A DNA stretch of 64,000 nt from Arthrobacter endolithicus (GTDB taxonomy: Bacteria > Actinomycetota > Actinomycetes > Actinomycetales > Micrococcaceae). Position numbers and translations under genes: made by a program. The stretch is taken from assembly GCF_026627425.1 (NCBI RefSeq), contig NZ_JAPNLH010000009.1, positions 1 through 64,000 of the forward strand, read 5' to 3'. How positions within the stretch are numbered: position 1 is the stretch's first letter; every line of letters begins with the position of its first letter. Positions 1 to 64,000 of the stretch are shown piece after piece. Below the pieces are notes generated by a model. It was not told the origin of the DNA. It worked only from the letters and a program-made list of their open reading frames with translations, and made no database searches.

Positions 1-250
1 CAACGACATCCCATAGTCCATCCCTCCAGCACACCAAAGCACCCGACCATGCACCAGAGATTTCGCGAGCACATCCCAAATGCGGCACGCACCCCATTTC
101 GCGAGCACTTTAGCTGAGTCTCGTCGCCCGTACCGGTTAACCCGCGGCGGAGCTAGTATTGACTCACAACGCAGACCGCGCCGGACCCAGACGCCTTCAG
201 AGGGTGGGAGCAAGTGGTTACCGGTGACATAAAAGGCAGGGGGACCGGCC
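1..250. other. Upstream non-coding region with a 13-bp direct repeat
   Basis: No coding region is convincing here. The 13-base string ATTTCGCGAGCAC occurs twice, at 60-72 and 96-108, 36 bases apart on the same strand. The repeat could be a regulator binding site or the scar of a repeat family; the window starts too close to tell. The first gene begins at 251 after a purine-rich ribosome-binding stretch (AGGGGG). Confidence 0.4.
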
Positions 251-2260
251 ATGATCATCGTCTACGCTGGTGCGCAGGCCGACGAAGCCGGGCGGTCGGA
301 ACCCCGGCTACCTCCCGTGGCGGAGAGTGAGGTACTGACGCGGGTCCGCGGTCTGCTTCATTCCCTCAAGCCGCGCCTGCTCATCGGCGCTGCAGCCTCT
401 GGAAGTGACATCATCATCGCTGAGGCGGCCAGGCTGGAACAGATCGACGTCAGGTTGTCCCTGCCGTTCGCCATCGAAGACTTCCGCAAATCCAGCGTCC
501 TGATCCGCGGCGAACGTTGGGGACTCCGGTTTGATCGGTTGCTCGATGAGATTGGGCCTGCGGGGATCCGTGTCGGCCAGGATATGCCGGAAACGGAGTA
601 CGTGTACCTGAAGCACAACGCGGTTCTGCTGGCGGAAGCGAGCGCGCTGGCCCACGCCGACGAGCGAATCTGGGTCCTCCTCGTCAGACAGCCGCCGGAT
701 CCGGCGAGTCCCAGCGTTACCGATGACCTCGCAGGCCGCGCTGAGGCACGCGGGCTGTTGACTTTGGATTTGGATCCGGTCGCACCGCGGCCGCGCGGTT
801 TCGTGGCGATGCCGTACGGCACCCGGTTCGACCCGGTGACGCGGCGGAAATACGACTGTGACTCGGTCTTTCACCGGATCTACCGACCGCTGCTGGAAGA
901 TCTGGACGTGGACTGGACCCGGTCGGACCTGGAAACCGACAGCGGCATAATCCATGTGGGCATGATCGATCAGTTGGCCAACAGCGAGCTCGTGATCGCC
1001 GATCTGGGCACCAACAATTTCAACGTCGCTTATGAGCTGGGAATCCGCCATGTCCTGGCGCGCGCGTCCACGGTGCTGGTCTATCCGGAACTGCTGGAAA
1101 GCCGGAACAAGGTCATTCCCTTTGATATCGGTTTCGTCCGGATCCACCACTTTCCCCGGGGTCTGCAGCTGACCGATCTCGAGGCAGAGCAGGCCATCCG
1201 TTCGCTGCGTCCGGTGCTGGCTGACGTGCTGGGCGGCCGAAGCGGTGACAGCCCGGTGCATGAGTGGTTTGAGCTCAACGCCGTGCGTGGTCCCTTCCGG
1301 CGCAGGTCCGGGCTCGACGGCTCGATGGCGGCGGAACTTCGGCTGCGTCAGGAACTGGAAGCAGCGCTGCGCTCGGCGTCCTTGGAGCCGGTCCGCAGGG
1401 TGGCTGTGCATCTGGACACCGAGACGGAGCTGTCCGAGTCCGCCCGGGCTGGACTGCGGCTTCAGCTGGGTAATCGGTTCCTGCGCGAGGCAGCCTACGC
1501 GGAGGCTCTGGAGCAGTGCGCCAAGTCAGAACCGCCGGCGGAGAGTCCGCTGCGCCGGACGTGGCTGCAGAAAACGGCGATGGCGCACCGCCGCCTTGCG
1601 GAAGCCAGCCCGGATCCCGCGCAGCGTGCCGCGCACAATGTCGCGGCTCGCAGGGTGCTCTCCGCCGCCATCCAGGAGGGTTACGACGATTCGGAAACGT
1701 ACGGCATCCTGGGTGGCCTGGCCAAGCGCAGCCTGCAGGAGCTGGCACCTGCGAGCGGCGCGCTGGAGACCGACGCCCGGTTTGCGCTCATGCTCGACTT
1801 TTACCGCAAGGGCTTCGAAAAGGATCCGGCCTACTACACCGGAGTCAACCTGGTGATGGCGCTGCGGCTGGCCCTTTCACGGGGTGGCCTGGGCGAAGAT
1901 TCGGCATTGCTCAGGCAGCAGCTGGACGAGGCCATGACGGTGTCGAAGTTCATGGTCCGGCTGGCGCTGGAGACGGATCCCGGCGACCCCTGGGCGCTGA
2001 TGACACAGGCAGAGCTGCTGCTGCATATGAGTGCACTCCATGGCACCAACCCTCTTTCCGCACTCCGGGCCTACGGCCGGGCCGCGGCAGTGGCGGCTCC
2101 GGACCAGCTGGAGTCCGCCCGCTACCAACTACAGTTTCTGCAGCGCTGGGAGGGCCGGTCCGAGGCCGGCGCCCAGATCCAGGAGGTCCTTCGATTGCAG
2201 GGCCCTGACCAAGTCGCATCAGAACCAGCAACTCAGGACCGAACGTCAGAGGTATTGTGA
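251..2260 (+). CDS. SLOG / deoxyribosyltransferase-like / TPR protein (DUF4071, TRAFs-binding type)
   Basis: This is a predicted cytosolic signalling protein of 669 residues. Residues about 1-165 look like a SLOG Rossmann domain, with the GAAASGSDIIIAEAA glycine-rich turn followed by a strand and an LPF motif. Residues about 175-300 resemble the nucleoside 2-deoxyribosyltransferase/TIR-like fold (FVAMPYG, then SELVIADLGTNNFNVAYELG). The rest is helical and fits the TPR-like TRAFs-binding region of DUF4071 proteins. In known families SLOG and deoxyribosyltransferase-like domains bind or cleave nucleotide ligands and occur often in bacterial conflict systems. The stop overlaps the start of the next gene (TIR protein) by one base, so the two are probably co-translated. 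No catalytic activity can be proven from sequence; it could be a nucleotide sensor or an NAD-consuming effector. Confidence 0.7.
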   Translation: MIIVYAGAQADEAGRSEPRLPPVAESEVLTRVRGLLHSLKPRLLIGAAASGSDIIIAEAARLEQIDVRLSLPFAIEDFRKSSVLIRGERWGLRFDRLLDEIGPAGIRVGQDMPETEYVYLKHNAVLLAEASALAHADERIWVLLVRQPPDPASPSVTDDLAGRAEARGLLTLDLDPVAPRPRGFVAMPYGTRFDPVTRRKYDCDSVFHRIYRPLLEDLDVDWTRSDLETDSGIIHVGMIDQLANSELVIADLGTNNFNVAYELGIRHVLARASTVLVYPELLESRNKVIPFDIGFVRIHHFPRGLQLTDLEAEQAIRSLRPVLADVLGGRSGDSPVHEWFELNAVRGPFRRRSGLDGSMAAELRLRQELEAALRSASLEPVRRVAVHLDTETELSESARAGLRLQLGNRFLREAAYAEALEQCAKSEPPAESPLRRTWLQKTAMAHRRLAEASPDPAQRAAHNVAARRVLSAAIQEGYDDSETYGILGGLAKRSLQELAPASGALETDARFALMLDFYRKGFEKDPAYYTGVNLVMALRLALSRGGLGEDSALLRQQLDEAMTVSKFMVRLALETDPGDPWALMTQAELLLHMSALHGTNPLSALRAYGRAAAVAAPDQLESARYQLQFLQRWEGRSEAGAQIQEVLRLQGPDQVASEPATQDRTSEVL

Positions 2261-3432
2261 TGGCAACTCCCGCAGACACTGCAACCCGCCGCCAGCTCAG
2301 CGTTTTCGTTTCCTACGCACGCGCGGACAAAGATTCGGTGGCGGCCTTCGTCGACGACATCCAGGCTTTGTGCGATGTGTGGGTTGACCGCAAATTGGAC
2401 GGTGGCCAGAGCTGGTGGGACGAGATCCTTCGCCAGATCCAGGGCTGTGACGCGATGGTGCTGGCGGTCTCCCCTGCGCTGGTCAATTCCGAGGCCGCCG
2501 AACGGGAACGCCGGTACGCCGTGCAGCTGGGAAAGCCGATCCTGCCGGTCCTTCTGGTTCCCATGGACAGGGAATTTGCACCCGGCGACATTGCCAAGCT
2601 GCAGATTATTGACTACACGACAGCGAACCGGCAGGCCGCATTCCAGTTTGCCGGCGCACTGCACCGCCTGCCGGCTACCCCTGCTCTGCCGGATCCGCTG
2701 CCTGAGCCGCCGCTGGTACCGATTTCGTATATGGTCACACTGGCGGAAAAGGTGCATATGGCGAAGACGCTGGATGAGCAGAATAGTGTGATCTCGGAGC
2801 TGCGAACCGCGCTGGACAGACCGGCCCAGCGGGACATGACGTTGCGGCTGCTCGGACAATTCGAGGAACACCCGGACATCTTTTACAGTGTGGGCCGCCA
2901 GATTGAAGAGCTCCTCGGGCGCGAAAACACCCGCGATAGCAACGGCTGGGAAAGTACCGGACAGCAGCGGAGGGCCCCGCATGAACCCAGCGAGCCGGCC
3001 GTTCAACAGCCCTTCGTACAGCAAGGCCCGACACAGCAGCAGCCCCTTGTACAACAACCTGCGCCGCAGCAACGCCCACTGCAACAGCAGGCCTTCGTAC
3101 AGCAAGGCCCGACACAGCAGCAGCCGATGTACCAAGCCCAGCAGGCATTAACACAGAATCCCCAGGCGGGCCCGCGGACCAAGGTCTCCATACCCTGGAC
3201 CGTGGCCATCATCGCCACGGTCCTGGAAGTTCTGGTCCTCGGCGGGCTCGGCACGATCGCCGTGATCCTATGCGCTCGGGCGGCTGCGAACCGCACAGCC
3301 GGCCAGTTGGAGCAAAGCGCGCAAAAGGCCCTGGTCGCCAAGGTTCTGGCCTGGATTGGTATTGCCTTCAGCATCCTGTTCTGGATTGCTGTCATCGGCT
3401 CGAGGCCCAGCTCCGGGTCGCCCGGGTACTGA
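2260..3432 (+). CDS. TIR domain protein with Gln/Pro linker and C-terminal CD225/dispanin-like membrane domain
   Basis: The protein has 390 residues. Residues about 10-135 are a TIR domain (SVFVSYARADKD at the start of the fold, then a WWDEI helix and AVSPALVNS). The WxxEI helix carries the glutamate that is catalytic in NAD-cleaving bacterial TIRs. A Gln/Pro-rich linker (about 245-295) contains a perfect 34-bp DNA repeat. The C-terminus (about 307-385) has two hydrophobic segments separated by a short polar loop (GQLEQSAQKALVAK), matching the layout of CD225/dispanin (IFITM-like) domains; DUF4190-type membrane domains are the alternative. ATG 2260 is preferred over GTG 2257 because AGAGG lies 7 bases upstream; it overlaps the preceding stop. 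A membrane-tethered TIR effector is the simplest reading. Confidence 0.7.
   Translation: MATPADTATRRQLSVFVSYARADKDSVAAFVDDIQALCDVWVDRKLDGGQSWWDEILRQIQGCDAMVLAVSPALVNSEAAERERRYAVQLGKPILPVLLVPMDREFAPGDIAKLQIIDYTTANRQAAFQFAGALHRLPATPALPDPLPEPPLVPISYMVTLAEKVHMAKTLDEQNSVISELRTALDRPAQRDMTLRLLGQFEEHPDIFYSVGRQIEELLGRENTRDSNGWESTGQQRRAPHEPSEPAVQQPFVQQGPTQQQPLVQQPAPQQRPLQQQAFVQQGPTQQQPMYQAQQALTQNPQAGPRTKVSIPWTVAIIATVLEVLVLGGLGTIAVILCARAAANRTAGQLEQSAQKALVAKVLAWIGIAFSILFWIAVIGSRPSSGSPGY
3011..3125 (+). repeat. 34-bp perfect direct repeat inside the TIR linker
   Basis: Bases 3011-3044 and 3092-3125 are identical. Both copies encode FVQQGPTQQQP within the Gln/Pro linker and lie 81 bases apart start to start, an in-frame multiple of three. 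Recombination between copies would shorten or lengthen the linker by 27 residues without breaking the frame. Confidence 0.85.
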
Positions 3433-3443
3433 GCGGCCGCACC

Positions 3444-4722
3444 ATGGCGGCTGTGGCTACGGGTGCCGTCTTTGTCAGTTACCGCAGGGAGAATACCGGA
3501 CATGCGGCCGGGCGGCTGGCGGACGTGCTGATCTCACGCTACGGACATCCCAGGGCCTTCATAGACGTCGAATCCATTGAACCGGGACATGACTTTGCCG
3601 ACGAGATCAACTGCGCCATCAGCGGCTGCGCCGTGCTGCCCGCTCTGATCGGCCCGCGGTGGATCACCATCACAGCCGGCAAGGGACGGGGCCGGCTGGA
3701 GAACCCGCGGGACTATGGGGTGCTGGAGATCGCCGACGCCCTGCATCGCGGAATCAAGGTGATCCCCGTGCTGGTGGACGGAGTCCCCATGCCGGACACC
3801 GATCTGATGCCGCCCGGACTGCAGACGCTGGGCCAGCGCAACGCCATCCGCTTAAACTATGAGACTTTCCGCTCGGACACGGAAGGGCTGATCCGGGTCC
3901 TGCGGCTGCCCTCCAAGGAGGAGATCTCGCGGCGGACCCTGGTCAAATGGGTGGCAGGCGGCTTGGCGGCCGCCGTCGGCGGACTGCGGGTTGCCGCCGT
4001 CGTCCAGCTGCAGGCGAACCGGCCGGTGGAACCACTGTGGACCTTCCAGACCGGCGACGAGGTTTACTCCTCTCCGGCGGTCGCGGGCGGCACTGTCTAC
4101 ATCGGAAGCGTTGACGCACGCCTGTACGCCCTGGACACAGGCAGCGGAAAGCCGCGCTGGAGCTACCAGACGAATGGAGCGATCACTTCCACGCCGGCGG
4201 TGTCCGGAGAAACGGTCTATGTCGGATCCAATGACATGAAGCTGCACGGGGTGGAGACAGCGGGGGGCAGCCGCGCTGGACCTTCCAGGCCGGGGCGCCC
4301 TTGCATTCCTCGCCGACAGTCGACGGCGGACTGGTGTGCATCGGCTGCCGGGACCACCGGGTATACGCCGTGGACGCCGCAACGGGCGAAAAGCGCTGGG
4401 CTTACACTACCGAGAGCACCGTGGATTTCTCCGCCGTCATCTCCTCTAGCCTGGTGTATTTTAAGCAGCGATGACCCTTGTGTCGATGCATTCCAGGCCG
4501 CCAGCGGGGAATGGGTGTGCAGCTTCGGCGCCGACCAGGGCGTGGTTTCCACCTCCTGCCTGCTGGGAAAAGTGCTGTACGTGGAGAGCGACCACGGCAA
4601 TCTGTATGCCCTGGATTCGTCCAGGGGACGGAAACGCTGGCGGTTCGGCACGGGCAACGGGATCCGGTCCTCCCCGACGGTGGCCGGGACGGTGGTGTAC
4701 GTCGGCAGCCGGGATGACAGGG
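3444..4722 (+). pseudogene. TIR - transmembrane - PQQ beta-propeller protein, frameshifted and 3'-truncated
   Basis: ATG 3444 follows the previous stop by 11 bases. Residues about 5-150 are a second TIR domain (VFVSYRREN). A single hydrophobic stretch at about 168-186 follows, then PQQ-type propeller repeats (RLYALDTGSGKPRW, VYAVDAATGEKRW, LYALDSSRGRKRW). The frame changes twice: after HGVETAGG at a six-G run near 4260, where one missing G would restore WTFQAG in the other frame, and back near 4465. Propeller similarity stops at VYVGSRD near 4716; beyond it the frame reads antisense through a glycosyltransferase fragment. The intact ancestor would be receptor-like: TIR inside the cell, propeller outside. 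Sequencing error could explain the frameshifts but not the truncation. Confidence 0.7.
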
Positions 4723-5582
4723 GTCATGCGCAGATCCCCGCTCAGCCGGCGCAGCAACAGCACGACGACGGGGTGGGACAGCGGCGCGGACGTCCAGACC
4801 AAAACGTTGTGCAGCATGAGCATTCGGCAGCGCAGCGGCACCGCGCGGGCCAGAGACGGGTTTCGGCCGGCCACCAACTTCAGCAGGCCCCAAACCCAGC
4901 GTTCGCGCGGTCGGATAAAATCAGGCGACGACGACAGACTGGCACCGGAGTAGTGAAATCCCAGCCGATCGCGGCCTCCACCGAGGCCCGGACCATCAGC
5001 AGCTCCCCGTAGGGTCCGGCCCGGGGCGAGTCGGTGCCGGTGGTGGCGGCGAACAAACTCATGTCGCAGGCGGGGCGGATGGCATCGGCGAGCCAGACCA
5101 GGCGGTTCGCGGTCAGCTCCCGCGGATGGCACAGGATGCCCTGGCACAAATCCAGGGCGTTTTCTCCTGCGTCCTGCTGCTGAATGAACCGGGCCAGCTC
5201 GGCTGCCGTGTCAGCGCCAGGGTCGCGTTCGGCATCTGGAAAGCGGCCGTCACCTCCACCAAACGGATGAACGGCGCCATGGCGGCCAGGGCGGCGATCC
5301 AGGGCGCCCCGGCGCACCCGGCCTCCACAACGACGTCGACCCTCAACTGCGTGAACAGTGGCGGCAAACACAGCCGTAAGGAGCCCAAAGTCCGTTCCAG
5401 CGCGGGAAGCATGTCCTCGCGCCCAATGGTCGGTAGTACTACCAGTAACTTTGCGTCGGATATGGACACGGGTGCCGACCGGGGGCGTTCCGCAGCACCC
5501 GCATCCGCCGCCGGGCGGTCCTGGCGCGGCGACGGTCTGTCATCGTGGCCATCACCTTGCGCGCCGTTACACTGCGCTTCAT
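4716..5582 (-). pseudogene. Glycosyltransferase-like gene, multiply frameshifted and 3'-truncated
   Basis: Fragments of one protein lie in different minus-strand frames. The first is SDAKLLVVLPTIGREDML with MAPFIRLVEV (5469 to about 5215), then ARFIQQQDAGENALDL with FAATTGTDSPRAGPYGE (to about 4960), then SSSPDFIRPRERWVWGLL with RCRMLMLHNVLVW (to about 4720). The pattern resembles a family-2-like glycosyltransferase with an N-terminal Rossmann strand (LLVVLPTIGRE) and hydrophobic C-terminal helices. An arginine-rich stretch starting at ATG 5582 may be the true N-terminus in yet another frame. The reading frame has no native stop: it runs into the antisense of the TIR-propeller gene at the junction. 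It lies downstream of the patatin gene on the same strand. The substrate cannot be guessed. Confidence 0.6.
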
Positions 5583-5630
5583 GCCGGGCCCTCCGGTCTC
5601 TGCCCTCGCCCGGGACCGGCCATTCCAGTT

Positions 5631-6752
5631 CTACTTTCCAGCCAAAAAGCCCGCGAAATGGCCGGGCTCAACTTCTTCGGCCAGCTGGCAGCCTATCCGT
5701 TGCAGGTCGGTGATGTGTTCGATGGAATCCATTCGTTGGGCCGCGGCGGCTTCCACCGTGGCCAGTCCCATGGCATCGAGTCCGTTCCGGGAAAGGTCAG
5801 CGTTGTAGCGGACGTAGCTGAACAGCCGCGGATTCAGGAGGCCGGGGCCGGAACTGACATTGCCCACTTCCAGGTCAAGCCCGCTGCCGTGCCGACAGCG
5901 ACCGAATACACGGCACAGCAGATCCTGCTCGGTGGAAGCCGCGTACATCAGCGCACTCGGAACCGAACTGAGGTTGTACAGCAGGTTCATATCACCCGGG
6001 AGCAAATCCGCATTGGCGTTGGCGGCGGCCCCCGTGCCCACAGAGACTAAAAGCAGCCGATCCTCCCCGGTCTTCCAGCGTAGCCGGTACGCGTCCAGGG
6101 TGGACATGAGAAATAGCTGGAACGCGGGGTTGTTGTACATGGTCAACCCGCCGTCCACGAAAATGAATTCCCGGCTGCCAATGCTGACTACCTCCGGGGG
6201 GAAGAAGACCGGTGCCGCGGTGCTGGCCCGGACCAGCTGCCAGAGCGGAAGGTTCAGATTGTTGTTCGCAAGAGCGGGGTCATTGAACTTGGCGTGCGGG
6301 TTATTGGTGAGCGGCCACGGCGAGTCGGTGGTGGCGTTGCGCAGCACCAGCAGCAGCAGCGTACGGATCTGGGCACTGCCCAGTGTGGTTTTGGCCCCAA
6401 ATTCGCGCTGCAGCATGGCGGTCAGCCGTACACTGTCGTACCTGAAACGGAACCGGTTCAGCAGGAATGCCTTGTCGAACATTTCCTGGCCCTTAGTGGC
6501 GTAGAGGGTACGCAGCCTCGCCACCGGCCAGCCCAGCGAAAGCCCGGCGGCAATTATTGCTCCCGTGCTCGTACCGGCGATGTAGTCAAAGTAGTCCGAG
6601 AGCACAAAATCCGGACCCCGGGCCAGTTCGGTGCGCAGCGTGTCCTCGATCCGCTGCAGCACTTCCAGGGAGATCACTCCGCGGATTCCGCCCCCGTCCA
6701 GGGCCAGCATCTTCTTGGACCCCGTCAGTGCGGTCCGTTCCTCCACCGACAT
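5631..6752 (-). CDS. Patatin-like phospholipase
   Basis: Predicted lipid acyl hydrolase of 373 residues. The oxyanion motif is LDGGGIRG near the N-terminus, the nucleophile elbow is GTSTG, and the catalytic aspartate sits in VDGG, so both members of the Ser-Asp dyad are present. The layout resembles CapV-type and other small bacterial patatins that act as membrane-degrading effectors. I chose ATG 6752 (MSVEERTALTGS), with AGGAA 7 bases upstream; a TTG at 6797 would add 15 residues but has no ribosome-binding site. The gene converges on the TIR genes. No CD-NTase cyclase gene is visible, so a CBASS assignment is not supported; a metabolic lipase remains possible. Confidence 0.85.
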   Translation of the reverse strand: MSVEERTALTGSKKMLALDGGGIRGVISLEVLQRIEDTLRTELARGPDFVLSDYFDYIAGTSTGAIIAAGLSLGWPVARLRTLYATKGQEMFDKAFLLNRFRFRYDSVRLTAMLQREFGAKTTLGSAQIRTLLLLVLRNATTDSPWPLTNNPHAKFNDPALANNNLNLPLWQLVRASTAAPVFFPPEVVSIGSREFIFVDGGLTMYNNPAFQLFLMSTLDAYRLRWKTGEDRLLLVSVGTGAAANANADLLPGDMNLLYNLSSVPSALMYAASTEQDLLCRVFGRCRHGSGLDLEVGNVSSGPGLLNPRLFSYVRYNADLSRNGLDAMGLATVEAAAAQRMDSIEHITDLQRIGCQLAEEVEPGHFAGFLAGK

Positions 6753-6864
6753 CAGCGCGTTCCTAGCCTGTCCGAATGACTCATCGGGTCCGAACAATTT
6801 GGTCAGATATCAACCCAAGGATACGCCCAAGCCTGGTGCGGCGGGATTGGCCGAGGACCCGCCC

Positions 6865-10212
<3,348 letters not shown>

Positions 10213-10240
10213 CTATCGTCCTGCTGTACAGTGGCATGCC

Positions 10241-10852
10241 ATGAAGGCAACTGAGCTGAGCCAGGCAGGGCGCCGGGGGCCGTACGCGAAGTCGGCGGAC
10301 CGTCGTCGGACGATCGTCACTGCCGCCCACGCGGTGTTTGCGGCGCGCGGCTATCGCGGCGGCTCGCTGCAGGAGGTGGCCGACCGTGTCGGCATGAGCC
10401 AGACGAGTCTGCTGCATTACTTCCCTACAAAGCGTGACCTGCTCCTGGCCGTGCTCACATGGCGGGACTCAATCTCAGGAGATGGCGCGGGTGCGCCGGA
10501 TCCCGAGGAGAGCCTCGCCGACGCAGTGATCCGGCAGGCCCTCTTCAATGAGGACATTCCCGGCGTAATCGAGCTATATACGGTGTTGTGCGCGGAATCC
10601 ATCACGGAAGACCATCCGGGACGCACATATTTCCTCGACCGGTTTGCCAGACTTCGATTCAGCTACGCCCAGGCGTTCACCCGTCTGGCGCAGGAGGGAC
10701 GCCTGCGTCGCGGCGTTGATCCGGAGCGCGCCGCGGCCTCGCTCATTGCGCTCTGGGATGGCATCCAGACTCAGTGGCTGTTCGCTCCGGACAGTATCGA
10801 TATGGCCGGGAGCCTGCGCGATTATCTTGGGCTCATTATTTTGCCGGAGTAG
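10241..10852 (+). CDS. TetR family transcriptional regulator
   Basis: 203 residues. The N-terminal TetR helix-turn-helix is clear (RRRTIVTAAHAVFAARGYRGGSLQEVADRVGMSQTSLLHYFPTKRDLL, split here by its helices), followed by an unconserved ligand-binding helical domain. ATG 10241 (MKATELSQAG) places the HTH at the usual distance from the N-terminus; an upstream ATG at 10184 would lie inside the putative operator. Divergent from the beta-galactosidase gene, which is its probable target. The ligand is probably a galactoside-related metabolite, by inference only. Confidence 0.88.
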   Translation: MKATELSQAGRRGPYAKSADRRRTIVTAAHAVFAARGYRGGSLQEVADRVGMSQTSLLHYFPTKRDLLLAVLTWRDSISGDGAGAPDPEESLADAVIRQALFNEDIPGVIELYTVLCAESITEDHPGRTYFLDRFARLRFSYAQAFTRLAQEGRLRRGVDPERAAASLIALWDGIQTQWLFAPDSIDMAGSLRDYLGLIILPE

Positions 10853-11274
10853 TGTATTGTCGGCACGCCCAGCGGACTCCCTCACCGCCGCCGCGCCAGC
10901 GGGGTACACACATGCCTGGATCGATGTCGAGGTCCTTTACCAGCAGCAGCAGCAGCAGCATGAGGATATCAGCCTCCATGCCGTTGTCCAGGTGCGCGCG
11001 GATCAGTACGTGGCGAACGTCCTGCCGCTGACGGCCACCAAAGAACTGCGCAACTTCTTCCGGGCGATCCTGCGCAGCCGGTAACCACGGGCAGGCGTGC
11101 CAAGGGCACACCTGCCGGGTCCGCGGAAATCCCGCCGGAGATTTCCGGCAGAGCGAGGGGAGACGCCTAGCCCCGATCAGCAAGTAGGGGAGGCCTTCGC
11201 CGATGACTTGGCAGTCGACCCCTTCGACCATGTGCCCGGTGTTATTGAGCACGGCGACGAAAAACCGAAAATGC
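10853..11274. other. Intergenic region with CAG repeat, possible gene remnant and two hairpins
   Basis: No complete gene is supported. A plus-strand frame at 10905-11084 reads AWIDVEVLYQQQQQQHED then LPLTATKELRNFFRAILRSR before a stop; it has no ribosome-binding site and may be a gene remnant. It contains a run of five CAG codons near 10940. Two hairpins follow: arms 11091-11102 and 11106-11117 (12 bp, one G-U pair when read from the minus strand), and arms 11125-11132 and 11141-11148 (8 bp). The first is placed where it could end minus-strand transcription of the hpa operon. Confidence 0.4.
11091..11117 (-). terminator. Possible terminator of the hpa operon
   Basis: A 12-bp hairpin with a three-base loop lies about 160 bases beyond the last hpa-operon stop codon. 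Read on the minus strand its only imperfect pair is a tolerated U-G. There is no T-run, so intrinsic termination is not certain. Confidence 0.35.
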
Positions 11275-12759
11275 TTAACGGCCCTTGTACGGATCGGCAA
11301 TGCCGATGTATTGGGTCGTGGTGTATTCCGCGATGCCCTCGGAGCCGCCTTCACGGCCCAGGCCGGAATGCTTAACCCCGCCAAAGGGGGCTGCCGCGTT
11401 GGAGATGACGCCGGCGTTGAAGCCGACCATGCCGAACTCCAGCTGTTCGCTCACGCGCAGCAGCCGGGAGAAGTCCTTGGTGTACAGGTAGGCGGCCAGG
11501 CCGTATTCGGTCGAGTTGGCGATCCGGATGGCGTCGTCCTCGTCCGTGAACGTGGTCACAGGGGCCACCGGGCCGAAGATTTCCTGCTGGAGGATCGCTG
11601 CGTCGTTGGGCACGTTGCCCAACACCGTGGGCTGGTAGAAGTAGCCGTCACCATCCACGGCGCTGCCCCCCGTCAGGACCGTGGCACCTGCGGCCACGGC
11701 CTGGGTGACAAGGGCATGGATGCCGGTCCGCGCCTTATCCTCGATCATGGGCCCAACGTCCGTGCCAGCCTCGGTGCCGCGACCAACGGTCAGGGCGCCG
11801 ATGCGCCCGGCCAGCTTCGCCGTAAACTCTTCGGCTACGGACGTGTGGACCAGGAAGCGGTTGGCGGCAGTGCAGGCCTCACCCATATTGCGCATCTTGG
11901 CGGCCATGGCACCGTCAACGGCGTCGTCCATGTCCGCGTCGCCAAAGACAATGAACGGGGCGTTGCCGCCGAGTTCCATCGACGTGCGCAGCACGTTTTC
12001 GGTGGCGGCGGCCATCAACTGCTTTCCTACCGCGGTGGAACCGGTGAAGGAAATTTTGCGCAGCCGCGAATCCTTCAGCAGCGGCCCGGAAATGGACGAG
12101 GCGATGGAGCTGGAGACGACGTTCAGGACGCCGTCGGGAAGGCCCGCTTCCTGCATGATTTGGGCGAACAGCTGCGCTGTCAACGGGGTCAGCTTTGCCG
12201 GCTTGAGCACCATGGTGCAGCCTGCCGCAACGGCCGGGCCCACCTTGCGCGTGGCCATCGCCAGCGGAAAGTTCCACGGAGTGATCAACAGGCACGGACC
12301 CACCGGCTTGTGCTGAACCAGGATCTTGTTCTTGCCTTCCGGCGAGGTCAGATAGCGGCCGTAGTCGCGGACGGCCTCCTCCGAATACCAACGCAGGAAC
12401 TCGGCACCGTAGGATACTTCGCCGCGGGCCTCCGCCAGCGGCTTGCCCATTTCCAGCGTCATCAGCAGGGCGAAGTCCTCGGTCCGTGCCGTAATGAGCT
12501 CAAACGCCTTACGCAGAATTTCGGCGCGCAGCCGCGGCGCCGTCCGGGCCCAGTCGGCCTGCGCGGCGGATGCCGCGTCCAGCGCCGCCAAGGCATCTTC
12601 GCTGGTTCCGTCCGCAATGGACGCCAGCACCTTGCCGGTGGCGGGGTCGTGGACGTCCAGGGTCTTGCCGCCAGACGCCTGGCGCCATTGTCCGTTGATG
12701 AGCAGCCCGGTGGGCACGGAGGCAAGCAGTTCCGCTTCGCGGTCAACTGTAATGGTCAT
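11275..12759 (-). CDS. gabD: Succinate-semialdehyde dehydrogenase (NADP type)
   Basis: Oxidises succinate semialdehyde to succinate. It is last in the hpa operon, and HpaI aldolase immediately upstream (8-base gap) releases pyruvate plus succinate semialdehyde, so the role is the final step of homoprotocatechuate breakdown. The 494-residue length is typical of class I ALDH. Visible motifs are the cofactor-loop sequence TPWNFPLAMATRK, the glutamate in MELGGNAP, the catalytic cysteine in MGEACTAANRF and the C-terminal PFGGVKHSGLGREGG. The same enzyme could also serve GABA catabolism, but no transaminase lies nearby. Confidence 0.9.
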   Translation of the reverse strand: MTITVDREAELLASVPTGLLINGQWRQASGGKTLDVHDPATGKVLASIADGTSEDALAALDAASAAQADWARTAPRLRAEILRKAFELITARTEDFALLMTLEMGKPLAEARGEVSYGAEFLRWYSEEAVRDYGRYLTSPEGKNKILVQHKPVGPCLLITPWNFPLAMATRKVGPAVAAGCTMVLKPAKLTPLTAQLFAQIMQEAGLPDGVLNVVSSSIASSISGPLLKDSRLRKISFTGSTAVGKQLMAAATENVLRTSMELGGNAPFIVFGDADMDDAVDGAMAAKMRNMGEACTAANRFLVHTSVAEEFTAKLAGRIGALTVGRGTEAGTDVGPMIEDKARTGIHALVTQAVAAGATVLTGGSAVDGDGYFYQPTVLGNVPNDAAILQQEIFGPVAPVTTFTDEDDAIRIANSTEYGLAAYLYTKDFSRLLRVSEQLEFGMVGFNAGVISNAAAPFGGVKHSGLGREGGSEGIAEYTTTQYIGIADPYKGR

Positions 12760-12767
12760 GAACTCTC

Positions 12768-13577
12768 CTAATAGCTGGTGGTTGGCCCGGCGTCGGCCGC
12801 CGTGACGTACGTGTTGGCGAGCGCTTCGCTGCCGCGGGCCAACAGGGCCACATCGGCGCCGACCAGAATGAAGTCGACGCCTGCAGCGACGTAGCGGCGG
12901 GCGGTTTCCCGGCCGAAGGCGTTCACGCCCACCGGTTTGCCGGCGGCCTTGGCCACCTTGATGCAGTGTTCGACGGCGGCGATAACGTCGGGATGTTCTT
13001 GCTGTCCCAGCAGGCCCATGGACGCTGCCAGGTCAGACGGCCCGATGAAGACAGCGTCGATCCCGTCCACGGCAACGATCCCGGCCGCGTTTTCCACGGC
13101 CTGGGCGGACTCGATTTGGACCATCACCGTGATGGTTTCCGCGGCCCGGGACAGGTAGTCCGGGATGCGGTTCCACCGCGCAGAGCGGGCCAGAGCAGAG
13201 CCGACACCCCGGACGCCGAGCGGCGGGTAACGGGTGCCGGACACCGCGGCAGCGGCGTCATCGGCCGTGTGGACCATGGGGATCAGCAGCGATTGTGCGC
13301 CGAGGTCCAGATACTGCTTGATCACTACGGGGTCGTTGACCGGCGGTCGCACGACGGCCATGACCGGGTAGCCGTTCACGGCCTGCAGCTGGGCCAGGAT
13401 GGATTCCAGGCCATTGGGGCTGTGCTCGGCGTCGACCAGCAGCCAGTCCAGCCCGGCCCCGGCGCAGATTTCCGCGACCAGCGGGCTGCCGGAACACACC
13501 CACATGCCGGCCAACGGACGGTCCGAGGTGGCCAGCGCGTCCTTGAACGACGGAGCGGGCTTTATTCGAAGCGGCAT
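12768..13577 (-). CDS. hpaI: 4-hydroxy-2-oxoheptane-1,7-dioate aldolase (HpaI/HpcH family)
   Basis: Class II, metal-dependent pyruvate aldolase that splits 4-hydroxy-2-oxoheptanedioate into pyruvate and succinate semialdehyde. 269 residues. Family signatures are LLVDAEHSPNG (base and metal region), VMVQIESAQAVENA (metal-ligand glutamate) and VFIGPSDLAASMG (metal-ligand aspartate). ATG 13577 (MPLRIKPAPSF) overlaps the end of hpaH by 16 bases, indicating translational coupling; a longer upstream reading has no family similarity. Confidence 0.92.
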   Translation of the reverse strand: MPLRIKPAPSFKDALATSDRPLAGMWVCSGSPLVAEICAGAGLDWLLVDAEHSPNGLESILAQLQAVNGYPVMAVVRPPVNDPVVIKQYLDLGAQSLLIPMVHTADDAAAAVSGTRYPPLGVRGVGSALARSARWNRIPDYLSRAAETITVMVQIESAQAVENAAGIVAVDGIDAVFIGPSDLAASMGLLGQQEHPDVIAAVEHCIKVAKAAGKPVGVNAFGRETARRYVAAGVDFILVGADVALLARGSEALANTYVTAADAGPTTSY

Positions 13578-14347
13578 GTGATGGTGCCCAGCTTTCCGTA
13601 GTCGGCGAAGACGGTGTCCCCGGCATGGACCCACATGGGGCGGGTGAACGAGCCGGCGAGGATGAGCTCCCCGGCCTTGAGCACGTCACCGTGCGGGGCG
13701 ATCTTGTTCGCCAGCCAGGACACGCCCTGGGCGGGGTGGTTCAGCACGCCGGCCGCCACCCCGGTTTCTTCCACGGTCTGGTTCTTGTACAGGATGGCGG
13801 AGACCCAGCGGAGGTCGACGTCGTCGGGCTTCACCGGGGTCCCGCCCACCACCATGGCGCCCATGGCGGCGTTGTCGCTGATGGTGTCCACGATGGTCCT
13901 GCCCTCCATTTCGATCCGGGAATCGAGGATTTCCAGCGCCGGCACCACATATTCGGTGGCCCGCAGGACATCGAAAATGGTGGCGTCCGGGCCGGCGACG
14001 TCCTCCTTGAGCAGGAAGGCCAGCTCCACCTCGATGCGCGGGTGCGAGTACTGCTTCCACGCAACAGTGCAGCCGTTCTCCAGGATCATGTCCTTGAAAA
14101 TGACCCCATAGTCCGGCTCCGTGATGCCCGTGGCATATTGCATGGCCTTGGACGTCAGGCCGATCTTGTGCCCGCCCAGCACCCGGCCGGCAGCCTCGCC
14201 GCGTTCACGCCACAGCTGCTGCACACGGTAGGAATCCTCCACCGTCATCTTGGGGTACCGCTGTGTCAGCCGGGGCACCGGAACCCGGCTCCGGCCGGCG
14301 TCCACCAGCTCGTCGGCAATGCGCGCAATGGTGTCATCATCAAGCAT
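13562..14347 (-). CDS. hpaH: 2-oxo-hept-4-ene-1,7-dioate hydratase
   Basis: Hydrates 2-oxohept-4-enedioate to 4-hydroxy-2-oxoheptanedioate, the step before HpaI. 261 residues of the FAH-like hydratase family shared with MhpD/XylJ. It carries the conserved GHKIGLTSKAMQ, the metal-ligand region RIEVELAFLLKEDV, and ALEILDSRI. It starts 12 bases after hpaD ends and overlaps hpaI, firmly inside the operon. XylJ-type hydratases for other meta-cleavage routes look similar, but the neighbours decide. Confidence 0.92.
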   Translation of the reverse strand: MLDDDTIARIADELVDAGRSRVPVPRLTQRYPKMTVEDSYRVQQLWRERGEAAGRVLGGHKIGLTSKAMQYATGITEPDYGVIFKDMILENGCTVAWKQYSHPRIEVELAFLLKEDVAGPDATIFDVLRATEYVVPALEILDSRIEMEGRTIVDTISDNAAMGAMVVGGTPVKPDDVDLRWVSAILYKNQTVEETGVAAGVLNHPAQGVSWLANKIAPHGDVLKAGELILAGSFTRPMWVHAGDTVFADYGKLGTITCRFE

Positions 14348-14359
14348 GTTCTGTCTCCC

Positions 14360-15433
14360 TTAGAGCTGGTTGCCCATTTTGAATCCGCGCTCCTCGCCGG
14401 GTTCGCGGGTGTAGGAGAAGCCGTCGGCGCCGACGGTGACTGCCATCTCGGACGAGTCGGTGCGCTTGATGACGGGCTGCGGATTGCCGTCCAGGTCAAG
14501 CACCAGGGAAGCCTCGGTGTACCAGGAAGGTACTACGGGGTTGCCCCACCAGTCGCGGCGCTGGTTATCGTGGACATCCCAGGTGACGACGGGGTTGTCG
14601 GGGTCACCGGTGTAGTAGTCCTGGGTGTAGATCTCGATGCGGTGGTCGTCCGGGTCCAGGATGTACAGGTAGAAGGCGTTGGAGACGCCGTGGCGGCCGG
14701 GGCCGCGCTCGATCCGGTCCGAGATGCGTAGGGCGCCCATCTTGTCGCAGATGGCGATGATGTTCGCCTTCTCATGCGTGGCAAAGGCGACGTGGTGCAT
14801 GCGGGGGCCGTCGCCGCCGGTCAGGGCGGTGTCGTGGACGGTCTGCTTGCGGTGCATCCAGGCGGCGTAAGTGACGCCGTCGGAGTCTTTGATGTCCTCG
14901 GAGACGCGGAACCCCAAATCCTCCAGATACTTGCGGCCGCGGGGAACGTCAGGGGTGACCTGGTTGAAGTGGTCCAGGCGGACCAGCTCGCCGGCCGTGT
15001 AGAGATCGTAGCGGCGGGTCAACCGTTCCACGTGCGTGGTCTCATAGAAGAACTCGTAGACGAAGCCCAGCGGGTCCTCCACGCGCAGGGCGTCGCCGAT
15101 GCCCTTGACGAAGCCGTCCCTGCGGCGCTCGGTGCGGCAGCCCAGTTCCTTGTAGTAGGCCTCGGCGGCGTCCACCTCGGCCGGGGACTTCACCCGGAAA
15201 GCGGCGGCAGCGATCGCGGCAACCGGGCCCTTGCGCAGCACTAGGTTGTGGTGGATAAACTCCTCGAACGCCCGCAAGTAGATGGTGTTCTCGTCCTCCT
15301 CGGTAACGTGCAGGCCCAGCACGTCCACGTAGAATTCGCGGGACCTGGACAGGTCAGTGACCACCAGTTCCATGTAAGCGCAGCGGACAATGTCCGGAGC
15401 CGGGACGGTGGGGGTGGGGATGAAGTCGGTCAT
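14360..15433 (-). CDS. hpaD: 3,4-dihydroxyphenylacetate (homoprotocatechuate) 2,3-dioxygenase
   Basis: Extradiol ring-cleaving dioxygenase of the VOC superfamily giving 5-carboxymethyl-2-hydroxymuconate semialdehyde. Counting from ATG 15433 the metal ligands fall at His155, His214 and Glu267, with Asn157, His200 and Tyr257 also in place. These are the numbers used for the well-studied Brevibacterium (Fe) and Arthrobacter (Mn, MndD) enzymes, so start and length (357 residues) are secure. The strong ribosome-binding site AGAGGAG precedes the start. Sequence cannot tell whether iron or manganese is used. It sits between hpaE (40-base gap) and hpaH. Confidence 0.96.
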   Translation of the reverse strand: MTDFIPTPTVPAPDIVRCAYMELVVTDLSRSREFYVDVLGLHVTEEDENTIYLRAFEEFIHHNLVLRKGPVAAIAAAAFRVKSPAEVDAAEAYYKELGCRTERRRDGFVKGIGDALRVEDPLGFVYEFFYETTHVERLTRRYDLYTAGELVRLDHFNQVTPDVPRGRKYLEDLGFRVSEDIKDSDGVTYAAWMHRKQTVHDTALTGGDGPRMHHVAFATHEKANIIAICDKMGALRISDRIERGPGRHGVSNAFYLYILDPDDHRIEIYTQDYYTGDPDNPVVTWDVHDNQRRDWWGNPVVPSWYTEASLVLDLDGNPQPVIKRTDSSEMAVTVGADGFSYTREPGEERGFKMGNQL

Positions 15434-15473
15434 GGAGAACTCCTCTTTGAGCAGGGGTGGTTGATCTGGGCGG

Positions 15474-16979
15474 TCAGTTCGTTGCGGAGGCGCCGAATTT
15501 CGGGGTGTGGACGGTGCCGAGCGTGATGTGCACTGCCTGCTGGTCCGTGTAGAAATCGATGGAACGGAAGCCGCCCTCGTGGCCAAGGCCGGACGCCTTC
15601 ACGCCACCAAACGGGGTCCGCAGGTCGCGGACGTTGTGGCTGTTCAGCCACACCATCCCGGCCTCGACGTTTTGGGCAAAGTTGTGGGCCCGGGTCAGGT
15701 TTTGCGTCCAGATGTAGGCGGCCAGGCCGTACTTGACGCCGTTCGCCAAGGCCAGCGCCTCGTCGTCGTTCTCAAAAGGCGTGATGGCGACGACGGGGCC
15801 GAAGATCTCCTCCTGGAAGATCCGGGCCTCGGGCTTTACATCCGCAAACACCGTGGGGGCCACGTAATTGCCGTGCTCCAGGCCTTCTGGACGGCCGCCG
15901 CCGGCGAGCAGGCGGCCCTCGGACTTGCCGATTTCCACGTAGGACATGACCTTGTTGTAGTGCTCTGGGTGAACCAGCGCACCGACCTCGGTCTTGGGGT
16001 CGTGGGGGTCGCCCACCACGATGTGCCTGGCCCGGGCGGCATACTTTTCACAGAATTCGTCGTAGATGGCCCGCTCCACCAGGATGCGGGAGCCAGCCGT
16101 GCAGCGCTCGCCGTTGAGGGAGAAGACGCCGAACAGGGCGGAGTCGATCGCTGCGTCGAGGTCGGCGTCGGCAAATACCACGCAGGGGCTCTTGCCGCCC
16201 AGTTCCATGGACAGGCCCTTGAGGCTGGTGGCGGCGTTGCGGAAGATGGTCTGGCCCGTGGTGGTTTCGCCGGTGAAGGAGATCAGCGGCACGTCCGGGT
16301 GCTTGACCAGTGCGTCACCGGCGTCCTCGCCCAGTCCGTTGACCAGGTTGAAGACACCGTGCGGCAGGCCGGCGTCCTCGAAGATCGTGGCCCACAGCGA
16401 TGCCGAGAGCGGGGTGAACTCGGCGGGCTTGAGCACCACGGTGCAGCCGGAGGCCAGTGCCGGGGCCAGTTTCCAGGATTCCAGCATGAAGGGCGTGTTC
16501 CATGGCGTAATCAGCCCGGCGACGCCGATCGGCTTGCGGTTGACGTAATTGATCTGGGCGCCGGGGACTTTCATGGCGTCGTCGAACTGAGCCACGATCA
16601 GGTCCGCGAAGAAACGGAAGTTCTCCGCCGCACGCAGCGCCTGGCCGCGGGACTGGGTGATGGGCAGGCCGGAGTCAAAGGTTTCCAATTCGGCGAGCCG
16701 TGCCTCCTGGGCCTCGACGGCGTCGGCGATCTTGTTCAGGATGCGGGCGCGCTCCCGCGGCTTCATGCGCGGCCAGGGGCCCTCGTTGAAGGCCTTGGTT
16801 GCGGCGGCTACGGCGAGGTCGATGTCCTCTTTTTGGCCGGCGGCGGCCGTTGCGTAGTTGGTGTTGGAGACAGGATCAAGCACGTTGAAGGTCCCCCCGC
16901 CGACGGAATCGACTTTCTTGCCGTCGATGTAGTGCTGGATGTGCGTGGGAAGATTTTCCGGGATGAAGTGCTCTGCCAT
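15474..16979 (-). CDS. hpaE: 5-carboxymethyl-2-hydroxymuconate semialdehyde dehydrogenase
   Basis: NAD-dependent aldehyde dehydrogenase that oxidises the ring-cleavage product to 5-carboxymethyl-2-hydroxymuconate. 501 residues of the HpaE subfamily. The glutamate lies in MELGGKSP, the catalytic cysteine in GERCTAGSR, and the C-terminal motif is TPFGGVKASGLGHEGG. The ribosome-binding and operon context is good: 30 bases after gntR and 40 before hpaD. The conserved DFYTDQQAVHI tail is typical of HpaE proteins. Confidence 0.93.
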   Translation of the reverse strand: MAEHFIPENLPTHIQHYIDGKKVDSVGGGTFNVLDPVSNTNYATAAAGQKEDIDLAVAAATKAFNEGPWPRMKPRERARILNKIADAVEAQEARLAELETFDSGLPITQSRGQALRAAENFRFFADLIVAQFDDAMKVPGAQINYVNRKPIGVAGLITPWNTPFMLESWKLAPALASGCTVVLKPAEFTPLSASLWATIFEDAGLPHGVFNLVNGLGEDAGDALVKHPDVPLISFTGETTTGQTIFRNAATSLKGLSMELGGKSPCVVFADADLDAAIDSALFGVFSLNGERCTAGSRILVERAIYDEFCEKYAARARHIVVGDPHDPKTEVGALVHPEHYNKVMSYVEIGKSEGRLLAGGGRPEGLEHGNYVAPTVFADVKPEARIFQEEIFGPVVAITPFENDDEALALANGVKYGLAAYIWTQNLTRAHNFAQNVEAGMVWLNSHNVRDLRTPFGGVKASGLGHEGGFRSIDFYTDQQAVHITLGTVHTPKFGASATN

Positions 16980-17009
16980 TGAGGATGTCCTTTTCTTCTG
17001 ATGTGGTTT

Positions 17010-17729
17010 TTAGAGGGAGCGGGCTAGCGGGGCTTTTTCATGAAGCGGGGCGTCCTGCTGGCCACCGGCGTTGCGGGCAAGATAGGCGTCCAGGGTGGCG
17101 GCGCGGTGGGCGCGGGCGGCGCGTTCGACGTCGTCGGCCCCGGCCCCGCTCTCCAGCAGCTTCAGCAGCGCCTCGTGCTCGGCCACTGATTCGCTGGCCC
17201 GGCCCGGGACGTAGTTGAACGTGGAGGAACGCAAGGCCTGCAGCCGGTTCCAGCCGCGGTGGACCAGGTCAAGGATGTGCGGGTTCGGGCAGTTTTCAAA
17301 CAGGACGCTGTGGAACTCCAGGTTCAGCGCTGTGAAGCGGATGGGGTCAAAATGTGCCAGGGACTCGCGCATCGCGGCGTTGACGGCCCGGGCCCTGGCT
17401 ATGTCGGAGCCAGTGATCAGCGGGGCGGACAGTGCGGTGGCGGCACCTTCCACGATGCTCAGGGTCTGCATCGTGTACAGGTACTCGGTGGGGTCGATCC
17501 CGGCCACCGTGGCGCCAACATTCCGCTCGAAGGTGACAAAGCTCTCGGCCTCCAAGCGGCGAATGGCCTCGCGCACCGGCACCACGGAGAAACCGAGGTC
17601 CTCGGCCAGCTTGGCCAGCACCAGCCGGTAGCCGGGGGTGTATTCGCCGCCGAGGATCTTTTCCCTGATGGCGGCGTAGGCCCGCTCGGACTTGCTGCCG
17701 ATTTCGGTGCTCACGGTAGTGCTGCTCAT
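17010..17729 (-). CDS. GntR family regulator, FCD (FadR-type) subfamily
   Basis: 239 residues. The N-terminal winged helix-turn-helix (GSKSERAYAAIREKILGG then SVVPVREAIRRLEAE) is followed by an FCD ligand domain with metal-binding histidines (FHSVLFENC, EHEALL). ATG 17729 overlaps the TGA of the upstream FAH-RraA gene (ATGA), so it is translated as part of the operon it probably controls. A perfect palindrome typical of GntR/FCD sites lies 77 bases upstream of the operon's first gene. The likely ligand is a hydroxyphenylacetate or ring-cleavage intermediate, by inference. Confidence 0.9.
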   Translation of the reverse strand: MSSTTVSTEIGSKSERAYAAIREKILGGEYTPGYRLVLAKLAEDLGFSVVPVREAIRRLEAESFVTFERNVGATVAGIDPTEYLYTMQTLSIVEGAATALSAPLITGSDIARARAVNAAMRESLAHFDPIRFTALNLEFHSVLFENCPNPHILDLVHRGWNRLQALRSSTFNYVPGRASESVAEHEALLKLLESGAGADDVERAARAHRAATLDAYLARNAGGQQDAPLHEKAPLARSL

Positions 17730-19228
17730 GGTTGTGCTGCCGGGTTCGGATGTTTGGCGGCCCATTCGGTGAACCTGGCCTTCCACACGGCGTTCATGGG
17801 GTATAGGCCCTCCACGCTGTTGCCTGCCGCGACCATTTCGGCGATGTAGGTTTCTTCGTACTCCTGGGTGATGGCGTCGTCCGCCACCTCTTCTGCCAAC
17901 GACGGCGGGATGACGAGCACCCCGTCAGCGTCGCCGACGATGATGTCCCCGGGCTGGACGGTGGCACCGCCGCAGGAGATTGTCAGGTCCGTGTCCCAGG
18001 GGATGTGCTTGCGGCCCAGGACCGCCGGGTGGGCGCCGGTGAAGAAGGTGGGCATGTCCAGGGCGGCCACAGCCGCAACGTCCCGGACGCCTCCGTCGGT
18101 GACGATGGCCGTGGCGCCCTTGATCTGCGCGCGCAGGGCCAGGATGTCGCCCACGGTGCCCGTGCCGGGCTCGCCGCGGGCCTCCATCACCAGCACGTCG
18201 CCGTCGTTAAGCGTGTTGATGATGCGCTTCTGGGCGTTGTAGCCGCCGCCGTGCGCCTTGAACAGGTCCTCGCGGTTGGGCACATAGCGCAGCGTGCGGG
18301 CGGTCCCGGCAATCCGGAGCTCGGGGCGGGTGGATTTGAGTCCGTCGATGCTGACGTTGTTCAGCCCGCGCTTGCGAAGCTGGGCGCTCAGGGTAGCCGT
18401 TCCGACGCTGGTCAGCTTGCGCTTGAGCTCGGCGCTGAGGCCCTTCGGTGCCAGGCCGGCAGCTTCAGCGGAACCGTAGGCGTCCTCACGGTCGGCGTCG
18501 GTGGCCTTGGGTCCGTTGCCGAAGTCGGCGAATGGCGTTTCCCCCTGCACGACGACGGTGCGCAGCCGCCCGGTGCTGAATCCTGCAGTGCTTAATCCTG
18601 CAGTGTTCAAGCCCGGTGCGGGGGAGCTGACTTCCACCTCGAGGACGTCGCCGGGCACCGCAACTGAGGAGCCGGCAGGGGTCCCCGTGAGGATGACGTC
18701 GCCCGGTTCCAGCGTCATGAGTTGGGACAGGTCCGCGACGATCTGCCTGAACGGGAAGATCAATCCCGCTGTGGTGTCGTCCTGGACCTGCTCGCCGTTG
18801 ACCCAGGTCCGCACGCGCAGGGCGGCAGGATCGACGTCGGCTGCCGGGATCAGTCCGGGGCCGAAGGGGGTGAAGCCGTCCCCGGACTTGGAGCGGACGT
18901 TGGAGCCCTTGTCCGCGTACTTGAGGTCGTAAACGCCAAGGTCGTTGCTGGCGGTGACGTGACCGACGTGGGACCATGCATCCTCGGGGCTGACCCGTCG
19001 GGCGGCCTTGCCGATCACCAGCGCAATCTCGCCTTCATAGGCGAGCAGCTCGCAGCCGGCGGGGCGTTCAATTTCTGATCCGCTCAGGCTCAGCGACGAC
19101 GACGCCTTGAGGAAATAGGACGGCTTGGCCGGGGTGCGCCCGCGCTGGTCGGCCCGCGACTGATACGCCAAATGCACGGCGATGACCTTGCCGGCCTGCT
19201 TGGCGGTGGCTGCGGTGACTTGTTCCAC
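17726..19228 (-). CDS. FAH-domain isomerase/decarboxylase fused to an RraA-like domain (HpaG-type)
   Basis: 500 residues, first gene of the hpa operon. Residues about 1-205 are one fumarylacetoacetate-hydrolase domain (CELLAYEGEIALVIGK with metal-ligand glutamates, SKSGDGFTPFGPG, GDVILTGTPAGSS). A low-complexity linker with a 15-bp DNA tandem repeat follows. Residues about 255-485 are an RraA/HMG-CHA-aldolase fold (GTATLSAQLRKRG, EARGEPGTGTVGDILALRAQ, GATAIVTDGGVRD). In E. coli HpaG both halves are FAH domains doing isomerisation and decarboxylation. Some RraA-fold enzymes decarboxylate oxaloacetate-like acids, so here the RraA half may supply the decarboxylase step; that is inference. GTG 19228 follows AGGAG by 6 bases. 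Confidence 0.85.
   Translation of the reverse strand: MEQVTAATAKQAGKVIAVHLAYQSRADQRGRTPAKPSYFLKASSSLSLSGSEIERPAGCELLAYEGEIALVIGKAARRVSPEDAWSHVGHVTASNDLGVYDLKYADKGSNVRSKSGDGFTPFGPGLIPAADVDPAALRVRTWVNGEQVQDDTTAGLIFPFRQIVADLSQLMTLEPGDVILTGTPAGSSVAVPGDVLEVEVSSPAPGLNTAGLSTAGFSTGRLRTVVVQGETPFADFGNGPKATDADREDAYGSAEAAGLAPKGLSAELKRKLTSVGTATLSAQLRKRGLNNVSIDGLKSTRPELRIAGTARTLRYVPNREDLFKAHGGGYNAQKRIINTLNDGDVLVMEARGEPGTGTVGDILALRAQIKGATAIVTDGGVRDVAAVAALDMPTFFTGAHPAVLGRKHIPWDTDLTISCGGATVQPGDIIVGDADGVLVIPPSLAEEVADDAITQEYEETYIAEMVAAGNSVEGLYPMNAVWKARFTEWAAKHPNPAAQP
18575..18604. repeat. Two 15-bp tandem repeats in the FAH-RraA linker
   Basis: GCTGAATCCTGCAGT is followed directly by GCTTAATCCTGCAGT, one base different. 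A third, more degenerate unit follows. The repeats are in frame and encode the Thr-Ala-Gly-Leu-Ser-rich linker between the two enzyme domains, pointing to linker growth by slippage. Confidence 0.7.
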
Positions 19229-19654
19229 GAAACTCTCCTGGGCTGAATTTGTTGGGTTTGCTGTGGTCTTAGTGACTGTGACTAGCCGAATTCATCAAGT
19301 ACGAAATCGTATACGATCAAGTTTGCCCTGTAACGCCCGTCACGTCAACCCCTGTGAGCGGTTGGATTTCTCCAGCATGGGCGCATTGTTCATCAGCCCG
19401 GGCCTTGATGGCCTTCACGCCCAAGGTGGGAACCGGCGGTCAGACGGGTCGGTCCGGGCCCGGCCTGTGTCCCTCATGGGCGGCAAATCACTGTCCTGTT
19501 CGGCTGTCCGTCGCCGGCCTGCGGCTGCCCGGCGGGTGAATTCCGGCAATTCGATTTGTCGGGGGATTCGAACTTCGATTGAAGTTGAGCTGCGGGATGG
19601 CCAAGCACGTCAGGGCGCCCGGCCATGCCGGACGCCCTGCGCTCAAGAGACGTG
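19229..19654. promoter_or_regulatory. Promoter region of the hpa operon and downstream flank of the permease gene
   Basis: No gene is supported in this 426-base gap. The part nearest the operon holds the palindrome at 19306-19317 and is relatively A/T-rich (19275-19330), as expected for a promoter. The rest shows no recognisable coding or repeat structure. Confidence 0.5.
19306..19317. promoter_or_regulatory. Candidate operator for the GntR/FCD regulator
   Basis: Perfect 12-base palindrome ATCGTATACGAT, 77 bases upstream of the first hpa gene. Many FCD-type GntR proteins bind ATnGTATACnAT-like sites, so the operon-encoded GntR is the natural partner. Confidence 0.65.
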
Positions 19655-21175
19655 TCAGAGAGGCTCGCAACCAATGCTGGCAGGATCTGACGTCCCGCCA
19701 AAGCCGATGCCCCGGTAAATTTCGGGCCGGTTCTTTTTCAGCCGCAAGCCCCACAACAGTCCGGCTATGCCCGGAATAACCACCAGTGCGGGCAGGATCC
19801 AGGACAGCGGCGAGAACCCGTCCGAGCCGATCAACACATTGAAGTTGACCACGATGAGCACGAACACTGTGCCAAGCGTGAGTGTGGCCAGCCCCGGTGC
19901 GATCACCCGTGTCCACAGCGAGTACCCCGCACTGTGCTTGCGGAAGTAGCCGATGACCGCTACGGAAATCAGGATCAGGAGCAATACCAGACCAAAGGCC
20001 GCCGTGTTGGTCAGCCAGGTGAAGAAGGTCAGCACGGGATACATTTCTCCCATGGCGGAACCGATCCCGGCGACGGTGAACACAGCGAGCATGACGAGGG
20101 CCAGCGCGGACTGGGTCAGCGATCCGGCAACCGGTGCATGCCGGGTGTTGACGCGGGCAAACCTGCGCGGCAGCACGCTTTCCCGCCCCAGCGAGAAGAC
20201 ATACCGGGCAACCGCATTGTGGAAGGCTATCAAGGCTGCCAGCAGACTGGTGATGAACAGGACCTGGGCAATGTCGGAAACAATGACCGAGCCGTGCCCC
20301 GAAAGGAAAACAAAAAGCAGGTCCGGGCCAAACTTCTGCGACTGCGCGACGACCTGGCTGGGGCCCGTGCCGACTGTCATGGCCCAGCCGGAGAAGGCGT
20401 AGAAGAGCGAAATGACTCCGACGGCGATGTACGTCGCCCGGGCGATGGAGCGGGTCGGATCTTTGGCTTCCTCGCTGTAGATCGCGGCCGATTCGAAGCC
20501 CATGAAGGCGGCCATGCTAAATGCCAAGGCCGCCCCGACACCGGCGGTGAACAAGTTCGACGGTGCCAATCCTGCACCGCTCACGCCTTCTGGGCTGACG
20601 GCGAAGGACACAACGTCGAAAACGATAACCGCTACGAATTCGAGTCCGACGAGCACGCCGATGATCTTCGCCGACAGGTCTACCTTGTTGATGCCCAACC
20701 AGCCAACGATGATGAAACCCACCAGGGCCGTCCCCCACCACGGGACATTGAGGCCAAACTTGCCGTTGACGAAGGATGCGGAGGCAAAGCCGAAAAGACC
20801 ATAGATCCCGATCTGCATCGCATTGTAGGAAATCAATGCCACCCAGGCGGCGCCCACCCCCGTGGCACGTCCGATACCTTGGGCGATATAGGCGTAGAAC
20901 GCGCCGGCGTTGCGGATGTGGGCACTCATGGCCGCGTAGCCGACGGCGAAGAGTACGAGGCAGATCCCGAGCACGATGAACGACAATGGAATGCCGACAT
21001 TTCCTGTGACGGCAAAATTGCTGGGAATCCCGCCTGCCACCACCGTTAAGGGGGCGGAGGCCGCAATGATCATGAAGACGAGGGCCGGCACACCGAGCGT
21101 GCGCTTACTCAAGCCCGTGCTTGAGCCGGTGACGGGGGATGTGCCCGTCAGCGACATGGTTTGTTCGTGTGACAT
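19655..21175 (-). CDS. APC family amino acid/amine permease
   Basis: 506-residue inner-membrane permease with about twelve hydrophobic segments. It begins with the APC-type first helix (RTLGVPALVFMIIAASAP...TVVAGGIP) and carries the FMGFESAAIYSEEAKDP motif of the amino acid-polyamine-organocation family. ATG 21175 has GGAGG five bases upstream. It is last in a run with the AraC regulator and aldehyde dehydrogenase and close to an amine oxidase, so uptake of an aromatic amine or related compound is the likely role. Import of an amino acid cannot be excluded. A site shared with the regulator gene precedes it. Confidence 0.88.
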   Translation of the reverse strand: MSHEQTMSLTGTSPVTGSSTGLSKRTLGVPALVFMIIAASAPLTVVAGGIPSNFAVTGNVGIPLSFIVLGICLVLFAVGYAAMSAHIRNAGAFYAYIAQGIGRATGVGAAWVALISYNAMQIGIYGLFGFASASFVNGKFGLNVPWWGTALVGFIIVGWLGINKVDLSAKIIGVLVGLEFVAVIVFDVVSFAVSPEGVSGAGLAPSNLFTAGVGAALAFSMAAFMGFESAAIYSEEAKDPTRSIARATYIAVGVISLFYAFSGWAMTVGTGPSQVVAQSQKFGPDLLFVFLSGHGSVIVSDIAQVLFITSLLAALIAFHNAVARYVFSLGRESVLPRRFARVNTRHAPVAGSLTQSALALVMLAVFTVAGIGSAMGEMYPVLTFFTWLTNTAAFGLVLLLILISVAVIGYFRKHSAGYSLWTRVIAPGLATLTLGTVFVLIVVNFNVLIGSDGFSPLSWILPALVVIPGIAGLLWGLRLKKNRPEIYRGIGFGGTSDPASIGCEPL

Positions 21176-21211
21176 TAAAACCTCCATTGGGAGAATAAAG
21201 ATGCTTTGAGT

Positions 21212-21225
21212 GTGTCACGTGTCAC
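21212..21225. promoter_or_regulatory. GTGTCAC direct repeat in the permease promoter
   Basis: GTGTCACGTGTCAC is two copies of GTGTCAC in tandem, 37 bases upstream of the permease ATG. Its right part CACGTGTCAC matches the half-site CACnnGTCAC found upstream of the AraC-type regulator gene at 24113-24137. Confidence 0.5.
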
Positions 21226-21378
21226 AATGTAAGGCTTGTTATTCGCGGCACCGTTGTTGACTTACAGTGCAGGACTTCCATGGTGCCCAAGGTCGGCAGG
21301 TTGACGTAGGACAACGCGAGTGGCGCCGCCACATGACGTGACGACGGCCCCTCCTTGGGGATTGTCCCGCTGCAGACC

Positions 21379-22788
21379 TTAGCCGTTGATCACTTGCGGG
21401 ACGCCGAGGGATTTCAGTCCCTCAACCCCGAATTCGAGCCCGTAGCCGGACTGCTTGGCCCCGCCGAACGGAATGCGGGGGTCCACGGCGCCGTGTTTGT
21501 TGACCCACACGGTGCCGGCCTGGATGCGCGCCGCTACACTGCGGGCCTTCGCCAAGTCGGATGACCAGACGGAGGCCCCGAGTCCGACGTCAAGGCCGTT
21601 GGCCATGGCCACCGCCTCGTCGACGGTGCTGTACCGGATGATGGGCAGAGCTGGCCCGAATTGTTCCTCGGCCACCAGCGGGTTGTTGTTGTCTATGTCG
21701 GCAACGAGTGTGGTTGGGTAGAAATAGCCGGGCTGCTCCAGGTCCGGGTTCCCGCCCAGCAGCACTCGTGCGCCAGAGTCTCTGGCAGCTTCCACTAGCC
21801 GGGAAACAATGTCGTATTGCTGCTTGTTCTGCAGCGGTCCGAGCACGTTCGCCTCGTCCAGCCCCACGCCCATCGGCACTGCGGCAGCGAATGCCGTGAG
21901 TGCTTCGCAGACCTCGTCATAGACGTCAGCGTGCACATAGAGGCGCTTCAGGGCCGCACAGGTCTGGCCGGTGTTGATGAACGCACCCCAGAACAAGTCT
22001 TCAGCGATGGCTTTCGGATCGGCGTCGGGGAGAACGATCCCGGCGTCGTTGCCGCCGAGTTCAAGGGTCAGGCGCTTGACGGTGTCTGCTGAGGATTTAA
22101 TGATGGCCTTCCCCGTTGCCGTGGAACCGGTGAACATGATCTTGCCGACCCCGGGGTGTTCCGCCAGACGGGCGCCGACCTCCCTGTCGCCGCAGACCAC
22201 CGAGAGCAGGCCCTCGGGAAGCTCCTGGTTCAGCACCTGGACCAGTGCGAGGACGCTAAGCGGGGTGTACTCGGACGGCTTGACGACCACGGCATTGCCC
22301 ATGCGCAGGGCCGGGGCGATCTGCCAGACCGCGATCATCATGGGCCAGTTCCATGGTCCGATCGCGCCGACGACGCCGATGGGCCGGTAGTGGATTTCGG
22401 CATGCGTCTCGCCGTCGTCGACCACGGTCTCCGCGGTCAATTCAGTTGCGGCGGCGGCGCGCAGCCAGGCGGAGCAGGCGCCGACCTCGAAGCGGGCATT
22501 GGGTCCGTTGAGCGGCTTGCCCTGCTCGCGGGAGAGCAGCTTGGCGAGGTCTTCAGCGGAGCGCTCGACGGCGTCGGCAGCCTTGAGCAGCGCTTCGCTT
22601 CGCGCCTCATGGCCGAGAGCAGCCCACGCGGGCTGGGCAGCAGTGGCGGCAGCGACGGCACGCTCCAAGTCCTCGACATCGTGAACCGGTGCTTTGCCCA
22701 CCGCTTCCCCCGTGGCGGGGTCCAGCAGGGTTCGGGTTTTTCCGGAGGTGGGTGTAATCGCCGTTAGCAGGTCAGTGTACGTTTGCAT
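21379..22788 (-). CDS. feaB: Aldehyde dehydrogenase, probably (hydroxy)phenylacetaldehyde dehydrogenase
   Basis: 469 residues, class I ALDH fold. Motifs are the cofactor loop PWNWPMMIAVWQ, glutamate in LELGGNDAG, catalytic cysteine in NTGQTCAALKRLYV and the C-terminal PFGGAKQSGYGLEFG. ATG 22788 starts where family similarity starts (MQTYTDLLTAI). The gene lies between an AraC/FeaR-like regulator and a permease, and a copper amine oxidase is nearby, the same combination as E. coli tynA-feaB-feaR. It would oxidise the aldehyde from the amine oxidase to the arylacetic acid fed into the hpa operon. Substrate choice is inferred from context only. Confidence 0.8.
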   Translation of the reverse strand: MQTYTDLLTAITPTSGKTRTLLDPATGEAVGKAPVHDVEDLERAVAAATAAQPAWAALGHEARSEALLKAADAVERSAEDLAKLLSREQGKPLNGPNARFEVGACSAWLRAAAATELTAETVVDDGETHAEIHYRPIGVVGAIGPWNWPMMIAVWQIAPALRMGNAVVVKPSEYTPLSVLALVQVLNQELPEGLLSVVCGDREVGARLAEHPGVGKIMFTGSTATGKAIIKSSADTVKRLTLELGGNDAGIVLPDADPKAIAEDLFWGAFINTGQTCAALKRLYVHADVYDEVCEALTAFAAAVPMGVGLDEANVLGPLQNKQQYDIVSRLVEAARDSGARVLLGGNPDLEQPGYFYPTTLVADIDNNNPLVAEEQFGPALPIIRYSTVDEAVAMANGLDVGLGASVWSSDLAKARSVAARIQAGTVWVNKHGAVDPRIPFGGAKQSGYGLEFGVEGLKSLGVPQVING

Positions 22789-23009
22789 GAATTTTCCACT
22801 TCGAGTCGGTAAGCGCAAGGCCGGGCGGCCACTGCCGCGATACGTCAAGTCTTGTTGGTCACCCAGCTTTGTGTCTTGCCGATCTGCGAAGGGCTGTTGA
22901 CCCACGGCGAACAAATATAGTTGCGAGCGTGTTGTCTTCGGAAGGAACAAAGCGGATTTTAGAGGCCAATTTATCGGCGGCGGCCGCGCTTCAGGCGGTG
23001 GCCACACCT

Positions 23010-23996
23010 TCAGGCTGCGGCACGGCCAGCGGGCCGTCGGTAGGCGCTGGGGGGCTCGCCGAAGGCGGATCGGAAGATGCGGCTGAAATGTGCCGCATCG
23101 ACGAAGCCCCACCCTGCGGCAATGCCACTGACCGGGCGATGCGCCAGCATCGGGTCGCGCAGCTCGCGCCGGCAATTCTCCAGCCGCCGTGTGCGGATCC
23201 AGAGGGCCACAGTGGGTCCCGCCTCCTGGAAAACATTGTGCAGGTGCCGAGTGGAGATGAAATGCGCGGCGGCGATGCTGGCCGGGGACAGCTCCGGATC
23301 GGCCAGATTTGCCTCGATGAAACGGCGGATCCTCGCCAGAAGCTCGTCGTGCGGGCGCCCGTGCCCTTCCACTGCCTGGTCCAGCTCAGCCGCGAACATG
23401 GTGCTCAGCAGGTCCACCGCGTTGTGCGCCAGCCGCTGCCCGCTGGGCCCGGAGAGTATGTCCAGATTTTCCGCCAGCTGAGTCATGAAGGGGCTGATCA
23501 TCCGCCCGAGCCCCTTGTTGGCGGCCATCCGCGTGGCCGTCAGTCGGTTGACTGAACCGGCCGGCAGGTCAAGGGCATCGTGGGGGAACATGAGCACCAG
23601 CGTGCGAAAGTCGGACTCGTAAGCCAATGTGTAGGGGCGGTGGGTGTCATACACAGCCAGGTCGCCGGGGTGGAGGACGGCTTCGCGGTTGTCCTGGACC
23701 AGGATACCGGTGCCGGCCAGCTGCAGGTTGAGCTTGAAATAGAGGCGGTCCGAGCGGGTAATGAGCGACGGGGTGCGGTGCACGCTGTGGCCAGAGGCCG
23801 TGACCTCGATGATGGACAGCTCGTCCAGGAGCCGGGAGCGCAGCCGGCCATGAAAATGGTCGGGGTCGCTGAAGCGGACATGCAGCGGCACGAAGGATTT
23901 GGAGATTAAGTCATTCCACTCGGAGAAGGAATGGGCGACGGCGGTTTGGACGGTTTCGGCCGTCTGGATGTCGGCGGTTTCGAGAGCGGCGGTCAT
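23010..23996 (-). CDS. feaR: AraC family regulator, FeaR-like
   Basis: 328 residues. The N-terminal half is the AraC_binding_2 type (LNLQLAGTGILVQDNREAVLHPGDLAVYDTHRPY region), which responds to small ligands. The C-terminal half is an AraC double helix-turn-helix (PASIAAAHFISTRHLHNVFQEAG, GWGFVDAAHFSRIFRSAFGEPPSAYRR in pieces). ATG 23996 has AGGGGA upstream. E. coli FeaR has this architecture and activates tynA and feaB for aromatic amine use; here the regulator precedes the aldehyde dehydrogenase on the same strand. The symbol is by architecture and context. Confidence 0.8.
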   Translation of the reverse strand: MTAALETADIQTAETVQTAVAHSFSEWNDLISKSFVPLHVRFSDPDHFHGRLRSRLLDELSIIEVTASGHSVHRTPSLITRSDRLYFKLNLQLAGTGILVQDNREAVLHPGDLAVYDTHRPYTLAYESDFRTLVLMFPHDALDLPAGSVNRLTATRMAANKGLGRMISPFMTQLAENLDILSGPSGQRLAHNAVDLLSTMFAAELDQAVEGHGRPHDELLARIRRFIEANLADPELSPASIAAAHFISTRHLHNVFQEAGPTVALWIRTRRLENCRRELRDPMLAHRPVSGIAAGWGFVDAAHFSRIFRSAFGEPPSAYRRPAGRAAA

Positions 23997-24112
23997 TCGG
24001 AAATCCCCTAGTCGTGCGAGTGCCTGTGGGGCGGGACCATGCCGGCCGCCGGTGCCCAACACCGCGGCGGCATCTGACGGAACTGTGGCGGACAACACTT
24101 TTCCAATACTCT

Positions 24113-24137
24113 AGTGACTTGTGTGCCACTTGTCACT
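24113..24137. promoter_or_regulatory. Inverted repeat upstream of the FeaR-like gene
   Basis: Half-sites AGTGACnnGTG and CACnnGTCACT are separated by three bases, giving a 25-base interrupted dyad. It lies 117 bases upstream of the regulator ATG and overlaps the stop codon of the TetR gene. The right half-site recurs in the permease promoter. Confidence 0.55.
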
Positions 24138-24781
24138 TATTTTCGACGATCGGCGAATAAAGATTGAGGGTCTGGTGTCTGTTGGACCGCCAATGGATCC
24201 AACAGCAGGAGGTAGGCGTCCAGCTGTGCGCTCAATTGGGCCGGCAGGTGTTCGTCCGGTGACATGGCGGCGACTATTTGGGCCCCCAGTAGCATGCTCA
24301 TCAGTTGGTTGACGATGTCGTCGTCGTTTGTCGCCACGGTGACCTCGCCTCGATCCCGTGCCAGGCGTAGATGTTCCTCCAGCGCGGAGCGCCACTGGTT
24401 CATTGACGTTTCATGCAGTCTGGCCTTGGCAGGATCCGTCAGGGCTTTTTGCCAGAACGGGATGACGATGCGGGCTTCGTTGATGCGGTCCTCGTCCAGC
24501 GGCAGGACCTCCTGGCAAAACGCGCGCAGGGCAGCCAGCCCGACCAGGCCCGCCGACATGTCAGCAATGCGCTCATTCGTTCTGTTCAGCACGTGCCCGA
24601 ACGCAAACGTGATGAGGTCGTCCTTGGTCGGGAAATATGGCTTCAGGGCCCCGTTGGCGAAGCCGGCCTCGGTGGCGATCTCACGCATGGTTGCGCTCTC
24701 GATCCCATGCCGGGCAATGATGCGCCATGTGGCATCCACCAGCTCCAGGCGGCGCTGGTCGTGGTTGACAATTTTTGGCAC
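24137..24781 (-). CDS. TetR family regulator (BetI-like)
   Basis: 214 residues. N-terminal TetR helix-turn-helix: DATWRIIARHGIESATMREI then AGFANGALKPYFPTKDDLI, a BetI-like pattern, with a helical C-terminal ligand domain. The start is GTG 24781 with GGGAG seven bases upstream. It is divergent from the copper amine oxidase gene and upstream of the AraC regulator gene, so it probably controls amine oxidase expression through the inverted repeat at 24855-24876. Confidence 0.87.
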   Translation of the reverse strand: MPKIVNHDQRRLELVDATWRIIARHGIESATMREIATEAGFANGALKPYFPTKDDLITFAFGHVLNRTNERIADMSAGLVGLAALRAFCQEVLPLDEDRINEARIVIPFWQKALTDPAKARLHETSMNQWRSALEEHLRLARDRGEVTVATNDDDIVNQLMSMLLGAQIVAAMSPDEHLPAQLSAQLDAYLLLLDPLAVQQTPDPQSLFADRRK

Positions 24782-24854
24782 TCAAATTCTCCCTGACAGG
24801 CCGAAGCGGCGAACAATTGCGGGCTGACCCCTTGTGGTGCATCTTACGTGTGGG

Positions 24855-24876
24855 TATTCTCTACATTCATAGAATA
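24855..24876. promoter_or_regulatory. Candidate TetR operator before the amine oxidase gene
   Basis: Inverted repeat TATTCT and AGAATA separated by ten bases in an A/T-rich stretch between two divergent genes, 49 bases upstream of the amine oxidase ATG. The A/T content also suits a core promoter. Confidence 0.45.
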
Positions 24877-24924
24877 AAACTTTTCGCGGCCTGTTTTTGA
24901 CCGCCGAACTACAGAAGGGTAGCC

Positions 24925-26865
24925 ATGACTGCCGCCACGGATGTCGAAGTCTCCGCCTATTCACTGATCGCCGCTGCCGAAATCACCGCAGTTCGAGCCA
25001 TTCTGCTCACCGCCGGCCTGCTCGGAGACACGGTGCGATTTGCCTACCTGGGACTGTTAGATCCGCCGCGCGGACAGTCCGCCGCGGCTCCGGTTGACCG
25101 CCGGTACCGTGCGTTCCTGCACGACGTTGCCGGCGGCGCAACCAAGGACGTGGTGGTCTCGGTGACCCGGGGCGCCGTCGAATCCGCCGTCGAGCTTGAC
25201 ACCGCGGTGATGGGGGAACTTCCGGTCCTGGAAGAGGAATTCGAGGTGGTGGAGTCGATACTCTCGACCAACCCCGATTGGCTCAACGCGCTCGCGGCCC
25301 GGAACCTGGACGTTGCCAAGGTGCGCGTGGCGCCGCTGTCCGCAGGCGTCTTTGAATACCCGGAGGAAAAGGGCCGGCGCATCCTGCGCGGGCTCGCCTT
25401 TGTCCAGGACTTCCCGGAGGACAGCCCCTGGGCTCACCCCGTCGATGGGCTCGTCGCTTATGTCGACGTCGTCAGCAAGTCGGTCGACCAAGTCCTTGAT
25501 TACGGCGTGGTTCCTGTTCCCGCGGAGCACGGCAACTACACCGACCCCGAGCTGACGGGCCCGATGCGGGAGACACAAAAACCGATCAGCATCACCCAGC
25601 CGGAAGGCCCCAGCTTCACCATCACCGGCGGCAACCACGTCGAATGGGAGAAATGGGGCCTGGACGTCGGCTTCGACGCCCGCGAAGGCGTCATCCTGCA
25701 CAACCTTTCGTTTGCCGAAGGCGGCCGGAAACGCTCCATCATCAATCGCGCCTCCATCGCTGAAATGGTTGTCCCCTATGGCGACCCGTCTCCGGTCCGG
25801 TCGTGGCAAAACTACTTCGACACGGGTGAATACCTGGTCGGCCAGTACGCAAATTCCCTGGAGCTCGGGTGCGACTGCCTGGGCGAGATCACATACCTGA
25901 GCCCGGTGATCAGCGACGCCTTCGGCAACCCCCGCGAGATCCACAACGGGATCTGCATGCATGAAGAGGACTGGTCGATCCTGTCCAAGCACTCGGACCT
26001 GTGGACCGGGATCGACTACACCCGTCGCAACCGCCGGCTGGTGATCTCCTTCTTCACTACCATCGGCAACTATGACTACGGCTTCTACTGGTACCTCTAC
26101 CTGGACGGAACCATCGAGTTCGAGGCCAAGGCTACCGGAATCGTCTTCACCAGCGCCTACCCCGGGAAGGGATACCCGTACGCTTCCGAGCTGGCGCCCG
26201 GGCTTGGCGCACCGTACCACCAGCACCTGTTCGGGGCCCGCCTGGACATGGCCGTAGATGGACTGGCGAATCGGGTGGAGGAGGAGGACGTGGTGCGCGT
26301 GCCCATGGGGGAGGGAAATGAGCGCGGCAACGCCTTCAGCCGCAAGCGCACGGTGCTGGCCACGGAGTCCCAGGCCGTCCGGGAGGCGGAGATGCGCAGC
26401 GGCCGGACGTGGGTGATATCCAACCCGACGTCGCTGAACCGGCTCGGGGACCCGGTGGCCTACAAGCTTCATCCCCAGGGCCAGCCCATGCTGTTGGCGG
26501 ACCCGGAGTCCTCGGTGGCCAAGCGGGCGGCGTTTGCGACGAAGGATCTTTGGGTGACCCGGTTCGCGGAGGGTGAGCACTACCCGACTGGCGACTTCGT
26601 CAACCAGCACAGTGGTGGGGCCGGTCTGCCCGCCTACATCGCCGCAGACCGCGACATTGACGGCCAGGACATTGTTCTCTGGCACACGTTCGGTCTGACA
26701 CATTTCCCGCGGGTGGAGGACTGGCCGATCATGCCCGTTGACTCCGTCGGCTTCAAACTGCGGCCGGAAGGGTTCTTTGACCGCAGCCCGGTGCTTGACG
26801 TGCCTGCCAGCGCCCATGTCCTCCATGAGAGCGGACCCGACGGTGCCGACCACTGCCGTTGCTGA
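24925..26865 (+). CDS. Copper-containing primary-amine oxidase
   Basis: Oxidises primary amines (phenylethylamine, tyramine, dopamine or histamine in relatives) to aldehydes, ammonia and hydrogen peroxide. 646 residues, very close in layout to the Arthrobacter globiformis enzyme. Tyr383 in GNYDY is the residue converted to topaquinone. Asp299 is the catalytic base. His432 and His434 (HQH) and His593 bind copper. Cys318 and Cys344 match the known disulfide. Every position is one above the A. globiformis numbering. ATG 24925 has AAGGG upstream. It has no signal peptide. Phenylethylamine oxidase and histamine oxidase types cannot be separated by eye. Confidence 0.95.
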
Positions 26866-27343
26866 CACCCGTCCCGTAGTCGGGGGCTGCGTCCCAGGCA
26901 GGCTACACGTGCGCCTGTGCGCCGCCGCCGCGCTTGCCTCGGTCATCGCGCACCTGTGGATGGGCTGGGAGCATCGGTCTATGCCGTGGGAAAGCGGGCT
27001 GATGCTGCTCATGTCCGCCGTCTGCTTTCCCTGTGCAGTGGCCGTTTGGCGCAGCGCCCATGTCAGGGCCGTGCACCTCCTCTTCGCCATGGCCTTGATC
27101 ATGGTCGCCGTGCACGCCGCCCTGCTTTTGGTGCCGGTCTCCATGGCCGGCCACCAGCACGGCACTATGGTTCCCATCGTCACGCGCATGACGGGTACGG
27201 CTTCCCACTCGGCCGCAATGTTGGGCGTCATCGCCCTTGAGCTGGGAGTGGCCATGCTGGCAGCGTGGACAATGCGGCGCGCACGATGGCGGCACCCACC
27301 ACAGTCGGGTGCCGGCATCGTGCGCGGTAAAGATGCGCGGTAA
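26816..27343 (+). CDS. Small His/Met-rich four-helix membrane protein downstream of amine oxidase
   Basis: Unrecognised membrane protein of up to 175 residues that overlaps the amine oxidase end by 50 bases; the start is uncertain (ATG 26816, ATG 26825 or GTG 26843). Four hydrophobic segments are visible ([71 protein letters not shown]). Loops are rich in His and Met ([13 protein letters not shown] and MAGHQHGTM). Tight coupling to a copper enzyme suggests copper supply or storage, but that is inference. Confidence 0.65.
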
Positions 27344-27673
27344 AAAAATAAGGGGCTACCCGTGTGTCGAGTCTCCGGCAGAGGCGGGCAGTTGGTGGTC
27401 GAAGATGGTGGCGCCACCGTCCTGTTCCGTCTGGTGGTTGACTCTGACGATCCGGGACGGTCGAGCACGGTGATGAGGGATGCCGCGCCCAAACCGGGCG
27501 CAGGTCACCGGTCGAACCTGCGCGTCCGGTGGGCCCGCACTGCAGTTGGGCCTTCACCGCAGGGAGTCGCTTCGTCACCGTGCACTGAGACCCCTGTAAG
27601 CGTCTCCATGTTTATCGACACGCAGCTGCCGGTGTAGATGTTCGTGGATGGTGCCTTCCCTGATCCGCAACCG
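27344..27673. other. Intergenic region with no recognised gene
   Basis: 330 bases separate the membrane protein gene from the mosaic pseudogene. Short open frames exist on both strands but none has a ribosome-binding site, a recognisable motif or convincing composition. It begins with a short A-run (27344-27352). Confidence 0.4.
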
Positions 27674-27699
27674 CTAGTCCCCGATTCTGACGCCGTCGT

Positions 27700-28600
27700 C
27701 AGTCGAAACGGTGGTCCCGATGGCCTGGACCAGCGCAGTGGCGATGGTTGGTGCGAAGGCACCGCCAAGTATGGCGCCGAGGGCATAGGAGGTCGCAACG
27801 CCGGAGAAGCGGATGTATGCCGGGAACAGTTCGCCGTGGTCGACCAAGGCGCCTCTGGCTATATTGACTAAGTAGGCGCCCCGCTGCATCGCGGCGAAGA
27901 AGTCCGGGGCTAGCATGCCGCGCGTCTGATCGGTCAGCGCAGCGGTGGCGACGACGAAGTCGGACCTGCGGGCGAGTTCAAGCAGCGGATAACCGTTGAT
28001 ACCGTGCTGCTGGGCCCGGGTGGCAACGCGCTTACTGGTGATGACAGTGACACTTAAAAGCTGCAGATACTGGGCAAGCTGAGTCCCCCCACCTCCGAAG
28101 CCAATAATGCCAACAGTCCTTCTCTCCAGACCGATCCCTCGGAGCTTGCCGCGTCCGGTGACCCATGGACCGGATATGGTCACCCGATGATTTTCGATGA
28201 GCCGGTGCGCCACGGCGAGCACGAGTGTCAATCCGGCGAGGGCACGAGGGTTACGGGCGGCGGCGGCCTTGTCGTTACGATGACGCCTTCGGCGGCAAGC
28301 CCGACGGGATCAGTGCCGTCGTAACCGGCACCGGACCTCGCCACATGCGTTAGGCGCGGAGTCCGGCGCACGAGCTCGGCATCGAAGGTCATATGGCCAA
28401 ACGAGAGCACGGCGTCGAGCCCATCGAACATGCTGGGGGCCGGAGAGCCGACCGGTCCCTCCGGAATGAGCCGCCAAGTGGCGAACATTGCTCGCCAGCC
28501 GAACGCCGGCATCAGGACCGTAAGTACAGGCGGGGCGACGGCCGAGCCCCATTTGGACCCGCTGTCCCAGATCCCCCAACGCTTAGGTCCTTCCACTTCT
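27700..28600 (-). pseudogene. Mosaic of MFS transporter and D-2-hydroxyacid dehydrogenase fragments
   Basis: Read on the minus strand, four pieces follow each other. About 28599-28477 is an internal piece of an anion/sugar-acid MFS transporter (GIWDSGSKWGSAVAPPVLT). About 28470-28276 is the N-terminal part of a 2-hydroxyacid dehydrogenase (LTHVARSGAGYDGTDP). After a frame change near 28230 its NAD-binding part follows (TVGIIGFGGGGTQLAQ, LVNIARGALVD) to about 27830. It then runs straight into a C-terminal MHS-type transporter piece (LGAILGGAFAPTIATAL) ending near 27707. None of the pieces is complete. This is recombination debris next to a sugar-acid gene cluster. Confidence 0.75.
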
Positions 28601-28724
28601 AGAGCTAGGTGCAAAAAAATTTGCGGTGCGCGAGCCCGGCCACTTGCAGTCGCCGCAGCCGAACCGCAACATAAGATGTTTGGCAGATGTGGCATAGGTG
28701 GTCGTCAGGACGAAGGGGATAATC

Positions 28725-30188
28725 GTGATACAAGAAGCGGACCTATTGGCGCAGTACCCCCCGGAGGTTGCCGTTCCGGCCGCTGTGGTGGCGGCGGCCC
28801 AGCGCGACGCAGGGAGGGTGCTGGTTGTGTTGGACGATGACCCTACCGGCACCCAGTCTGTCTCCAACCTCCCGGTGCTGACCAGCTGGGATATCGAGGA
28901 CTTTCGATGGGCGTTCAACTTCCGCCTCGACAACGCCGACAACGGCGACGACGGCGCGGCCGCCGCGGTCTACGTACTGACGAATACGCGCAGTCTGGAT
29001 CCGGAGAAGGCAGCGGCGCGTAATCGTGAAGTGGTCACCAACGCCCTCGCGGCAGCCCAAGAAACCGGCACAATAGTCGCGTTCGTCAGCCGCAGCGATT
29101 CCACCTTGCGCGGGCATTATCCGCTGGAACCGGACGTGATAGCGGCGACCCTTTTGCATGAAACCGGACAGCGTATCGACGGCGTAGTGATTGTGCCGGC
29201 ATTTCCCGACGCCGGACGGGTCACCATTGGTGGTCAGCACTACATGCGGGGCGGATCCGGCGGCTTGATTCCTGTCGCCGAGACGGAGTTTGCCCGGGAC
29301 GCTAGCTTCGGATTCAACCACTCCGAGCTGGCCAGATACGTCGAGGAAAAATCGCACGGTCGGTTCCGGGCCAAGGACGTTGTCGTCCTGGACTTGAACA
29401 TCGTTCGCGGCGGTACGGAAGGAATTGCGGAGGCGCTGTCCACAGCGGCGGATTCCACCCCGATCGTGGTGGACTGCGTGAGTGAAAATGATTTGCGCGC
29501 CCTTGCTTTGGGACTGACGGCTTCAGAAGCGCGCGGCAAGAAGTTGCTGTACCGCGTGGGACCTCCTTTTGTCCGCGCCCGGATCGGTCGGGAAGAGCGC
29601 CTTCCGCTCACCAATGACGAAGCTTATGCGGGAAGCACCCCTACGCCCGGCGGCGGATTGATCATTGTTGGTTCCCATGTGGGTGTTACTACACGGCAGC
29701 TAAAGGTGCTGCAGGACCATCATGCGCTGGCCCGGATTGTGGAAATCCAGGTCGAATTACTGCTCGATGCAGAACGGGCCGCCGCACACATTTCTGACAT
29801 CGTTGCAACAGTGACCCAGGCGCTGGCGGAAGCCGACGTCGTCGTCCACACCAGCCGCGTGGTGGTCATTGCCGAGGATTCAGCCCAAAGCCTGCAGATC
29901 GCGCGGACGGTCTCTGCCGCTGTCGTCGAGGTTGTCAACCGGACCCTAAAAATCCGGCCGCCGCGGTTCGTGATAGCCAAGGGCGGCATTACATCCTCCG
30001 ACGTTGCTGCGCACGGGCTGGAAATCAGGCACGCGATAGTGCGGGGTCCGATGCTTGACGGCATCGTCTCGCTTTGGGAACCGGTGGACGGTCCGGCCAA
30101 AGGCATTCCGTATGTGATATTCGCCGGCAACGTCGGTGACGATTCATCGCTGCTGGACGTGGTCCGCAAACTCAGCAGTAAAATTTGA
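28725..30188 (+). CDS. Four-carbon acid sugar kinase family protein (DUF1537)
   Basis: 487-residue ATP-dependent kinase of the DUF1537 family, whose known members phosphorylate 3-oxotetronates, D-threonate or 3-oxo-isoapionate. The N-terminal domain has LVVLDDDPTGTQS and SRSDSTLRGHYPLE; the C-terminal nucleotide-binding domain has FVIAKGGITSSDVA and FAGNVGDDSSL. GTG 28725 is preferred: AAGGGG lies seven to eight bases upstream, and the nine extra upstream codons have no support. The hydroxyacid dehydrogenase gene follows after 24 bases, so the pair probably oxidises and phosphorylates an acid sugar. The exact substrate is unknown. Confidence 0.87.
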   Translation: MIQEADLLAQYPPEVAVPAAVVAAAQRDAGRVLVVLDDDPTGTQSVSNLPVLTSWDIEDFRWAFNFRLDNADNGDDGAAAAVYVLTNTRSLDPEKAAARNREVVTNALAAAQETGTIVAFVSRSDSTLRGHYPLEPDVIAATLLHETGQRIDGVVIVPAFPDAGRVTIGGQHYMRGGSGGLIPVAETEFARDASFGFNHSELARYVEEKSHGRFRAKDVVVLDLNIVRGGTEGIAEALSTAADSTPIVVDCVSENDLRALALGLTASEARGKKLLYRVGPPFVRARIGREERLPLTNDEAYAGSTPTPGGGLIIVGSHVGVTTRQLKVLQDHHALARIVEIQVELLLDAERAAAHISDIVATVTQALAEADVVVHTSRVVVIAEDSAQSLQIARTVSAAVVEVVNRTLKIRPPRFVIAKGGITSSDVAAHGLEIRHAIVRGPMLDGIVSLWEPVDGPAKGIPYVIFAGNVGDDSSLLDVVRKLSSKI

Positions 30189-30212
30189 TTCCGTCCCGAC
30201 AGGAGCCATGGC

Positions 30213-31130
30213 ATGCCCGTAATAAACAACACCCCCTCCGGTTACACGGTCGCCGTCCTGGGACTTGGGGCCATGGGCCTACCCATGGCTGTCCGGCTGT
30301 CCAGCGAACTCACCGTCCATGGGTTCGATATCTCCCCGGTCCGGCTGGCTCTGGCGGCCGCGGCGGGGGTAGCGCGCTTCGAATCCGCACGGGCGGCGGC
30401 CAGTGGCGCAGATGCCGTACTGCTGGCCGTGCGAAATGCCGACGAGCTCAACGACGTACTCTTCAGTGCGGACGGAATCGCAGAGGTGCTGGTTCCCAGC
30501 TCTGTCGTAATCCTCACGAGCACCGTGGGGATGGATGCCATTCCGGCAGCGGTAGCGCGCCTGGCTGAGCATGGCATCTCTTTGGTGGATGCGCCGTTGT
30601 CCGGCGGACCTGTCCGGGCCGGGACGGGAGATCTGCTGATTGTAGTGGGGGCCGAGCCGGCGGCACTGGAGCAAGCGCGTCCAGTGCTGCGGCTGCTCGC
30701 CTCGACATTGACCGTCGTGGGGGACCGACCCGGCGACGGGCAGGCACTGAAGACAGTCAATCAGCTGCTCTGCGGAGTGCACATTGCCGCTGCGGCGGAA
30801 GCCCTTGCGCTCGCAACGGCGCTTGGATTGGACGGTGCACGAACTCTGGCAGCGCTTGAAGCGGGCGCCGCCGGTTCGTTCATGCTCTCCAACCGCGGCC
30901 CCCGCATGCTCGAGGCTTATGCGGAAGAGGGCACTGAGGTGCTCAGCCGGCTGGATATTTTTGTCAAAGACATGGGAATCGTCGGCAAGGCGGCGCGGGC
31001 CGCCGGCCTGCCGACTCCGGTTGCGGCTGCCGCGGAGCAGCTCTATCTCCTGGGCCAGGGGCAGGGACTTGGTGCCGCAGATGATTCCGCGGTGATTAGG
31101 GTGGTCGCGCCGTCGAAATCTGCGCGCTGA
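30213..31130 (+). CDS. NAD(P)-dependent 3-hydroxyacid dehydrogenase (3-HIBADH/LtnD-like)
   Basis: 305 residues. N-terminal Rossmann motif VLGLGAMGLPMA; substrate signature DAPLSGGPVRAGTG; catalytic lysine in LKTVNQLL; C-terminal helical domain with DIFVKDMGIV. In known pathways relatives such as LtnD or DenD oxidise L-threonate or D-erythronate before a DUF1537 kinase acts, and the kinase gene is directly upstream here. OtnC-type decarboxylase is not in the window, so the tetronate pathway is incomplete locally. Confidence 0.87.
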   Translation: MPVINNTPSGYTVAVLGLGAMGLPMAVRLSSELTVHGFDISPVRLALAAAAGVARFESARAAASGADAVLLAVRNADELNDVLFSADGIAEVLVPSSVVILTSTVGMDAIPAAVARLAEHGISLVDAPLSGGPVRAGTGDLLIVVGAEPAALEQARPVLRLLASTLTVVGDRPGDGQALKTVNQLLCGVHIAAAAEALALATALGLDGARTLAALEAGAAGSFMLSNRGPRMLEAYAEEGTEVLSRLDIFVKDMGIVGKAARAAGLPTPVAAAAEQLYLLGQGQGLGAADDSAVIRVVAPSKSAR

Positions 31131-31189
31131 GAACAGGCCGCGGGCAGAGACCTTGCCCCCGAGCGTCGGGCGGCAACCGGACGGACTGA

Positions 31190-31197
31190 CCTATAGG
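31190..31197. promoter_or_regulatory. CCTATAGG palindrome before the gntR gene
   Basis: CCTATAGG, followed by AT, lies eight bases upstream of the GntR start codon. The same core sits before the isomerase-like gene at 31987-31996. A site this close to the start suggests autorepression. Confidence 0.55.
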
Positions 31198-31205
31198 ATA
31201 TATTC

Positions 31206-31895
31206 ATGACTGTGCGAATTGATAGACCGAGCACTGTGAACCGCCAAGTACTCGCAGACCATGTTTATCAAGAAGTCCTGGCCTCCCTTATGGACGGGCG
31301 GCTGGTGGCCGGGGCGGGAATCAGCATCGACGGCTTGGCGAGGGATCTGGATGTCTCTCCGACTCCTGTCCGGGAGGCCTTGGCCCGGCTTGAGGCCACT
31401 GGAATGGTGCGTCGGGTGGCTTTGAAGGGGTACAGCGTTGCTCCGCTGTTCAGCGGGGAGGACCTGGCGCAGCTGATGGATGCCCGACTTGTCATTGAAC
31501 CCGTTCTTGCCTCCCGGGCCTGCGAACGCAGAACCCCGGCCCTGAACCAGGCGTTGGGGCAGGCCATTACGGATTTGCGTACGGCACCACGGGGCGTCTC
31601 CTTCGCGGAATTCCGCGACTATTGGGAAGCGGATGAACGATTTCATCGGTTGATCGCTGAAAACAACGGCAACCAGTTCATCCTGTCCGCCTACAATTCG
31701 CTGGGCGGCCAAATCCAGCGGTTTCGGTTCTTCAGCGGGCTGGGCGTGACCGACGCCGACTGTGCAATCGAAGAGCATACGGCAATCTTCGACGCGTTTA
31801 TGGCTGGAGACCCTAAGCGGGCCCAGCGCGCCATGGTTGCCCATATCTCCGGCGTCAAGCAGCGGGCGGCCAAGGACGTCGCGGAACACGCTTAG
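31206..31895 (+). CDS. GntR family regulator, FCD subfamily
   Basis: 229 residues. Winged helix-turn-helix with LARDLDVSPTPVREALARLEATG, then an FCD domain with metal/ligand residues (DARLVIEP, FHRLIAENNGN, EEHTAIFDAFMAGD). It lies between the kinase-dehydrogenase pair and the downstream sugar-phosphate genes and probably controls both this gene and the operon starting at 32023 through the CCTATAGG sites. Confidence 0.9.
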   Translation: MTVRIDRPSTVNRQVLADHVYQEVLASLMDGRLVAGAGISIDGLARDLDVSPTPVREALARLEATGMVRRVALKGYSVAPLFSGEDLAQLMDARLVIEPVLASRACERRTPALNQALGQAITDLRTAPRGVSFAEFRDYWEADERFHRLIAENNGNQFILSAYNSLGGQIQRFRFFSGLGVTDADCAIEEHTAIFDAFMAGDPKRAQRAMVAHISGVKQRAAKDVAEHA

Positions 31896-31986
31896 ACTTC
31901 GCGGGGCGGACCCTCGGCGACCTTCCGGTGCTCACCGTCGGCGTCTGACAATATGTGACTCTTGACACCTCCGCCGCGGTGGTGAA

Positions 31987-31996
31987 TCCTATAGGA
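31987..31996. promoter_or_regulatory. TCCTATAGGA palindrome before the C4-sugar operon
   Basis: Perfect 10-base palindrome 26 bases upstream of the ATG at 32023. It shares CCTATAGGA with the site in front of gntR, which makes the GntR protein the likely binder. Confidence 0.6.
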
Positions 31997-32022
31997 AAGA
32001 GGATTCTACTTAGGGAGAACTG

Positions 32023-33045
32023 ATGTCGACCGAGCTCACCCCGTATACAGCCGAAAACTGGCCCATTTCCGCCGCGCTTCTGCAGTTTCCCGGCACCGAT
32101 CCGCAGGGGCGCAATGTCAACGACGCGGACCCGGAGGTCTGGCAGGCCGCCTTTGCAGAGGTTGCAGACGCCGGCTTCGCCAATACGGATTTGACGGACA
32201 GTTGGGTCCGGCCCGGGGATTTGTCCGCGGACCGCCTGGCTGAGCTTAAGCTGGCCGCGGATAACGCGGGCACCGGCATTCCCGTTATCTCGGCTATCCG
32301 GCGCAGCGTTATCGATGCCAAAAACTGGGAAGACAATCTCGCCTACAGCCACCGCACCCTCGACGCGGCCGCCCGGTTGGGTTGCGGGGTTGTCTCCTTC
32401 GGACTTCATCAGGCGCTGACGGCCGAGCAACGCAAGCAGTTATGGTTTTGGACAGTCGAAGGGCACAAGGACCCCATCGGCGACAAGGAAGTTTGGACCG
32501 CAGCGGTTTCGCGGCTCAAGGAGTTGGGCAGGCATGCAGCTGAGGTGGGTGTGCTGATGTCCCTGGAACTGTATGAGGACACTTACCTTGGCAGCGCCGA
32601 TTCGGCAGTGAATCTGGTTCAGGACATAGACCTCAGCAATGTCGGGCTTAATCCGGACATTGGCAACCTGATCCGTCTGCACCGCCCCATTGAGGCCTGG
32701 CAGTACGTGGTTGCCAAGACCCTCCCGTACGCCAACTATTGGCACGTCAAGAACTACGCGCGGGACGAGGACGTGGCGCGCGGCTACTACGTTGCGGTAC
32801 CAGCACCCATGGAGAGCGGATTGATCAACTACCGGGAGGCTTTCAGGACGGCCATTTCCGTTGGTTTCCAAGGCATCATCTGCACCGAGCACTACGGCGG
32901 AGACGGACTGAGCGTATCGGCCAGCAATCAGGACTATCTGCGGTCCAAGGTTCTGCCGAAGACCGCTGATTACGTCCTGGGGACCAGTCTCGTAGACCAG
33001 CGGCGGCCGGCGGCGTCCGGAGCGACGCTGCCGGGATCCAACTAA
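32023..33045 (+). CDS. Sugar phosphate isomerase/epimerase-like TIM-barrel protein
   Basis: 340 residues of the AP-endonuclease-2/xylose-isomerase-like barrel family. Metal-ligand-type motifs along the barrel are VLMSLELYED, VGLNPDIGNL, NYWHVKNYAR and GIICTEHYGGDG, giving Glu, Asp, His and Glu positions. GGGAG precedes the ATG. Family members include EryC-type tetrulose-phosphate epimerases, hydroxypyruvate isomerase and, from memory, the 3-oxo-isoapionate decarboxylase OiaX. Its place before a tetrulose-kinase-like gene fits any of these. The reaction cannot be fixed from sequence. Confidence 0.8.
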   Translation: MSTELTPYTAENWPISAALLQFPGTDPQGRNVNDADPEVWQAAFAEVADAGFANTDLTDSWVRPGDLSADRLAELKLAADNAGTGIPVISAIRRSVIDAKNWEDNLAYSHRTLDAAARLGCGVVSFGLHQALTAEQRKQLWFWTVEGHKDPIGDKEVWTAAVSRLKELGRHAAEVGVLMSLELYEDTYLGSADSAVNLVQDIDLSNVGLNPDIGNLIRLHRPIEAWQYVVAKTLPYANYWHVKNYARDEDVARGYYVAVPAPMESGLINYREAFRTAISVGFQGIICTEHYGGDGLSVSASNQDYLRSKVLPKTADYVLGTSLVDQRRPAASGATLPGSN

Positions 33046-33082
33046 GCCCTCCATTCACCCGACTGGATTCAATGAGGAATTA

Positions 33083-34813
33083 ATGACTTCAATATTTGAC
33101 AATCCCGCCACCTTCGCGGAAGAAGCCTTGGACGGCTTCGTCGCCGCCAACCGGCAGTACGTCGCAAGGGTCGACGGCGGCGTCGTCCGGTCCACCGAAA
33201 TGTCCTCGGGACAGGTAGCGCTCGTCATCGGCGGCGGATCGGGTCACTACCCGGCATTTGCAGGCTTGGTGGGCCCGGGTCTGGCCGCGGGGTCAGCATG
33301 TGGGAACCTGTTTGCCTCACCTGCGGCCGGCCAGATTTACCGGGTCGTTAAGGCAGCGGATATGGGCGGGGGAGTACTCCTGTCGTATGGAAACTACGCC
33401 GGTGACGTGCTGCACTTTGGTCAGGCACAACAAAGGCTCAACAGTGAAGGCATCGAAACCCGGACCGTCCTCGTCACCGACGATATCGCCAGCGCACCCA
33501 TCGACCAACTTCAGAATCGTCGAGGCATTGCGGGGGACCTGACCGTCTTCAAGGTCGCCGGCGCCGCTGCCGAAGCGGGGCTGAGCCTGGACGACGTCGA
33601 ACGGCTGGCAATCAAAACCAACTACCGTACACGTTCCCTCGGTGTTGCCTTCGACGGATGCACGCTTCCGGGCGCCGACGAACCGCTCTTCCACGTACCC
33701 AAGGGGCGGATGTCGCTGGGCCTGGGAATCCACGGCGAACCGGGGATTTCTGACCATGAGATGCCGACGGCGTCTGAGCTGGCCGAGCTGTTGGTGGGGC
33801 GGCTATTGCAGGACCAGCCCGACGACGCCGGCTTGCGCGTGGTGCCGATCCTGAACGGTCTGGGCACGGTCAAATACGAGGAGCTTTTTCTGCTGTTCGG
33901 CAAGATTGAGACGTTGCTTGTGGCCGCCGGTCTTCAGATCGTGGAGCCTGAATGCGGCGAGCTGGTGACGAGCCTGGACATGTCGGGGCTCTCCCTGACG
34001 CTGCTCTGGCTCGACGACGAACTGGCAAGGCATTGGTCCGCTCCCGCCGATACCCCCGCCTACCGGAAGGGGAATCTGACTCCACGTGCGCCCCGGGACA
34101 CCACGGTGCTTATCGAGGCCACTGAGGAAGTAGAACGGGGAACCGAGGCGGCCATCCGCCTCGGAGAATACGCCACGTCGGCCCTGGACGCGGTCGCCGC
34201 GGTCATCGCCAAACACGAAACGTTCCTGGGAAAACTGGATGCCATCGCCGGCGATGGAGACCATGGGATCGGGATGCTGCGGGGTGCCGACGCGGCGTCG
34301 GCGGCAGCCGGGGAAGCCCGAGGTACCGGGGTGCGGAATGTACTGCTCACGGCGGGGGAGGCCTGGAGCGAAAAGGCCGGGGGCACTTCCGGTGCTCTCT
34401 GGGGAGCTGCGTTGACTGCCGCAGGGAACTCACTGGGCAACAGGGACACCTATAGCGACCTAGACGCGTCGGATTGCGTTAACGCGTTCGTTGAGGCTGT
34501 TATCGAGTTGGGGAAAGCCGACCCGGGCGACAAGACCATGGTGGATGCGCTCCTGCCGTACGCGGACACCTTCACCCAAGAGCGAAGCGGCGGAGCAACG
34601 CTGTCCGAGGCCCTCACAACTGCTGCCGAGGCTGCGAAACGAGCGGCCGACGGCACCGCCGCGCTGAGCCCAAAAAAGGGACGGGCCCGGCCGCTGGCTG
34701 AGAAAAGCATCGGACACCCGGATCCTGGTGCGATCTCCTTCGGCCTCATCGCCGAGGGCATCGCCAACGCTCTGGAACCATTGCTGAATAAAAGAGGAGC
34801 ATCGGATGAGTGA
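33083..34813 (+). CDS. DhaK-DhaL fused kinase (dihydroxyacetone/erythrulose kinase family)
   Basis: 576-residue ATP-dependent kinase. The N-terminal DhaK domain has [19 protein letters not shown] and [12 protein letters not shown], plus GLGIHGEPG with the histidine that binds the substrate carbonyl covalently. The C-terminal DhaL domain has [11 protein letters not shown] and [13 protein letters not shown] for ATP-Mg binding. Actinobacterial relatives (LerK, DerK) phosphorylate L- or D-erythrulose, and the downstream RpiB-like and TIM-like genes match that route better than dihydroxyacetone. It overlaps the next gene by eight bases. Confidence 0.9.
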
Positions 34814-35324
34814 CGAGCAGAAAACAGGATGGCGTATTGTCATCGGAAACGATTCGGCGGGTGTCGAATACAAAACGGCACTGAGGGAACTGCTGGCCGC
34901 CGATGATCGGGTCGCTTCCGTCGAGGACGTCGGCGTGGGCGCAAACGACGAAACGGCGTATCCCCACCTTGCCGTAGAAGCGGCACGCAAGATCGCCTCC
35001 GGCGAGGCCGATCGCGCGCTGCTGATCTGCGGTACCGGACTGGGGGTGGCCATCTCGGCCAATAAGGTTCCGGGAATTCGAGCAGTCACCGCTCACGACA
35101 GCTACTCCGTGGAACGCTCGGTGCTCAGCAATAACGCTCAGGTGCTGACCATGGGCCAGCGTGTGATCGGACTCGAACTGGCCAAGCGTCTCGTCTCCGA
35201 GTGGCTGGGATATCGATTCGATCCCGCATCGTCCTCCGCAGCAAAGGTGGACGCGATCAGCTCCTACGAGCCGGATCTGGCTGCTGGGAAGTCGCCGGCA
35301 GCATCGGGAAAGGAGTCGAGATGA
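34806..35324 (+). CDS. RpiB/LacAB family sugar-phosphate isomerase
   Basis: 172 residues. RpiB fold with [13 protein letters not shown] at the N-terminus and active-site cysteine in [16 protein letters not shown], then [13 protein letters not shown]. In erythritol/threitol pathways a homologue (EryI/DerI) converts D-erythrulose 4-phosphate to D-erythrose 4-phosphate. The start overlaps the kinase end (AGAGGAG upstream), and its own stop overlaps the next ATG (ATGA), so it is translationally coupled both ways. A plain ribose-5-phosphate isomerase is the alternative. Confidence 0.88.
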
Positions 35325-36271
35325 GCAGGAACATTGCAGTCATCGGATCCGGCTACATGGGCGGCGGCATTGCCCAGGTGCTGGCCCTTGCCGGTGCCCG
35401 GGTGGCCTTAGCGGACGTCAGCGCCGAGGTGGCGGAGAAAAACTACCGCCGGCTCATTGCCGAATCGCGGGATTTTGTCCGGGACGGCCTGTTCCCGGCC
35501 GGTGCCACCCAAACGCTGGAAAAGAACCTGTGGGCCGCGGCGAGCCTGGCAGAAGCCGTGGCGAATGCGGAATTTATCGAAGAGGCTGTTCCGGAGGTTC
35601 TGGACGTCAAGCGGGACACGCTGGCCAAAATCAGCGCCGCCGCCCGCCCGGATGCCATCATCGGCTCCAACACGTCCACCATTTCCATCGGGGACATGGC
35701 CGCTTCCGTCACGAACTCCGGCCGCTTTCTGGGCGTGCATTTTTCCAACCCGTCGCCCTTTATCCCGGGGGTGGAGATCATCCCGCACGAAGGTACGGAC
35801 CCGGCGACGGTGAGCGCCGCCCGCGCACTGGTGCACGAATCCGGCAAGTCCACCGCCGTGGTCAAGGACGTCACGGGATTCGTCTTGAACCGATTGCAGT
35901 ATGCCCTGTTCCACGAAGCTACGCAGCTGGTCGAGGACGGCACCGCCACTGCAGAGGACATCGATACCCTGGTGCGCACCACCTTTGGGTTCCGGCTGCC
36001 GTTCTTTGGCCCGTTTGCCATCGCTGATATGGCCGGATTGGACGTCTACGATTTCTGCTACAAGTCGCTGCAGACCGGATTCCCGGAGCGCTTCGCCACC
36101 CCGACGATCCTCAGCGATCTGGTGTCCGCAGGAAAGCTCGGCATCAAAACCGGATCCGGCTTCCTCGACGTCCCCGCTGAGCGGATCCCCGCGCTTATTG
36201 CATACCGTAACAAAGCCTATGTCCTGATGCAGAAACTCATCGAAGACCTCGGCCCGGCCCCCATCACGTGA
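35321..36271 (+). CDS. 3-hydroxyacyl-CoA-dehydrogenase-like NAD-dependent hydroxyacid dehydrogenase
   Basis: 316 residues. Rossmann motif [19 protein letters not shown]; catalytic region with [28 protein letters not shown] and [14 protein letters not shown]; helical C-terminal domain. The fold is that of 3-hydroxyacyl-CoA and L-gulonate dehydrogenases, but no other fatty-acid genes are present, so a polyol or sugar-acid substrate is more likely. AGGAG precedes ATG 35321, which overlaps the RpiB-like stop. Confidence 0.85.
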
Positions 36272-36344
36272 TGCGCTCCAGCCCCCGCTGTGCACAGGCG
36301 CGTAATCATCCGGCATTACCCGAACACACCAAGAAGGAATTACC

Positions 36345-37112
36345 ATGAGCGAATTTCCCGCCGAACGCACCGTCATTGTTACCGGAGCCGTTTCCCCCCG
36401 CGGCATAGGACGGGCCACTGTCAATTATTTGGCCGAGCAGGGTTGGAACATCGGCGTCATCGATCTCGATGACACCGCCTGCAAGGAATTGGCCCGCGAA
36501 CTGAGTGAGAAGTACCCGATCAAGGCCGCCGGCGTCGGGGCCAACGTAGGGGACGAGTCGTCCGTGCGTGCCGCCATCGACCAGTTGGAAGCAGCCCTGC
36601 CGCAGATCGTTGCTCTGGCCAACGTGGCCGGCGTCAGCTCGCCGGTGCCGTACCTAGACCTGGACGCCGCCGAATGGGACCGCGTGCTGAACATTAACCT
36701 CAACGGTGTCCACTACGCCACACGGCGCGTGGCCGAAAGTATGGTCAAGAACGGCATCGGGCGGATTGTGAACATTTCTTCCGTTTCGGCCCAGCGCGGC
36801 GGGGGCACCTTCAGCAAAACTCCCTACTCGGTGGCCAAGGCCGGCGTGATCGGGCTGACGCGCTCCGTGGCCCGCGAGCTTGGCCCGTTCGACGTCACCG
36901 TGAACGCCATCTCGCCCGGTCCCATTGACACGGACATCATGGGCGGCACCTTGACTGACGAACGCAAGGACGAGATGGTCAAGGATCTGGTGGTGAACCG
37001 GGTGGGAACCACCCGTGACATCGCCGCCGCCATTGCCTTCCTGATCAGCGAAGACACCGGCTACATTACCGGGCAGACGCTTAACGTCGACGGCGGACTC
37101 TATATGCATTAG
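36345..37112 (+). CDS. Short-chain dehydrogenase/reductase (possibly polyol or tetritol dehydrogenase)
   Basis: 255-residue classical SDR. Cofactor motif VTGAVSPRGIGRATV, NNAG-position LANVAGV, catalytic Ser in NISSVSAQRG and Tyr/Lys in TPYSVAKAG, and a C-terminal GQTLNVDGGLYMH. Good ribosome-binding site (AAGGAA). SDR enzymes act as D-threitol dehydrogenases in related gene sets, which would give erythrulose for the kinase upstream; the substrate is otherwise open. Confidence 0.9.
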   Translation: MSEFPAERTVIVTGAVSPRGIGRATVNYLAEQGWNIGVIDLDDTACKELARELSEKYPIKAAGVGANVGDESSVRAAIDQLEAALPQIVALANVAGVSSPVPYLDLDAAEWDRVLNINLNGVHYATRRVAESMVKNGIGRIVNISSVSAQRGGGTFSKTPYSVAKAGVIGLTRSVARELGPFDVTVNAISPGPIDTDIMGGTLTDERKDEMVKDLVVNRVGTTRDIAAAIAFLISEDTGYITGQTLNVDGGLYMH

Positions 37113-37149
37113 GAGCAACTATGGTGACGCGGCAACCTTAGGAAACCTG

Positions 37150-37962
37150 ATGACAATCCACCAGACCATCGAAAACGCGTTGCCGGCCACCTGCATCGGC
37201 GTTAGTACGAAGATGTATCTGGGCTATGGCGCGAGCCTTCGGTGGCTCGAGCAGATCCAAGGAGTTGTTGCCGACCGTCCGGGAATCTATCCCGGCGGAC
37301 CTGTTCGGGTCGTTGTGATTCCTTCCTATCCCGTGCTGGAAAGCGCCCGCAGAATATTTGTTGACGGGCCAGTCCTGCTCGGGGCGCAGAACTGCAGCTG
37401 GGGGGAAGGCGCATTGACGGGGGAAGTTTCCGCAGCCATGTTATCCGAGCTGGGCGTGAGCGTCGTTGAGATCGGCCACGCCGAACGCCGCTCGCTCTTT
37501 GGCGAAAGTGACGCCGTCGTCGCCTTAAAAACAAAAGCGGCCTTGGCGGCTGGACTGGAACCTTTGTTGTGCGTGGGTGAAGACGTCCGGATGGCTCCTG
37601 AAGATGCTGCCGGTCATTGCCTGGCGCAGGTAATGTCGGCCATTGGCTCAGGCGGTCGGCAGGAAAAGCACCTCGGCCGTCTCCTGCTGGCCTATGAACC
37701 GGTGTGGGCTATCGGGGCGCCCGCTCCGGCTCCGGCGGAGTATGTCAACTGTGTGGCAGACACGCTGCGGCGGATGCTGGCTGAGCGGAGCGAGGAAATT
37801 CCCGGCATCATTTATGGCGGCAGCGCCGGACCAGGGCTCTTGCCTGAACTTGAGTCTTTAGACGGATTGTTCCTCGGCAGGTTCGCGCACGACCCGGAAA
37901 ACTTCGGCATAGTTCTCGATGAAGCACTGGGTGGACAGCGTCCCGCAGCGGGGGCCCGGTAA
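37150..37962 (+). CDS. Triose-phosphate-isomerase family protein (EryH/LerI-like)
   Basis: 270 residues, TIM barrel with all catalytic residues: lysine in GVSTKMYLGY, histidine in VEIGHAERRSLFGE, glutamate in AYEPVWAIG and the phosphate loop YGGSAGPG. It is longer and more divergent at the N-terminus than a housekeeping TIM, and it sits in a sugar operon. The homologues EryH and LerI convert L-erythrulose 1-phosphate to D-erythrulose 4-phosphate, which the RpiB-like enzyme can use. Confidence 0.85.
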   Translation: MTIHQTIENALPATCIGVSTKMYLGYGASLRWLEQIQGVVADRPGIYPGGPVRVVVIPSYPVLESARRIFVDGPVLLGAQNCSWGEGALTGEVSAAMLSELGVSVVEIGHAERRSLFGESDAVVALKTKAALAAGLEPLLCVGEDVRMAPEDAAGHCLAQVMSAIGSGGRQEKHLGRLLLAYEPVWAIGAPAPAPAEYVNCVADTLRRMLAERSEEIPGIIYGGSAGPGLLPELESLDGLFLGRFAHDPENFGIVLDEALGGQRPAAGAR

Positions 37963-38017
37963 ACCGCGAGCCACTAAGCTTCGCGAACGGCCCGGAAATT
38001 GCGGGCACAATGGAGGC

Positions 38018-40729
38018 GTGACTTCCCCGCTGGCTCCGCGTTCCGCAGCCAATTCCCGTGTGCCCTTTGCTATGGACACCATCGGTTCAGGGCTGGTGTT
38101 CGCGGCGGCGTTGGGGGAGCTGGCCGGGGCATTGGCCGCGGGCCGGATAGCAGTGGTGCAGGCACCTCCCGGCACGGGTAAGACCACGCTGGTTCCGCCG
38201 CTGCTGGCCAACATCGCCGCCGCACGGGAAGATACCCCGCGGGACAACGCCGCGCGAAACAGCAGACCTCGGCCGCGGGTCGTAGTGACCCAGCCCCGCC
38301 GGGTCGCCGCCCGTTCCGCGGCCCGACGCCTCGCGGCCCTCGACGGCAGTGCGGTGGGGGACCGTGTGGGGTACACCGTGCGTGGGGAACGCCAGGTGGG
38401 GCCGGCCACCCTGATCGAGTTCGTCACTCCGGGAATACTCTTGGGTCGCCTGCTCGCGGATCCCGGGCTGGAATCCACCTGCGCGGTGATCCTTGACGAG
38501 GTTCATGAGCGGGGCCTGGAGACGGACCTGCTGGTCGGCATGCTGGCCGAGGTACGCCAACTCCGGGAGGACCTCACACTCGTAGCCATGTCGGCCACCT
38601 TGGATACGCCGCGCTTTGCCGCCCTGCTCGCAGCGGACGACGGCGGCGCGCCGGCGCCGGTGGTCGGCTGTCCGTCAGCGCTCTACCCCTTGGCGGTGCG
38701 CTGGGCGCCCCCTGCTGGCGCCCGGCTGGATGAACGCGGAGTAACGCGTCTCTTCCTGGAGCATGTGGCGGATACGGCCTCGGCGGAGCACACCGAAGCA
38801 CTGACCATGAACGCCGAGACCGACGCTTTGGTGTTCCTCCCGGGTGCGTGGGAGGTGTCCTATGTCGCTGCCCGAATCAGGGACCGCCTTCGTAGCCGGC
38901 CCGGTGCCGGCATTGAGGTACTGGAACTGCACGGCCGGATAGCCCCTGCGGCGCAGGACCGCGCTGTCTCCGGGCGGGAGCCCGGCGGTCCCGCAAGGAT
39001 CATCGTCTCCACCGCGCTCGCCGAATCGTCGCTGACGGTTCCGGGCGTCCGACTGATTATCGATGCGGGGCTCTCCCGTGAACTCCGGCGCGACTCCACC
39101 CGCGGCATGTCCGGCCTGGTGACTGTCTCCTGCTCCCAAGCGTCCGCGGAACAGCGTGCCGGACGAGCCGCCCGGCAGGGACCAGGGAGGGTGATTCGCT
39201 GCTACGGGCAGCAGACATTTGCGGCGGCGCCGGCGCACCAAACCCCTCAGATTGCGGTGGCAGACCTGACCGGTGCCGCGCTCGTCCTGGCATGCTGGGG
39301 CGCCCCCGGTGGCCGGGGCCTGGCGCTGCCGGATACCGCACCCCAGGGGGCCATGGACCAGGCCGTTGAGGTACTGCGTGAACTTGGCGCGGTGGAAGCG
39401 GGCGGCCTGGCCTCGGATCTGGGTAGGACGTTGGCCACTATCCCTGCCGATCCAAGGCTCGCCCGGGCGCTGCTGGCTGGTGCCGCCGTCGTCGGACGAC
39501 GCACCGCAGCGGAGGTGGTCGCTCTGGTGTCCGGGGACCAGCGCGCTTCCGATGCCGACCTCACGCGGCAGCTGAGCGCACTGCGGTCGGGCAGGGAACC
39601 AGCGGCCGGTCGTTGGGCAGAGGATGTCCGCCGCATGGAGGCGATCGTCCGCCGGGAGCGGCCCCGGTTCGCAGCCGCCGCACCCGTCACCCCGGGGACC
39701 GCTGCGCCGGTGCTTGGCGCCACGGTGACTGGCGCGGAAGCCGTGGGGTTCGTCGTCGCCCTGGCGTTCCCGGACCGCGTGGCGCGCCGCGTCCCCGGCG
39801 CTGGACCGCAGCGCTATCTTTTGTCCTCCGGGACGCAGGCGGGTCTGCCGGCCGGCAGCCCGCTGTCCGGGCACGAATGGCTGGCCGTTGCCGAGGTGTC
39901 GCGTTCGCAGGGGCGTGACGCGGCCGGCACCGGCGCGCTCATCCGATCCGCGGCGCCGCTGAGCGCCGATGCGGCGCAGTCCGCCGCCCGGCATTTGCTC
40001 AGTGATACGGCGCAGGCACAGTTTGGCCACGGCAAGGTCACCGCGCGGCGCGAACGCCGGCTGGGGGCGATACTGGTCTCGTCCACGCCGGTTCGCCCGT
40101 CGGCGGCGGAGGGCCGCGTGGCAGTGGCCGGCGCACTGGAGAAGGAAGGGCTCGAGATGATCGGCTGGTCGCCGGCAGCGGAGGTTTTGCGCCGCCGTCT
40201 GGCATTGCTGCACCGGGAATTGGGGGCGCCCTGGCCGGATGTTTCCGGGCCGGCTTTGCTGGCCCACCTGGACCGGTGGCTGGCGCCGGAGCTTGAGGCC
40301 TTGGCCGGCGGGGCTGCCACGAGCACTATAAGCTTGGCCGCACCGTTGCGGCGGCTGCTGCCGTGGCCGGACGCCGCCCGGCTTGATGAGCTGACGCCGG
40401 AACGGCTCGCGGTGCCCAGCGGTTCGCGGGTGCGGATCGACTATCCGGACGTGGCGGACGACGGCGGCCGGCCGGTGGTGGCGGTCAAGCTGCAGGAATG
40501 CTTCGGCTGGGCGCAGACGCCCCGGCTGGTGGATGGACGGGTGCCGTTGCTGTTCCACCTGCTCTCTCCGGCAGGTCGGCAGCTGGCCGTCACCGACGAT
40601 TTAGCTTCCTTTTGGTCGGGCCCCTATGCACAGGTCCGGGCGCAGATGCGGAGTCGATACCCGAAGCATCCCTGGCCGGAAGACCCGTGGACGGCCCGGC
40701 CGACGGCACGGACCAAGGGCCGGGGGTGA
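38018..40729 (+). CDS. hrpB: ATP-dependent helicase HrpB
   Basis: DEAH-box RNA/DNA helicase of 903 residues. Walker A is APPGTGKTTLVPP, motif II ILDEVHERGLETDL, motif III AMSATLDT, motif VI AEQRAGRAARQGPG. The C-terminal region WAQTPRLVDGRVPLLFHLLSPAGRQLAVTDDLASFW (given here only to mark the conserved HrpB tail) is complete. The start is uncertain: GTG 38018 gives the usual N-terminus, although GGAGG lies only one base before it; ATG 38072 is the next option. It is not functionally linked to the sugar operon upstream. Confidence 0.9.
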   Translation: MTSPLAPRSAANSRVPFAMDTIGSGLVFAAALGELAGALAAGRIAVVQAPPGTGKTTLVPPLLANIAAAREDTPRDNAARNSRPRPRVVVTQPRRVAARSAARRLAALDGSAVGDRVGYTVRGERQVGPATLIEFVTPGILLGRLLADPGLESTCAVILDEVHERGLETDLLVGMLAEVRQLREDLTLVAMSATLDTPRFAALLAADDGGAPAPVVGCPSALYPLAVRWAPPAGARLDERGVTRLFLEHVADTASAEHTEALTMNAETDALVFLPGAWEVSYVAARIRDRLRSRPGAGIEVLELHGRIAPAAQDRAVSGREPGGPARIIVSTALAESSLTVPGVRLIIDAGLSRELRRDSTRGMSGLVTVSCSQASAEQRAGRAARQGPGRVIRCYGQQTFAAAPAHQTPQIAVADLTGAALVLACWGAPGGRGLALPDTAPQGAMDQAVEVLRELGAVEAGGLASDLGRTLATIPADPRLARALLAGAAVVGRRTAAEVVALVSGDQRASDADLTRQLSALRSGREPAAGRWAEDVRRMEAIVRRERPRFAAAAPVTPGTAAPVLGATVTGAEAVGFVVALAFPDRVARRVPGAGPQRYLLSSGTQAGLPAGSPLSGHEWLAVAEVSRSQGRDAAGTGALIRSAAPLSADAAQSAARHLLSDTAQAQFGHGKVTARRERRLGAILVSSTPVRPSAAEGRVAVAGALEKEGLEMIGWSPAAEVLRRRLALLHRELGAPWPDVSGPALLAHLDRWLAPELEALAGGAATSTISLAAPLRRLLPWPDAARLDELTPERLAVPSGSRVRIDYPDVADDGGRPVVAVKLQECFGWAQTPRLVDGRVPLLFHLLSPAGRQLAVTDDLASFWSGPYAQVRAQMRSRYPKHPWPEDPWTARPTARTKGRG

Positions 40730-40765
40730 CCGGCCCATGATGGCGCGCACCAAAAGGCAATGACG

Positions 40766-41698
40766 CTACGCGCCCGGGCCTGGGACGATGGCCAGGGATT
40801 CTCCGGCCGCCGGCTTGGAGCCTTTTGCATTGCCGCGGGCCGGATGCCCCCTCGGTCCGTCGGCCTGCACGGTGACGCCGATTCCCGCGACGATGACCAG
40901 TAGGATCCCGACGAGGGCGCTGACGCGCGGGATCTGTCCTAGGACGCTCAGCCCGATGGTGAGGGCGATGGCCGGCTCCAGACTCATCAGGATTCCGAAG
41001 GCGGATGCCGGCAGCCGGCGAAGGGCGAGCAGTTCCAGGCTGAACGGGATCACGGGGAGCAGGAGGGCCAGTCCGGCACCGACGAGCAGCAGCTGCCAGC
41101 TGAGGTGGCTGAAGACGGAGGGGCCCGCGGTGATTGTCGAGACAACCGCGGCAACCGGCATGGAAATACCCAGTGCCTGCAGGCCGGCCACCGCGTCACC
41201 GGCCCTCTGCGTCAGCACAATATAGGCGGCCCAACAGGTGGCGGCGCCGAGCGCGAAGAGAACGCCTAACGAATCGGTACCTCCCTGCCACGGTTCGGTA
41301 AGGGCCGGCACGCCTGTCGCGGCGACAAGTGCCCACCAGCGTGCCGTCCCGCGTCCCCGCGTGACCGCAACGCCGAGGGGTCCAAGAAACTCCAACGCAC
41401 TGGTGGTCCCAAGCGGCAGCCGGACCACGGCGGCCATGAACAGCATGGTCATTCCGGCCGTCGCAATTCCGAGCAGTACGCAGGTGCGCAGCGTGGCGGG
41501 GCTGAACGACGTCCGCCAAGGACGGGACACTGCGAGGATTATGACGGCGGCCCACACCAGACGCAGCCAGGCCACGCCCTCGGGCCCGAGTTGATCTGCC
41601 AAACTAATCGACGCGGCGAGACCCAACTGCACGCAGCACATGGCGGCTACCGCCATCGCGGTGCCGGCGCGGACGCCGTCGAACTTGTTGCTGGACAT
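40766..41698 (-). CDS. EamA/DMT family transporter (RhtA-like)
   Basis: 310 residues with about ten hydrophobic helices in two EamA repeats. RhtA-type features include LPLGTTSALEFLGPLGVA and LRRLPASAFGILMSLEPAIA. Members export amino acids such as threonine or homoserine, or other small metabolites. A polar tail follows the last helix. It converges on hrpB. Confidence 0.87.
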   Translation of the reverse strand: MSSNKFDGVRAGTAMAVAAMCCVQLGLAASISLADQLGPEGVAWLRLVWAAVIILAVSRPWRTSFSPATLRTCVLLGIATAGMTMLFMAAVVRLPLGTTSALEFLGPLGVAVTRGRGTARWWALVAATGVPALTEPWQGGTDSLGVLFALGAATCWAAYIVLTQRAGDAVAGLQALGISMPVAAVVSTITAGPSVFSHLSWQLLLVGAGLALLLPVIPFSLELLALRRLPASAFGILMSLEPAIALTIGLSVLGQIPRVSALVGILLVIVAGIGVTVQADGPRGHPARGNAKGSKPAAGESLAIVPGPGA

Positions 41699-41789
41699 GC
41701 ACTAAGTAGACCCGGACGCGTCCCTTCCTGTCCATGTGATGATGCCTGACAACCTGTTCGGGAACCGTGCACTGGGACAGTTGCCCGGC

Positions 41790-41855
41790 GTGCCGCAAAA
41801 CTTCAGGCACTCTGAACAGCCAGTGGGCGTGTAGAGGCCTGAAGTTTTGCGGCAC
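41790..41855. repeat. Perfect 19-bp inverted repeat with 28-base loop
   Basis: GTGCCGCAAAACTTCAGGC at 41790-41808 is exactly complementary to 41837-41855. The spacer has a further three-base pairing (TCT/AGA). It lies between two minus-strand genes, about 90 bases upstream of the EamA start. It lacks a T-run, so it is more like a mobile palindromic or REP/MITE-type element, or the termini of a deleted transposon, than a standard terminator. Confidence 0.8.
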
Positions 41856-41915
41856 CGAAATCGACGCGGGAACTATAGACAGGAAGCCCCGCGCCGCGAC
41901 ACCGCTAGCCGGCGC

Positions 41916-42131
41916 CTATTTCTTCTCCTCCAGTCGCAGGGCAATCCCGAGGGCGAAAAACGTCGGTGCCCAGTGCCCCACGAAGATCCCCCATCTGTCG
42001 GACTGCGCCTTGGAGTGAGATGGCTTGGCCCGGCTCACCAGCCACGACGTCAGGGACAGCGCGATAGAGGCGAATCCACCCACGTAGGCATAGTCGCTCT
42101 TGATGCCGGCATCGTGAAGCATTTCAATCAT
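41916..42131 (-). CDS. Small conserved hypothetical membrane protein
   Basis: 71 residues starting at ATG 42131, with AAAGG about eight bases upstream. Two hydrophobic segments are visible (YVGGFASIALSLTSWLVS and WGIFVGHWAPTFFALGIAL) separated by a polar SRAKPSHSKAQSDR loop. It ends LRLEEKK. I recognise the general pattern from actinobacterial genomes but no function is known to me. Confidence 0.7.
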   Translation of the reverse strand: MIEMLHDAGIKSDYAYVGGFASIALSLTSWLVSRAKPSHSKAQSDRWGIFVGHWAPTFFALGIALRLEEKK

Positions 42132-42266
42132 TGGATTAGCCTTTCGAAGTATCAGAAACGTAAGCGTACTTAGCCTGACACAGTCGCTGCCAGATTTGAA
42201 GGGGCGGTGACGCTGGATGCGGTTTACGTGGCGCGATTGAGGGCCTTTCACCCGCAGCAGTGTGCC

Positions 42267-43208
42267 ATGATCGGTGGTGTGACCGGACGATTGATGCTTC
42301 TCGACACCGCTTCGCTGTATTACCGTGCCTTCCATGGGCTGCCGGACACCATTCGGGCCCCGGACGGGTCGCCGGTCAACGCCATTCGAGGGCTGCTCGA
42401 TATGGTTGCGCGGCTGCTGACGGATTTCGAGCCGACCGAACTGGTTGCCTGTTGGGATGATAATTGGCGCCCGCACTGGCGGGTGGCGCTTGTACCCGGG
42501 TACAAGGCGCACCGCGTTGCCACAATGACTTCCGGTGCCAATGACGTGGAGCAGACTCCGGAACTCCTTGTCCCACAAATCCCGATCATCCGAGAGGTTC
42601 TCGGAGCCCTCGGCATACCGATCATTGGAGCGCAGGACTACGAGGCCGACGACGTCATCGGCACCTTGGCGACGCGGGCCCGGCTTCCGGTCGACATTGT
42701 CACCGGCGACCGCGACTTGTTCCAGCTGGTAGACGACACGTCCGGCGTCCGGATCATTTATACCGCCCGCGGGATGAGCAAGCTCGAGCTTATTACCGAT
42801 GCCGTCGTCGTGTCGAAGTATGGAGTTGTCCCGGGCCAGTATGCGGACTTCGCGGTCCTGCGCGGGGACCCGTCCGACGGACTTCCCGGCGTTCCAGGCG
42901 TAGGGGAGAAGACAGCTGCCGCGCTGCTGGCGGAGTTCGGCACTCTCGGAAGGATCACCGAAGCCGCCCAGGATCCGACAACCCCGCTGTCAGCCTCGGT
43001 GCGATCGAAAATCATCGCGTCCTCAGCGTATCTGCAGGTGGCGCCGCGGGTCGTCGCAGTCGCCCGGGATCTGGACCTCGGTGCGGTAGATGCACGCATC
43101 CACACAGTGGATGACGTCCGCCGTCAGGAGCTCGAATTGCTCTCGGAGAAGTGGGGCCTGCGGGGGTCACTCGAGCGCGCTGTCCGTGCAGTCGGTTCGG
43201 TGGACTGA
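42267..43208 (+). CDS. 5'-3' exonuclease (PolA-N-like)
   Basis: 313 residues matching the 5'-nuclease domain of DNA polymerase I as a stand-alone protein. Metal-binding acidic clusters are LLDTASLYYRAFHG, YEADDVIGTLA, VTGDRDLFQLV and LRGDPSDGLPGVPGVGEKTAAALL, the last including the helix-hairpin-helix. It probably removes flaps or RNA primers in repair. ATG 42267 is preferred, but GTG 42279 is possible. The gene stands alone. Confidence 0.9.
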   Translation: MIGGVTGRLMLLDTASLYYRAFHGLPDTIRAPDGSPVNAIRGLLDMVARLLTDFEPTELVACWDDNWRPHWRVALVPGYKAHRVATMTSGANDVEQTPELLVPQIPIIREVLGALGIPIIGAQDYEADDVIGTLATRARLPVDIVTGDRDLFQLVDDTSGVRIIYTARGMSKLELITDAVVVSKYGVVPGQYADFAVLRGDPSDGLPGVPGVGEKTAAALLAEFGTLGRITEAAQDPTTPLSASVRSKIIASSAYLQVAPRVVAVARDLDLGAVDARIHTVDDVRRQELELLSEKWGLRGSLERAVRAVGSVD

Positions 43209-43534
43209 GCCGCGGCCTTACGCTGATCAGGCAGTGGCCGTGGCAGCGGCAGGGCGGTCGGACGAGACGACGGCGTGGGTCGGGTTACAATCTAGGTCGC
43301 CACCCTCATGGTGACCTTCCGGCAGATAAACACGTTGCTCTGCTCTGACATCCCGCCGACTCTCCACACCGGAATTTGTTCCATTTCCTTACATGGGCCG
43401 GGCAGCGCTGATTGAAAGCCGTTAGCTCGACGCTGCCAATGCGGTGTAGGCCCACCGCTTTGTAGGTGCGGCATGTGCGAGCCCGGGATTGAACGCATAA
43501 TCGAAAATGCGCCGATACAAGCCATAGTTTCCGC
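43209..43534. other. Intergenic region with no recognised gene
   Basis: This stretch follows the exonuclease gene and precedes the dead kinase. No open frame on either strand has a motif or ribosome-binding site that I would support. It is more A/T-rich than its neighbours around 43310-43400. Confidence 0.4.
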
Positions 43535-44165
43535 AGGCACTGGTCCGGTTGATCGGTGAACGCTGCCTCGAACGTTCAGGACGGCTGACGGTGGCCATCG
43601 ACGGACCGCCGGCCGGTGATCCGAGGGCGTTGGCGAATCGGACCGCGCTGTGGTTACAAGAGAACGGACGGCCTTAGGCCGTGGTGGATCTAGAAGACTT
43701 CCAGCTGCCTGCCTCCCGGCGGTTCGAGACTGGCCGTGAGGATCCGGACAGCTACGCGTGGCGCTGGTTCGACTACGTCGCACTCGGTCGGGAGGTGCTG
43801 GCCCCGTTGATTCCCGATGCGCTGACTCCTTCCTCGTGGCTGCCACGCTTGTACGATGGCCGCGCTTGTACGATGCGCGAACAGATCGGGCAGTCCGTGG
43901 AGCGCGGGAAAAGGCACGGCCCGGGCTGGTTTTGCTGGTTTCCGGGCCGATGCTGCTGGGACGCAGGCTGGACTTCGACCTCACCGTGCAATTGAGCATG
44001 GATGAGCCGGTACTCAAGCGCAGAACACCAGCATCCCTGCAGTTCACGGTGCCTGCCGTGCTGGAGCATCAGGACGAACTTTTAGAGGTCCCGGACCTTC
44101 GGGTCCGCTATAACCATCCAGAGCGTCCGGCCGTGGCTGTTGGGCAGCGATCCTCCGAAAGCCCG
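43535..44165 (+). pseudogene. Degenerate uridine/nucleoside-kinase-like P-loop protein
   Basis: Remnants read LTVAIDGPPAGDPRALANR, an expected P-loop that lacks the GK[ST] core, then an in-frame TAG near 43674. VDLEDFQLPASRRFETGREDPDSY follows, then WFDYVALGREVLAPL. After a frame change near 43850 comes LVLLVSGPMLLGRRLDFDLTVQL. This order matches uridine-kinase-like ATPases (P-loop, substrate Asp loop, LID, second-strand motif). The gene is dead by three separate lesions. Confidence 0.7.
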
Positions 44166-44230
44166 TAAACTGCGCAATCATTTAGCTCTCGTCCGCTGGC
44201 GCACCCTCGCCCGGTAACCGTGACTTCGCA

Positions 44231-44620
44231 TTACCTTCGTATTCGCAACCACAGTTGGCACGGCTGGACCGACCCCTGCCGGACTCCCCGGCAGGGCTGG
44301 CTGGGCTGATCAACGATCTCCCCGTACTGATCGGGCTCAAAATGCTCCGGGTTCGGCTCATACGCATTGAGAAAAATCTCACAGTCGCAGAATGCTCCCA
44401 TGCGGCCAAGGTTTCGAACCAGCGCCGTGGACCTCGGAGCCGTTTGATCCCGATACAGCGTCACCCAGCGCAGGCCGAGGCAGCCAAAGTTCAGCATCCT
44501 CTGTACGTAGCAGGCCAGGCATTCACCCAGGCCGGGCATGGTCAATAACGTGGACCTCTCAGGCAGCTGGTTCTCAAGTTTGGCAACCGTAGACTGCTGC
44601 CCATCGCGTGATTCTTCCAT
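44231..44620 (-). CDS. DUF2695 family protein
   Basis: 129 residues. The conserved core [17 protein letters not shown], then [22 protein letters not shown] and [13 protein letters not shown], is the DUF2695 signature, including four cysteines (two CxxC/CxC-like pairs) that could bind a metal. ATG 44620 follows an AAAGGG stretch. It is divergent from the Tat ferritin-like gene, with 214 bases between the starts. No function is established for the family to my knowledge. Confidence 0.8.
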
Positions 44621-44834
44621 GGTGTCCGTCCCTTTCCTCAGCAAAATCCCTAAGGAAAAGACTGCCGCCCGCCGCGTCCTACGGAACGCGGGATCAACGA
44701 AATGTGGACAACCGAGGCCCAGACGATGGCACTGGAGGAGACGCTTTCCCACCAAGGACCCTTTCGTCAGGCGAAATAGCGGCGTAGAGTTCACCCAGCT
44801 GGGGACTCGCCGTTTCAACGATCCCAGGAGAACG

Positions 44835-45797
44835 ATGATGTTTGACCAGAAATTTATCACTGCCGCGATTAACCGAAGCGCAGAAAACCCCACCGATCGG
44901 CGCAATTTTCTCAGGGCCGCCCGGTTGACGGGGTTAGGAGTTGGCGCCGCGGCGCTCGTGGCGGGTACCGCAGGGATGGCTGACGCTGCCGACGCCACCA
45001 CGAATGCCACAGCACCCAGTGACGCTGCAATCTTGAATTTTGCGCTGAACTTGGAATACCTTGAGGCCGAGTTCTACCTCCGGGCGACTACAGGTCAGGG
45101 GCTGCCTGATAACCTCACCGGGGGTACCGGACGGCGTGGCGGGGTGAGCGGCGGCCATGAGGTCCCCTTCAAGACACCGGCCATCCGCCAGATCGCGCAG
45201 GAAATAGCGGCCGATGAAAAGGCCCACGTGGCCTTCCTGCGTTCCGCTCTTGGCCGGGTGGCCGTGTCCCGACCTGCCATCAACATCGATGCCAGTTTTA
45301 CGGCCGCGGCGGTAGCTGCCGGTCTGATCAAGCAGGGACAGAAGTTCGACGTCTATGCGAACGAGCAAAACTTCCTGCTGGGGGCGTTTGTCTTTGAGGA
45401 TGTGGGCGTTACTGCTTACAAGGGAGCGGCGCCGCTGATCAATAGCAAAACGTATCTTGACGCCGCCGCCGGCATTCTCGCTGTGGAGGCTTACCATGCT
45501 GCAATCATCAGGACCACCCTGTACGGGCTCGGTCTGGCAGCGCCTACGGTGAACATTTCGGACCTGCGCGACCTCGTTGACGGCCGATCGGACGACGATC
45601 AGCCGATTATCCTCAACGGAGTGTCAAACCTGGTACCCACAGATGCCAACGGGATCGCTTATGGACGCACCACCGCCGCGGTGCTGAACATCGTATATCT
45701 GACGGGGCACCGGGTACGCTCCGGCGGTTTCTTCCCGAATGGTGTGAACGGTTCCATTAATCTCAGCGGGGACAACGATCGCGACGGTGACGACTAG
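44835..45797 (+). CDS. Exported ferritin-like domain protein with Tat signal
   Basis: 320 residues. The N-terminus has [22 protein letters not shown], a twin-arginine signal (read as RR-N-F-L plus a hydrophobic stretch), with cleavage likely near ADA. The mature part resembles the Ferritin_2 domain: [42 protein letters not shown] and [14 protein letters not shown] carry the Glu/His residues of a four-helix carboxylate bundle. AGGAG precedes ATG 44835. Relatives are called desiccation-related proteins. The C-terminus ends in an Asp-rich DNDRDGDD tail. Confidence 0.85.
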
Positions 45798-45827
45798 AGG
45801 CCGCGACGGCTAAACCAGATGATATAG

Positions 45828-45871
45828 CCATGCCTACTGCCCTGCGGAATTCGGCAGGGCAGTAGGCATGG
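45828..45871. terminator. Bidirectional terminator, 18-bp perfect stem
   Basis: CCATGCCTACTGCCCTGC at 45828-45845 pairs perfectly with 45854-45871 across an eight-base loop containing GAATTC. It lies between two convergent genes (ferritin-like and YrdC-like), exactly where a bidirectional terminator is expected. Confidence 0.75.
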
Positions 45872-45963
45872 GCGACCGTGGCAACGATCTGGAGCCCGCG
45901 GCGCTGCCGTCGGTTGGTGCAAAATCTGCACGCTACGATTCCGCCACTGCCGACAACGTCATA

Positions 45964-46584
45964 TTACTCGAACCGGGACGGGTCGCCCGTTCCGCGGCGG
46001 ATGATCTCGGCCGTACCGCTGGAAAAGTCGACAACAGTGGTCGGTTCGGCGCCGCAGTCACCGGATTCGATCACGGCGTCCACCTCGTGGTCGAGCCGTT
46101 CCTTGATTTCCCAGCCCTGGGTGAGCGGCTCCTCCTGATCGGACAGCAACAGGGTGCTGGAAAGCAGCGGTTCGCCCAGCTCAGCCAGCAGGGCCTGGAC
46201 CATCTTGGTGCCGGGAATGCGGACGCCGACAGTCTTCTTCTTCGGATGCAGGAGACGGCGGGGAACTTCTTTCGTAGCGGGCAGGATGAAGGTGTAGCTA
46301 CCCGGCGTGACGGACTTGATGCTCCGGAACACGTCGTTGTCGATCTGCACGAATTGGCCCAGCTGGGCGAAGTCCTTGCAGACCAGCGTGAAATGGTGCT
46401 TGTCATCTAGGTGGCGGATCGCACGAATCCGGTCCAAGGCGGCTTTGTTGCCCAGCTGGGCGCCAAGTGCATAACAAGAGTCCGTGGGGTAGGCAATGAG
46501 GCCGCCGGATCGAATGAGATCGCCGATCTGTGCGATCGCGCGCGGTTGTGGATCTTCCGGATGGACGTCAAAGAATTTAGCCAT
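45964..46584 (-). CDS. YrdC/Sua5/YciO-like L-threonylcarbamoyladenylate synthase
   Basis: 206 residues of the YrdC fold that makes threonylcarbamoyl-AMP for tRNA t6A in true Sua5/YrdC proteins. Seen motifs: LIAYPTDSCYALGAQ, KHHFTLVCKD, GSYTFILPAT, KKKTVGVRIPG and EPTTVVDFSSG. The pattern (SCYALG, HFTLVC) is nearer the YciO subfamily, whose role is less certain. ATG 46584. It is divergent from the sigma factor gene. Confidence 0.85.
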   Translation of the reverse strand: MAKFFDVHPEDPQPRAIAQIGDLIRSGGLIAYPTDSCYALGAQLGNKAALDRIRAIRHLDDKHHFTLVCKDFAQLGQFVQIDNDVFRSIKSVTPGSYTFILPATKEVPRRLLHPKKKTVGVRIPGTKMVQALLAELGEPLLSSTLLLSDQEEPLTQGWEIKERLDHEVDAVIESGDCGAEPTTVVDFSSGTAEIIRRGTGDPSRFE

Positions 46585-46778
46585 GGCACGAGCTTACGGC
46601 CGTCTGACGCGCGGTGCACAAGGTTGTTTTACTCGAGAACTGACTTGTACCCGCTGCTTCCGCGAACGAGAAGTTGCTTCGCAGAATTCTCAGCAAAACG
46701 ATTGTCTTATAAGCATGCTTCTGTTTCTCTGAGAGGGAGGTTGGGAACGGCCGTCCTCGAACCGGAGCGGAGACGAAC

Positions 46779-47588
46779 TTGGCGCCTGTTATGAATCACG
46801 ATGAAACTCTCGAGACTTTCCACCGGGCGCGCCGCTGTGTCGGTTCGTTGCGGAGGGCCATCGAGGATGAATTGATCGTCGGCCATTTGGACATCGCCGA
46901 GACTGCGGCCCGCGCTTTCGTTGTTGCCGGGAGGGACTTGGATGATCTTAGGCAGATTGCGTCCATAGGTCTGATTAAGGCTGTCCGTGGTTTCGATCCC
47001 GACCGGGGAACAACGTTTATGGCTTACGCGATGCCCACGGTGCGGGGGGAGTTAAAGCGGCATCTGCGGGACAGTAGTTGGATGATCCGGCCGCCGCGGC
47101 CTTTACAGGACCTGCGCACAATCATTTCCAAAACCTCGCCGGCATTGGCTCAGCGGCTGGGCGCAGAGCCGACCTTGGCCGAACTTTCGGTCGAGCTCGG
47201 TGTTGACGAACGGCATGTCGCGGAGGCCTTGAATTGCCACAGCAGTCTCCATCCGGAGTCGTTGGAGGCCCCGCTGGGTGAAAGAGGGGAAGATCCGACG
47301 CACAGTTTGTTGGAAATCATCGCCGACTCGGACAGCTGGCCGGATAGGGTCGAGGAAATTCTGATGCTACGCAGTGCAATCCGGAACCTGCCGGCGCCGG
47401 AACAGCGGCTGCTGTATTTGAGGTACTTTCATGAACAATCCCAGGAGCAAATCGGACGGCATTTGGATATGACTCAGATGCAGGTCTCTCGTCTGCTCGC
47501 CCGTGTCCTGGCTGAACTCCAACGCAGCCTCCAAGACGACTCGCAGCAGAAGATCGAAGGTCGTAGGCTGCGTTCTCGGAGCGCGTGA
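46779..47588 (+). CDS. Alternative sigma factor, SigB/SigF group
   Basis: 269 residues. Region 2 (DDLRQIASIGLIKAVRGFDPDRGTTFMAYAMPTVRGELKRHLRD in pieces), region 3 (RLGAEPTLAELSVELGVDERHV) and region 4 HTH (EQSQEQIGRHLDMTQMQVSRLLARVL) follow the general-stress sigma factors. TTG 46779 has GGAG six bases upstream; ATG 46791 is the alternative. No anti-sigma or anti-anti-sigma gene is next to it, unlike the usual rsbVW-sigF arrangement. Confidence 0.88.
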   Translation: MAPVMNHDETLETFHRARRCVGSLRRAIEDELIVGHLDIAETAARAFVVAGRDLDDLRQIASIGLIKAVRGFDPDRGTTFMAYAMPTVRGELKRHLRDSSWMIRPPRPLQDLRTIISKTSPALAQRLGAEPTLAELSVELGVDERHVAEALNCHSSLHPESLEAPLGERGEDPTHSLLEIIADSDSWPDRVEEILMLRSAIRNLPAPEQRLLYLRYFHEQSQEQIGRHLDMTQMQVSRLLARVLAELQRSLQDDSQQKIEGRRLRSRSA

Positions 47589-47788
47589 GAGGGGTTCACA
47601 GACTACGGGCCCGCCTTCCCCGCGGCCTGCCTCGTTCAGCTGCTCCGTTGCCGGTGGGTCACGGCGGACTGCTCCGGGAAGGTGGCTGCGCTCCTTCCTT
47701 CGGGGAAATTCATCGGCTGTTCCGGAAGGGTGCCCGTCGTTGTGCGGGAGCAGCGTCCATAATGGCGCACGGTAGACTCACAGTCACC

Positions 47789-48184
47789 ATGAGCATTGCC
47801 GGAAACGTTCCCAAGAATGCGCCAGCTTCGGTCCGTATCGACGCCTGGCTGTGGGCCATCCGCGCGTACAAAACGCGCTCCGCCGCCACAGCGGCCTGCC
47901 GCGCCGGCCACGTCAAAGTCAATGACGCCGCTGCCAAGGCCGCCCAGCCGGTCGTCCCGGGCGACACCGTTCGTGTCCGTCAATCCGGATACGATCGGAT
48001 ACTGCTGGTCAGGGGTCTGCTCGCCAAACGCGTCGGAGCCGAAGCCGCGTCACACTGTTTCACCGACCAGACACCGAAGCGTCCGGCGTTGCCGGCCCTC
48101 GGACTGCCGATGCGGGACCGGGGTGCCGGCCGGCCCACTAAAAGGGACCGCCGGGTCATGGACCGTCTGCGCGGTGAAGACTAA
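47789..48184 (+). CDS. RNA-binding S4 domain protein (heat-shock Hsp15-like)
   Basis: 131 residues. S4 domain: VRIDAWLWAIRAYKTRSAATAACRAGHVKVN, then VVPGDTVRV, and a basic C-terminal tail (GRPTKRDRRVMDRLRGED). Proteins of this layout bind stalled large ribosomal subunits or structured RNA. ATG 47789 is preferred over ATG 47762 because similarity starts just after it. The 200 bases between it and the sigma factor hold no visible gene. Confidence 0.88.
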   Translation: MSIAGNVPKNAPASVRIDAWLWAIRAYKTRSAATAACRAGHVKVNDAAAKAAQPVVPGDTVRVRQSGYDRILLVRGLLAKRVGAEAASHCFTDQTPKRPALPALGLPMRDRGAGRPTKRDRRVMDRLRGED

Positions 48185-48290
48185 AGCCAGGCGTGACGGA
48201 TGTCCAGACACCGGTATACCTTTTAGCTTCCCGGTGCCACACTGATGACATAGCCTCGCACATGGCTTTGGGCATGATTCAGGATGGTGT

Positions 48291-49796
48291 GTGCAGATGA
48301 ATGAGCGGCTTCCCATTATTTTTGTCCGCGGTTTCGCGGGAGGTCAGGGTGCCATCGACGTTGCGGTCGACGATCCGTTTTATGGCTTGAACGATGGCTC
48401 GACGCATATCCGCGTTGGGGCGGGCGGACAGCCGCGATTCTATCAGTTCGAGGGCCCCCTGCTGCGGCTGATTAATGAGCAGGGCTACCACGTCCAGGTG
48501 GCAGGCAGTCAGCAGCAGGTCCTGCTTTCGGCCGGTCCCGGTGAACTTCCCCCGGACTCGGTGTGGATCTATCGGTTTTACGATGAGGAGTCCGGCTCGT
48601 TCGGGAACGAACCCAAGCCGTACGACATCGGCACCTCGGCACAGGGGCTGGTCTCGTTCATCTCGCTGGTCCGGTCCAAGACACGTGGAACCCCCCGCGT
48701 TAACCTGGTGGCGCATTCGATGGGTGGTCTGATCTGCCGGACCGCGCTGCAGCGGCTGATGACGGACCCGGAAGAGGCGGTATCCAAGTTATGTACAGCC
48801 GGTACGCCTCATGGCGGGATCGATCCACAGCTTGGCGGTGGCATTGGCGGCTGGCTGATGGACAAGTTCGGGCCCGATGGCTCGAACATTTTTAGCCCGG
48901 ACCACATGCGCGAATACATGCTCCCAGCCGGCGCCCCGGAAGATGCGGGGGTCGATCCGCGCACCGGGCAGTGGGACCCCCGCCGGATGGTGGGTCCGTT
49001 TCCCGCGAGCCGGATACTGAGCATCGTTGGAACGGACTCTGCGGACTATGCCGTCGCCAACGGGCTTTCCACTGTGGTCATGGGGGTGCAAAGCGACGGT
49101 TTGGTGGCTATCCGAAACGCCTACGTTGTTGGTTCGGCCCGTGCGTATGTACATCGATCCCACAGCGGCAGGTACGGGCTGGTTAATTCCGAGGAAACGT
49201 ACCAGAATCTCAAGTGTTTTTTCTTTGGTGGGCTGCGGTTGGAGGTAGGGCTGCGCGGTCTGATCCCCTCGGAACTCGAAGACCGTGTCTGGCAGGCTGA
49301 TGTTCGTCTGGCGGTTCGTGGGATCCCGGTCCTACTGCACGAGCAGACCGCCGCCCACTACTGTCCGGTGGATATCAATGCCGAGGCGGCACAGCTTTCG
49401 ACGCCGGACTCCCCGGTACCTCTGGTAACGCTCTTTCTGGAGCCTGAGGCCGCGACCGGGTGCCGGTATGCGTTGGATATCAGCGTGACCTCACTGGATG
49501 AGACCGGAGGGATCCTGGGGTTCGGGGATCATCTGGAACAGGTCGGTGATTGGGAAGACACCCTGATCCTGGACGTCGGACCGCGCGACAGCTCAGGTCT
49601 GCCGGAGTCACGGTGGCAGTGGAACAGCGAGCTCTACGGCCGGATAGCAGGCCAGGATCAGCTCCCCAACATCATCGAGTGGGGCGCCGGCGGCGTGGAT
49701 GGCGTCAGTGCACCCTTTGTTCCGCTCACCGAATCAGGCAAGATGCTCTTGGGCGATGCGGCATGCCTAACCCTTACGGCAACCCCGTGGACATAA
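48291..49796 (+). CDS. Alpha/beta-hydrolase, triacylglycerol lipase/PGAP1-like
   Basis: 501 residues. N-terminal hydrolase fold with PIIFVRGFAGG (oxyanion strand) and nucleophile elbow NLVAHSMGGLICR. A GTPHGG follows, a lipase/PGAP1-like pattern. The C-terminal half (from about residue 310) is beta-rich and unrecognised. No signal peptide is seen. GTG 48291 has AGGA six bases upstream; ATG 48297 is possible. The HtrA-type lipoprotein gene begins 22 bases downstream, suggesting an operon. Confidence 0.75.
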   Translation: MQMNERLPIIFVRGFAGGQGAIDVAVDDPFYGLNDGSTHIRVGAGGQPRFYQFEGPLLRLINEQGYHVQVAGSQQQVLLSAGPGELPPDSVWIYRFYDEESGSFGNEPKPYDIGTSAQGLVSFISLVRSKTRGTPRVNLVAHSMGGLICRTALQRLMTDPEEAVSKLCTAGTPHGGIDPQLGGGIGGWLMDKFGPDGSNIFSPDHMREYMLPAGAPEDAGVDPRTGQWDPRRMVGPFPASRILSIVGTDSADYAVANGLSTVVMGVQSDGLVAIRNAYVVGSARAYVHRSHSGRYGLVNSEETYQNLKCFFFGGLRLEVGLRGLIPSELEDRVWQADVRLAVRGIPVLLHEQTAAHYCPVDINAEAAQLSTPDSPVPLVTLFLEPEAATGCRYALDISVTSLDETGGILGFGDHLEQVGDWEDTLILDVGPRDSSGLPESRWQWNSELYGRIAGQDQLPNIIEWGAGGVDGVSAPFVPLTESGKMLLGDAACLTLTATPWT

Positions 49797-49818
49797 CGAA
49801 GAGTGAGAGGAGCCCGCA

Positions 49819-50928
49819 ATGAGAATGTATCTGCGGTTTGTGGGGGCCGTTGTGCTCAGTTCCGCAACCCTCGTTACGGCGACTGGATGCACCGGCAGCC
49901 CCGCAGCCAGCCAGCCGTCCGCGAGCCAATCGGCTTCAAATGCATCGTCAGCACCGGGCGGAGCCACTTCCTCCAGCGCATCCTCCAGCGCATCCGCTGG
50001 CGGCACCGCAGGCGCAGGTCTTCCCGCGGTGCCGGGTATCGTCAAAACGGTGGAGCCGTCCGTCGTGACCATTATGTCCTCTATTGGTCTGGGCAGTGGC
50101 GTGGTGTACCGCGCGGATGGGACCATCGTCACCGACGCCCACGTCGTGGAGGATCAGCAGAAGAAGCCGTTCAGCACCGTCCAGGTCCAGTTCGCGGACG
50201 GAACGCAGGTGCAGGCCGACGTGATGGCCGTCGACGATGTCAGCGACGTTGCGGTGATCAAGGCCCATAGGTCCAATCTCCCGGCTGCCACGTTCTCCAC
50301 CGTCGTGCCCGAGGTGGGTTCTCTGGCCGTCGTGCTGGGCAGTCCGCTGGGATTGGCGGACACCGTAACAGCAGGAATCATTTCCGCGCTGCACCGCAAT
50401 ATGCCGCCGTCGACGGAAACTCCGCAGGGTATTACAGACCTGATTCAGACGGACGCTCCGATCTCGCCGGGGAATTCTGGCGGGGCCGTGGTGAACGGTA
50501 ACTCCGAAATTATCGGATTGTCCGAGGCATATCTACCACCGAGTTCCGGCGCGGTCGCGATCGGATTTGTCACCCCCGCGACCACTGTCACTGAGGTGGC
50601 AGACCAGCTGTTGGCCAATGGGAAGGTCCGGCACGCGGCCTTGGGCGTGGTTCCGACCGACATCTCCCCGCAGGTGGCCCAGCACTTCAACATCGCCGTG
50701 ACCGAAGGGGCGCTGGTCTTGGATGTGCCTAAGGGCGGCCCGGCCGCAGCGGCCGGCATTCATCCCGGGGACATCATCGTCAGCTTCGCCGGAAAAAAGA
50801 TCAGCAACGCGCTGGATTTGACGGCTGCCATCCGGCAAAAGGAGCCGGGGGACCAGGTTGACGTCGTCGTGCTGCGCGGCAAGGACACCCAGACACTGAG
50901 GGTGACCCTGGGCAACAACGCACAGTAG
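49819..50928 (+). CDS. HtrA/DegP-type serine protease lipoprotein with PDZ domain
   Basis: 369 residues. Signal peptide with a lipobox-like end (TATGC, Cys24), so probably lipid-anchored outside the membrane, followed by a Ser/Ala-rich linker (25-65). Trypsin-like protease domain with triad His108 (TDAHVV), Asp143 (DDVSDVAVI) and Ser220 (SPGNSGGAV). C-terminal PDZ domain from about 275 (GALVLDVPKGGPAAAAGIHPGD). Ribosome-binding site AGGAG is good. It likely handles misfolded envelope proteins. Confidence 0.92.
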   Translation: MRMYLRFVGAVVLSSATLVTATGCTGSPAASQPSASQSASNASSAPGGATSSSASSSASAGGTAGAGLPAVPGIVKTVEPSVVTIMSSIGLGSGVVYRADGTIVTDAHVVEDQQKKPFSTVQVQFADGTQVQADVMAVDDVSDVAVIKAHRSNLPAATFSTVVPEVGSLAVVLGSPLGLADTVTAGIISALHRNMPPSTETPQGITDLIQTDAPISPGNSGGAVVNGNSEIIGLSEAYLPPSSGAVAIGFVTPATTVTEVADQLLANGKVRHAALGVVPTDISPQVAQHFNIAVTEGALVLDVPKGGPAAAAGIHPGDIIVSFAGKKISNALDLTAAIRQKEPGDQVDVVVLRGKDTQTLRVTLGNNAQ

Positions 50929-51021
50929 TCCGCGCGGGTGCTTATGCGGCGCCGCCGGAGAGCATAATGCCGGGGAGCATAATGAGACCAGACAAAGGGC
51001 CGGACGCTAAGGAGTGAGGGC

Positions 51022-51384
51022 ATGGCAGCGAAGCCGAAGGTGCAGTTCCGCAGGGTTTACGAGGAAACGAAGCACGACGACGGCGCCCGGGTTCTGGTTG
51101 ACCGCATCTGGCCGCGGGGAGTGTCCAAGGACAAGGCGGATCTGGACGAGTGGTGCAAGGAGATCGCGCCGTCGACAGAGTTGCGCAAGTGGTACGCCCA
51201 TGATCCGGAAAAATTCGACGAATTCGCCCGGCGCTACCGCAGTGAGTTGAAGGAGCCGGAACGTGCCGGGGCGTTGGCCCATTTGCAGGCCGTGGCGCAG
51301 GATGGGAATTTGACCCTGCTCACCGCCACCAAGGACGTTGGAATCAGTGAAGCCGCCGTGCTTGTGGCGGTACTGGGCGGCTGA
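51022..51384 (+). CDS. DUF488 family protein
   Basis: 120 residues. DUF488 signature: FRRVYEE, GARVLVDRIWPRGVSKDKADLDEW, ELRKWYAHDPEKFDEF and LLTATKD. AAGGAG lies seven bases upstream. No activity is established. It stands just upstream of the beta-phosphoglucomutase gene. Confidence 0.9.
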   Translation: MAAKPKVQFRRVYEETKHDDGARVLVDRIWPRGVSKDKADLDEWCKEIAPSTELRKWYAHDPEKFDEFARRYRSELKEPERAGALAHLQAVAQDGNLTLLTATKDVGISEAAVLVAVLGG

Positions 51385-51428
51385 GGCCATCCGATAGCCG
51401 CAACCGGACTCTCGAGAGGACCCTGAAG

Positions 51429-52355
51429 TTGGACAGTGACAGGTCGTCCCCCGGCGACAGCTCTTCCACCGGCCGAGCACCGACCACCGGAGCCGTTTCA
51501 GTCGGGCTGCCCGTTGCCGTTCGCGCGTGCTTGTTTGACCTTGACGGGGTGCTGACCAAGACAGCATCCGTGCACGCTGCTGCCTGGAAAGAAATGTTCG
51601 ATGCCTACCTGCGGGACGTTACAGACGGAACAGGGCAGCCGTTTGTACCCTTCGATCCAGGCGCAGACTACGACCAGTACGTGGACGGGAAATCCCGGGC
51701 CGACGGCACCCGCTCCTTCCTTGCCTCCCGCGGCATCACCCTCCCAGAGGGCAACGTCGACGGAAACAGCCGGCAGCACGTGCCAGTCGGCCGGGGTGGC
51801 GAGGCGGGGGGCAGGAACGGGGAAACGTGCCGGGATATTGCACGAGGTGAAACTGTGCAGAGCCTGGGCGATCATAAAAACCTGATCGTCCTGCGCAAGT
51901 TGAAGGAGGACGGCGTCGAAGTCTACAACGGCTCGGTCAGCTACGTTCATGCCGTCCGGCGGGCCGGGCTTCGCTGCGCTGTCGTGTCTTCCAGCGAAAA
52001 TTGCCGGGCCGTGCTCGCCTCGGCAGGCATTGAAGATCTTTTTGATGCACATGTTGACGGGATCACAGCGCGCAACGAGAAGCTCAGGGGAAAACCAGCG
52101 CCGGACATGTTCCTGGCCGCAGCCCGAGTACTCGCCATGACGCCGCAGCAATGCGCAGTGTTTGAGGACGCGCTCGCGGGCGTCGCCGCCGGAAGGGCCG
52201 GCGGCTTTGCGCAGGTGGTGGGCGTGGACCGCGCGGGACAGGCACCGGCCCTGCACGACGCCGGCGCCGACGTCGTGGTATCCGATCTTGCCGACCTGCT
52301 GGGGCCGGATTGTGATATCCCGGACGGTACGCCAGCCGCGCGGGAACAACCATGA
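51429..52355 (+). CDS. pgmB: Beta-phosphoglucomutase (HAD family), with an in-frame insertion
   Basis: Converts beta-glucose 1-phosphate to glucose 6-phosphate. 308 residues from TTG 51429. The HAD nucleophile is Asp37 in CLFDLDGVLT with Asp39 as acid/base; SSSENC gives motif II, and VFEDALAGVAAG motif IV. Cap-domain motif FDPGADYDQYVDGKSRADG is intact. Between LPEG and the ETVQSLGDHKN motif sits an extra stretch of about 28 residues (about 113-140, rich in Gly and Arg), which the family does not normally have. The GH65 phosphorylase follows after ten bases and makes its substrate. Confidence 0.88.
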   Translation: MDSDRSSPGDSSSTGRAPTTGAVSVGLPVAVRACLFDLDGVLTKTASVHAAAWKEMFDAYLRDVTDGTGQPFVPFDPGADYDQYVDGKSRADGTRSFLASRGITLPEGNVDGNSRQHVPVGRGGEAGGRNGETCRDIARGETVQSLGDHKNLIVLRKLKEDGVEVYNGSVSYVHAVRRAGLRCAVVSSSENCRAVLASAGIEDLFDAHVDGITARNEKLRGKPAPDMFLAAARVLAMTPQQCAVFEDALAGVAAGRAGGFAQVVGVDRAGQAPALHDAGADVVVSDLADLLGPDCDIPDGTPAAREQP

Positions 52356-52365
52356 GGGAGAGCGC

Positions 52366-54738
52366 ATGATCGAGCACCCCAACTTTCCGACCGAACCGTG
52401 GTGTCTGCGCGAAACGGCGCTGGACCTGGACCGTTTGGCGCAGACGGAATCCCTCTTCGCGCTGTCCAACGGGCACATCGGCTGGCGCGCAAACCTGGAT
52501 GAGGGGGAGCCGCATGCCCTGCCCGGCTCGTATCTGAACGGGGTCTTTGAACTGCGCCCGCTCCCTTATGCCGAAGCCGGCTACGGCTATCCCGAGTCAG
52601 GACAGACGGTCATCAACGTGACCAATGGGAAACCCATCCGGCTTCTGGTCAATGACGAGCCCTTCGACGTTCGCTACGGTGAGCTGACCTCCCACGAGCG
52701 CCGTCTGGACTTCCGCACGGGACTGCTGCACCGCGAAGTCGAATGGGTCTCGCCGGCTGGCCGGGATGTGCGGGTGACGTCCACACGGATGGTCTCGCTG
52801 GTGCAGCGGTCCATCGCGGCCATCCACTATGAGGTGGAAGCGCTCAACAGTCGGGTTCGGATCGTGGTGCAATCCGAGATCATCGCCAATGAACCGCTGC
52901 CTGCTCCGCGCGGCGATCCACGCGTCGCCGCGGCCCTGGAGTGCCCGCTGGTCGATGCCGAACATGCCGCCCATGGGGCCGGCGCGGGTCTGGTGCACAC
53001 CGTTGCCGGGTCCAGGCAGATCGTGGCCGCGGTGATGGATCATGTGGTGGACGGGCCGCCCGGGACCAGCGTGGAGGCGATAAGCTTTCCGGACCTGGGG
53101 CGCACTACCATCACCGTCACGCTTGAGCCCGGTCAGCGGCTGCGACTGATAAAGATGGTGGGCTACGGCTGGTCCGGCTCGCGTACGCTGCCGGCGGTCT
53201 GGGATCAGGCCGACGCCGCCTTAGCGGGGGCCATGCACACCGGGTGGGACCAACTGTGTGCGGAACAGGAGCAGTTCCTGGACGATTTTTGGCAATGCGC
53301 GGACGTAGAGCTCGACGGCGACACCCGGATCCAGCAGGCGGCGCGCTTTGCGCTGTTCCAGGTGCTGCAGGCCGGAGCGCGTGCCGAGGGCCGGGCCATC
53401 CCAGCCAAGGGCCTGACCGGGCCTGGCTACGACGGGCACACGTTCTGGGACACCGAGACCTATGTGCTGCCGGTCTTGACCTACACCGCTCCGGACGCCG
53501 CCGGGCACGCGCTGCGCTGGCGGCACAGCACCTTGGAGCTGGCGATGGCGAGGGCCAAGCAGCTGGGACTGGCCGGAGCGGCCTTTCCCTGGCGGACCAT
53601 CCGTGGCGAGGAGTGTTCGGCCTATTGGCCGGCCGGGTCAGCAGCCTTTCACATCAACGCGGACATTGCCGCCGCCGTCGTCCGTTATGTTCGCGCAACT
53701 GGTGACGCCGCCTTTGAAGGTACGGTCGGCGTCGACCTGCTCGTTCAGACGGCCAGACTCTGGCGCTCACTGGGACATCACGATGGACGCGGCCGGTTCC
53801 GGATTGACGGGGTCACCGGCCCTGATGAATACAGCGCGGTGGCGGATGACAACGTGTACACCAACCTGATGGCGCAGCAGAATCTCACCGCCGCCGCGGA
53901 CGTCGCGGGCCGGTACCGTGCCCGTGCCGGTCAACTCGGCGTTGACCCGGAGGAGATTGCCAGCTGGCACGATGCCGCCGCCTCCATGTACATCCCGTAT
54001 GACGACGTCTTAGGTGTCCATCCGCAGGCGGAAGGATTCACCGGCCACCAGGCGTGGGATTTTGCCGCGACTACGAAGGCCCAATACCCGTTGTTGCTGC
54101 ATTTTCCGTACTTTGACCTTTACCGCAAACAGGTGGTCAAGCAGGCGGATCTGGTGTTGGCCATGCAACTGCGGCCGGACTCGTTCAGCCAGGCGCAGAA
54201 GGAACGGAACTTTGCCTACTATGAGGCGCTGACCGTGCGCGACTCTTCGTTGTCAGCCTGCGTGCAGATGGTTCTTGCCGCCGAGGTGGGGCAACTGGAG
54301 CTGGCCAACGACTACCTGGCCGAAACCGCACTGATGGACCTGGACGATCTGGAACACAACACCGCGGACGGCGGCCTGCACATTGCCGCCCTTGCCGGCG
54401 TCTGGACGGCGCTGACGGCCGGCTTCGGGGGGATGCGGGACACCGGCTTCTCGGACGGCACCGCGACGCTGCGCTTTGCCCCCCGGCTTCCGCCCGGGCT
54501 CAGCCGGCTGGCCTTCGGTGTCCTCGTAGGTGGCCGGACCTTGCGGGTTGAGATCACTGCGAAAGCAGCGACTTATGTTCTGCGCAGCGGCAAGCCACTG
54601 GACATCATGCACCACGGTGCGCAGATAAGCGTCACCACGGCAGAACCGCTGGTGTGCCCGATTCCGGATCTTCCTATGACCGGTCCCCGGCCAACACAGC
54701 CGGCCGGGCGCGCCCCTCGACGGCAAAGCGAGGACTGA
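52366..54738 (+). CDS. GH65 disaccharide phosphorylase (trehalose/maltose/kojibiose type)
   Basis: 790 residues. It phosphorolyses an alpha-glucoside to glucose and beta-glucose 1-phosphate. The catalytic acid is Glu488 in GVTGPDEYSAVADDN. Family motifs include GYDGHTFWDTETYVLP, FPWRTIRGEE, HINADIA and KQADLVLAMQL. GGGAG precedes ATG 52366. The pairing with beta-phosphoglucomutase is the classic arrangement for trehalose or maltose use. Which disaccharide is used cannot be read by eye. The N-terminal domain is a beta-sandwich, as usual for GH65. Confidence 0.92.
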   Translation: MIEHPNFPTEPWCLRETALDLDRLAQTESLFALSNGHIGWRANLDEGEPHALPGSYLNGVFELRPLPYAEAGYGYPESGQTVINVTNGKPIRLLVNDEPFDVRYGELTSHERRLDFRTGLLHREVEWVSPAGRDVRVTSTRMVSLVQRSIAAIHYEVEALNSRVRIVVQSEIIANEPLPAPRGDPRVAAALECPLVDAEHAAHGAGAGLVHTVAGSRQIVAAVMDHVVDGPPGTSVEAISFPDLGRTTITVTLEPGQRLRLIKMVGYGWSGSRTLPAVWDQADAALAGAMHTGWDQLCAEQEQFLDDFWQCADVELDGDTRIQQAARFALFQVLQAGARAEGRAIPAKGLTGPGYDGHTFWDTETYVLPVLTYTAPDAAGHALRWRHSTLELAMARAKQLGLAGAAFPWRTIRGEECSAYWPAGSAAFHINADIAAAVVRYVRATGDAAFEGTVGVDLLVQTARLWRSLGHHDGRGRFRIDGVTGPDEYSAVADDNVYTNLMAQQNLTAAADVAGRYRARAGQLGVDPEEIASWHDAAASMYIPYDDVLGVHPQAEGFTGHQAWDFAATTKAQYPLLLHFPYFDLYRKQVVKQADLVLAMQLRPDSFSQAQKERNFAYYEALTVRDSSLSACVQMVLAAEVGQLELANDYLAETALMDLDDLEHNTADGGLHIAALAGVWTALTAGFGGMRDTGFSDGTATLRFAPRLPPGLSRLAFGVLVGGRTLRVEITAKAATYVLRSGKPLDIMHHGAQISVTTAEPLVCPIPDLPMTGPRPTQPAGRAPRRQSED

Positions 54739-54833
54739 CCGTGATTGTTCAAAATCTGGAGTGGGTCAGAGAAGGCCGTTCCGCCGAAATGGTCCTATCG
54801 TGTGGGCTTCGAATGTGCCAAATCGATAAGCCC

Positions 54834-55409
54834 TCAGGTGGGGTCTGTGCCGCCGCCCGGAGGAAGATGCAGCCCGGGCCGGCCAGCTGTCGCGGCTGAC
54901 TTGGCCACGTTCATCCCGAAACGTTTGCTGCCCCGGACAAACGGTGTGTCGGCCTGATCGGCGACGTCCGGCGGCATGATGACCACAGGACACTGGGCCT
55001 GATAGATTAGCCGGTGCGCCAGCAGCGGTGACTGCGAAAAGTCCGTCCGCTGTGGCGCGTCCAACACCAGCAGCGTGGCCTGCTTGGATACACTGAGCAG
55101 CACATTGAGTGCGGTACCGCGGATCAGGCGGCAGGTGATACTGCTCGTGTCGCCCAGGACCGCACGCACGTGCTCGCGTAGTTCCTCTTCCGCTGCGGTA
55201 AAGTCGGCGTCTGCGTCGGAGATGATCAGCGGCGGACGGGTCCCGGCCGTCATGGGTGGGCGGGGCGCGCGCCACGCACTGACGGCGAACAGGTCAGCGG
55301 AACGTCGTCTCGCTTCGTCCGCTCCCCACTGGAGGGCTGCCCGGGAGCCGCTCGTGGGGCTGACACCCACCACGAGGACCTGGGTGGTGTTTTCCTGGTC
55401 GCCTGTCAT
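54834..55409 (-). CDS. Universal stress protein (UspA family)
   Basis: 191 residues. Single Usp domain: VLVVGVSPTSGSRAALQWGADEA at the start, then LLVLDAPQ and AHRLIYQAQCPVVIMPP in the nucleotide-binding end. The usual GxxxxGxxS ATP loop is not clear, so ATP binding may be lost. The C-terminus is longer than usual (Gly/Pro-rich). ATG 55409 overlaps the stop of the MFS transporter gene (ATGA), so it is probably expressed with it. It converges on the GH65 gene. Confidence 0.83.
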   Translation of the reverse strand: MTGDQENTTQVLVVGVSPTSGSRAALQWGADEARRRSADLFAVSAWRAPRPPMTAGTRPPLIISDADADFTAAEEELREHVRAVLGDTSSITCRLIRGTALNVLLSVSKQATLLVLDAPQRTDFSQSPLLAHRLIYQAQCPVVIMPPDVADQADTPFVRGSKRFGMNVAKSAATAGRPGLHLPPGGGTDPT

Positions 55410-56854
55410 TGTGCTGACACTTTCGAAAGTGGATCGGAGATGTCCTCCAGTGATTTGCGCTCGGAGTCAAAAGCAAAGAACAAGGCGATTAAGCCACCAA
55501 ACACCATCATGCCGGCACCGAAAAAGTAGCCAATGGTCAATGGACCCCGACTGCTGCCATCGCCGATCAAAGCGCCGAAGATCGCTGGCGCAATGGCTCC
55601 TGCAATCTGCCCAATGGCGAAGAAATACGAGATCGCCTGCCCGCGCAACTCTTGGGGAAAGTTCTCACTGACCGTCAGGTACGCGGCAGACGCACCCGCG
55701 GAGGCGAAGAAGAAGCAAATGCACCAGAGCACGGTTTGGGTCGTGGCGGTGAGCGCACCGGCGTTGAAGAGCACCGCGGAGAATGCCAGGACAAGGCCCG
55801 CTAGCGCATACGTCCCGAAGATCATCTTCCGCCGGCCGACTGTGTCAAAAAGCGGGCCTAGGACGAGCGGGCCAATCAGGTTCCCGATAGCGAATGGGAA
55901 AAAGAAGTACTGCGTGGAACTGGGACTGGTACCGTAAAAATTCTGCAGGACCAGTGCGTAGGTGAAGAAAATGGCGTTGTAAAGAAACGACTGCGTAACC
56001 ATCATGACGAAGGCAACCATGGTGCGCCGGGGGTACTTTTTCAAGAACACGACAGCGACTTGCCGGAAGGGAACACTCTTGGTGGGGCTCACCGTGATAG
56101 CCCGATCCGGCGGAAGTTCCTTCAAGTCGTGCCCTTCGGCGCGGACCTCGGCCTCAATTCGGTCCACGTTCTGTTCCGCCTCGTCAGCGTGACCATGCAT
56201 GAGCTGCCAGCGTGGGCTTTCCGGGATGTGCCTGCGCAGATAAATAATGATCAATCCCAGTGCCGGGCCAATAAAGAATCCGATCCGCCAGCCCCAGTCC
56301 ACCGGAACAACATCCGGGTTCAGCAGGAAAACGTTTCCGAAGGCACCCAGCGCGGCACCACCCCAGTAGGTCCCGTTGATGGCGATGTCCACCCGTCCAC
56401 GATAGTGCGAGGGGATAATCTCATCGATGGCAGAATTAATGGCTGTGTATTCGCCGCCAATTCCCAGGCCTGCAATAAAACGGAAGAGGTATAGGAACCA
56501 GACGGCGAAGGAAAGCCCGGCCACCCCGCTGCCAATGAGGTAGATGGCCAAGGTGATGATAAAGAAGCGCTTCCGTCCCAGACGGTCGGCCATGCGGCCA
56601 AATACCAGGGCACCCACTACCTGGCCGATAAGGTAGACGGTGCCGGTCAGTGCGACTTCCTCCGCACTCATGTGCAGCGTTTTCTGGAAGCCGGCCGAGG
56701 CAACGAGCTCAATTTCCAGGCCATCCAGGATCCACGACACGCCCAAGCCTAGAACCACCGTCCAGTGGAACCTGGTCCACGGCAACCGGTCCATTCTGGC
56801 CGGGATCAGACTCACGATTGGTTGCTGGTTTTGCGCGGCTGCAACACTGGACAT
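55406..56854 (-). CDS. MFS transporter, sugar/aromatic-acid porter type
   Basis: 482 residues with twelve predicted helices. MFS signature after TM2-3: GRMADRLGRKRFF, and GGEYTAINSAIDEI of TM4. A cytosolic loop of about 60 charged residues lies between the halves. The matching second-half motif is GPLFDTVGRRKMI. It resembles sugar or organic-acid proton symporters. Translationally coupled to uspA downstream. Confidence 0.87.
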   Translation of the reverse strand: MSSVAAAQNQQPIVSLIPARMDRLPWTRFHWTVVLGLGVSWILDGLEIELVASAGFQKTLHMSAEEVALTGTVYLIGQVVGALVFGRMADRLGRKRFFIITLAIYLIGSGVAGLSFAVWFLYLFRFIAGLGIGGEYTAINSAIDEIIPSHYRGRVDIAINGTYWGGAALGAFGNVFLLNPDVVPVDWGWRIGFFIGPALGLIIIYLRRHIPESPRWQLMHGHADEAEQNVDRIEAEVRAEGHDLKELPPDRAITVSPTKSVPFRQVAVVFLKKYPRRTMVAFVMMVTQSFLYNAIFFTYALVLQNFYGTSPSSTQYFFFPFAIGNLIGPLVLGPLFDTVGRRKMIFGTYALAGLVLAFSAVLFNAGALTATTQTVLWCICFFFASAGASAAYLTVSENFPQELRGQAISYFFAIGQIAGAIAPAIFGALIGDGSSRGPLTIGYFFGAGMMVFGGLIALFFAFDSERKSLEDISDPLSKVSAQ

Positions 56855-57107
56855 CGGGCCTCCTGAAGTTCACGTGCCGGCATGGCGGGCTCGGTTGCTG
56901 AAGGTAAAATCATAAATCCGCTATGAGGCTACTCTTCGTCGGTCGAATGCGGCAGGGTCTGCGCAAAAAAAGTCACGACCTTTCTACCCGGGTTGCCTGC
57001 TGGCGCCCCCTCCGGCAGGGACCACGCGGGGAGCTTGTGTTGTTATTCCCCCTGTGGCTGTGCCACAGTGTGAACATCCATGCCCGATTGCCTATGGAAG
57101 GTCACCG
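56855..57107. promoter_or_regulatory. Divergent promoter region between MFS and aldose epimerase genes
   Basis: 253 bases hold no supported gene. Two promoters must lie here, facing apart. I see no repeat or palindrome that I would call an operator. Confidence 0.35.
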
Positions 57108-58070
57108 ATGAACACTCAGGAAAAGCGGAATGACGGGGTGGCGCCCGCGCCGCCGTCGGGCCTGCAGTATGAAATCCGTGCCGGTGACCAGCTGGTGGTC
57201 CTGACCGAGGTCGGGGGATCCCTACGCTCTTACACCGCCGGGCAACGTCACGTACTGGACGGCTACGAAGCGGACGAGCAGTGCACCGGCGCCCGCGGGC
57301 AGTCGCTGCTTCCCTGGCCGAACAGGATCTCCAACGGCCACTACGGCTGGCGTGGCAGCGGCCGGCAACTGGACCTCACCGAGCCGGAGAAGCACGGCGC
57401 CATCCACGGTCTGACCCGCTGGGCCAACTGGACGCTGGTCGAGCACGGCCCGGACCGGGCCAGTTTCCGCTACGTCCTGCACGCCTGCCCCGGCTGGCCC
57501 TTCGTTCTGGACTGCCGGCTGGACTATTCCCTCGATGAGCACGGCCTGACCGTGCGCACCAGCGCCACCAACATCGGGACGGAGGCCTGCCCCTACGGAA
57601 CGGGCGCTCATCCGTACCTCAGCGTGGGGACGCCTGACATTGACAGCACTTTTGTCCGGGCCACCGGGTCAATCTACCTGCCCGTGGACGAACTCGGGAT
57701 CCCCACCGGAACCAAGCCGGTGGACGGGACGCATTATGACTTGCGCAGCGAGCAGGTCATGGGAGACCGGGAGATCGACGTTGCATACACGGATCTGCAT
57801 CGCGGCGAAGATGGCCGTGCACGGGTGCGCATGCTGGCGCCGGATCGCGCTGCGGGAGTGGAAATGTGGGTGGACGAGGCGTATCCATATCTGGAAATCT
57901 TCACCGGAGACACCCTGCCCCAGCCGGCCCGCCGCCGCACCGGCCTGGGCGTTGAACCGATGACGTGTGCCCCCAACGCCTTCAATTCAGGGGATGGACT
58001 CATCACTCTTGAACCGGGCGAGAGCCACACCGCGACATGGGGGATTAACCCGTACCCGGACCTCCAATAA
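57108..58070 (+). CDS. galM: Aldose 1-epimerase (galactose mutarotase) family protein
   Basis: 320 residues. Interconverts anomers of aldoses. Visible motifs: LLPWPNRISNGHYGW, the histidine of AIHGLTRWANW, GTGAHPYLSVG (second His) and the glutamate of YLEIFTGDTLP. ATG 57108 follows GGAAGG. The subfamily resembles YeaD/GalM-like proteins of actinobacteria. It is not next to the beta-galactosidase gene. Confidence 0.88.
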   Translation: MNTQEKRNDGVAPAPPSGLQYEIRAGDQLVVLTEVGGSLRSYTAGQRHVLDGYEADEQCTGARGQSLLPWPNRISNGHYGWRGSGRQLDLTEPEKHGAIHGLTRWANWTLVEHGPDRASFRYVLHACPGWPFVLDCRLDYSLDEHGLTVRTSATNIGTEACPYGTGAHPYLSVGTPDIDSTFVRATGSIYLPVDELGIPTGTKPVDGTHYDLRSEQVMGDREIDVAYTDLHRGEDGRARVRMLAPDRAAGVEMWVDEAYPYLEIFTGDTLPQPARRRTGLGVEPMTCAPNAFNSGDGLITLEPGESHTATWGINPYPDLQ

Positions 58071-58089
58071 CGCGAACGTGCAAACGCCG

Positions 58090-58512
58090 CTATGGCTGCG
58101 GTTTGCTGCCGGCGATGTTCACCAGCCAGCTGACACCGAACCTGTCGGCGCACATACCGAAGATGTCGCCCCAGGGAGAGCTCTCGAGCGGCATCGTGAT
58201 GTTACCCCCGGCGGAAATTCCCTCCCAATAGCGACGCAGCTCGGCCTCATCCTCGCCGCTGAGCGACACGGAGTAGTTGTCTCCCGGGGTGTAGCTCATG
58301 TTTCTGGGAGTATCGGCTCCCATCAGGGTGAGGCCGCTGTCGGTCACGAGCACTGCGTGCATGATCTTGTCCTTTTCGGAGGGCTCTTGGCTCATTTGGA
58401 ACTCGCCGAATGTGCTCAGCGTGAGTTCCCCGCCGAAGACCGACCGGTAAAATTCCATGGCTTCTTTCGCCGTATCGCGGAAGCTAAGGTATGGGTTCAG
58501 TTTGGTGCTCAT
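58090..58512 (-). CDS. VOC family protein (PhnB/3-demethylubiquinone methyltransferase-like)
   Basis: 140 residues. The VOC fold is recognisable from NPYLSFRDTAKEAMEFYRSVFGGEL, IMHAVLVTDSGLTLMGAD and PWGDIFGMCADRFGVSWLVNI, typical of PhnB-like proteins. Start at ATG 58512 (MSTKLNPYLSF). The function is unknown; the fold binds metals or small ligands. It converges on the aldose epimerase gene. Confidence 0.87.
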   Translation of the reverse strand: MSTKLNPYLSFRDTAKEAMEFYRSVFGGELTLSTFGEFQMSQEPSEKDKIMHAVLVTDSGLTLMGADTPRNMSYTPGDNYSVSLSGEDEAELRRYWEGISAGGNITMPLESSPWGDIFGMCADRFGVSWLVNIAGSKPQP

Positions 58513-58785
58513 AGGACGTCTCCTCAGGACATGTGTGTGGCGCTGCAGCAATATATAGGTAAGAATTCCCATTGAACCAGCACAGTCCCGCTATGGCTAT
58601 GGCCAGTTTCGTTCGCCTGCGACCTCGACCGGGCTAATCTGAGGCAGAGCGGCAGGGCCAGGATCCCGCTCTGCCGTCGACTTCAGGGACTGGGATAGGG
58701 TGGTTGTGGCCATGGAAACGGAACGCTTGGCTACGTTCACCACAGGTTCTCGCGCGAGATCCCCGCCCTGAAAGTTACCCTGGCA

Positions 58786-60288
58786 ATGGCCAAACAACCG
58801 ACAAGCACGCAGCTGTCCCCGGCAGTTCCAACCGTTTTGGCAGCTCTTCGAACACCTAAGCTCCTGAGCAGGGAGGTCTTAGCCGGCATCGTCACCACGT
58901 TGGCGCTGGTGCCGGAGGTCATCTCCTTCTCCGTGATTGCCGGAGTGGATCCGATCGTCAGCCTCGTCGCGTCCATCGTTTTGGCCATCACCATGTCATT
59001 CCTCGGCGGGAGACCAGGGGTGATCACCGCCGCGGCTGGTTCCGTCGCGCTCGTCGTGGCACCACTGGTCAAGGTTCACGGCGTCGAATACATTCTGCCT
59101 GCCGTAATACTGGCGGGAATCGTGCAGGTCCTTTTTGGCCTCTGCGGACTGGCGCGTCTGATGCGCTTCATTCCGAGGTCGGTCATGATCGGCTTCGTCA
59201 ATGCGTTAGGGATTCTCATCTTCCTCGCCCAGGTACGCCATCTGATCGGTGTTCCGTGGCTCGTCTATCCGTTGTTCGCGCTGACGGTGGGCATCATCTT
59301 ATTCCTGCCAAAAGTCACGACGGCGGTGCCGGCACCTTTGGTCGCGATCGTCGCGGTAACGGCGATCGTCATCATCGCAGGTCTGAACGTCCCGAACGTT
59401 GCCGGCGAAGGCCCGTTGACCGGAGGACTCCCGGGCATCACACTTTTCCTCGTACCATTGAATCTGGAAACCCTGCAGATCGTCTTGCCCACTGCATTGA
59501 GCGTCGCCTTTGTCGGTCTGATGGAATCGCTGCTCACCGCCAAACTTGTCGATGACCTGACGGACACTCGCTCGCACAAGGGCCGGGAGTCCTGGGCTCT
59601 GGGAGTGTCGAATATCGCTGCCGGTTTCTACGGTGGCATCGCCGGATGCGCGATGATCGGCCAGACTATCGTGAATGTGAAGATCGGCGGGGCCAGGACC
59701 CGCATCTCCACCTTCATAGCAGGTGTTTTCCTGCTGGCCCTCGTGACCGGGTTGAGCTCGCTGATGGGACAGATTCCCATGGTGGCACTCGCTGCCGTCA
59801 TGATGATCGTCGCGATCAGCACCGTCGACTGGCACAGCGTTAAAGCGTCAACGCTTAAGCGCATGCCGCTCCCGGAGACCCTCGTCATGAGCCTGACTGT
59901 GATCGTCGTCGTCGTAACCGGAAACCTTGCCATCGGCGTCCTCGTCGGCGTTGTCCTGGCCATGGTGTTGTTCGCACGCCGGATTGCGCATGTAGTCCGG
60001 GTTGAACGCGTCCCGGCCGACGACGGCACCTCGGTGAGGTACGACGTCCGTGGACCGCTGTTCTTCGGGAGCAGCAACGATCTCGTAGACCAATTCTGCT
60101 ATGCGCTCGATCCCGCGGACGTGAGCATCGATTTCACTCACGGACAGATCTGGGATGCGTCCACCGTAGCGGCTCTGGATTCCATCGAGACGAAGTACCG
60201 TGGGCACGGGATTGCCGTCACGTTCGCGGGCCTGGATGCGAACAGTCTGAAGTTCCATCGGCGGCTTACGGGGCACTTCGGGACATAG
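58786..60288 (+). CDS. SulP family anion transporter with STAS domain
   Basis: 500 residues. Ten or more hydrophobic helices with the SulP hallmark GLMESLLTAKLVDDLT and the early ALVPEVISFSVIAGVDP segment (the Pro/Ser-rich anion site). The C-terminal STAS domain (about 410-500) has VSIDFTHGQIWDASTVAALDSIE. It may move sulfate, bicarbonate or another anion. There is no clear ribosome-binding site before ATG 58786. The 273 bases upstream hold no supported gene. Confidence 0.9.
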   Translation: MAKQPTSTQLSPAVPTVLAALRTPKLLSREVLAGIVTTLALVPEVISFSVIAGVDPIVSLVASIVLAITMSFLGGRPGVITAAAGSVALVVAPLVKVHGVEYILPAVILAGIVQVLFGLCGLARLMRFIPRSVMIGFVNALGILIFLAQVRHLIGVPWLVYPLFALTVGIILFLPKVTTAVPAPLVAIVAVTAIVIIAGLNVPNVAGEGPLTGGLPGITLFLVPLNLETLQIVLPTALSVAFVGLMESLLTAKLVDDLTDTRSHKGRESWALGVSNIAAGFYGGIAGCAMIGQTIVNVKIGGARTRISTFIAGVFLLALVTGLSSLMGQIPMVALAAVMMIVAISTVDWHSVKASTLKRMPLPETLVMSLTVIVVVVTGNLAIGVLVGVVLAMVLFARRIAHVVRVERVPADDGTSVRYDVRGPLFFGSSNDLVDQFCYALDPADVSIDFTHGQIWDASTVAALDSIETKYRGHGIAVTFAGLDANSLKFHRRLTGHFGT

Positions 60289-60526
60289 GAACGCCTTGTT
60301 TGTATTCGCGATTATCGGAAACTTGTTTTGGGGACGGGAGTGTTTCCGGCCTGAACGCCGCCGGCGCTGCCCCATGGCGCCATTTCCCGACGTAGCCTTC
60401 GGCTGGCATCCATCGTCCCAGTATGGCCTCTGTCGTCCTATCCGCGGGGAGCAGCCGCACCCGGTTGCCGGCGCGTAGGCAGATCAGCCCTTTTCTTCTT
60501 GGACCCTGCCGTGGGATCATGCTGGC

Positions 60527-60715
60527 ATGAGCAAGGAACAGCATGCGCGGCGGACGGGTAACGGGGTGCGGACGGACACGGAGCAGCATTCGCTGTCCAC
60601 GGCGGAGATTCGTGCGGTGGCGCGGCGGCGCGAAGCTGCGGAAGAAAAGCTTGAGCGGCACCTGCGGGGGAGCGAGCACAAGGACAAAGAGTCTGACGAC
60701 GGCGGCGGTACCTAG
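60527..60715 (+). CDS. Small charged hypothetical protein
   Basis: 62 residues, highly charged (Arg, Glu, Lys) and mostly helical: STAEIRAVARRREAAEEKLERHL. The composition suggests a real cytosolic peptide, but the ribosome-binding site is weak. I do not recognise a family. Confidence 0.4.
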   Translation: MSKEQHARRTGNGVRTDTEQHSLSTAEIRAVARRREAAEEKLERHLRGSEHKDKESDDGGGT

Positions 60716-60783
60716 CGTGAAGGTTAATCCCCGTCTTTCAGCGGGTTAAGGGGACAGCACAGCGGGTGCGAGCACGCTGGGAA

Positions 60784-60981
60784 TTACTTCTGACCCGGAA
60801 CTGAGCGAGCTTCGGGGGAGCTGGCCTCAACCGCGGGACCAAGAGGCGGCAGGTATTTAAGGACGTACCGGCGGCCTCCAGCCCCAAGGCTGGCCCATCC
60901 GAGCACCTCCTCAGCGACGAATAGCCTATATCCGCAGGTTGGATGCGTTCCCCTTGGATACCGGCACCTCATTGACCGCAC
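60784..60981 (-). CDS. Small hypothetical protein with strong ribosome-binding site
   Basis: 65 residues from GTG 60981. A perfect AGGAGG lies eight bases upstream (60990-60995 on the plus strand), which is better than for many real genes here. The sequence RLFVAEEVLGWASLGAGG and RRYVLKYLPPLG looks protein-like, but I do not recognise it. It is isolated between two plus-strand small genes. Confidence 0.4.
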   Translation of the reverse strand: MRSMRCRYPRGTHPTCGYRLFVAEEVLGWASLGAGGRRYVLKYLPPLGPAVEASSPEARSVPGQK

Positions 60982-61116
60982 GAGCCATGCCTCCTGAGCA
61001 TTCTTCCTTAACCTCTCCGCGACCGATTGGCGGGGACATCAGGCCGTTTGCGGCCGAAACTTAGGGGCTCCTGCGCAGGCCTCGTGCCCCCGCCGGGGCC
61101 GCAAGAGAGGATTGAG

Positions 61117-61470
61117 ATGGGACAGGCGAGCGAGAAGGATCGGCCGGAGCCGACGACGGTCGTGGGAAAGCGGGGGCTGCTCTTCAGCGCTGACGGGTCA
61201 GTGATCGGCTTCGCCGATCGGCAGTTGTTGGGCGCAGAGGGTCCGGAGCCGCACGGCGAACATGCCCTCTGGCCGGAGACCATAGCGGACCAGGAACGGG
61301 ATGACCCGGCTGGGCGATCCGCAACACAACTGGTGGCGGGACAACCGGTCACGGCAAAAACCAGCCAGTTCCGGTTTCCAGCCATCCGTGACATGGATCA
61401 CGACGAACTCCATACTGAGAGCAACAAGTCCTCAACACTGGGTCCTAGGCCACAAAAGGGAAAGTCATGA
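61117..61470 (+). CDS. Hypothetical protein upstream of the cupredoxin gene
   Basis: 117 residues from ATG 61117, with GAGAGG eight bases upstream. No signal peptide or membrane helix. It is acidic, with KRGLLFSADGSVIGFADRQLL as the only hydrophobic core. Its TGA overlaps the ATG of the cupredoxin gene (ATGA), so the two are co-translated. The role is unknown. Confidence 0.6.
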   Translation: MGQASEKDRPEPTTVVGKRGLLFSADGSVIGFADRQLLGAEGPEPHGEHALWPETIADQERDDPAGRSATQLVAGQPVTAKTSQFRFPAIRDMDHDELHTESNKSSTLGPRPQKGKS

Positions 61471-61916
61471 ACATTAACAAGACAAAGTTTGTCATCGTCC
61501 CGTCGGCCGCATTGCTGCTGGCCCTGAGCGGCTGCTCGTCCGCGGGGACGGGGACTAGCACTAATGCCACCAGCCCGGCAAGTTCCACGTCCACCGTGTC
61601 CATGGCTCCGTCTTCCGGGGCCGCCTCCACGACGGGATCGGCCAGTTCCATGTCCGCGCCGGCCGCGGCGGCGCAGACCATCCACATTCAAAATTTTGCC
61701 TACAGCGGTCCCGCCAGCGTGGCTCCGGGATCAACCGTGACCGTGATGAACATGGACAGTACAGCCCACACAGTGACATCCGACGAGGGCTCAGCCTTCG
61801 ATGTCCCTGTGAAACCCGGGGAAAGCATGACGTTCAAGGCGCCAACAACCCCAGGCACCTATAAGTACCACTGCACCTACCACGGCAATATGCACGGGAC
61901 GCTGGTCGTGAAGTGA
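61467..61916 (+). CDS. Cupredoxin (plastocyanin-like) lipoprotein
   Basis: 149 residues. Signal peptide with lipobox LSGC (Cys23), so lipid-anchored outside the membrane, then a Ser/Thr/Ala linker (24-68). The cupredoxin domain has the full type 1 copper set: His101 (TAHTVT), Cys136, His139 and Met142 (YHCTYHGNMHG). It is likely an electron carrier or copper-binding protein. Coupled to the genes on both sides by overlapping start/stop codons. Confidence 0.92.
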   Translation: MNINKTKFVIVPSAALLLALSGCSSAGTGTSTNATSPASSTSTVSMAPSSGAASTTGSASSMSAPAAAAQTIHIQNFAYSGPASVAPGSTVTVMNMDSTAHTVTSDEGSAFDVPVKPGESMTFKAPTTPGTYKYHCTYHGNMHGTLVVK

Positions 61917-62356
61917 GTTCCGCGAACAGAACCAGACGGGCACGGGCTGCCACGCCGGCAAACCGAAGCGCCCTCGGGATGATCCTGCGGATCCTGGTGG
62001 CCGCGGCGCTGGCCGTTGACGCCCTCGTACATATCCGGCTGGCACCCGGTTACCAGCTGGCCGCCCCGGACGGAATAGGGGAGGGCAACCTGTTTTACCT
62101 GGAATCCGCGGCCGCCATCGTGGCCGCGCTCTACGTCCTGATCCGCGGAAGCCGACCGGCATTTGGGCTGGCTCTTCTCGTCCTGGCAGCCGGATTGGCC
62201 GCTGTGCTCCTGTATCACTACGTCGATGTGCCGGCGATCGGCCCGATACCGGCCATGTACGATCCGCTGTGGTTCCCGGAAAAATCCATCAGCGCCATTG
62301 CCCAGGGCTTTGGTGTGGCCTTCGCAGTCGCGGGTTTGGCACGCCTGCGCCGTTAG
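61913..62356 (+). CDS. Four-helix membrane protein coupled to cupredoxin
   Basis: 147 residues from GTG 61913, which overlaps the cupredoxin TGA (GTGA). Basic N-terminus, then hydrophobic helices (ILRILVAAALAVDALVHI, FYLESAAAIVAALYVLI, FGLALLVLAAGLAAVLLY, AIAQGFGVAFAVAGLA). The first helix contains a VDALVHIRLAP motif. The family is not known to me by name. The overlap suggests it works with the cupredoxin. Confidence 0.75.
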   Translation: MSSANRTRRARAATPANRSALGMILRILVAAALAVDALVHIRLAPGYQLAAPDGIGEGNLFYLESAAAIVAALYVLIRGSRPAFGLALLVLAAGLAAVLLYHYVDVPAIGPIPAMYDPLWFPEKSISAIAQGFGVAFAVAGLARLRR

Positions 62357-62462
62357 TCACAGAGCGGGCGACCAGATGGGGTGGCCGTTGGAGCGGTCCT
62401 GGAGGGTAGGGAACCGAGCCGTTCGGTGACGACCGGGGCCGGTCTGGGCTAAGTTGGGCCCC

Positions 62463-62765
62463 ATGGCTGAAAAACCCACCGCACACGCCAGACAAAATGT
62501 TCGTCTTACCGCCCGCATCACCGGAGCGGTGCAGGGCGTCGGTTTCAGATACCAGACGGCTCACCGGGCAGTGGAACTGGATCTGACGGGGACCGCCACC
62601 AACCAGTTTGACGGGTCCGTGGAGGTGATAGCCGAAGGGCCGGCGGAAGCTGTGGCCGACCTCCTGGCCTGGCTGAGGTCCGCCGGCCCCCCGGGAAAAG
62701 TGGCGGATGTGGTATCTGCATCCTCCCCTGCAACGGGAGCGTTCGGGAACTTTCGCGCGGTTTAG
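62463..62765 (+). CDS. acyP: Acylphosphatase
   Basis: 100 residues. Hydrolyses acyl phosphates. The signature [21 protein letters not shown] carries the catalytic arginine (R of GFRYQ), and the expected asparagine is in the [14 protein letters not shown] strand. ATG 62463 (MAEKPT) is preferred to a TTG nine bases upstream. Confidence 0.88.
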
Positions 62766-63149
62766 CGAGCACAGGAAGGGCGACGGCGCGCACCGGCTGC
62801 ATCTTGACCCCGTCCATCCGGCTCGCATCATGTCCCCCGGCGGTCCCGGAGTTCTGCAGACCAATGGGTTGAGCGGAGGGGGGTGCCCTGAGCACGAGCG
62901 GAACCATGCAGGCCCAGATTACAGGCGACGATGAACCTGCCGCAGATGACGAGAACGACGACGGTCCGGCTGGTCTGGGCGCGGTCGGCGCGGCGCGCAC
63001 CGGCTAAGGGCTACTGTCGCTGACCGCGGAGCTACTGGGTCGGACCGCAACAGCGGCACCGACGTTGCCGTCCAATAACAGGGCGGTGCCCCAGTGGCCC
63101 TCATGGGGCAGAGCGTTCCAGCGGGGGGCAGCGCCCATATGCTGGACGA
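62766..63149. other. Intergenic region with one tiny acidic open frame
   Basis: 384 bases without a supported gene. A 33-codon acidic frame (62906-63007, QITGDDEPAADDENDDG) is the only candidate; its ribosome-binding site is weak. A promoter for the two-component system must lie near 63100-63149. Confidence 0.35.
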
Positions 63150-63914
63150 GTGAATACCACACAGCATTCGGCCGGCACCAGTGAACTCGGTGGACGCCGG
63201 ATCCTTCTGGTGGAGGATGAGGAGATGATCGCCAATGTGGTCCGCGGCTACCTGGTTCAGGCCGGCTTTCTGGTGGACATAGCGGCGGACGGCTTCACAG
63301 CGCTGAATCTTGCCACGACGCATTCTCCCGACCTGATCATTCTCGACCGTATGCTGCCAGGTTTGGACGGGGCGGAAGTCTGCCGTCGGATCCGGGAAAC
63401 CATGGACATGCCGATCATTCTGCTCACCGCGCTGGCGACGGAGGATGACCGCATTCTGGGCCTCGAAATGGGGGCCGATGATTACGTCACCAAGCCGTTC
63501 TCGCCTCGGGAGCTAGTCCTGAGGGTCAAGTCCGTCATGCGGCGAAGCATCAAGGAATTCAGCCCGGAGCCGCCGGTGGAACTGGCCGGATTCGCCCTGA
63601 ATCCAGCGGCGCGGATCATCACCGCCGCCGGCCGGCCGTTGGGGCTGACGGTGCGGGAATTCGATCTGCTGGCATTTTTCCTCCGCCGTCCGAACCAGGT
63701 TTTCAGCAGGGAAGAGCTCATCCGCGGGGTCTGGGGCTGGGATTTCGGGGACCTGTCCACGGTGACAGTACACGTCCGCAGGGTCCGCGAGAAGATCGAA
63801 AGTGATCCGACAAATCCGAAGCTACTCAAAACAGTATGGGGAGTCGGGTATCGGTTCGACGCCGTCGTGGCTTACTCCTCCACTGCGGCAGCGGGGGCGC
63901 CTGATGTCAGCTGA
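63150..63914 (+). CDS. OmpR/PhoB-type response regulator
   Basis: 254 residues from GTG 63150. Receiver domain with acidic pocket LLVEDEE, phosphoacceptor Asp66 (ILDRMLPG) and Lys115 (VTKPF). The winged-helix DNA-binding domain from about 150 has LTVREFDLLAFFLRRPNQVFSREELI and a TVTVHVRRVREKIE recognition region. The sensor kinase gene begins inside its last codons, so they form one operon. The stimulus is unknown. Confidence 0.92.
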   Translation: MNTTQHSAGTSELGGRRILLVEDEEMIANVVRGYLVQAGFLVDIAADGFTALNLATTHSPDLIILDRMLPGLDGAEVCRRIRETMDMPIILLTALATEDDRILGLEMGADDYVTKPFSPRELVLRVKSVMRRSIKEFSPEPPVELAGFALNPAARIITAAGRPLGLTVREFDLLAFFLRRPNQVFSREELIRGVWGWDFGDLSTVTVHVRRVREKIESDPTNPKLLKTVWGVGYRFDAVVAYSSTAAAGAPDVS

Positions 63915-64000
63915 CGATCTAGTTATTATTGTGCGTCTGGTTCTCCTGTGGGCCGTCACGATCGGTGCCGTCACGGTGTTCCTCCAGTGGTTATTGCGCC
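63904..64000 (+). CDS. Sensor histidine kinase, N-terminal part only
   Basis: ATG 63904 overlaps the response regulator end by 11 bases. The visible 32 codons read MSADDLVIIVRLVLLWAVTI then a hydrophobic stretch, i.e. a first transmembrane segment. The partner of an OmpR-type regulator is expected to be a histidine kinase. It runs off the window, so the catalytic part is not seen. Confidence 0.6.
   Translation, partial: MSADDLVIIVRLVLLWAVTIGAVTVFLQWLLR

Follow-up and report, generated by a model that had tools for sequence, protein, structure and literature searches.

The window studied here, the first 64,000 nucleotides of a contig of Arthrobacter endolithicus (NZ_JAPNLH010000009.1), carries on its minus strand an operon of the homoprotocatechuate meta-cleavage pathway (Table 1). 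In downstream order this comprises a gene joining a fumarylacetoacetate hydrolase (FAH) domain to an RraA-fold domain, followed by genes for a GntR/FCD regulator, HpaE, HpaD, HpaH, HpaI and a succinate-semialdehyde dehydrogenase; the region upstream of the fusion encodes a permease, an aldehyde dehydrogenase and regulators of the AraC and TetR types, and a copper amine oxidase gene lies on the opposite strand. The same gene set, with the same aromatic-amine logic, has been published for the conversion of aromatic amines to homoprotocatechuate in Corynebacterium aurimucosum (hpaX, hpaY, padA, hpaGLEDHI and gabD2; PMC2830990), and the fusion therefore occupies the hpaG slot. As far as the cluster description in that paper goes, hpaG is named by its step, hpaF lies elsewhere in the chromosome and an RraA domain is not mentioned. 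The true start of hpaD is probably further in than that of the listed ORF, judging from the family match, which begins at residue 65. Promoter and terminator scans of the region detected none. The palindrome ATCGTATACGAT upstream of the fusion is a candidate operator of the adjacent GntR regulator, and of 80 fetched loci, 26 have a GTATAC palindrome ahead of the fusion, versus none of 80 control stretches. Beyond the operon, a minus-strand ORF of 1113 residues (window positions 6865-10206) resembles, by eye, a GH2 beta-galactosidase.

Table 1. Features of the window and, in the last four rows, DUF3500 genes found beside stand-alone RraA genes.
Feature	Position	Strand	Evidence or remark
gabD2-like succinate-semialdehyde dehydrogenase	11275..12759	-	TIGR01780 564 bits, below cut-off 646
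hpaI-like aldolase	12768..13634	-	best match TIGR02311 314 bits, below cut-off 369
hpaH, 2-oxohept-4-ene-1,7-dioate hydratase	13562..14347	-	TIGR02312 368 bits, cut-off 351
hpaD, homoprotocatechuate 2,3-dioxygenase	14360..15586 (as listed ORF)	-	TIGR02295 439 bits, cut-off 321
hpaE, CHMS dehydrogenase	15474..16979	-	TIGR02299 665 bits, cut-off 638
GntR/FCD regulator (hpaL position)	17010..17786	-	ORF overlaps 3' end of fusion gene
FAH-RraA fusion gene (hpaG position)	17726..19228	-	500 aa, single ORF; NF009399 836 bits, cut-off 444
RraA half, further ligand position E459	17852-17854	-	just past Pfam range
RraA domain	17912..18400	-	aa 277-439; Pfam RraA-like, E 4e-31
RraA half sites			G360, D361, R382, D383 (D-x20-R-D)
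FAH domain	18614..19186	-	aa 15-205; Pfam FAA_hydrolase, E 4e-50
FAH half sites			metal triad E65, E67, D96 plus K114 = HpcE E276, E278, D307, K325
FAH half lid residues			R25, Q28, Y100, K103
Palindrome ATCGTATACGAT	19306..19317		upstream of fusion; one copy in window, 0.02 expected
Amino acid/amine permease (hpaX position)	19655..21187	-	domain search
Aldehyde dehydrogenase (padA position)	21379..23175	-	domain and family-model searches
Copper amine oxidase (hpaY position)	24925..26865	+	domain and family-model searches
DUF3500 gene	L031:3362-4669		PF12006
DUF3500 gene	L106:3572-4849		PF12006
DUF3500 gene	L097:5926-7254		PF12006
DUF3500 gene	L037:5499-6785		PF12006

The start codon of the fusion gene is a GTG at 19228, preceded by AGGAG at a distance of 6 nt. 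Its ORF has exactly the span given in the preliminary description and lies on the minus strand, and the architecture recognised there, a single FAH domain joined to an RraA-fold domain, was confirmed by the presence of both Pfam domains in the one ORF and by an AlphaFold model with two well-folded domains (mean pLDDT 85, pTM 0.54), in which, with 28 fused sequences as input, the relative placement of the two domains is uncertain. When this model was compared by VIA-align, residues 1-231 aligned with FAH structures (Z up to 28), residues 263-466 gave their best RraA match to RraAS2 of Streptomyces (5x15, Z 26.1), and residues 260-472 aligned with the HMG/CHA aldolase 3noj (Z 21.7); structure comparison of the FAH half with residues 218-429 of the HpcE chain 1i7o gave a Z of 25.0. 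An assembly or frameshift artefact was ruled out, as the full-length fusion exceeds the family cut-off in 80 of the 297 genomes of the order. The FAH-RraA architecture is already known, since NCBIfam holds a family of the same architecture (NF009399/PRK12764, 'fumarylacetoacetate hydrolase family protein'), modelled without a function; its 501-position model covers residues 3-492 of the fusion, which scores as a member. In plasmid records, homologues are labelled 'putative dimethylmenaquinone methyltransferase' or 'FAH family protein'. Among openly accessible papers, our searches found none pairing RraA with fumarylacetoacetate and none that brings RraA together with both fumarylacetoacetate hydrolase and homoprotocatechuate. 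The novelty lies in the comparative evidence, made up of co-occurrence, operon linkage, absence of the HpaG and HpaF models and conservation of the active sites.

The fusion has the same place in the pathway as HpaG/HpcE of E. coli W and C and as HpaG1 and HpaG2 (OPETD and HHDDI) of A. baumannii and, like HpaG, is encoded with HpaD, HpaE, HpaH and HpaI. Unlike HpaG/HpcE, it has an RraA fold instead of a second FAH domain, and neither a second FAH domain in the fusion nor a second HpaG-type FAH in the operon was found. Among the 297 genomes of the order that we surveyed, a true HpaD (above about 400 bits) occurs in 78, and 77 of these also have the fusion above its cut-off, always on the same contig as HpaD and at most 4.8 kb from it. 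The fusion occurs without HpaD in three genomes, at least two of which are cut by contig ends; 216 genomes have neither gene, and one (G679) has HpaD without an intact fusion. There, FAH and RraA are encoded in separate frames (L039:9669-10997 and 9974-12817), reflecting either a natural split or a sequencing error. Canonical HpaG-C (TIGR02303), which exceeded its cut-off in two control genomes, did so in none of the 297. The CHM isomerase HpaF (PF02962) was found in two of the 297 genomes, about 80 of which have a homoprotocatechuate operon; PF02962 matched none of the 14 control genomes, and the sensitivity of this search rests on the two matching genomes of the order.

In the A. endolithicus genome itself (G000), HpaF PF02962 was not found and no PF01361 tautomerase exceeded its cut-off. 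Four further FAH genes were located there as candidates for another HpaG; none scores as HpaG above cut-off, and the three that were placed on the tree belong to other FAH types. The fusion thus stands at the point where the activities of HpaF, HpaG-N and HpaG-C would be expected. CHM can isomerise spontaneously (PMC12718150), so that an absent HpaF need not be replaced. On a midpoint-rooted tree with a long HpcE_N branch, the FAH half falls outside the clade of HpcE and Thermus HpcE with 100/98 support, and the replacement is for this reason non-orthologous. The near-perfect co-occurrence with HpaD and the absence of HpaG-C uphold the earlier suggestion that the fusion replaces the two-FAH HpaG, which we consider, as a reading of sequence comparisons, well supported. 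A plasmid of A. aurescens TC1 carries the fusion; Arthrobacter sp. Rue61a, which is closest to that strain, grows on 4-hydroxyphenylacetate and homoprotocatechuate (PMC3534580).

One homoprotocatechuate cluster is built in another way: at L077:8803-12735, HpaD and HpaE are accompanied by a single Thermus-type FAH (61% identical to 1WZO) and no RraA, and a DHDPS-family aldolase (TIGR02313) is found in place of HpaI. A single FAH may be sufficient in this cluster; other FAHs are encoded elsewhere in the L077 genome.

The preliminary description had suggested that the RraA half may carry the decarboxylase step, a reading that missing active-site residues would refute, and had proposed an alignment of the metal and arginine sites. 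In this alignment the residues are present: G360, D361, R382, D383 and E459 correspond to G101, D102, R123, D124 and E199 of 3NOJ, the C-terminal helix being aligned as an ungapped profile match. The five positions are invariant, with an acid (D or E) at 459, in all 107 fused and all 12 stand-alone copies; L113 (contig edge) and L039 (frameshift) were left out of these counts as artefacts and are both included in the change count of the tree. The invariance of the sites rules out RraA as a dead passenger. The HMG/CHA aldolase decarboxylates oxaloacetate via R123, D124 and E199, of which R123 stabilises the enolate and the two acids are metal ligands (PMC5065237). With this LigK/GalC-type enzyme the RraA half shares the fold, the G-D-x20-R-D motif and the C-terminal acid, but it is only 24% identical to 3NOJ, scores below the cut-offs of the HMG/CHA equivalogs (NF006731, 91 versus 179 bits; TIGR02798, 80 versus 305), and, in the alignment used, does not conserve the positions of Lys147 and Arg195, so that its substrate contacts differ from those of 3NOJ. 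E199 of 3NOJ is contributed by the neighbouring subunit. The RraA half exceeds the cut-off of PRK08245 (232 versus 208 bits); stand-alone PRK08245-type RraA proteins and RraAS2, described as an inhibitor of RNase ES, are relatives that are not fused to an FAH.

In the FAH half, E65, E67, D96 and K114 are kept in 106 of 106 copies, giving a complete FAH metal site. The HpcE C-domain keeps this metal triad as well, whereas the metal-less HpcE N-domain lacks both glutamates. Scores for the HpaG equivalogs lie below cut-off (TIGR02303, 142 versus 276 bits; TIGR02305, 99 versus 229), and the half is closer to the decarboxylase half of HpaG than to the isomerase half (125 bits for the HpcE C-domain, 61 for the N-domain). 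Its neighbours on the tree are stand-alone FAHs, mostly encoded near HpaE-like dehydrogenases, and its position outside the HpcE clade rules out a truncated HpaG that gained an RraA. The lid has been remodelled: the His-Glu dyad is lost, HpcE H235 being replaced by R25 (105/105) and E238 by Q28 (98/105), R311 of HpcE is replaced by Y100 in 98 of the 105, and an arginine or lysine, here K103, stands in all 105 where the other FAHs of the A. endolithicus genome have glutamine. FAH-fold enzymes such as FAHD1 decarboxylate oxaloacetate; the His-Glu dyad and glutamine of FAHD1 serve catalysis, and the corresponding glutamine was reported to be necessary for oxaloacetate decarboxylation in Cg1458 (PMC8398924). 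The FAH half is not of the FAHD1 type, having R25, Q28 and K103 instead of the dyad and the catalytic glutamine. Loss of the glutamine is not diagnostic, because the HpcE C-domain also lacks it; the remodelled lid weakens the case for a decarboxylating FAH half. A typical RraA half (65%) is joined to a different FAH lineage (43%), which retains the His-Glu dyad, at L084:3177-4934, on a contig labelled Stenotrophomonas maltophilia. The contig is probably an actinobacterial contaminant, and a domain swap would be of interest.

Stand-alone RraA proteins, 56-65% identical to the RraA half, occur in two types of operon. The type seen in Demequina and Myceligenerans encodes an HpaD relative, RraA, HpaH and HpaI, with RraA placed between the HpaD relative and HpaH, and the other type (Streptomyces, G562) encodes GntR, RraA, GntR, HpaH and HpaI, with an Amidohydrolase_2 protein. 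In these operons we found no adjoining FAH partner apart from the hydratase HpaH, a distant FAH lying several kb from RraA in L097 and L038. The six Demequina genomes showed no HpaE at E 1e-150, and with operons that lack HpaE the chemistry of the stand-alone RraA may differ from OPET decarboxylation. On the tree the stand-alone RraAs are nested among the fused ones, which indicates that RraA left FAH more than once.

The substrate, split of steps and subunit arrangement that we infer for the fusion are as follows. The fusion would convert the C8 tri-acid (CHM/OPET) of the homoprotocatechuate pathway to the C7 di-acid OHED, which would then be hydrated by HpaH, and would thereby substitute for HpaG (HHDD isomerase and OPET decarboxylase) and possibly HpaF as well. 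In the RraA half, D383 and the acid at 459 of a neighbouring subunit would hold a divalent metal to which the 2-oxo-acid end of OPET binds, R382 would stabilise the enolate, and CO2 would leave in the same way as when RraA-fold HMG/CHA aldolases decarboxylate oxaloacetate. The FAH half, its lid dyad replaced, would tautomerise on both sides of this step, from CHM to OPET and from HHDD to OHED. We hold this assignment, RraA as the decarboxylase and FAH as the tautomerase of a protein standing in for HpaG, with about even confidence. The lean towards RraA comes mainly from RraA working alone just ahead of HpaH. Homology alone cannot assign decarboxylation, since the FAH half has a full metal site and a likeness to HpaG-C, and FAHD1 decarboxylates too; RraA as the decarboxylase is also weakened by the greater closeness of the FAH half to the decarboxylase half of HpaG, by the L077 cluster with one FAH and no RraA, and by the sub-threshold HMG/CHA equivalog scores.

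A serious rival reverses the roles: the FAH half would decarboxylate OPET, as the C-terminal half of HpaG does, and the isomerase or tautomerase in place of HpaG-N and/or HpaF would be the RraA half. The metal-site residues and lysine kept in every FAH half, the best score of this half being to HpaG-C, the decarboxylation of oxaloacetate by FAH folds (PMC8398924) and the lack of a gene for the HpaF and HpaG-N functions would all fit such a protein; the replacement of the HpcE lid dyad and neighbouring residues throughout the fused family and the occurrence of RraA relatives without an FAH partner would not, and we regard the reversal as unlikely, though well worth keeping in mind. It is less probable still that one half only is catalytic for the pathway and the other serves assembly, as neither site varies among the more than 100 divergent copies, whereas the HpcE N-domain is metal-less. 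The precedent for such a division is OPETD of A. baumannii, which needs HHDDI: neither FAH protein decarboxylates well alone, and the activity of the complex exceeds that of OPETD alone 60-fold and that of HHDDI alone 12-fold (PMC12718150, 2025). By the same precedent, correctly assigned half-enzymes of the fusion may still show no activity in assays.

Two further roles were considered for the RraA half. With the fold and motif of class II pyruvate aldolases, the RraA half could be a second aldolase for HHED and a backup to HpaI, but HpaI is present in most fusion operons and FAH would be left to carry the decarboxylase/isomerase step by itself, which makes this very improbable. A regulator of the RNase E type, as claimed for RraAS2, is scarcely credible: RraAS2 is the closest solved relative and inhibits RNase ES (PMC10126417), but the RNase-regulator models score far below their cut-offs (TIGR01935, 46 versus 124 bits; NF006875, 47 versus 136), the catalytic residues are kept and the gene is firmly tied to a catabolic operon.

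That the fusion takes the place of HpaG in tyramine- or dopamine-type aromatic breakdown in many soil actinobacteria is well supported. The split of decarboxylation and isomerisation between the look-alike FAH halves of HpaG is described as still ambiguous (PMC12718150, 2025), and with one half replaced by an unrelated fold the two activities become separable and directly assignable. The finding would also put right how a common actinobacterial gene is annotated, and it draws attention to a catabolic RraA-HpaH-HpaI operon of Demequina, Myceligenerans and Streptomyces. A broader reading is possible, which we advance tentatively from the sequences: the RraA half may be an OPET decarboxylase unrelated to HpaG that, joined to an FAH acting as tautomerase, takes over from HpaF and both HpaG halves in one chain, and that has left the fusion more than once to act alone in an operon lacking FAH and HpaE (DUF3500, an HpaD relative or amidohydrolase, RraA, HpaH and HpaI). 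Genome G268 has an HpaD-relative/DUF3500 locus without RraA, HpaH and HpaI and a full fusion operon elsewhere, which suggests a common lower part of the two routes. In both operon types, a DUF3500 (PF12006) gene and ABC transporter genes recur beside the stand-alone RraA-HpaH-HpaI genes.
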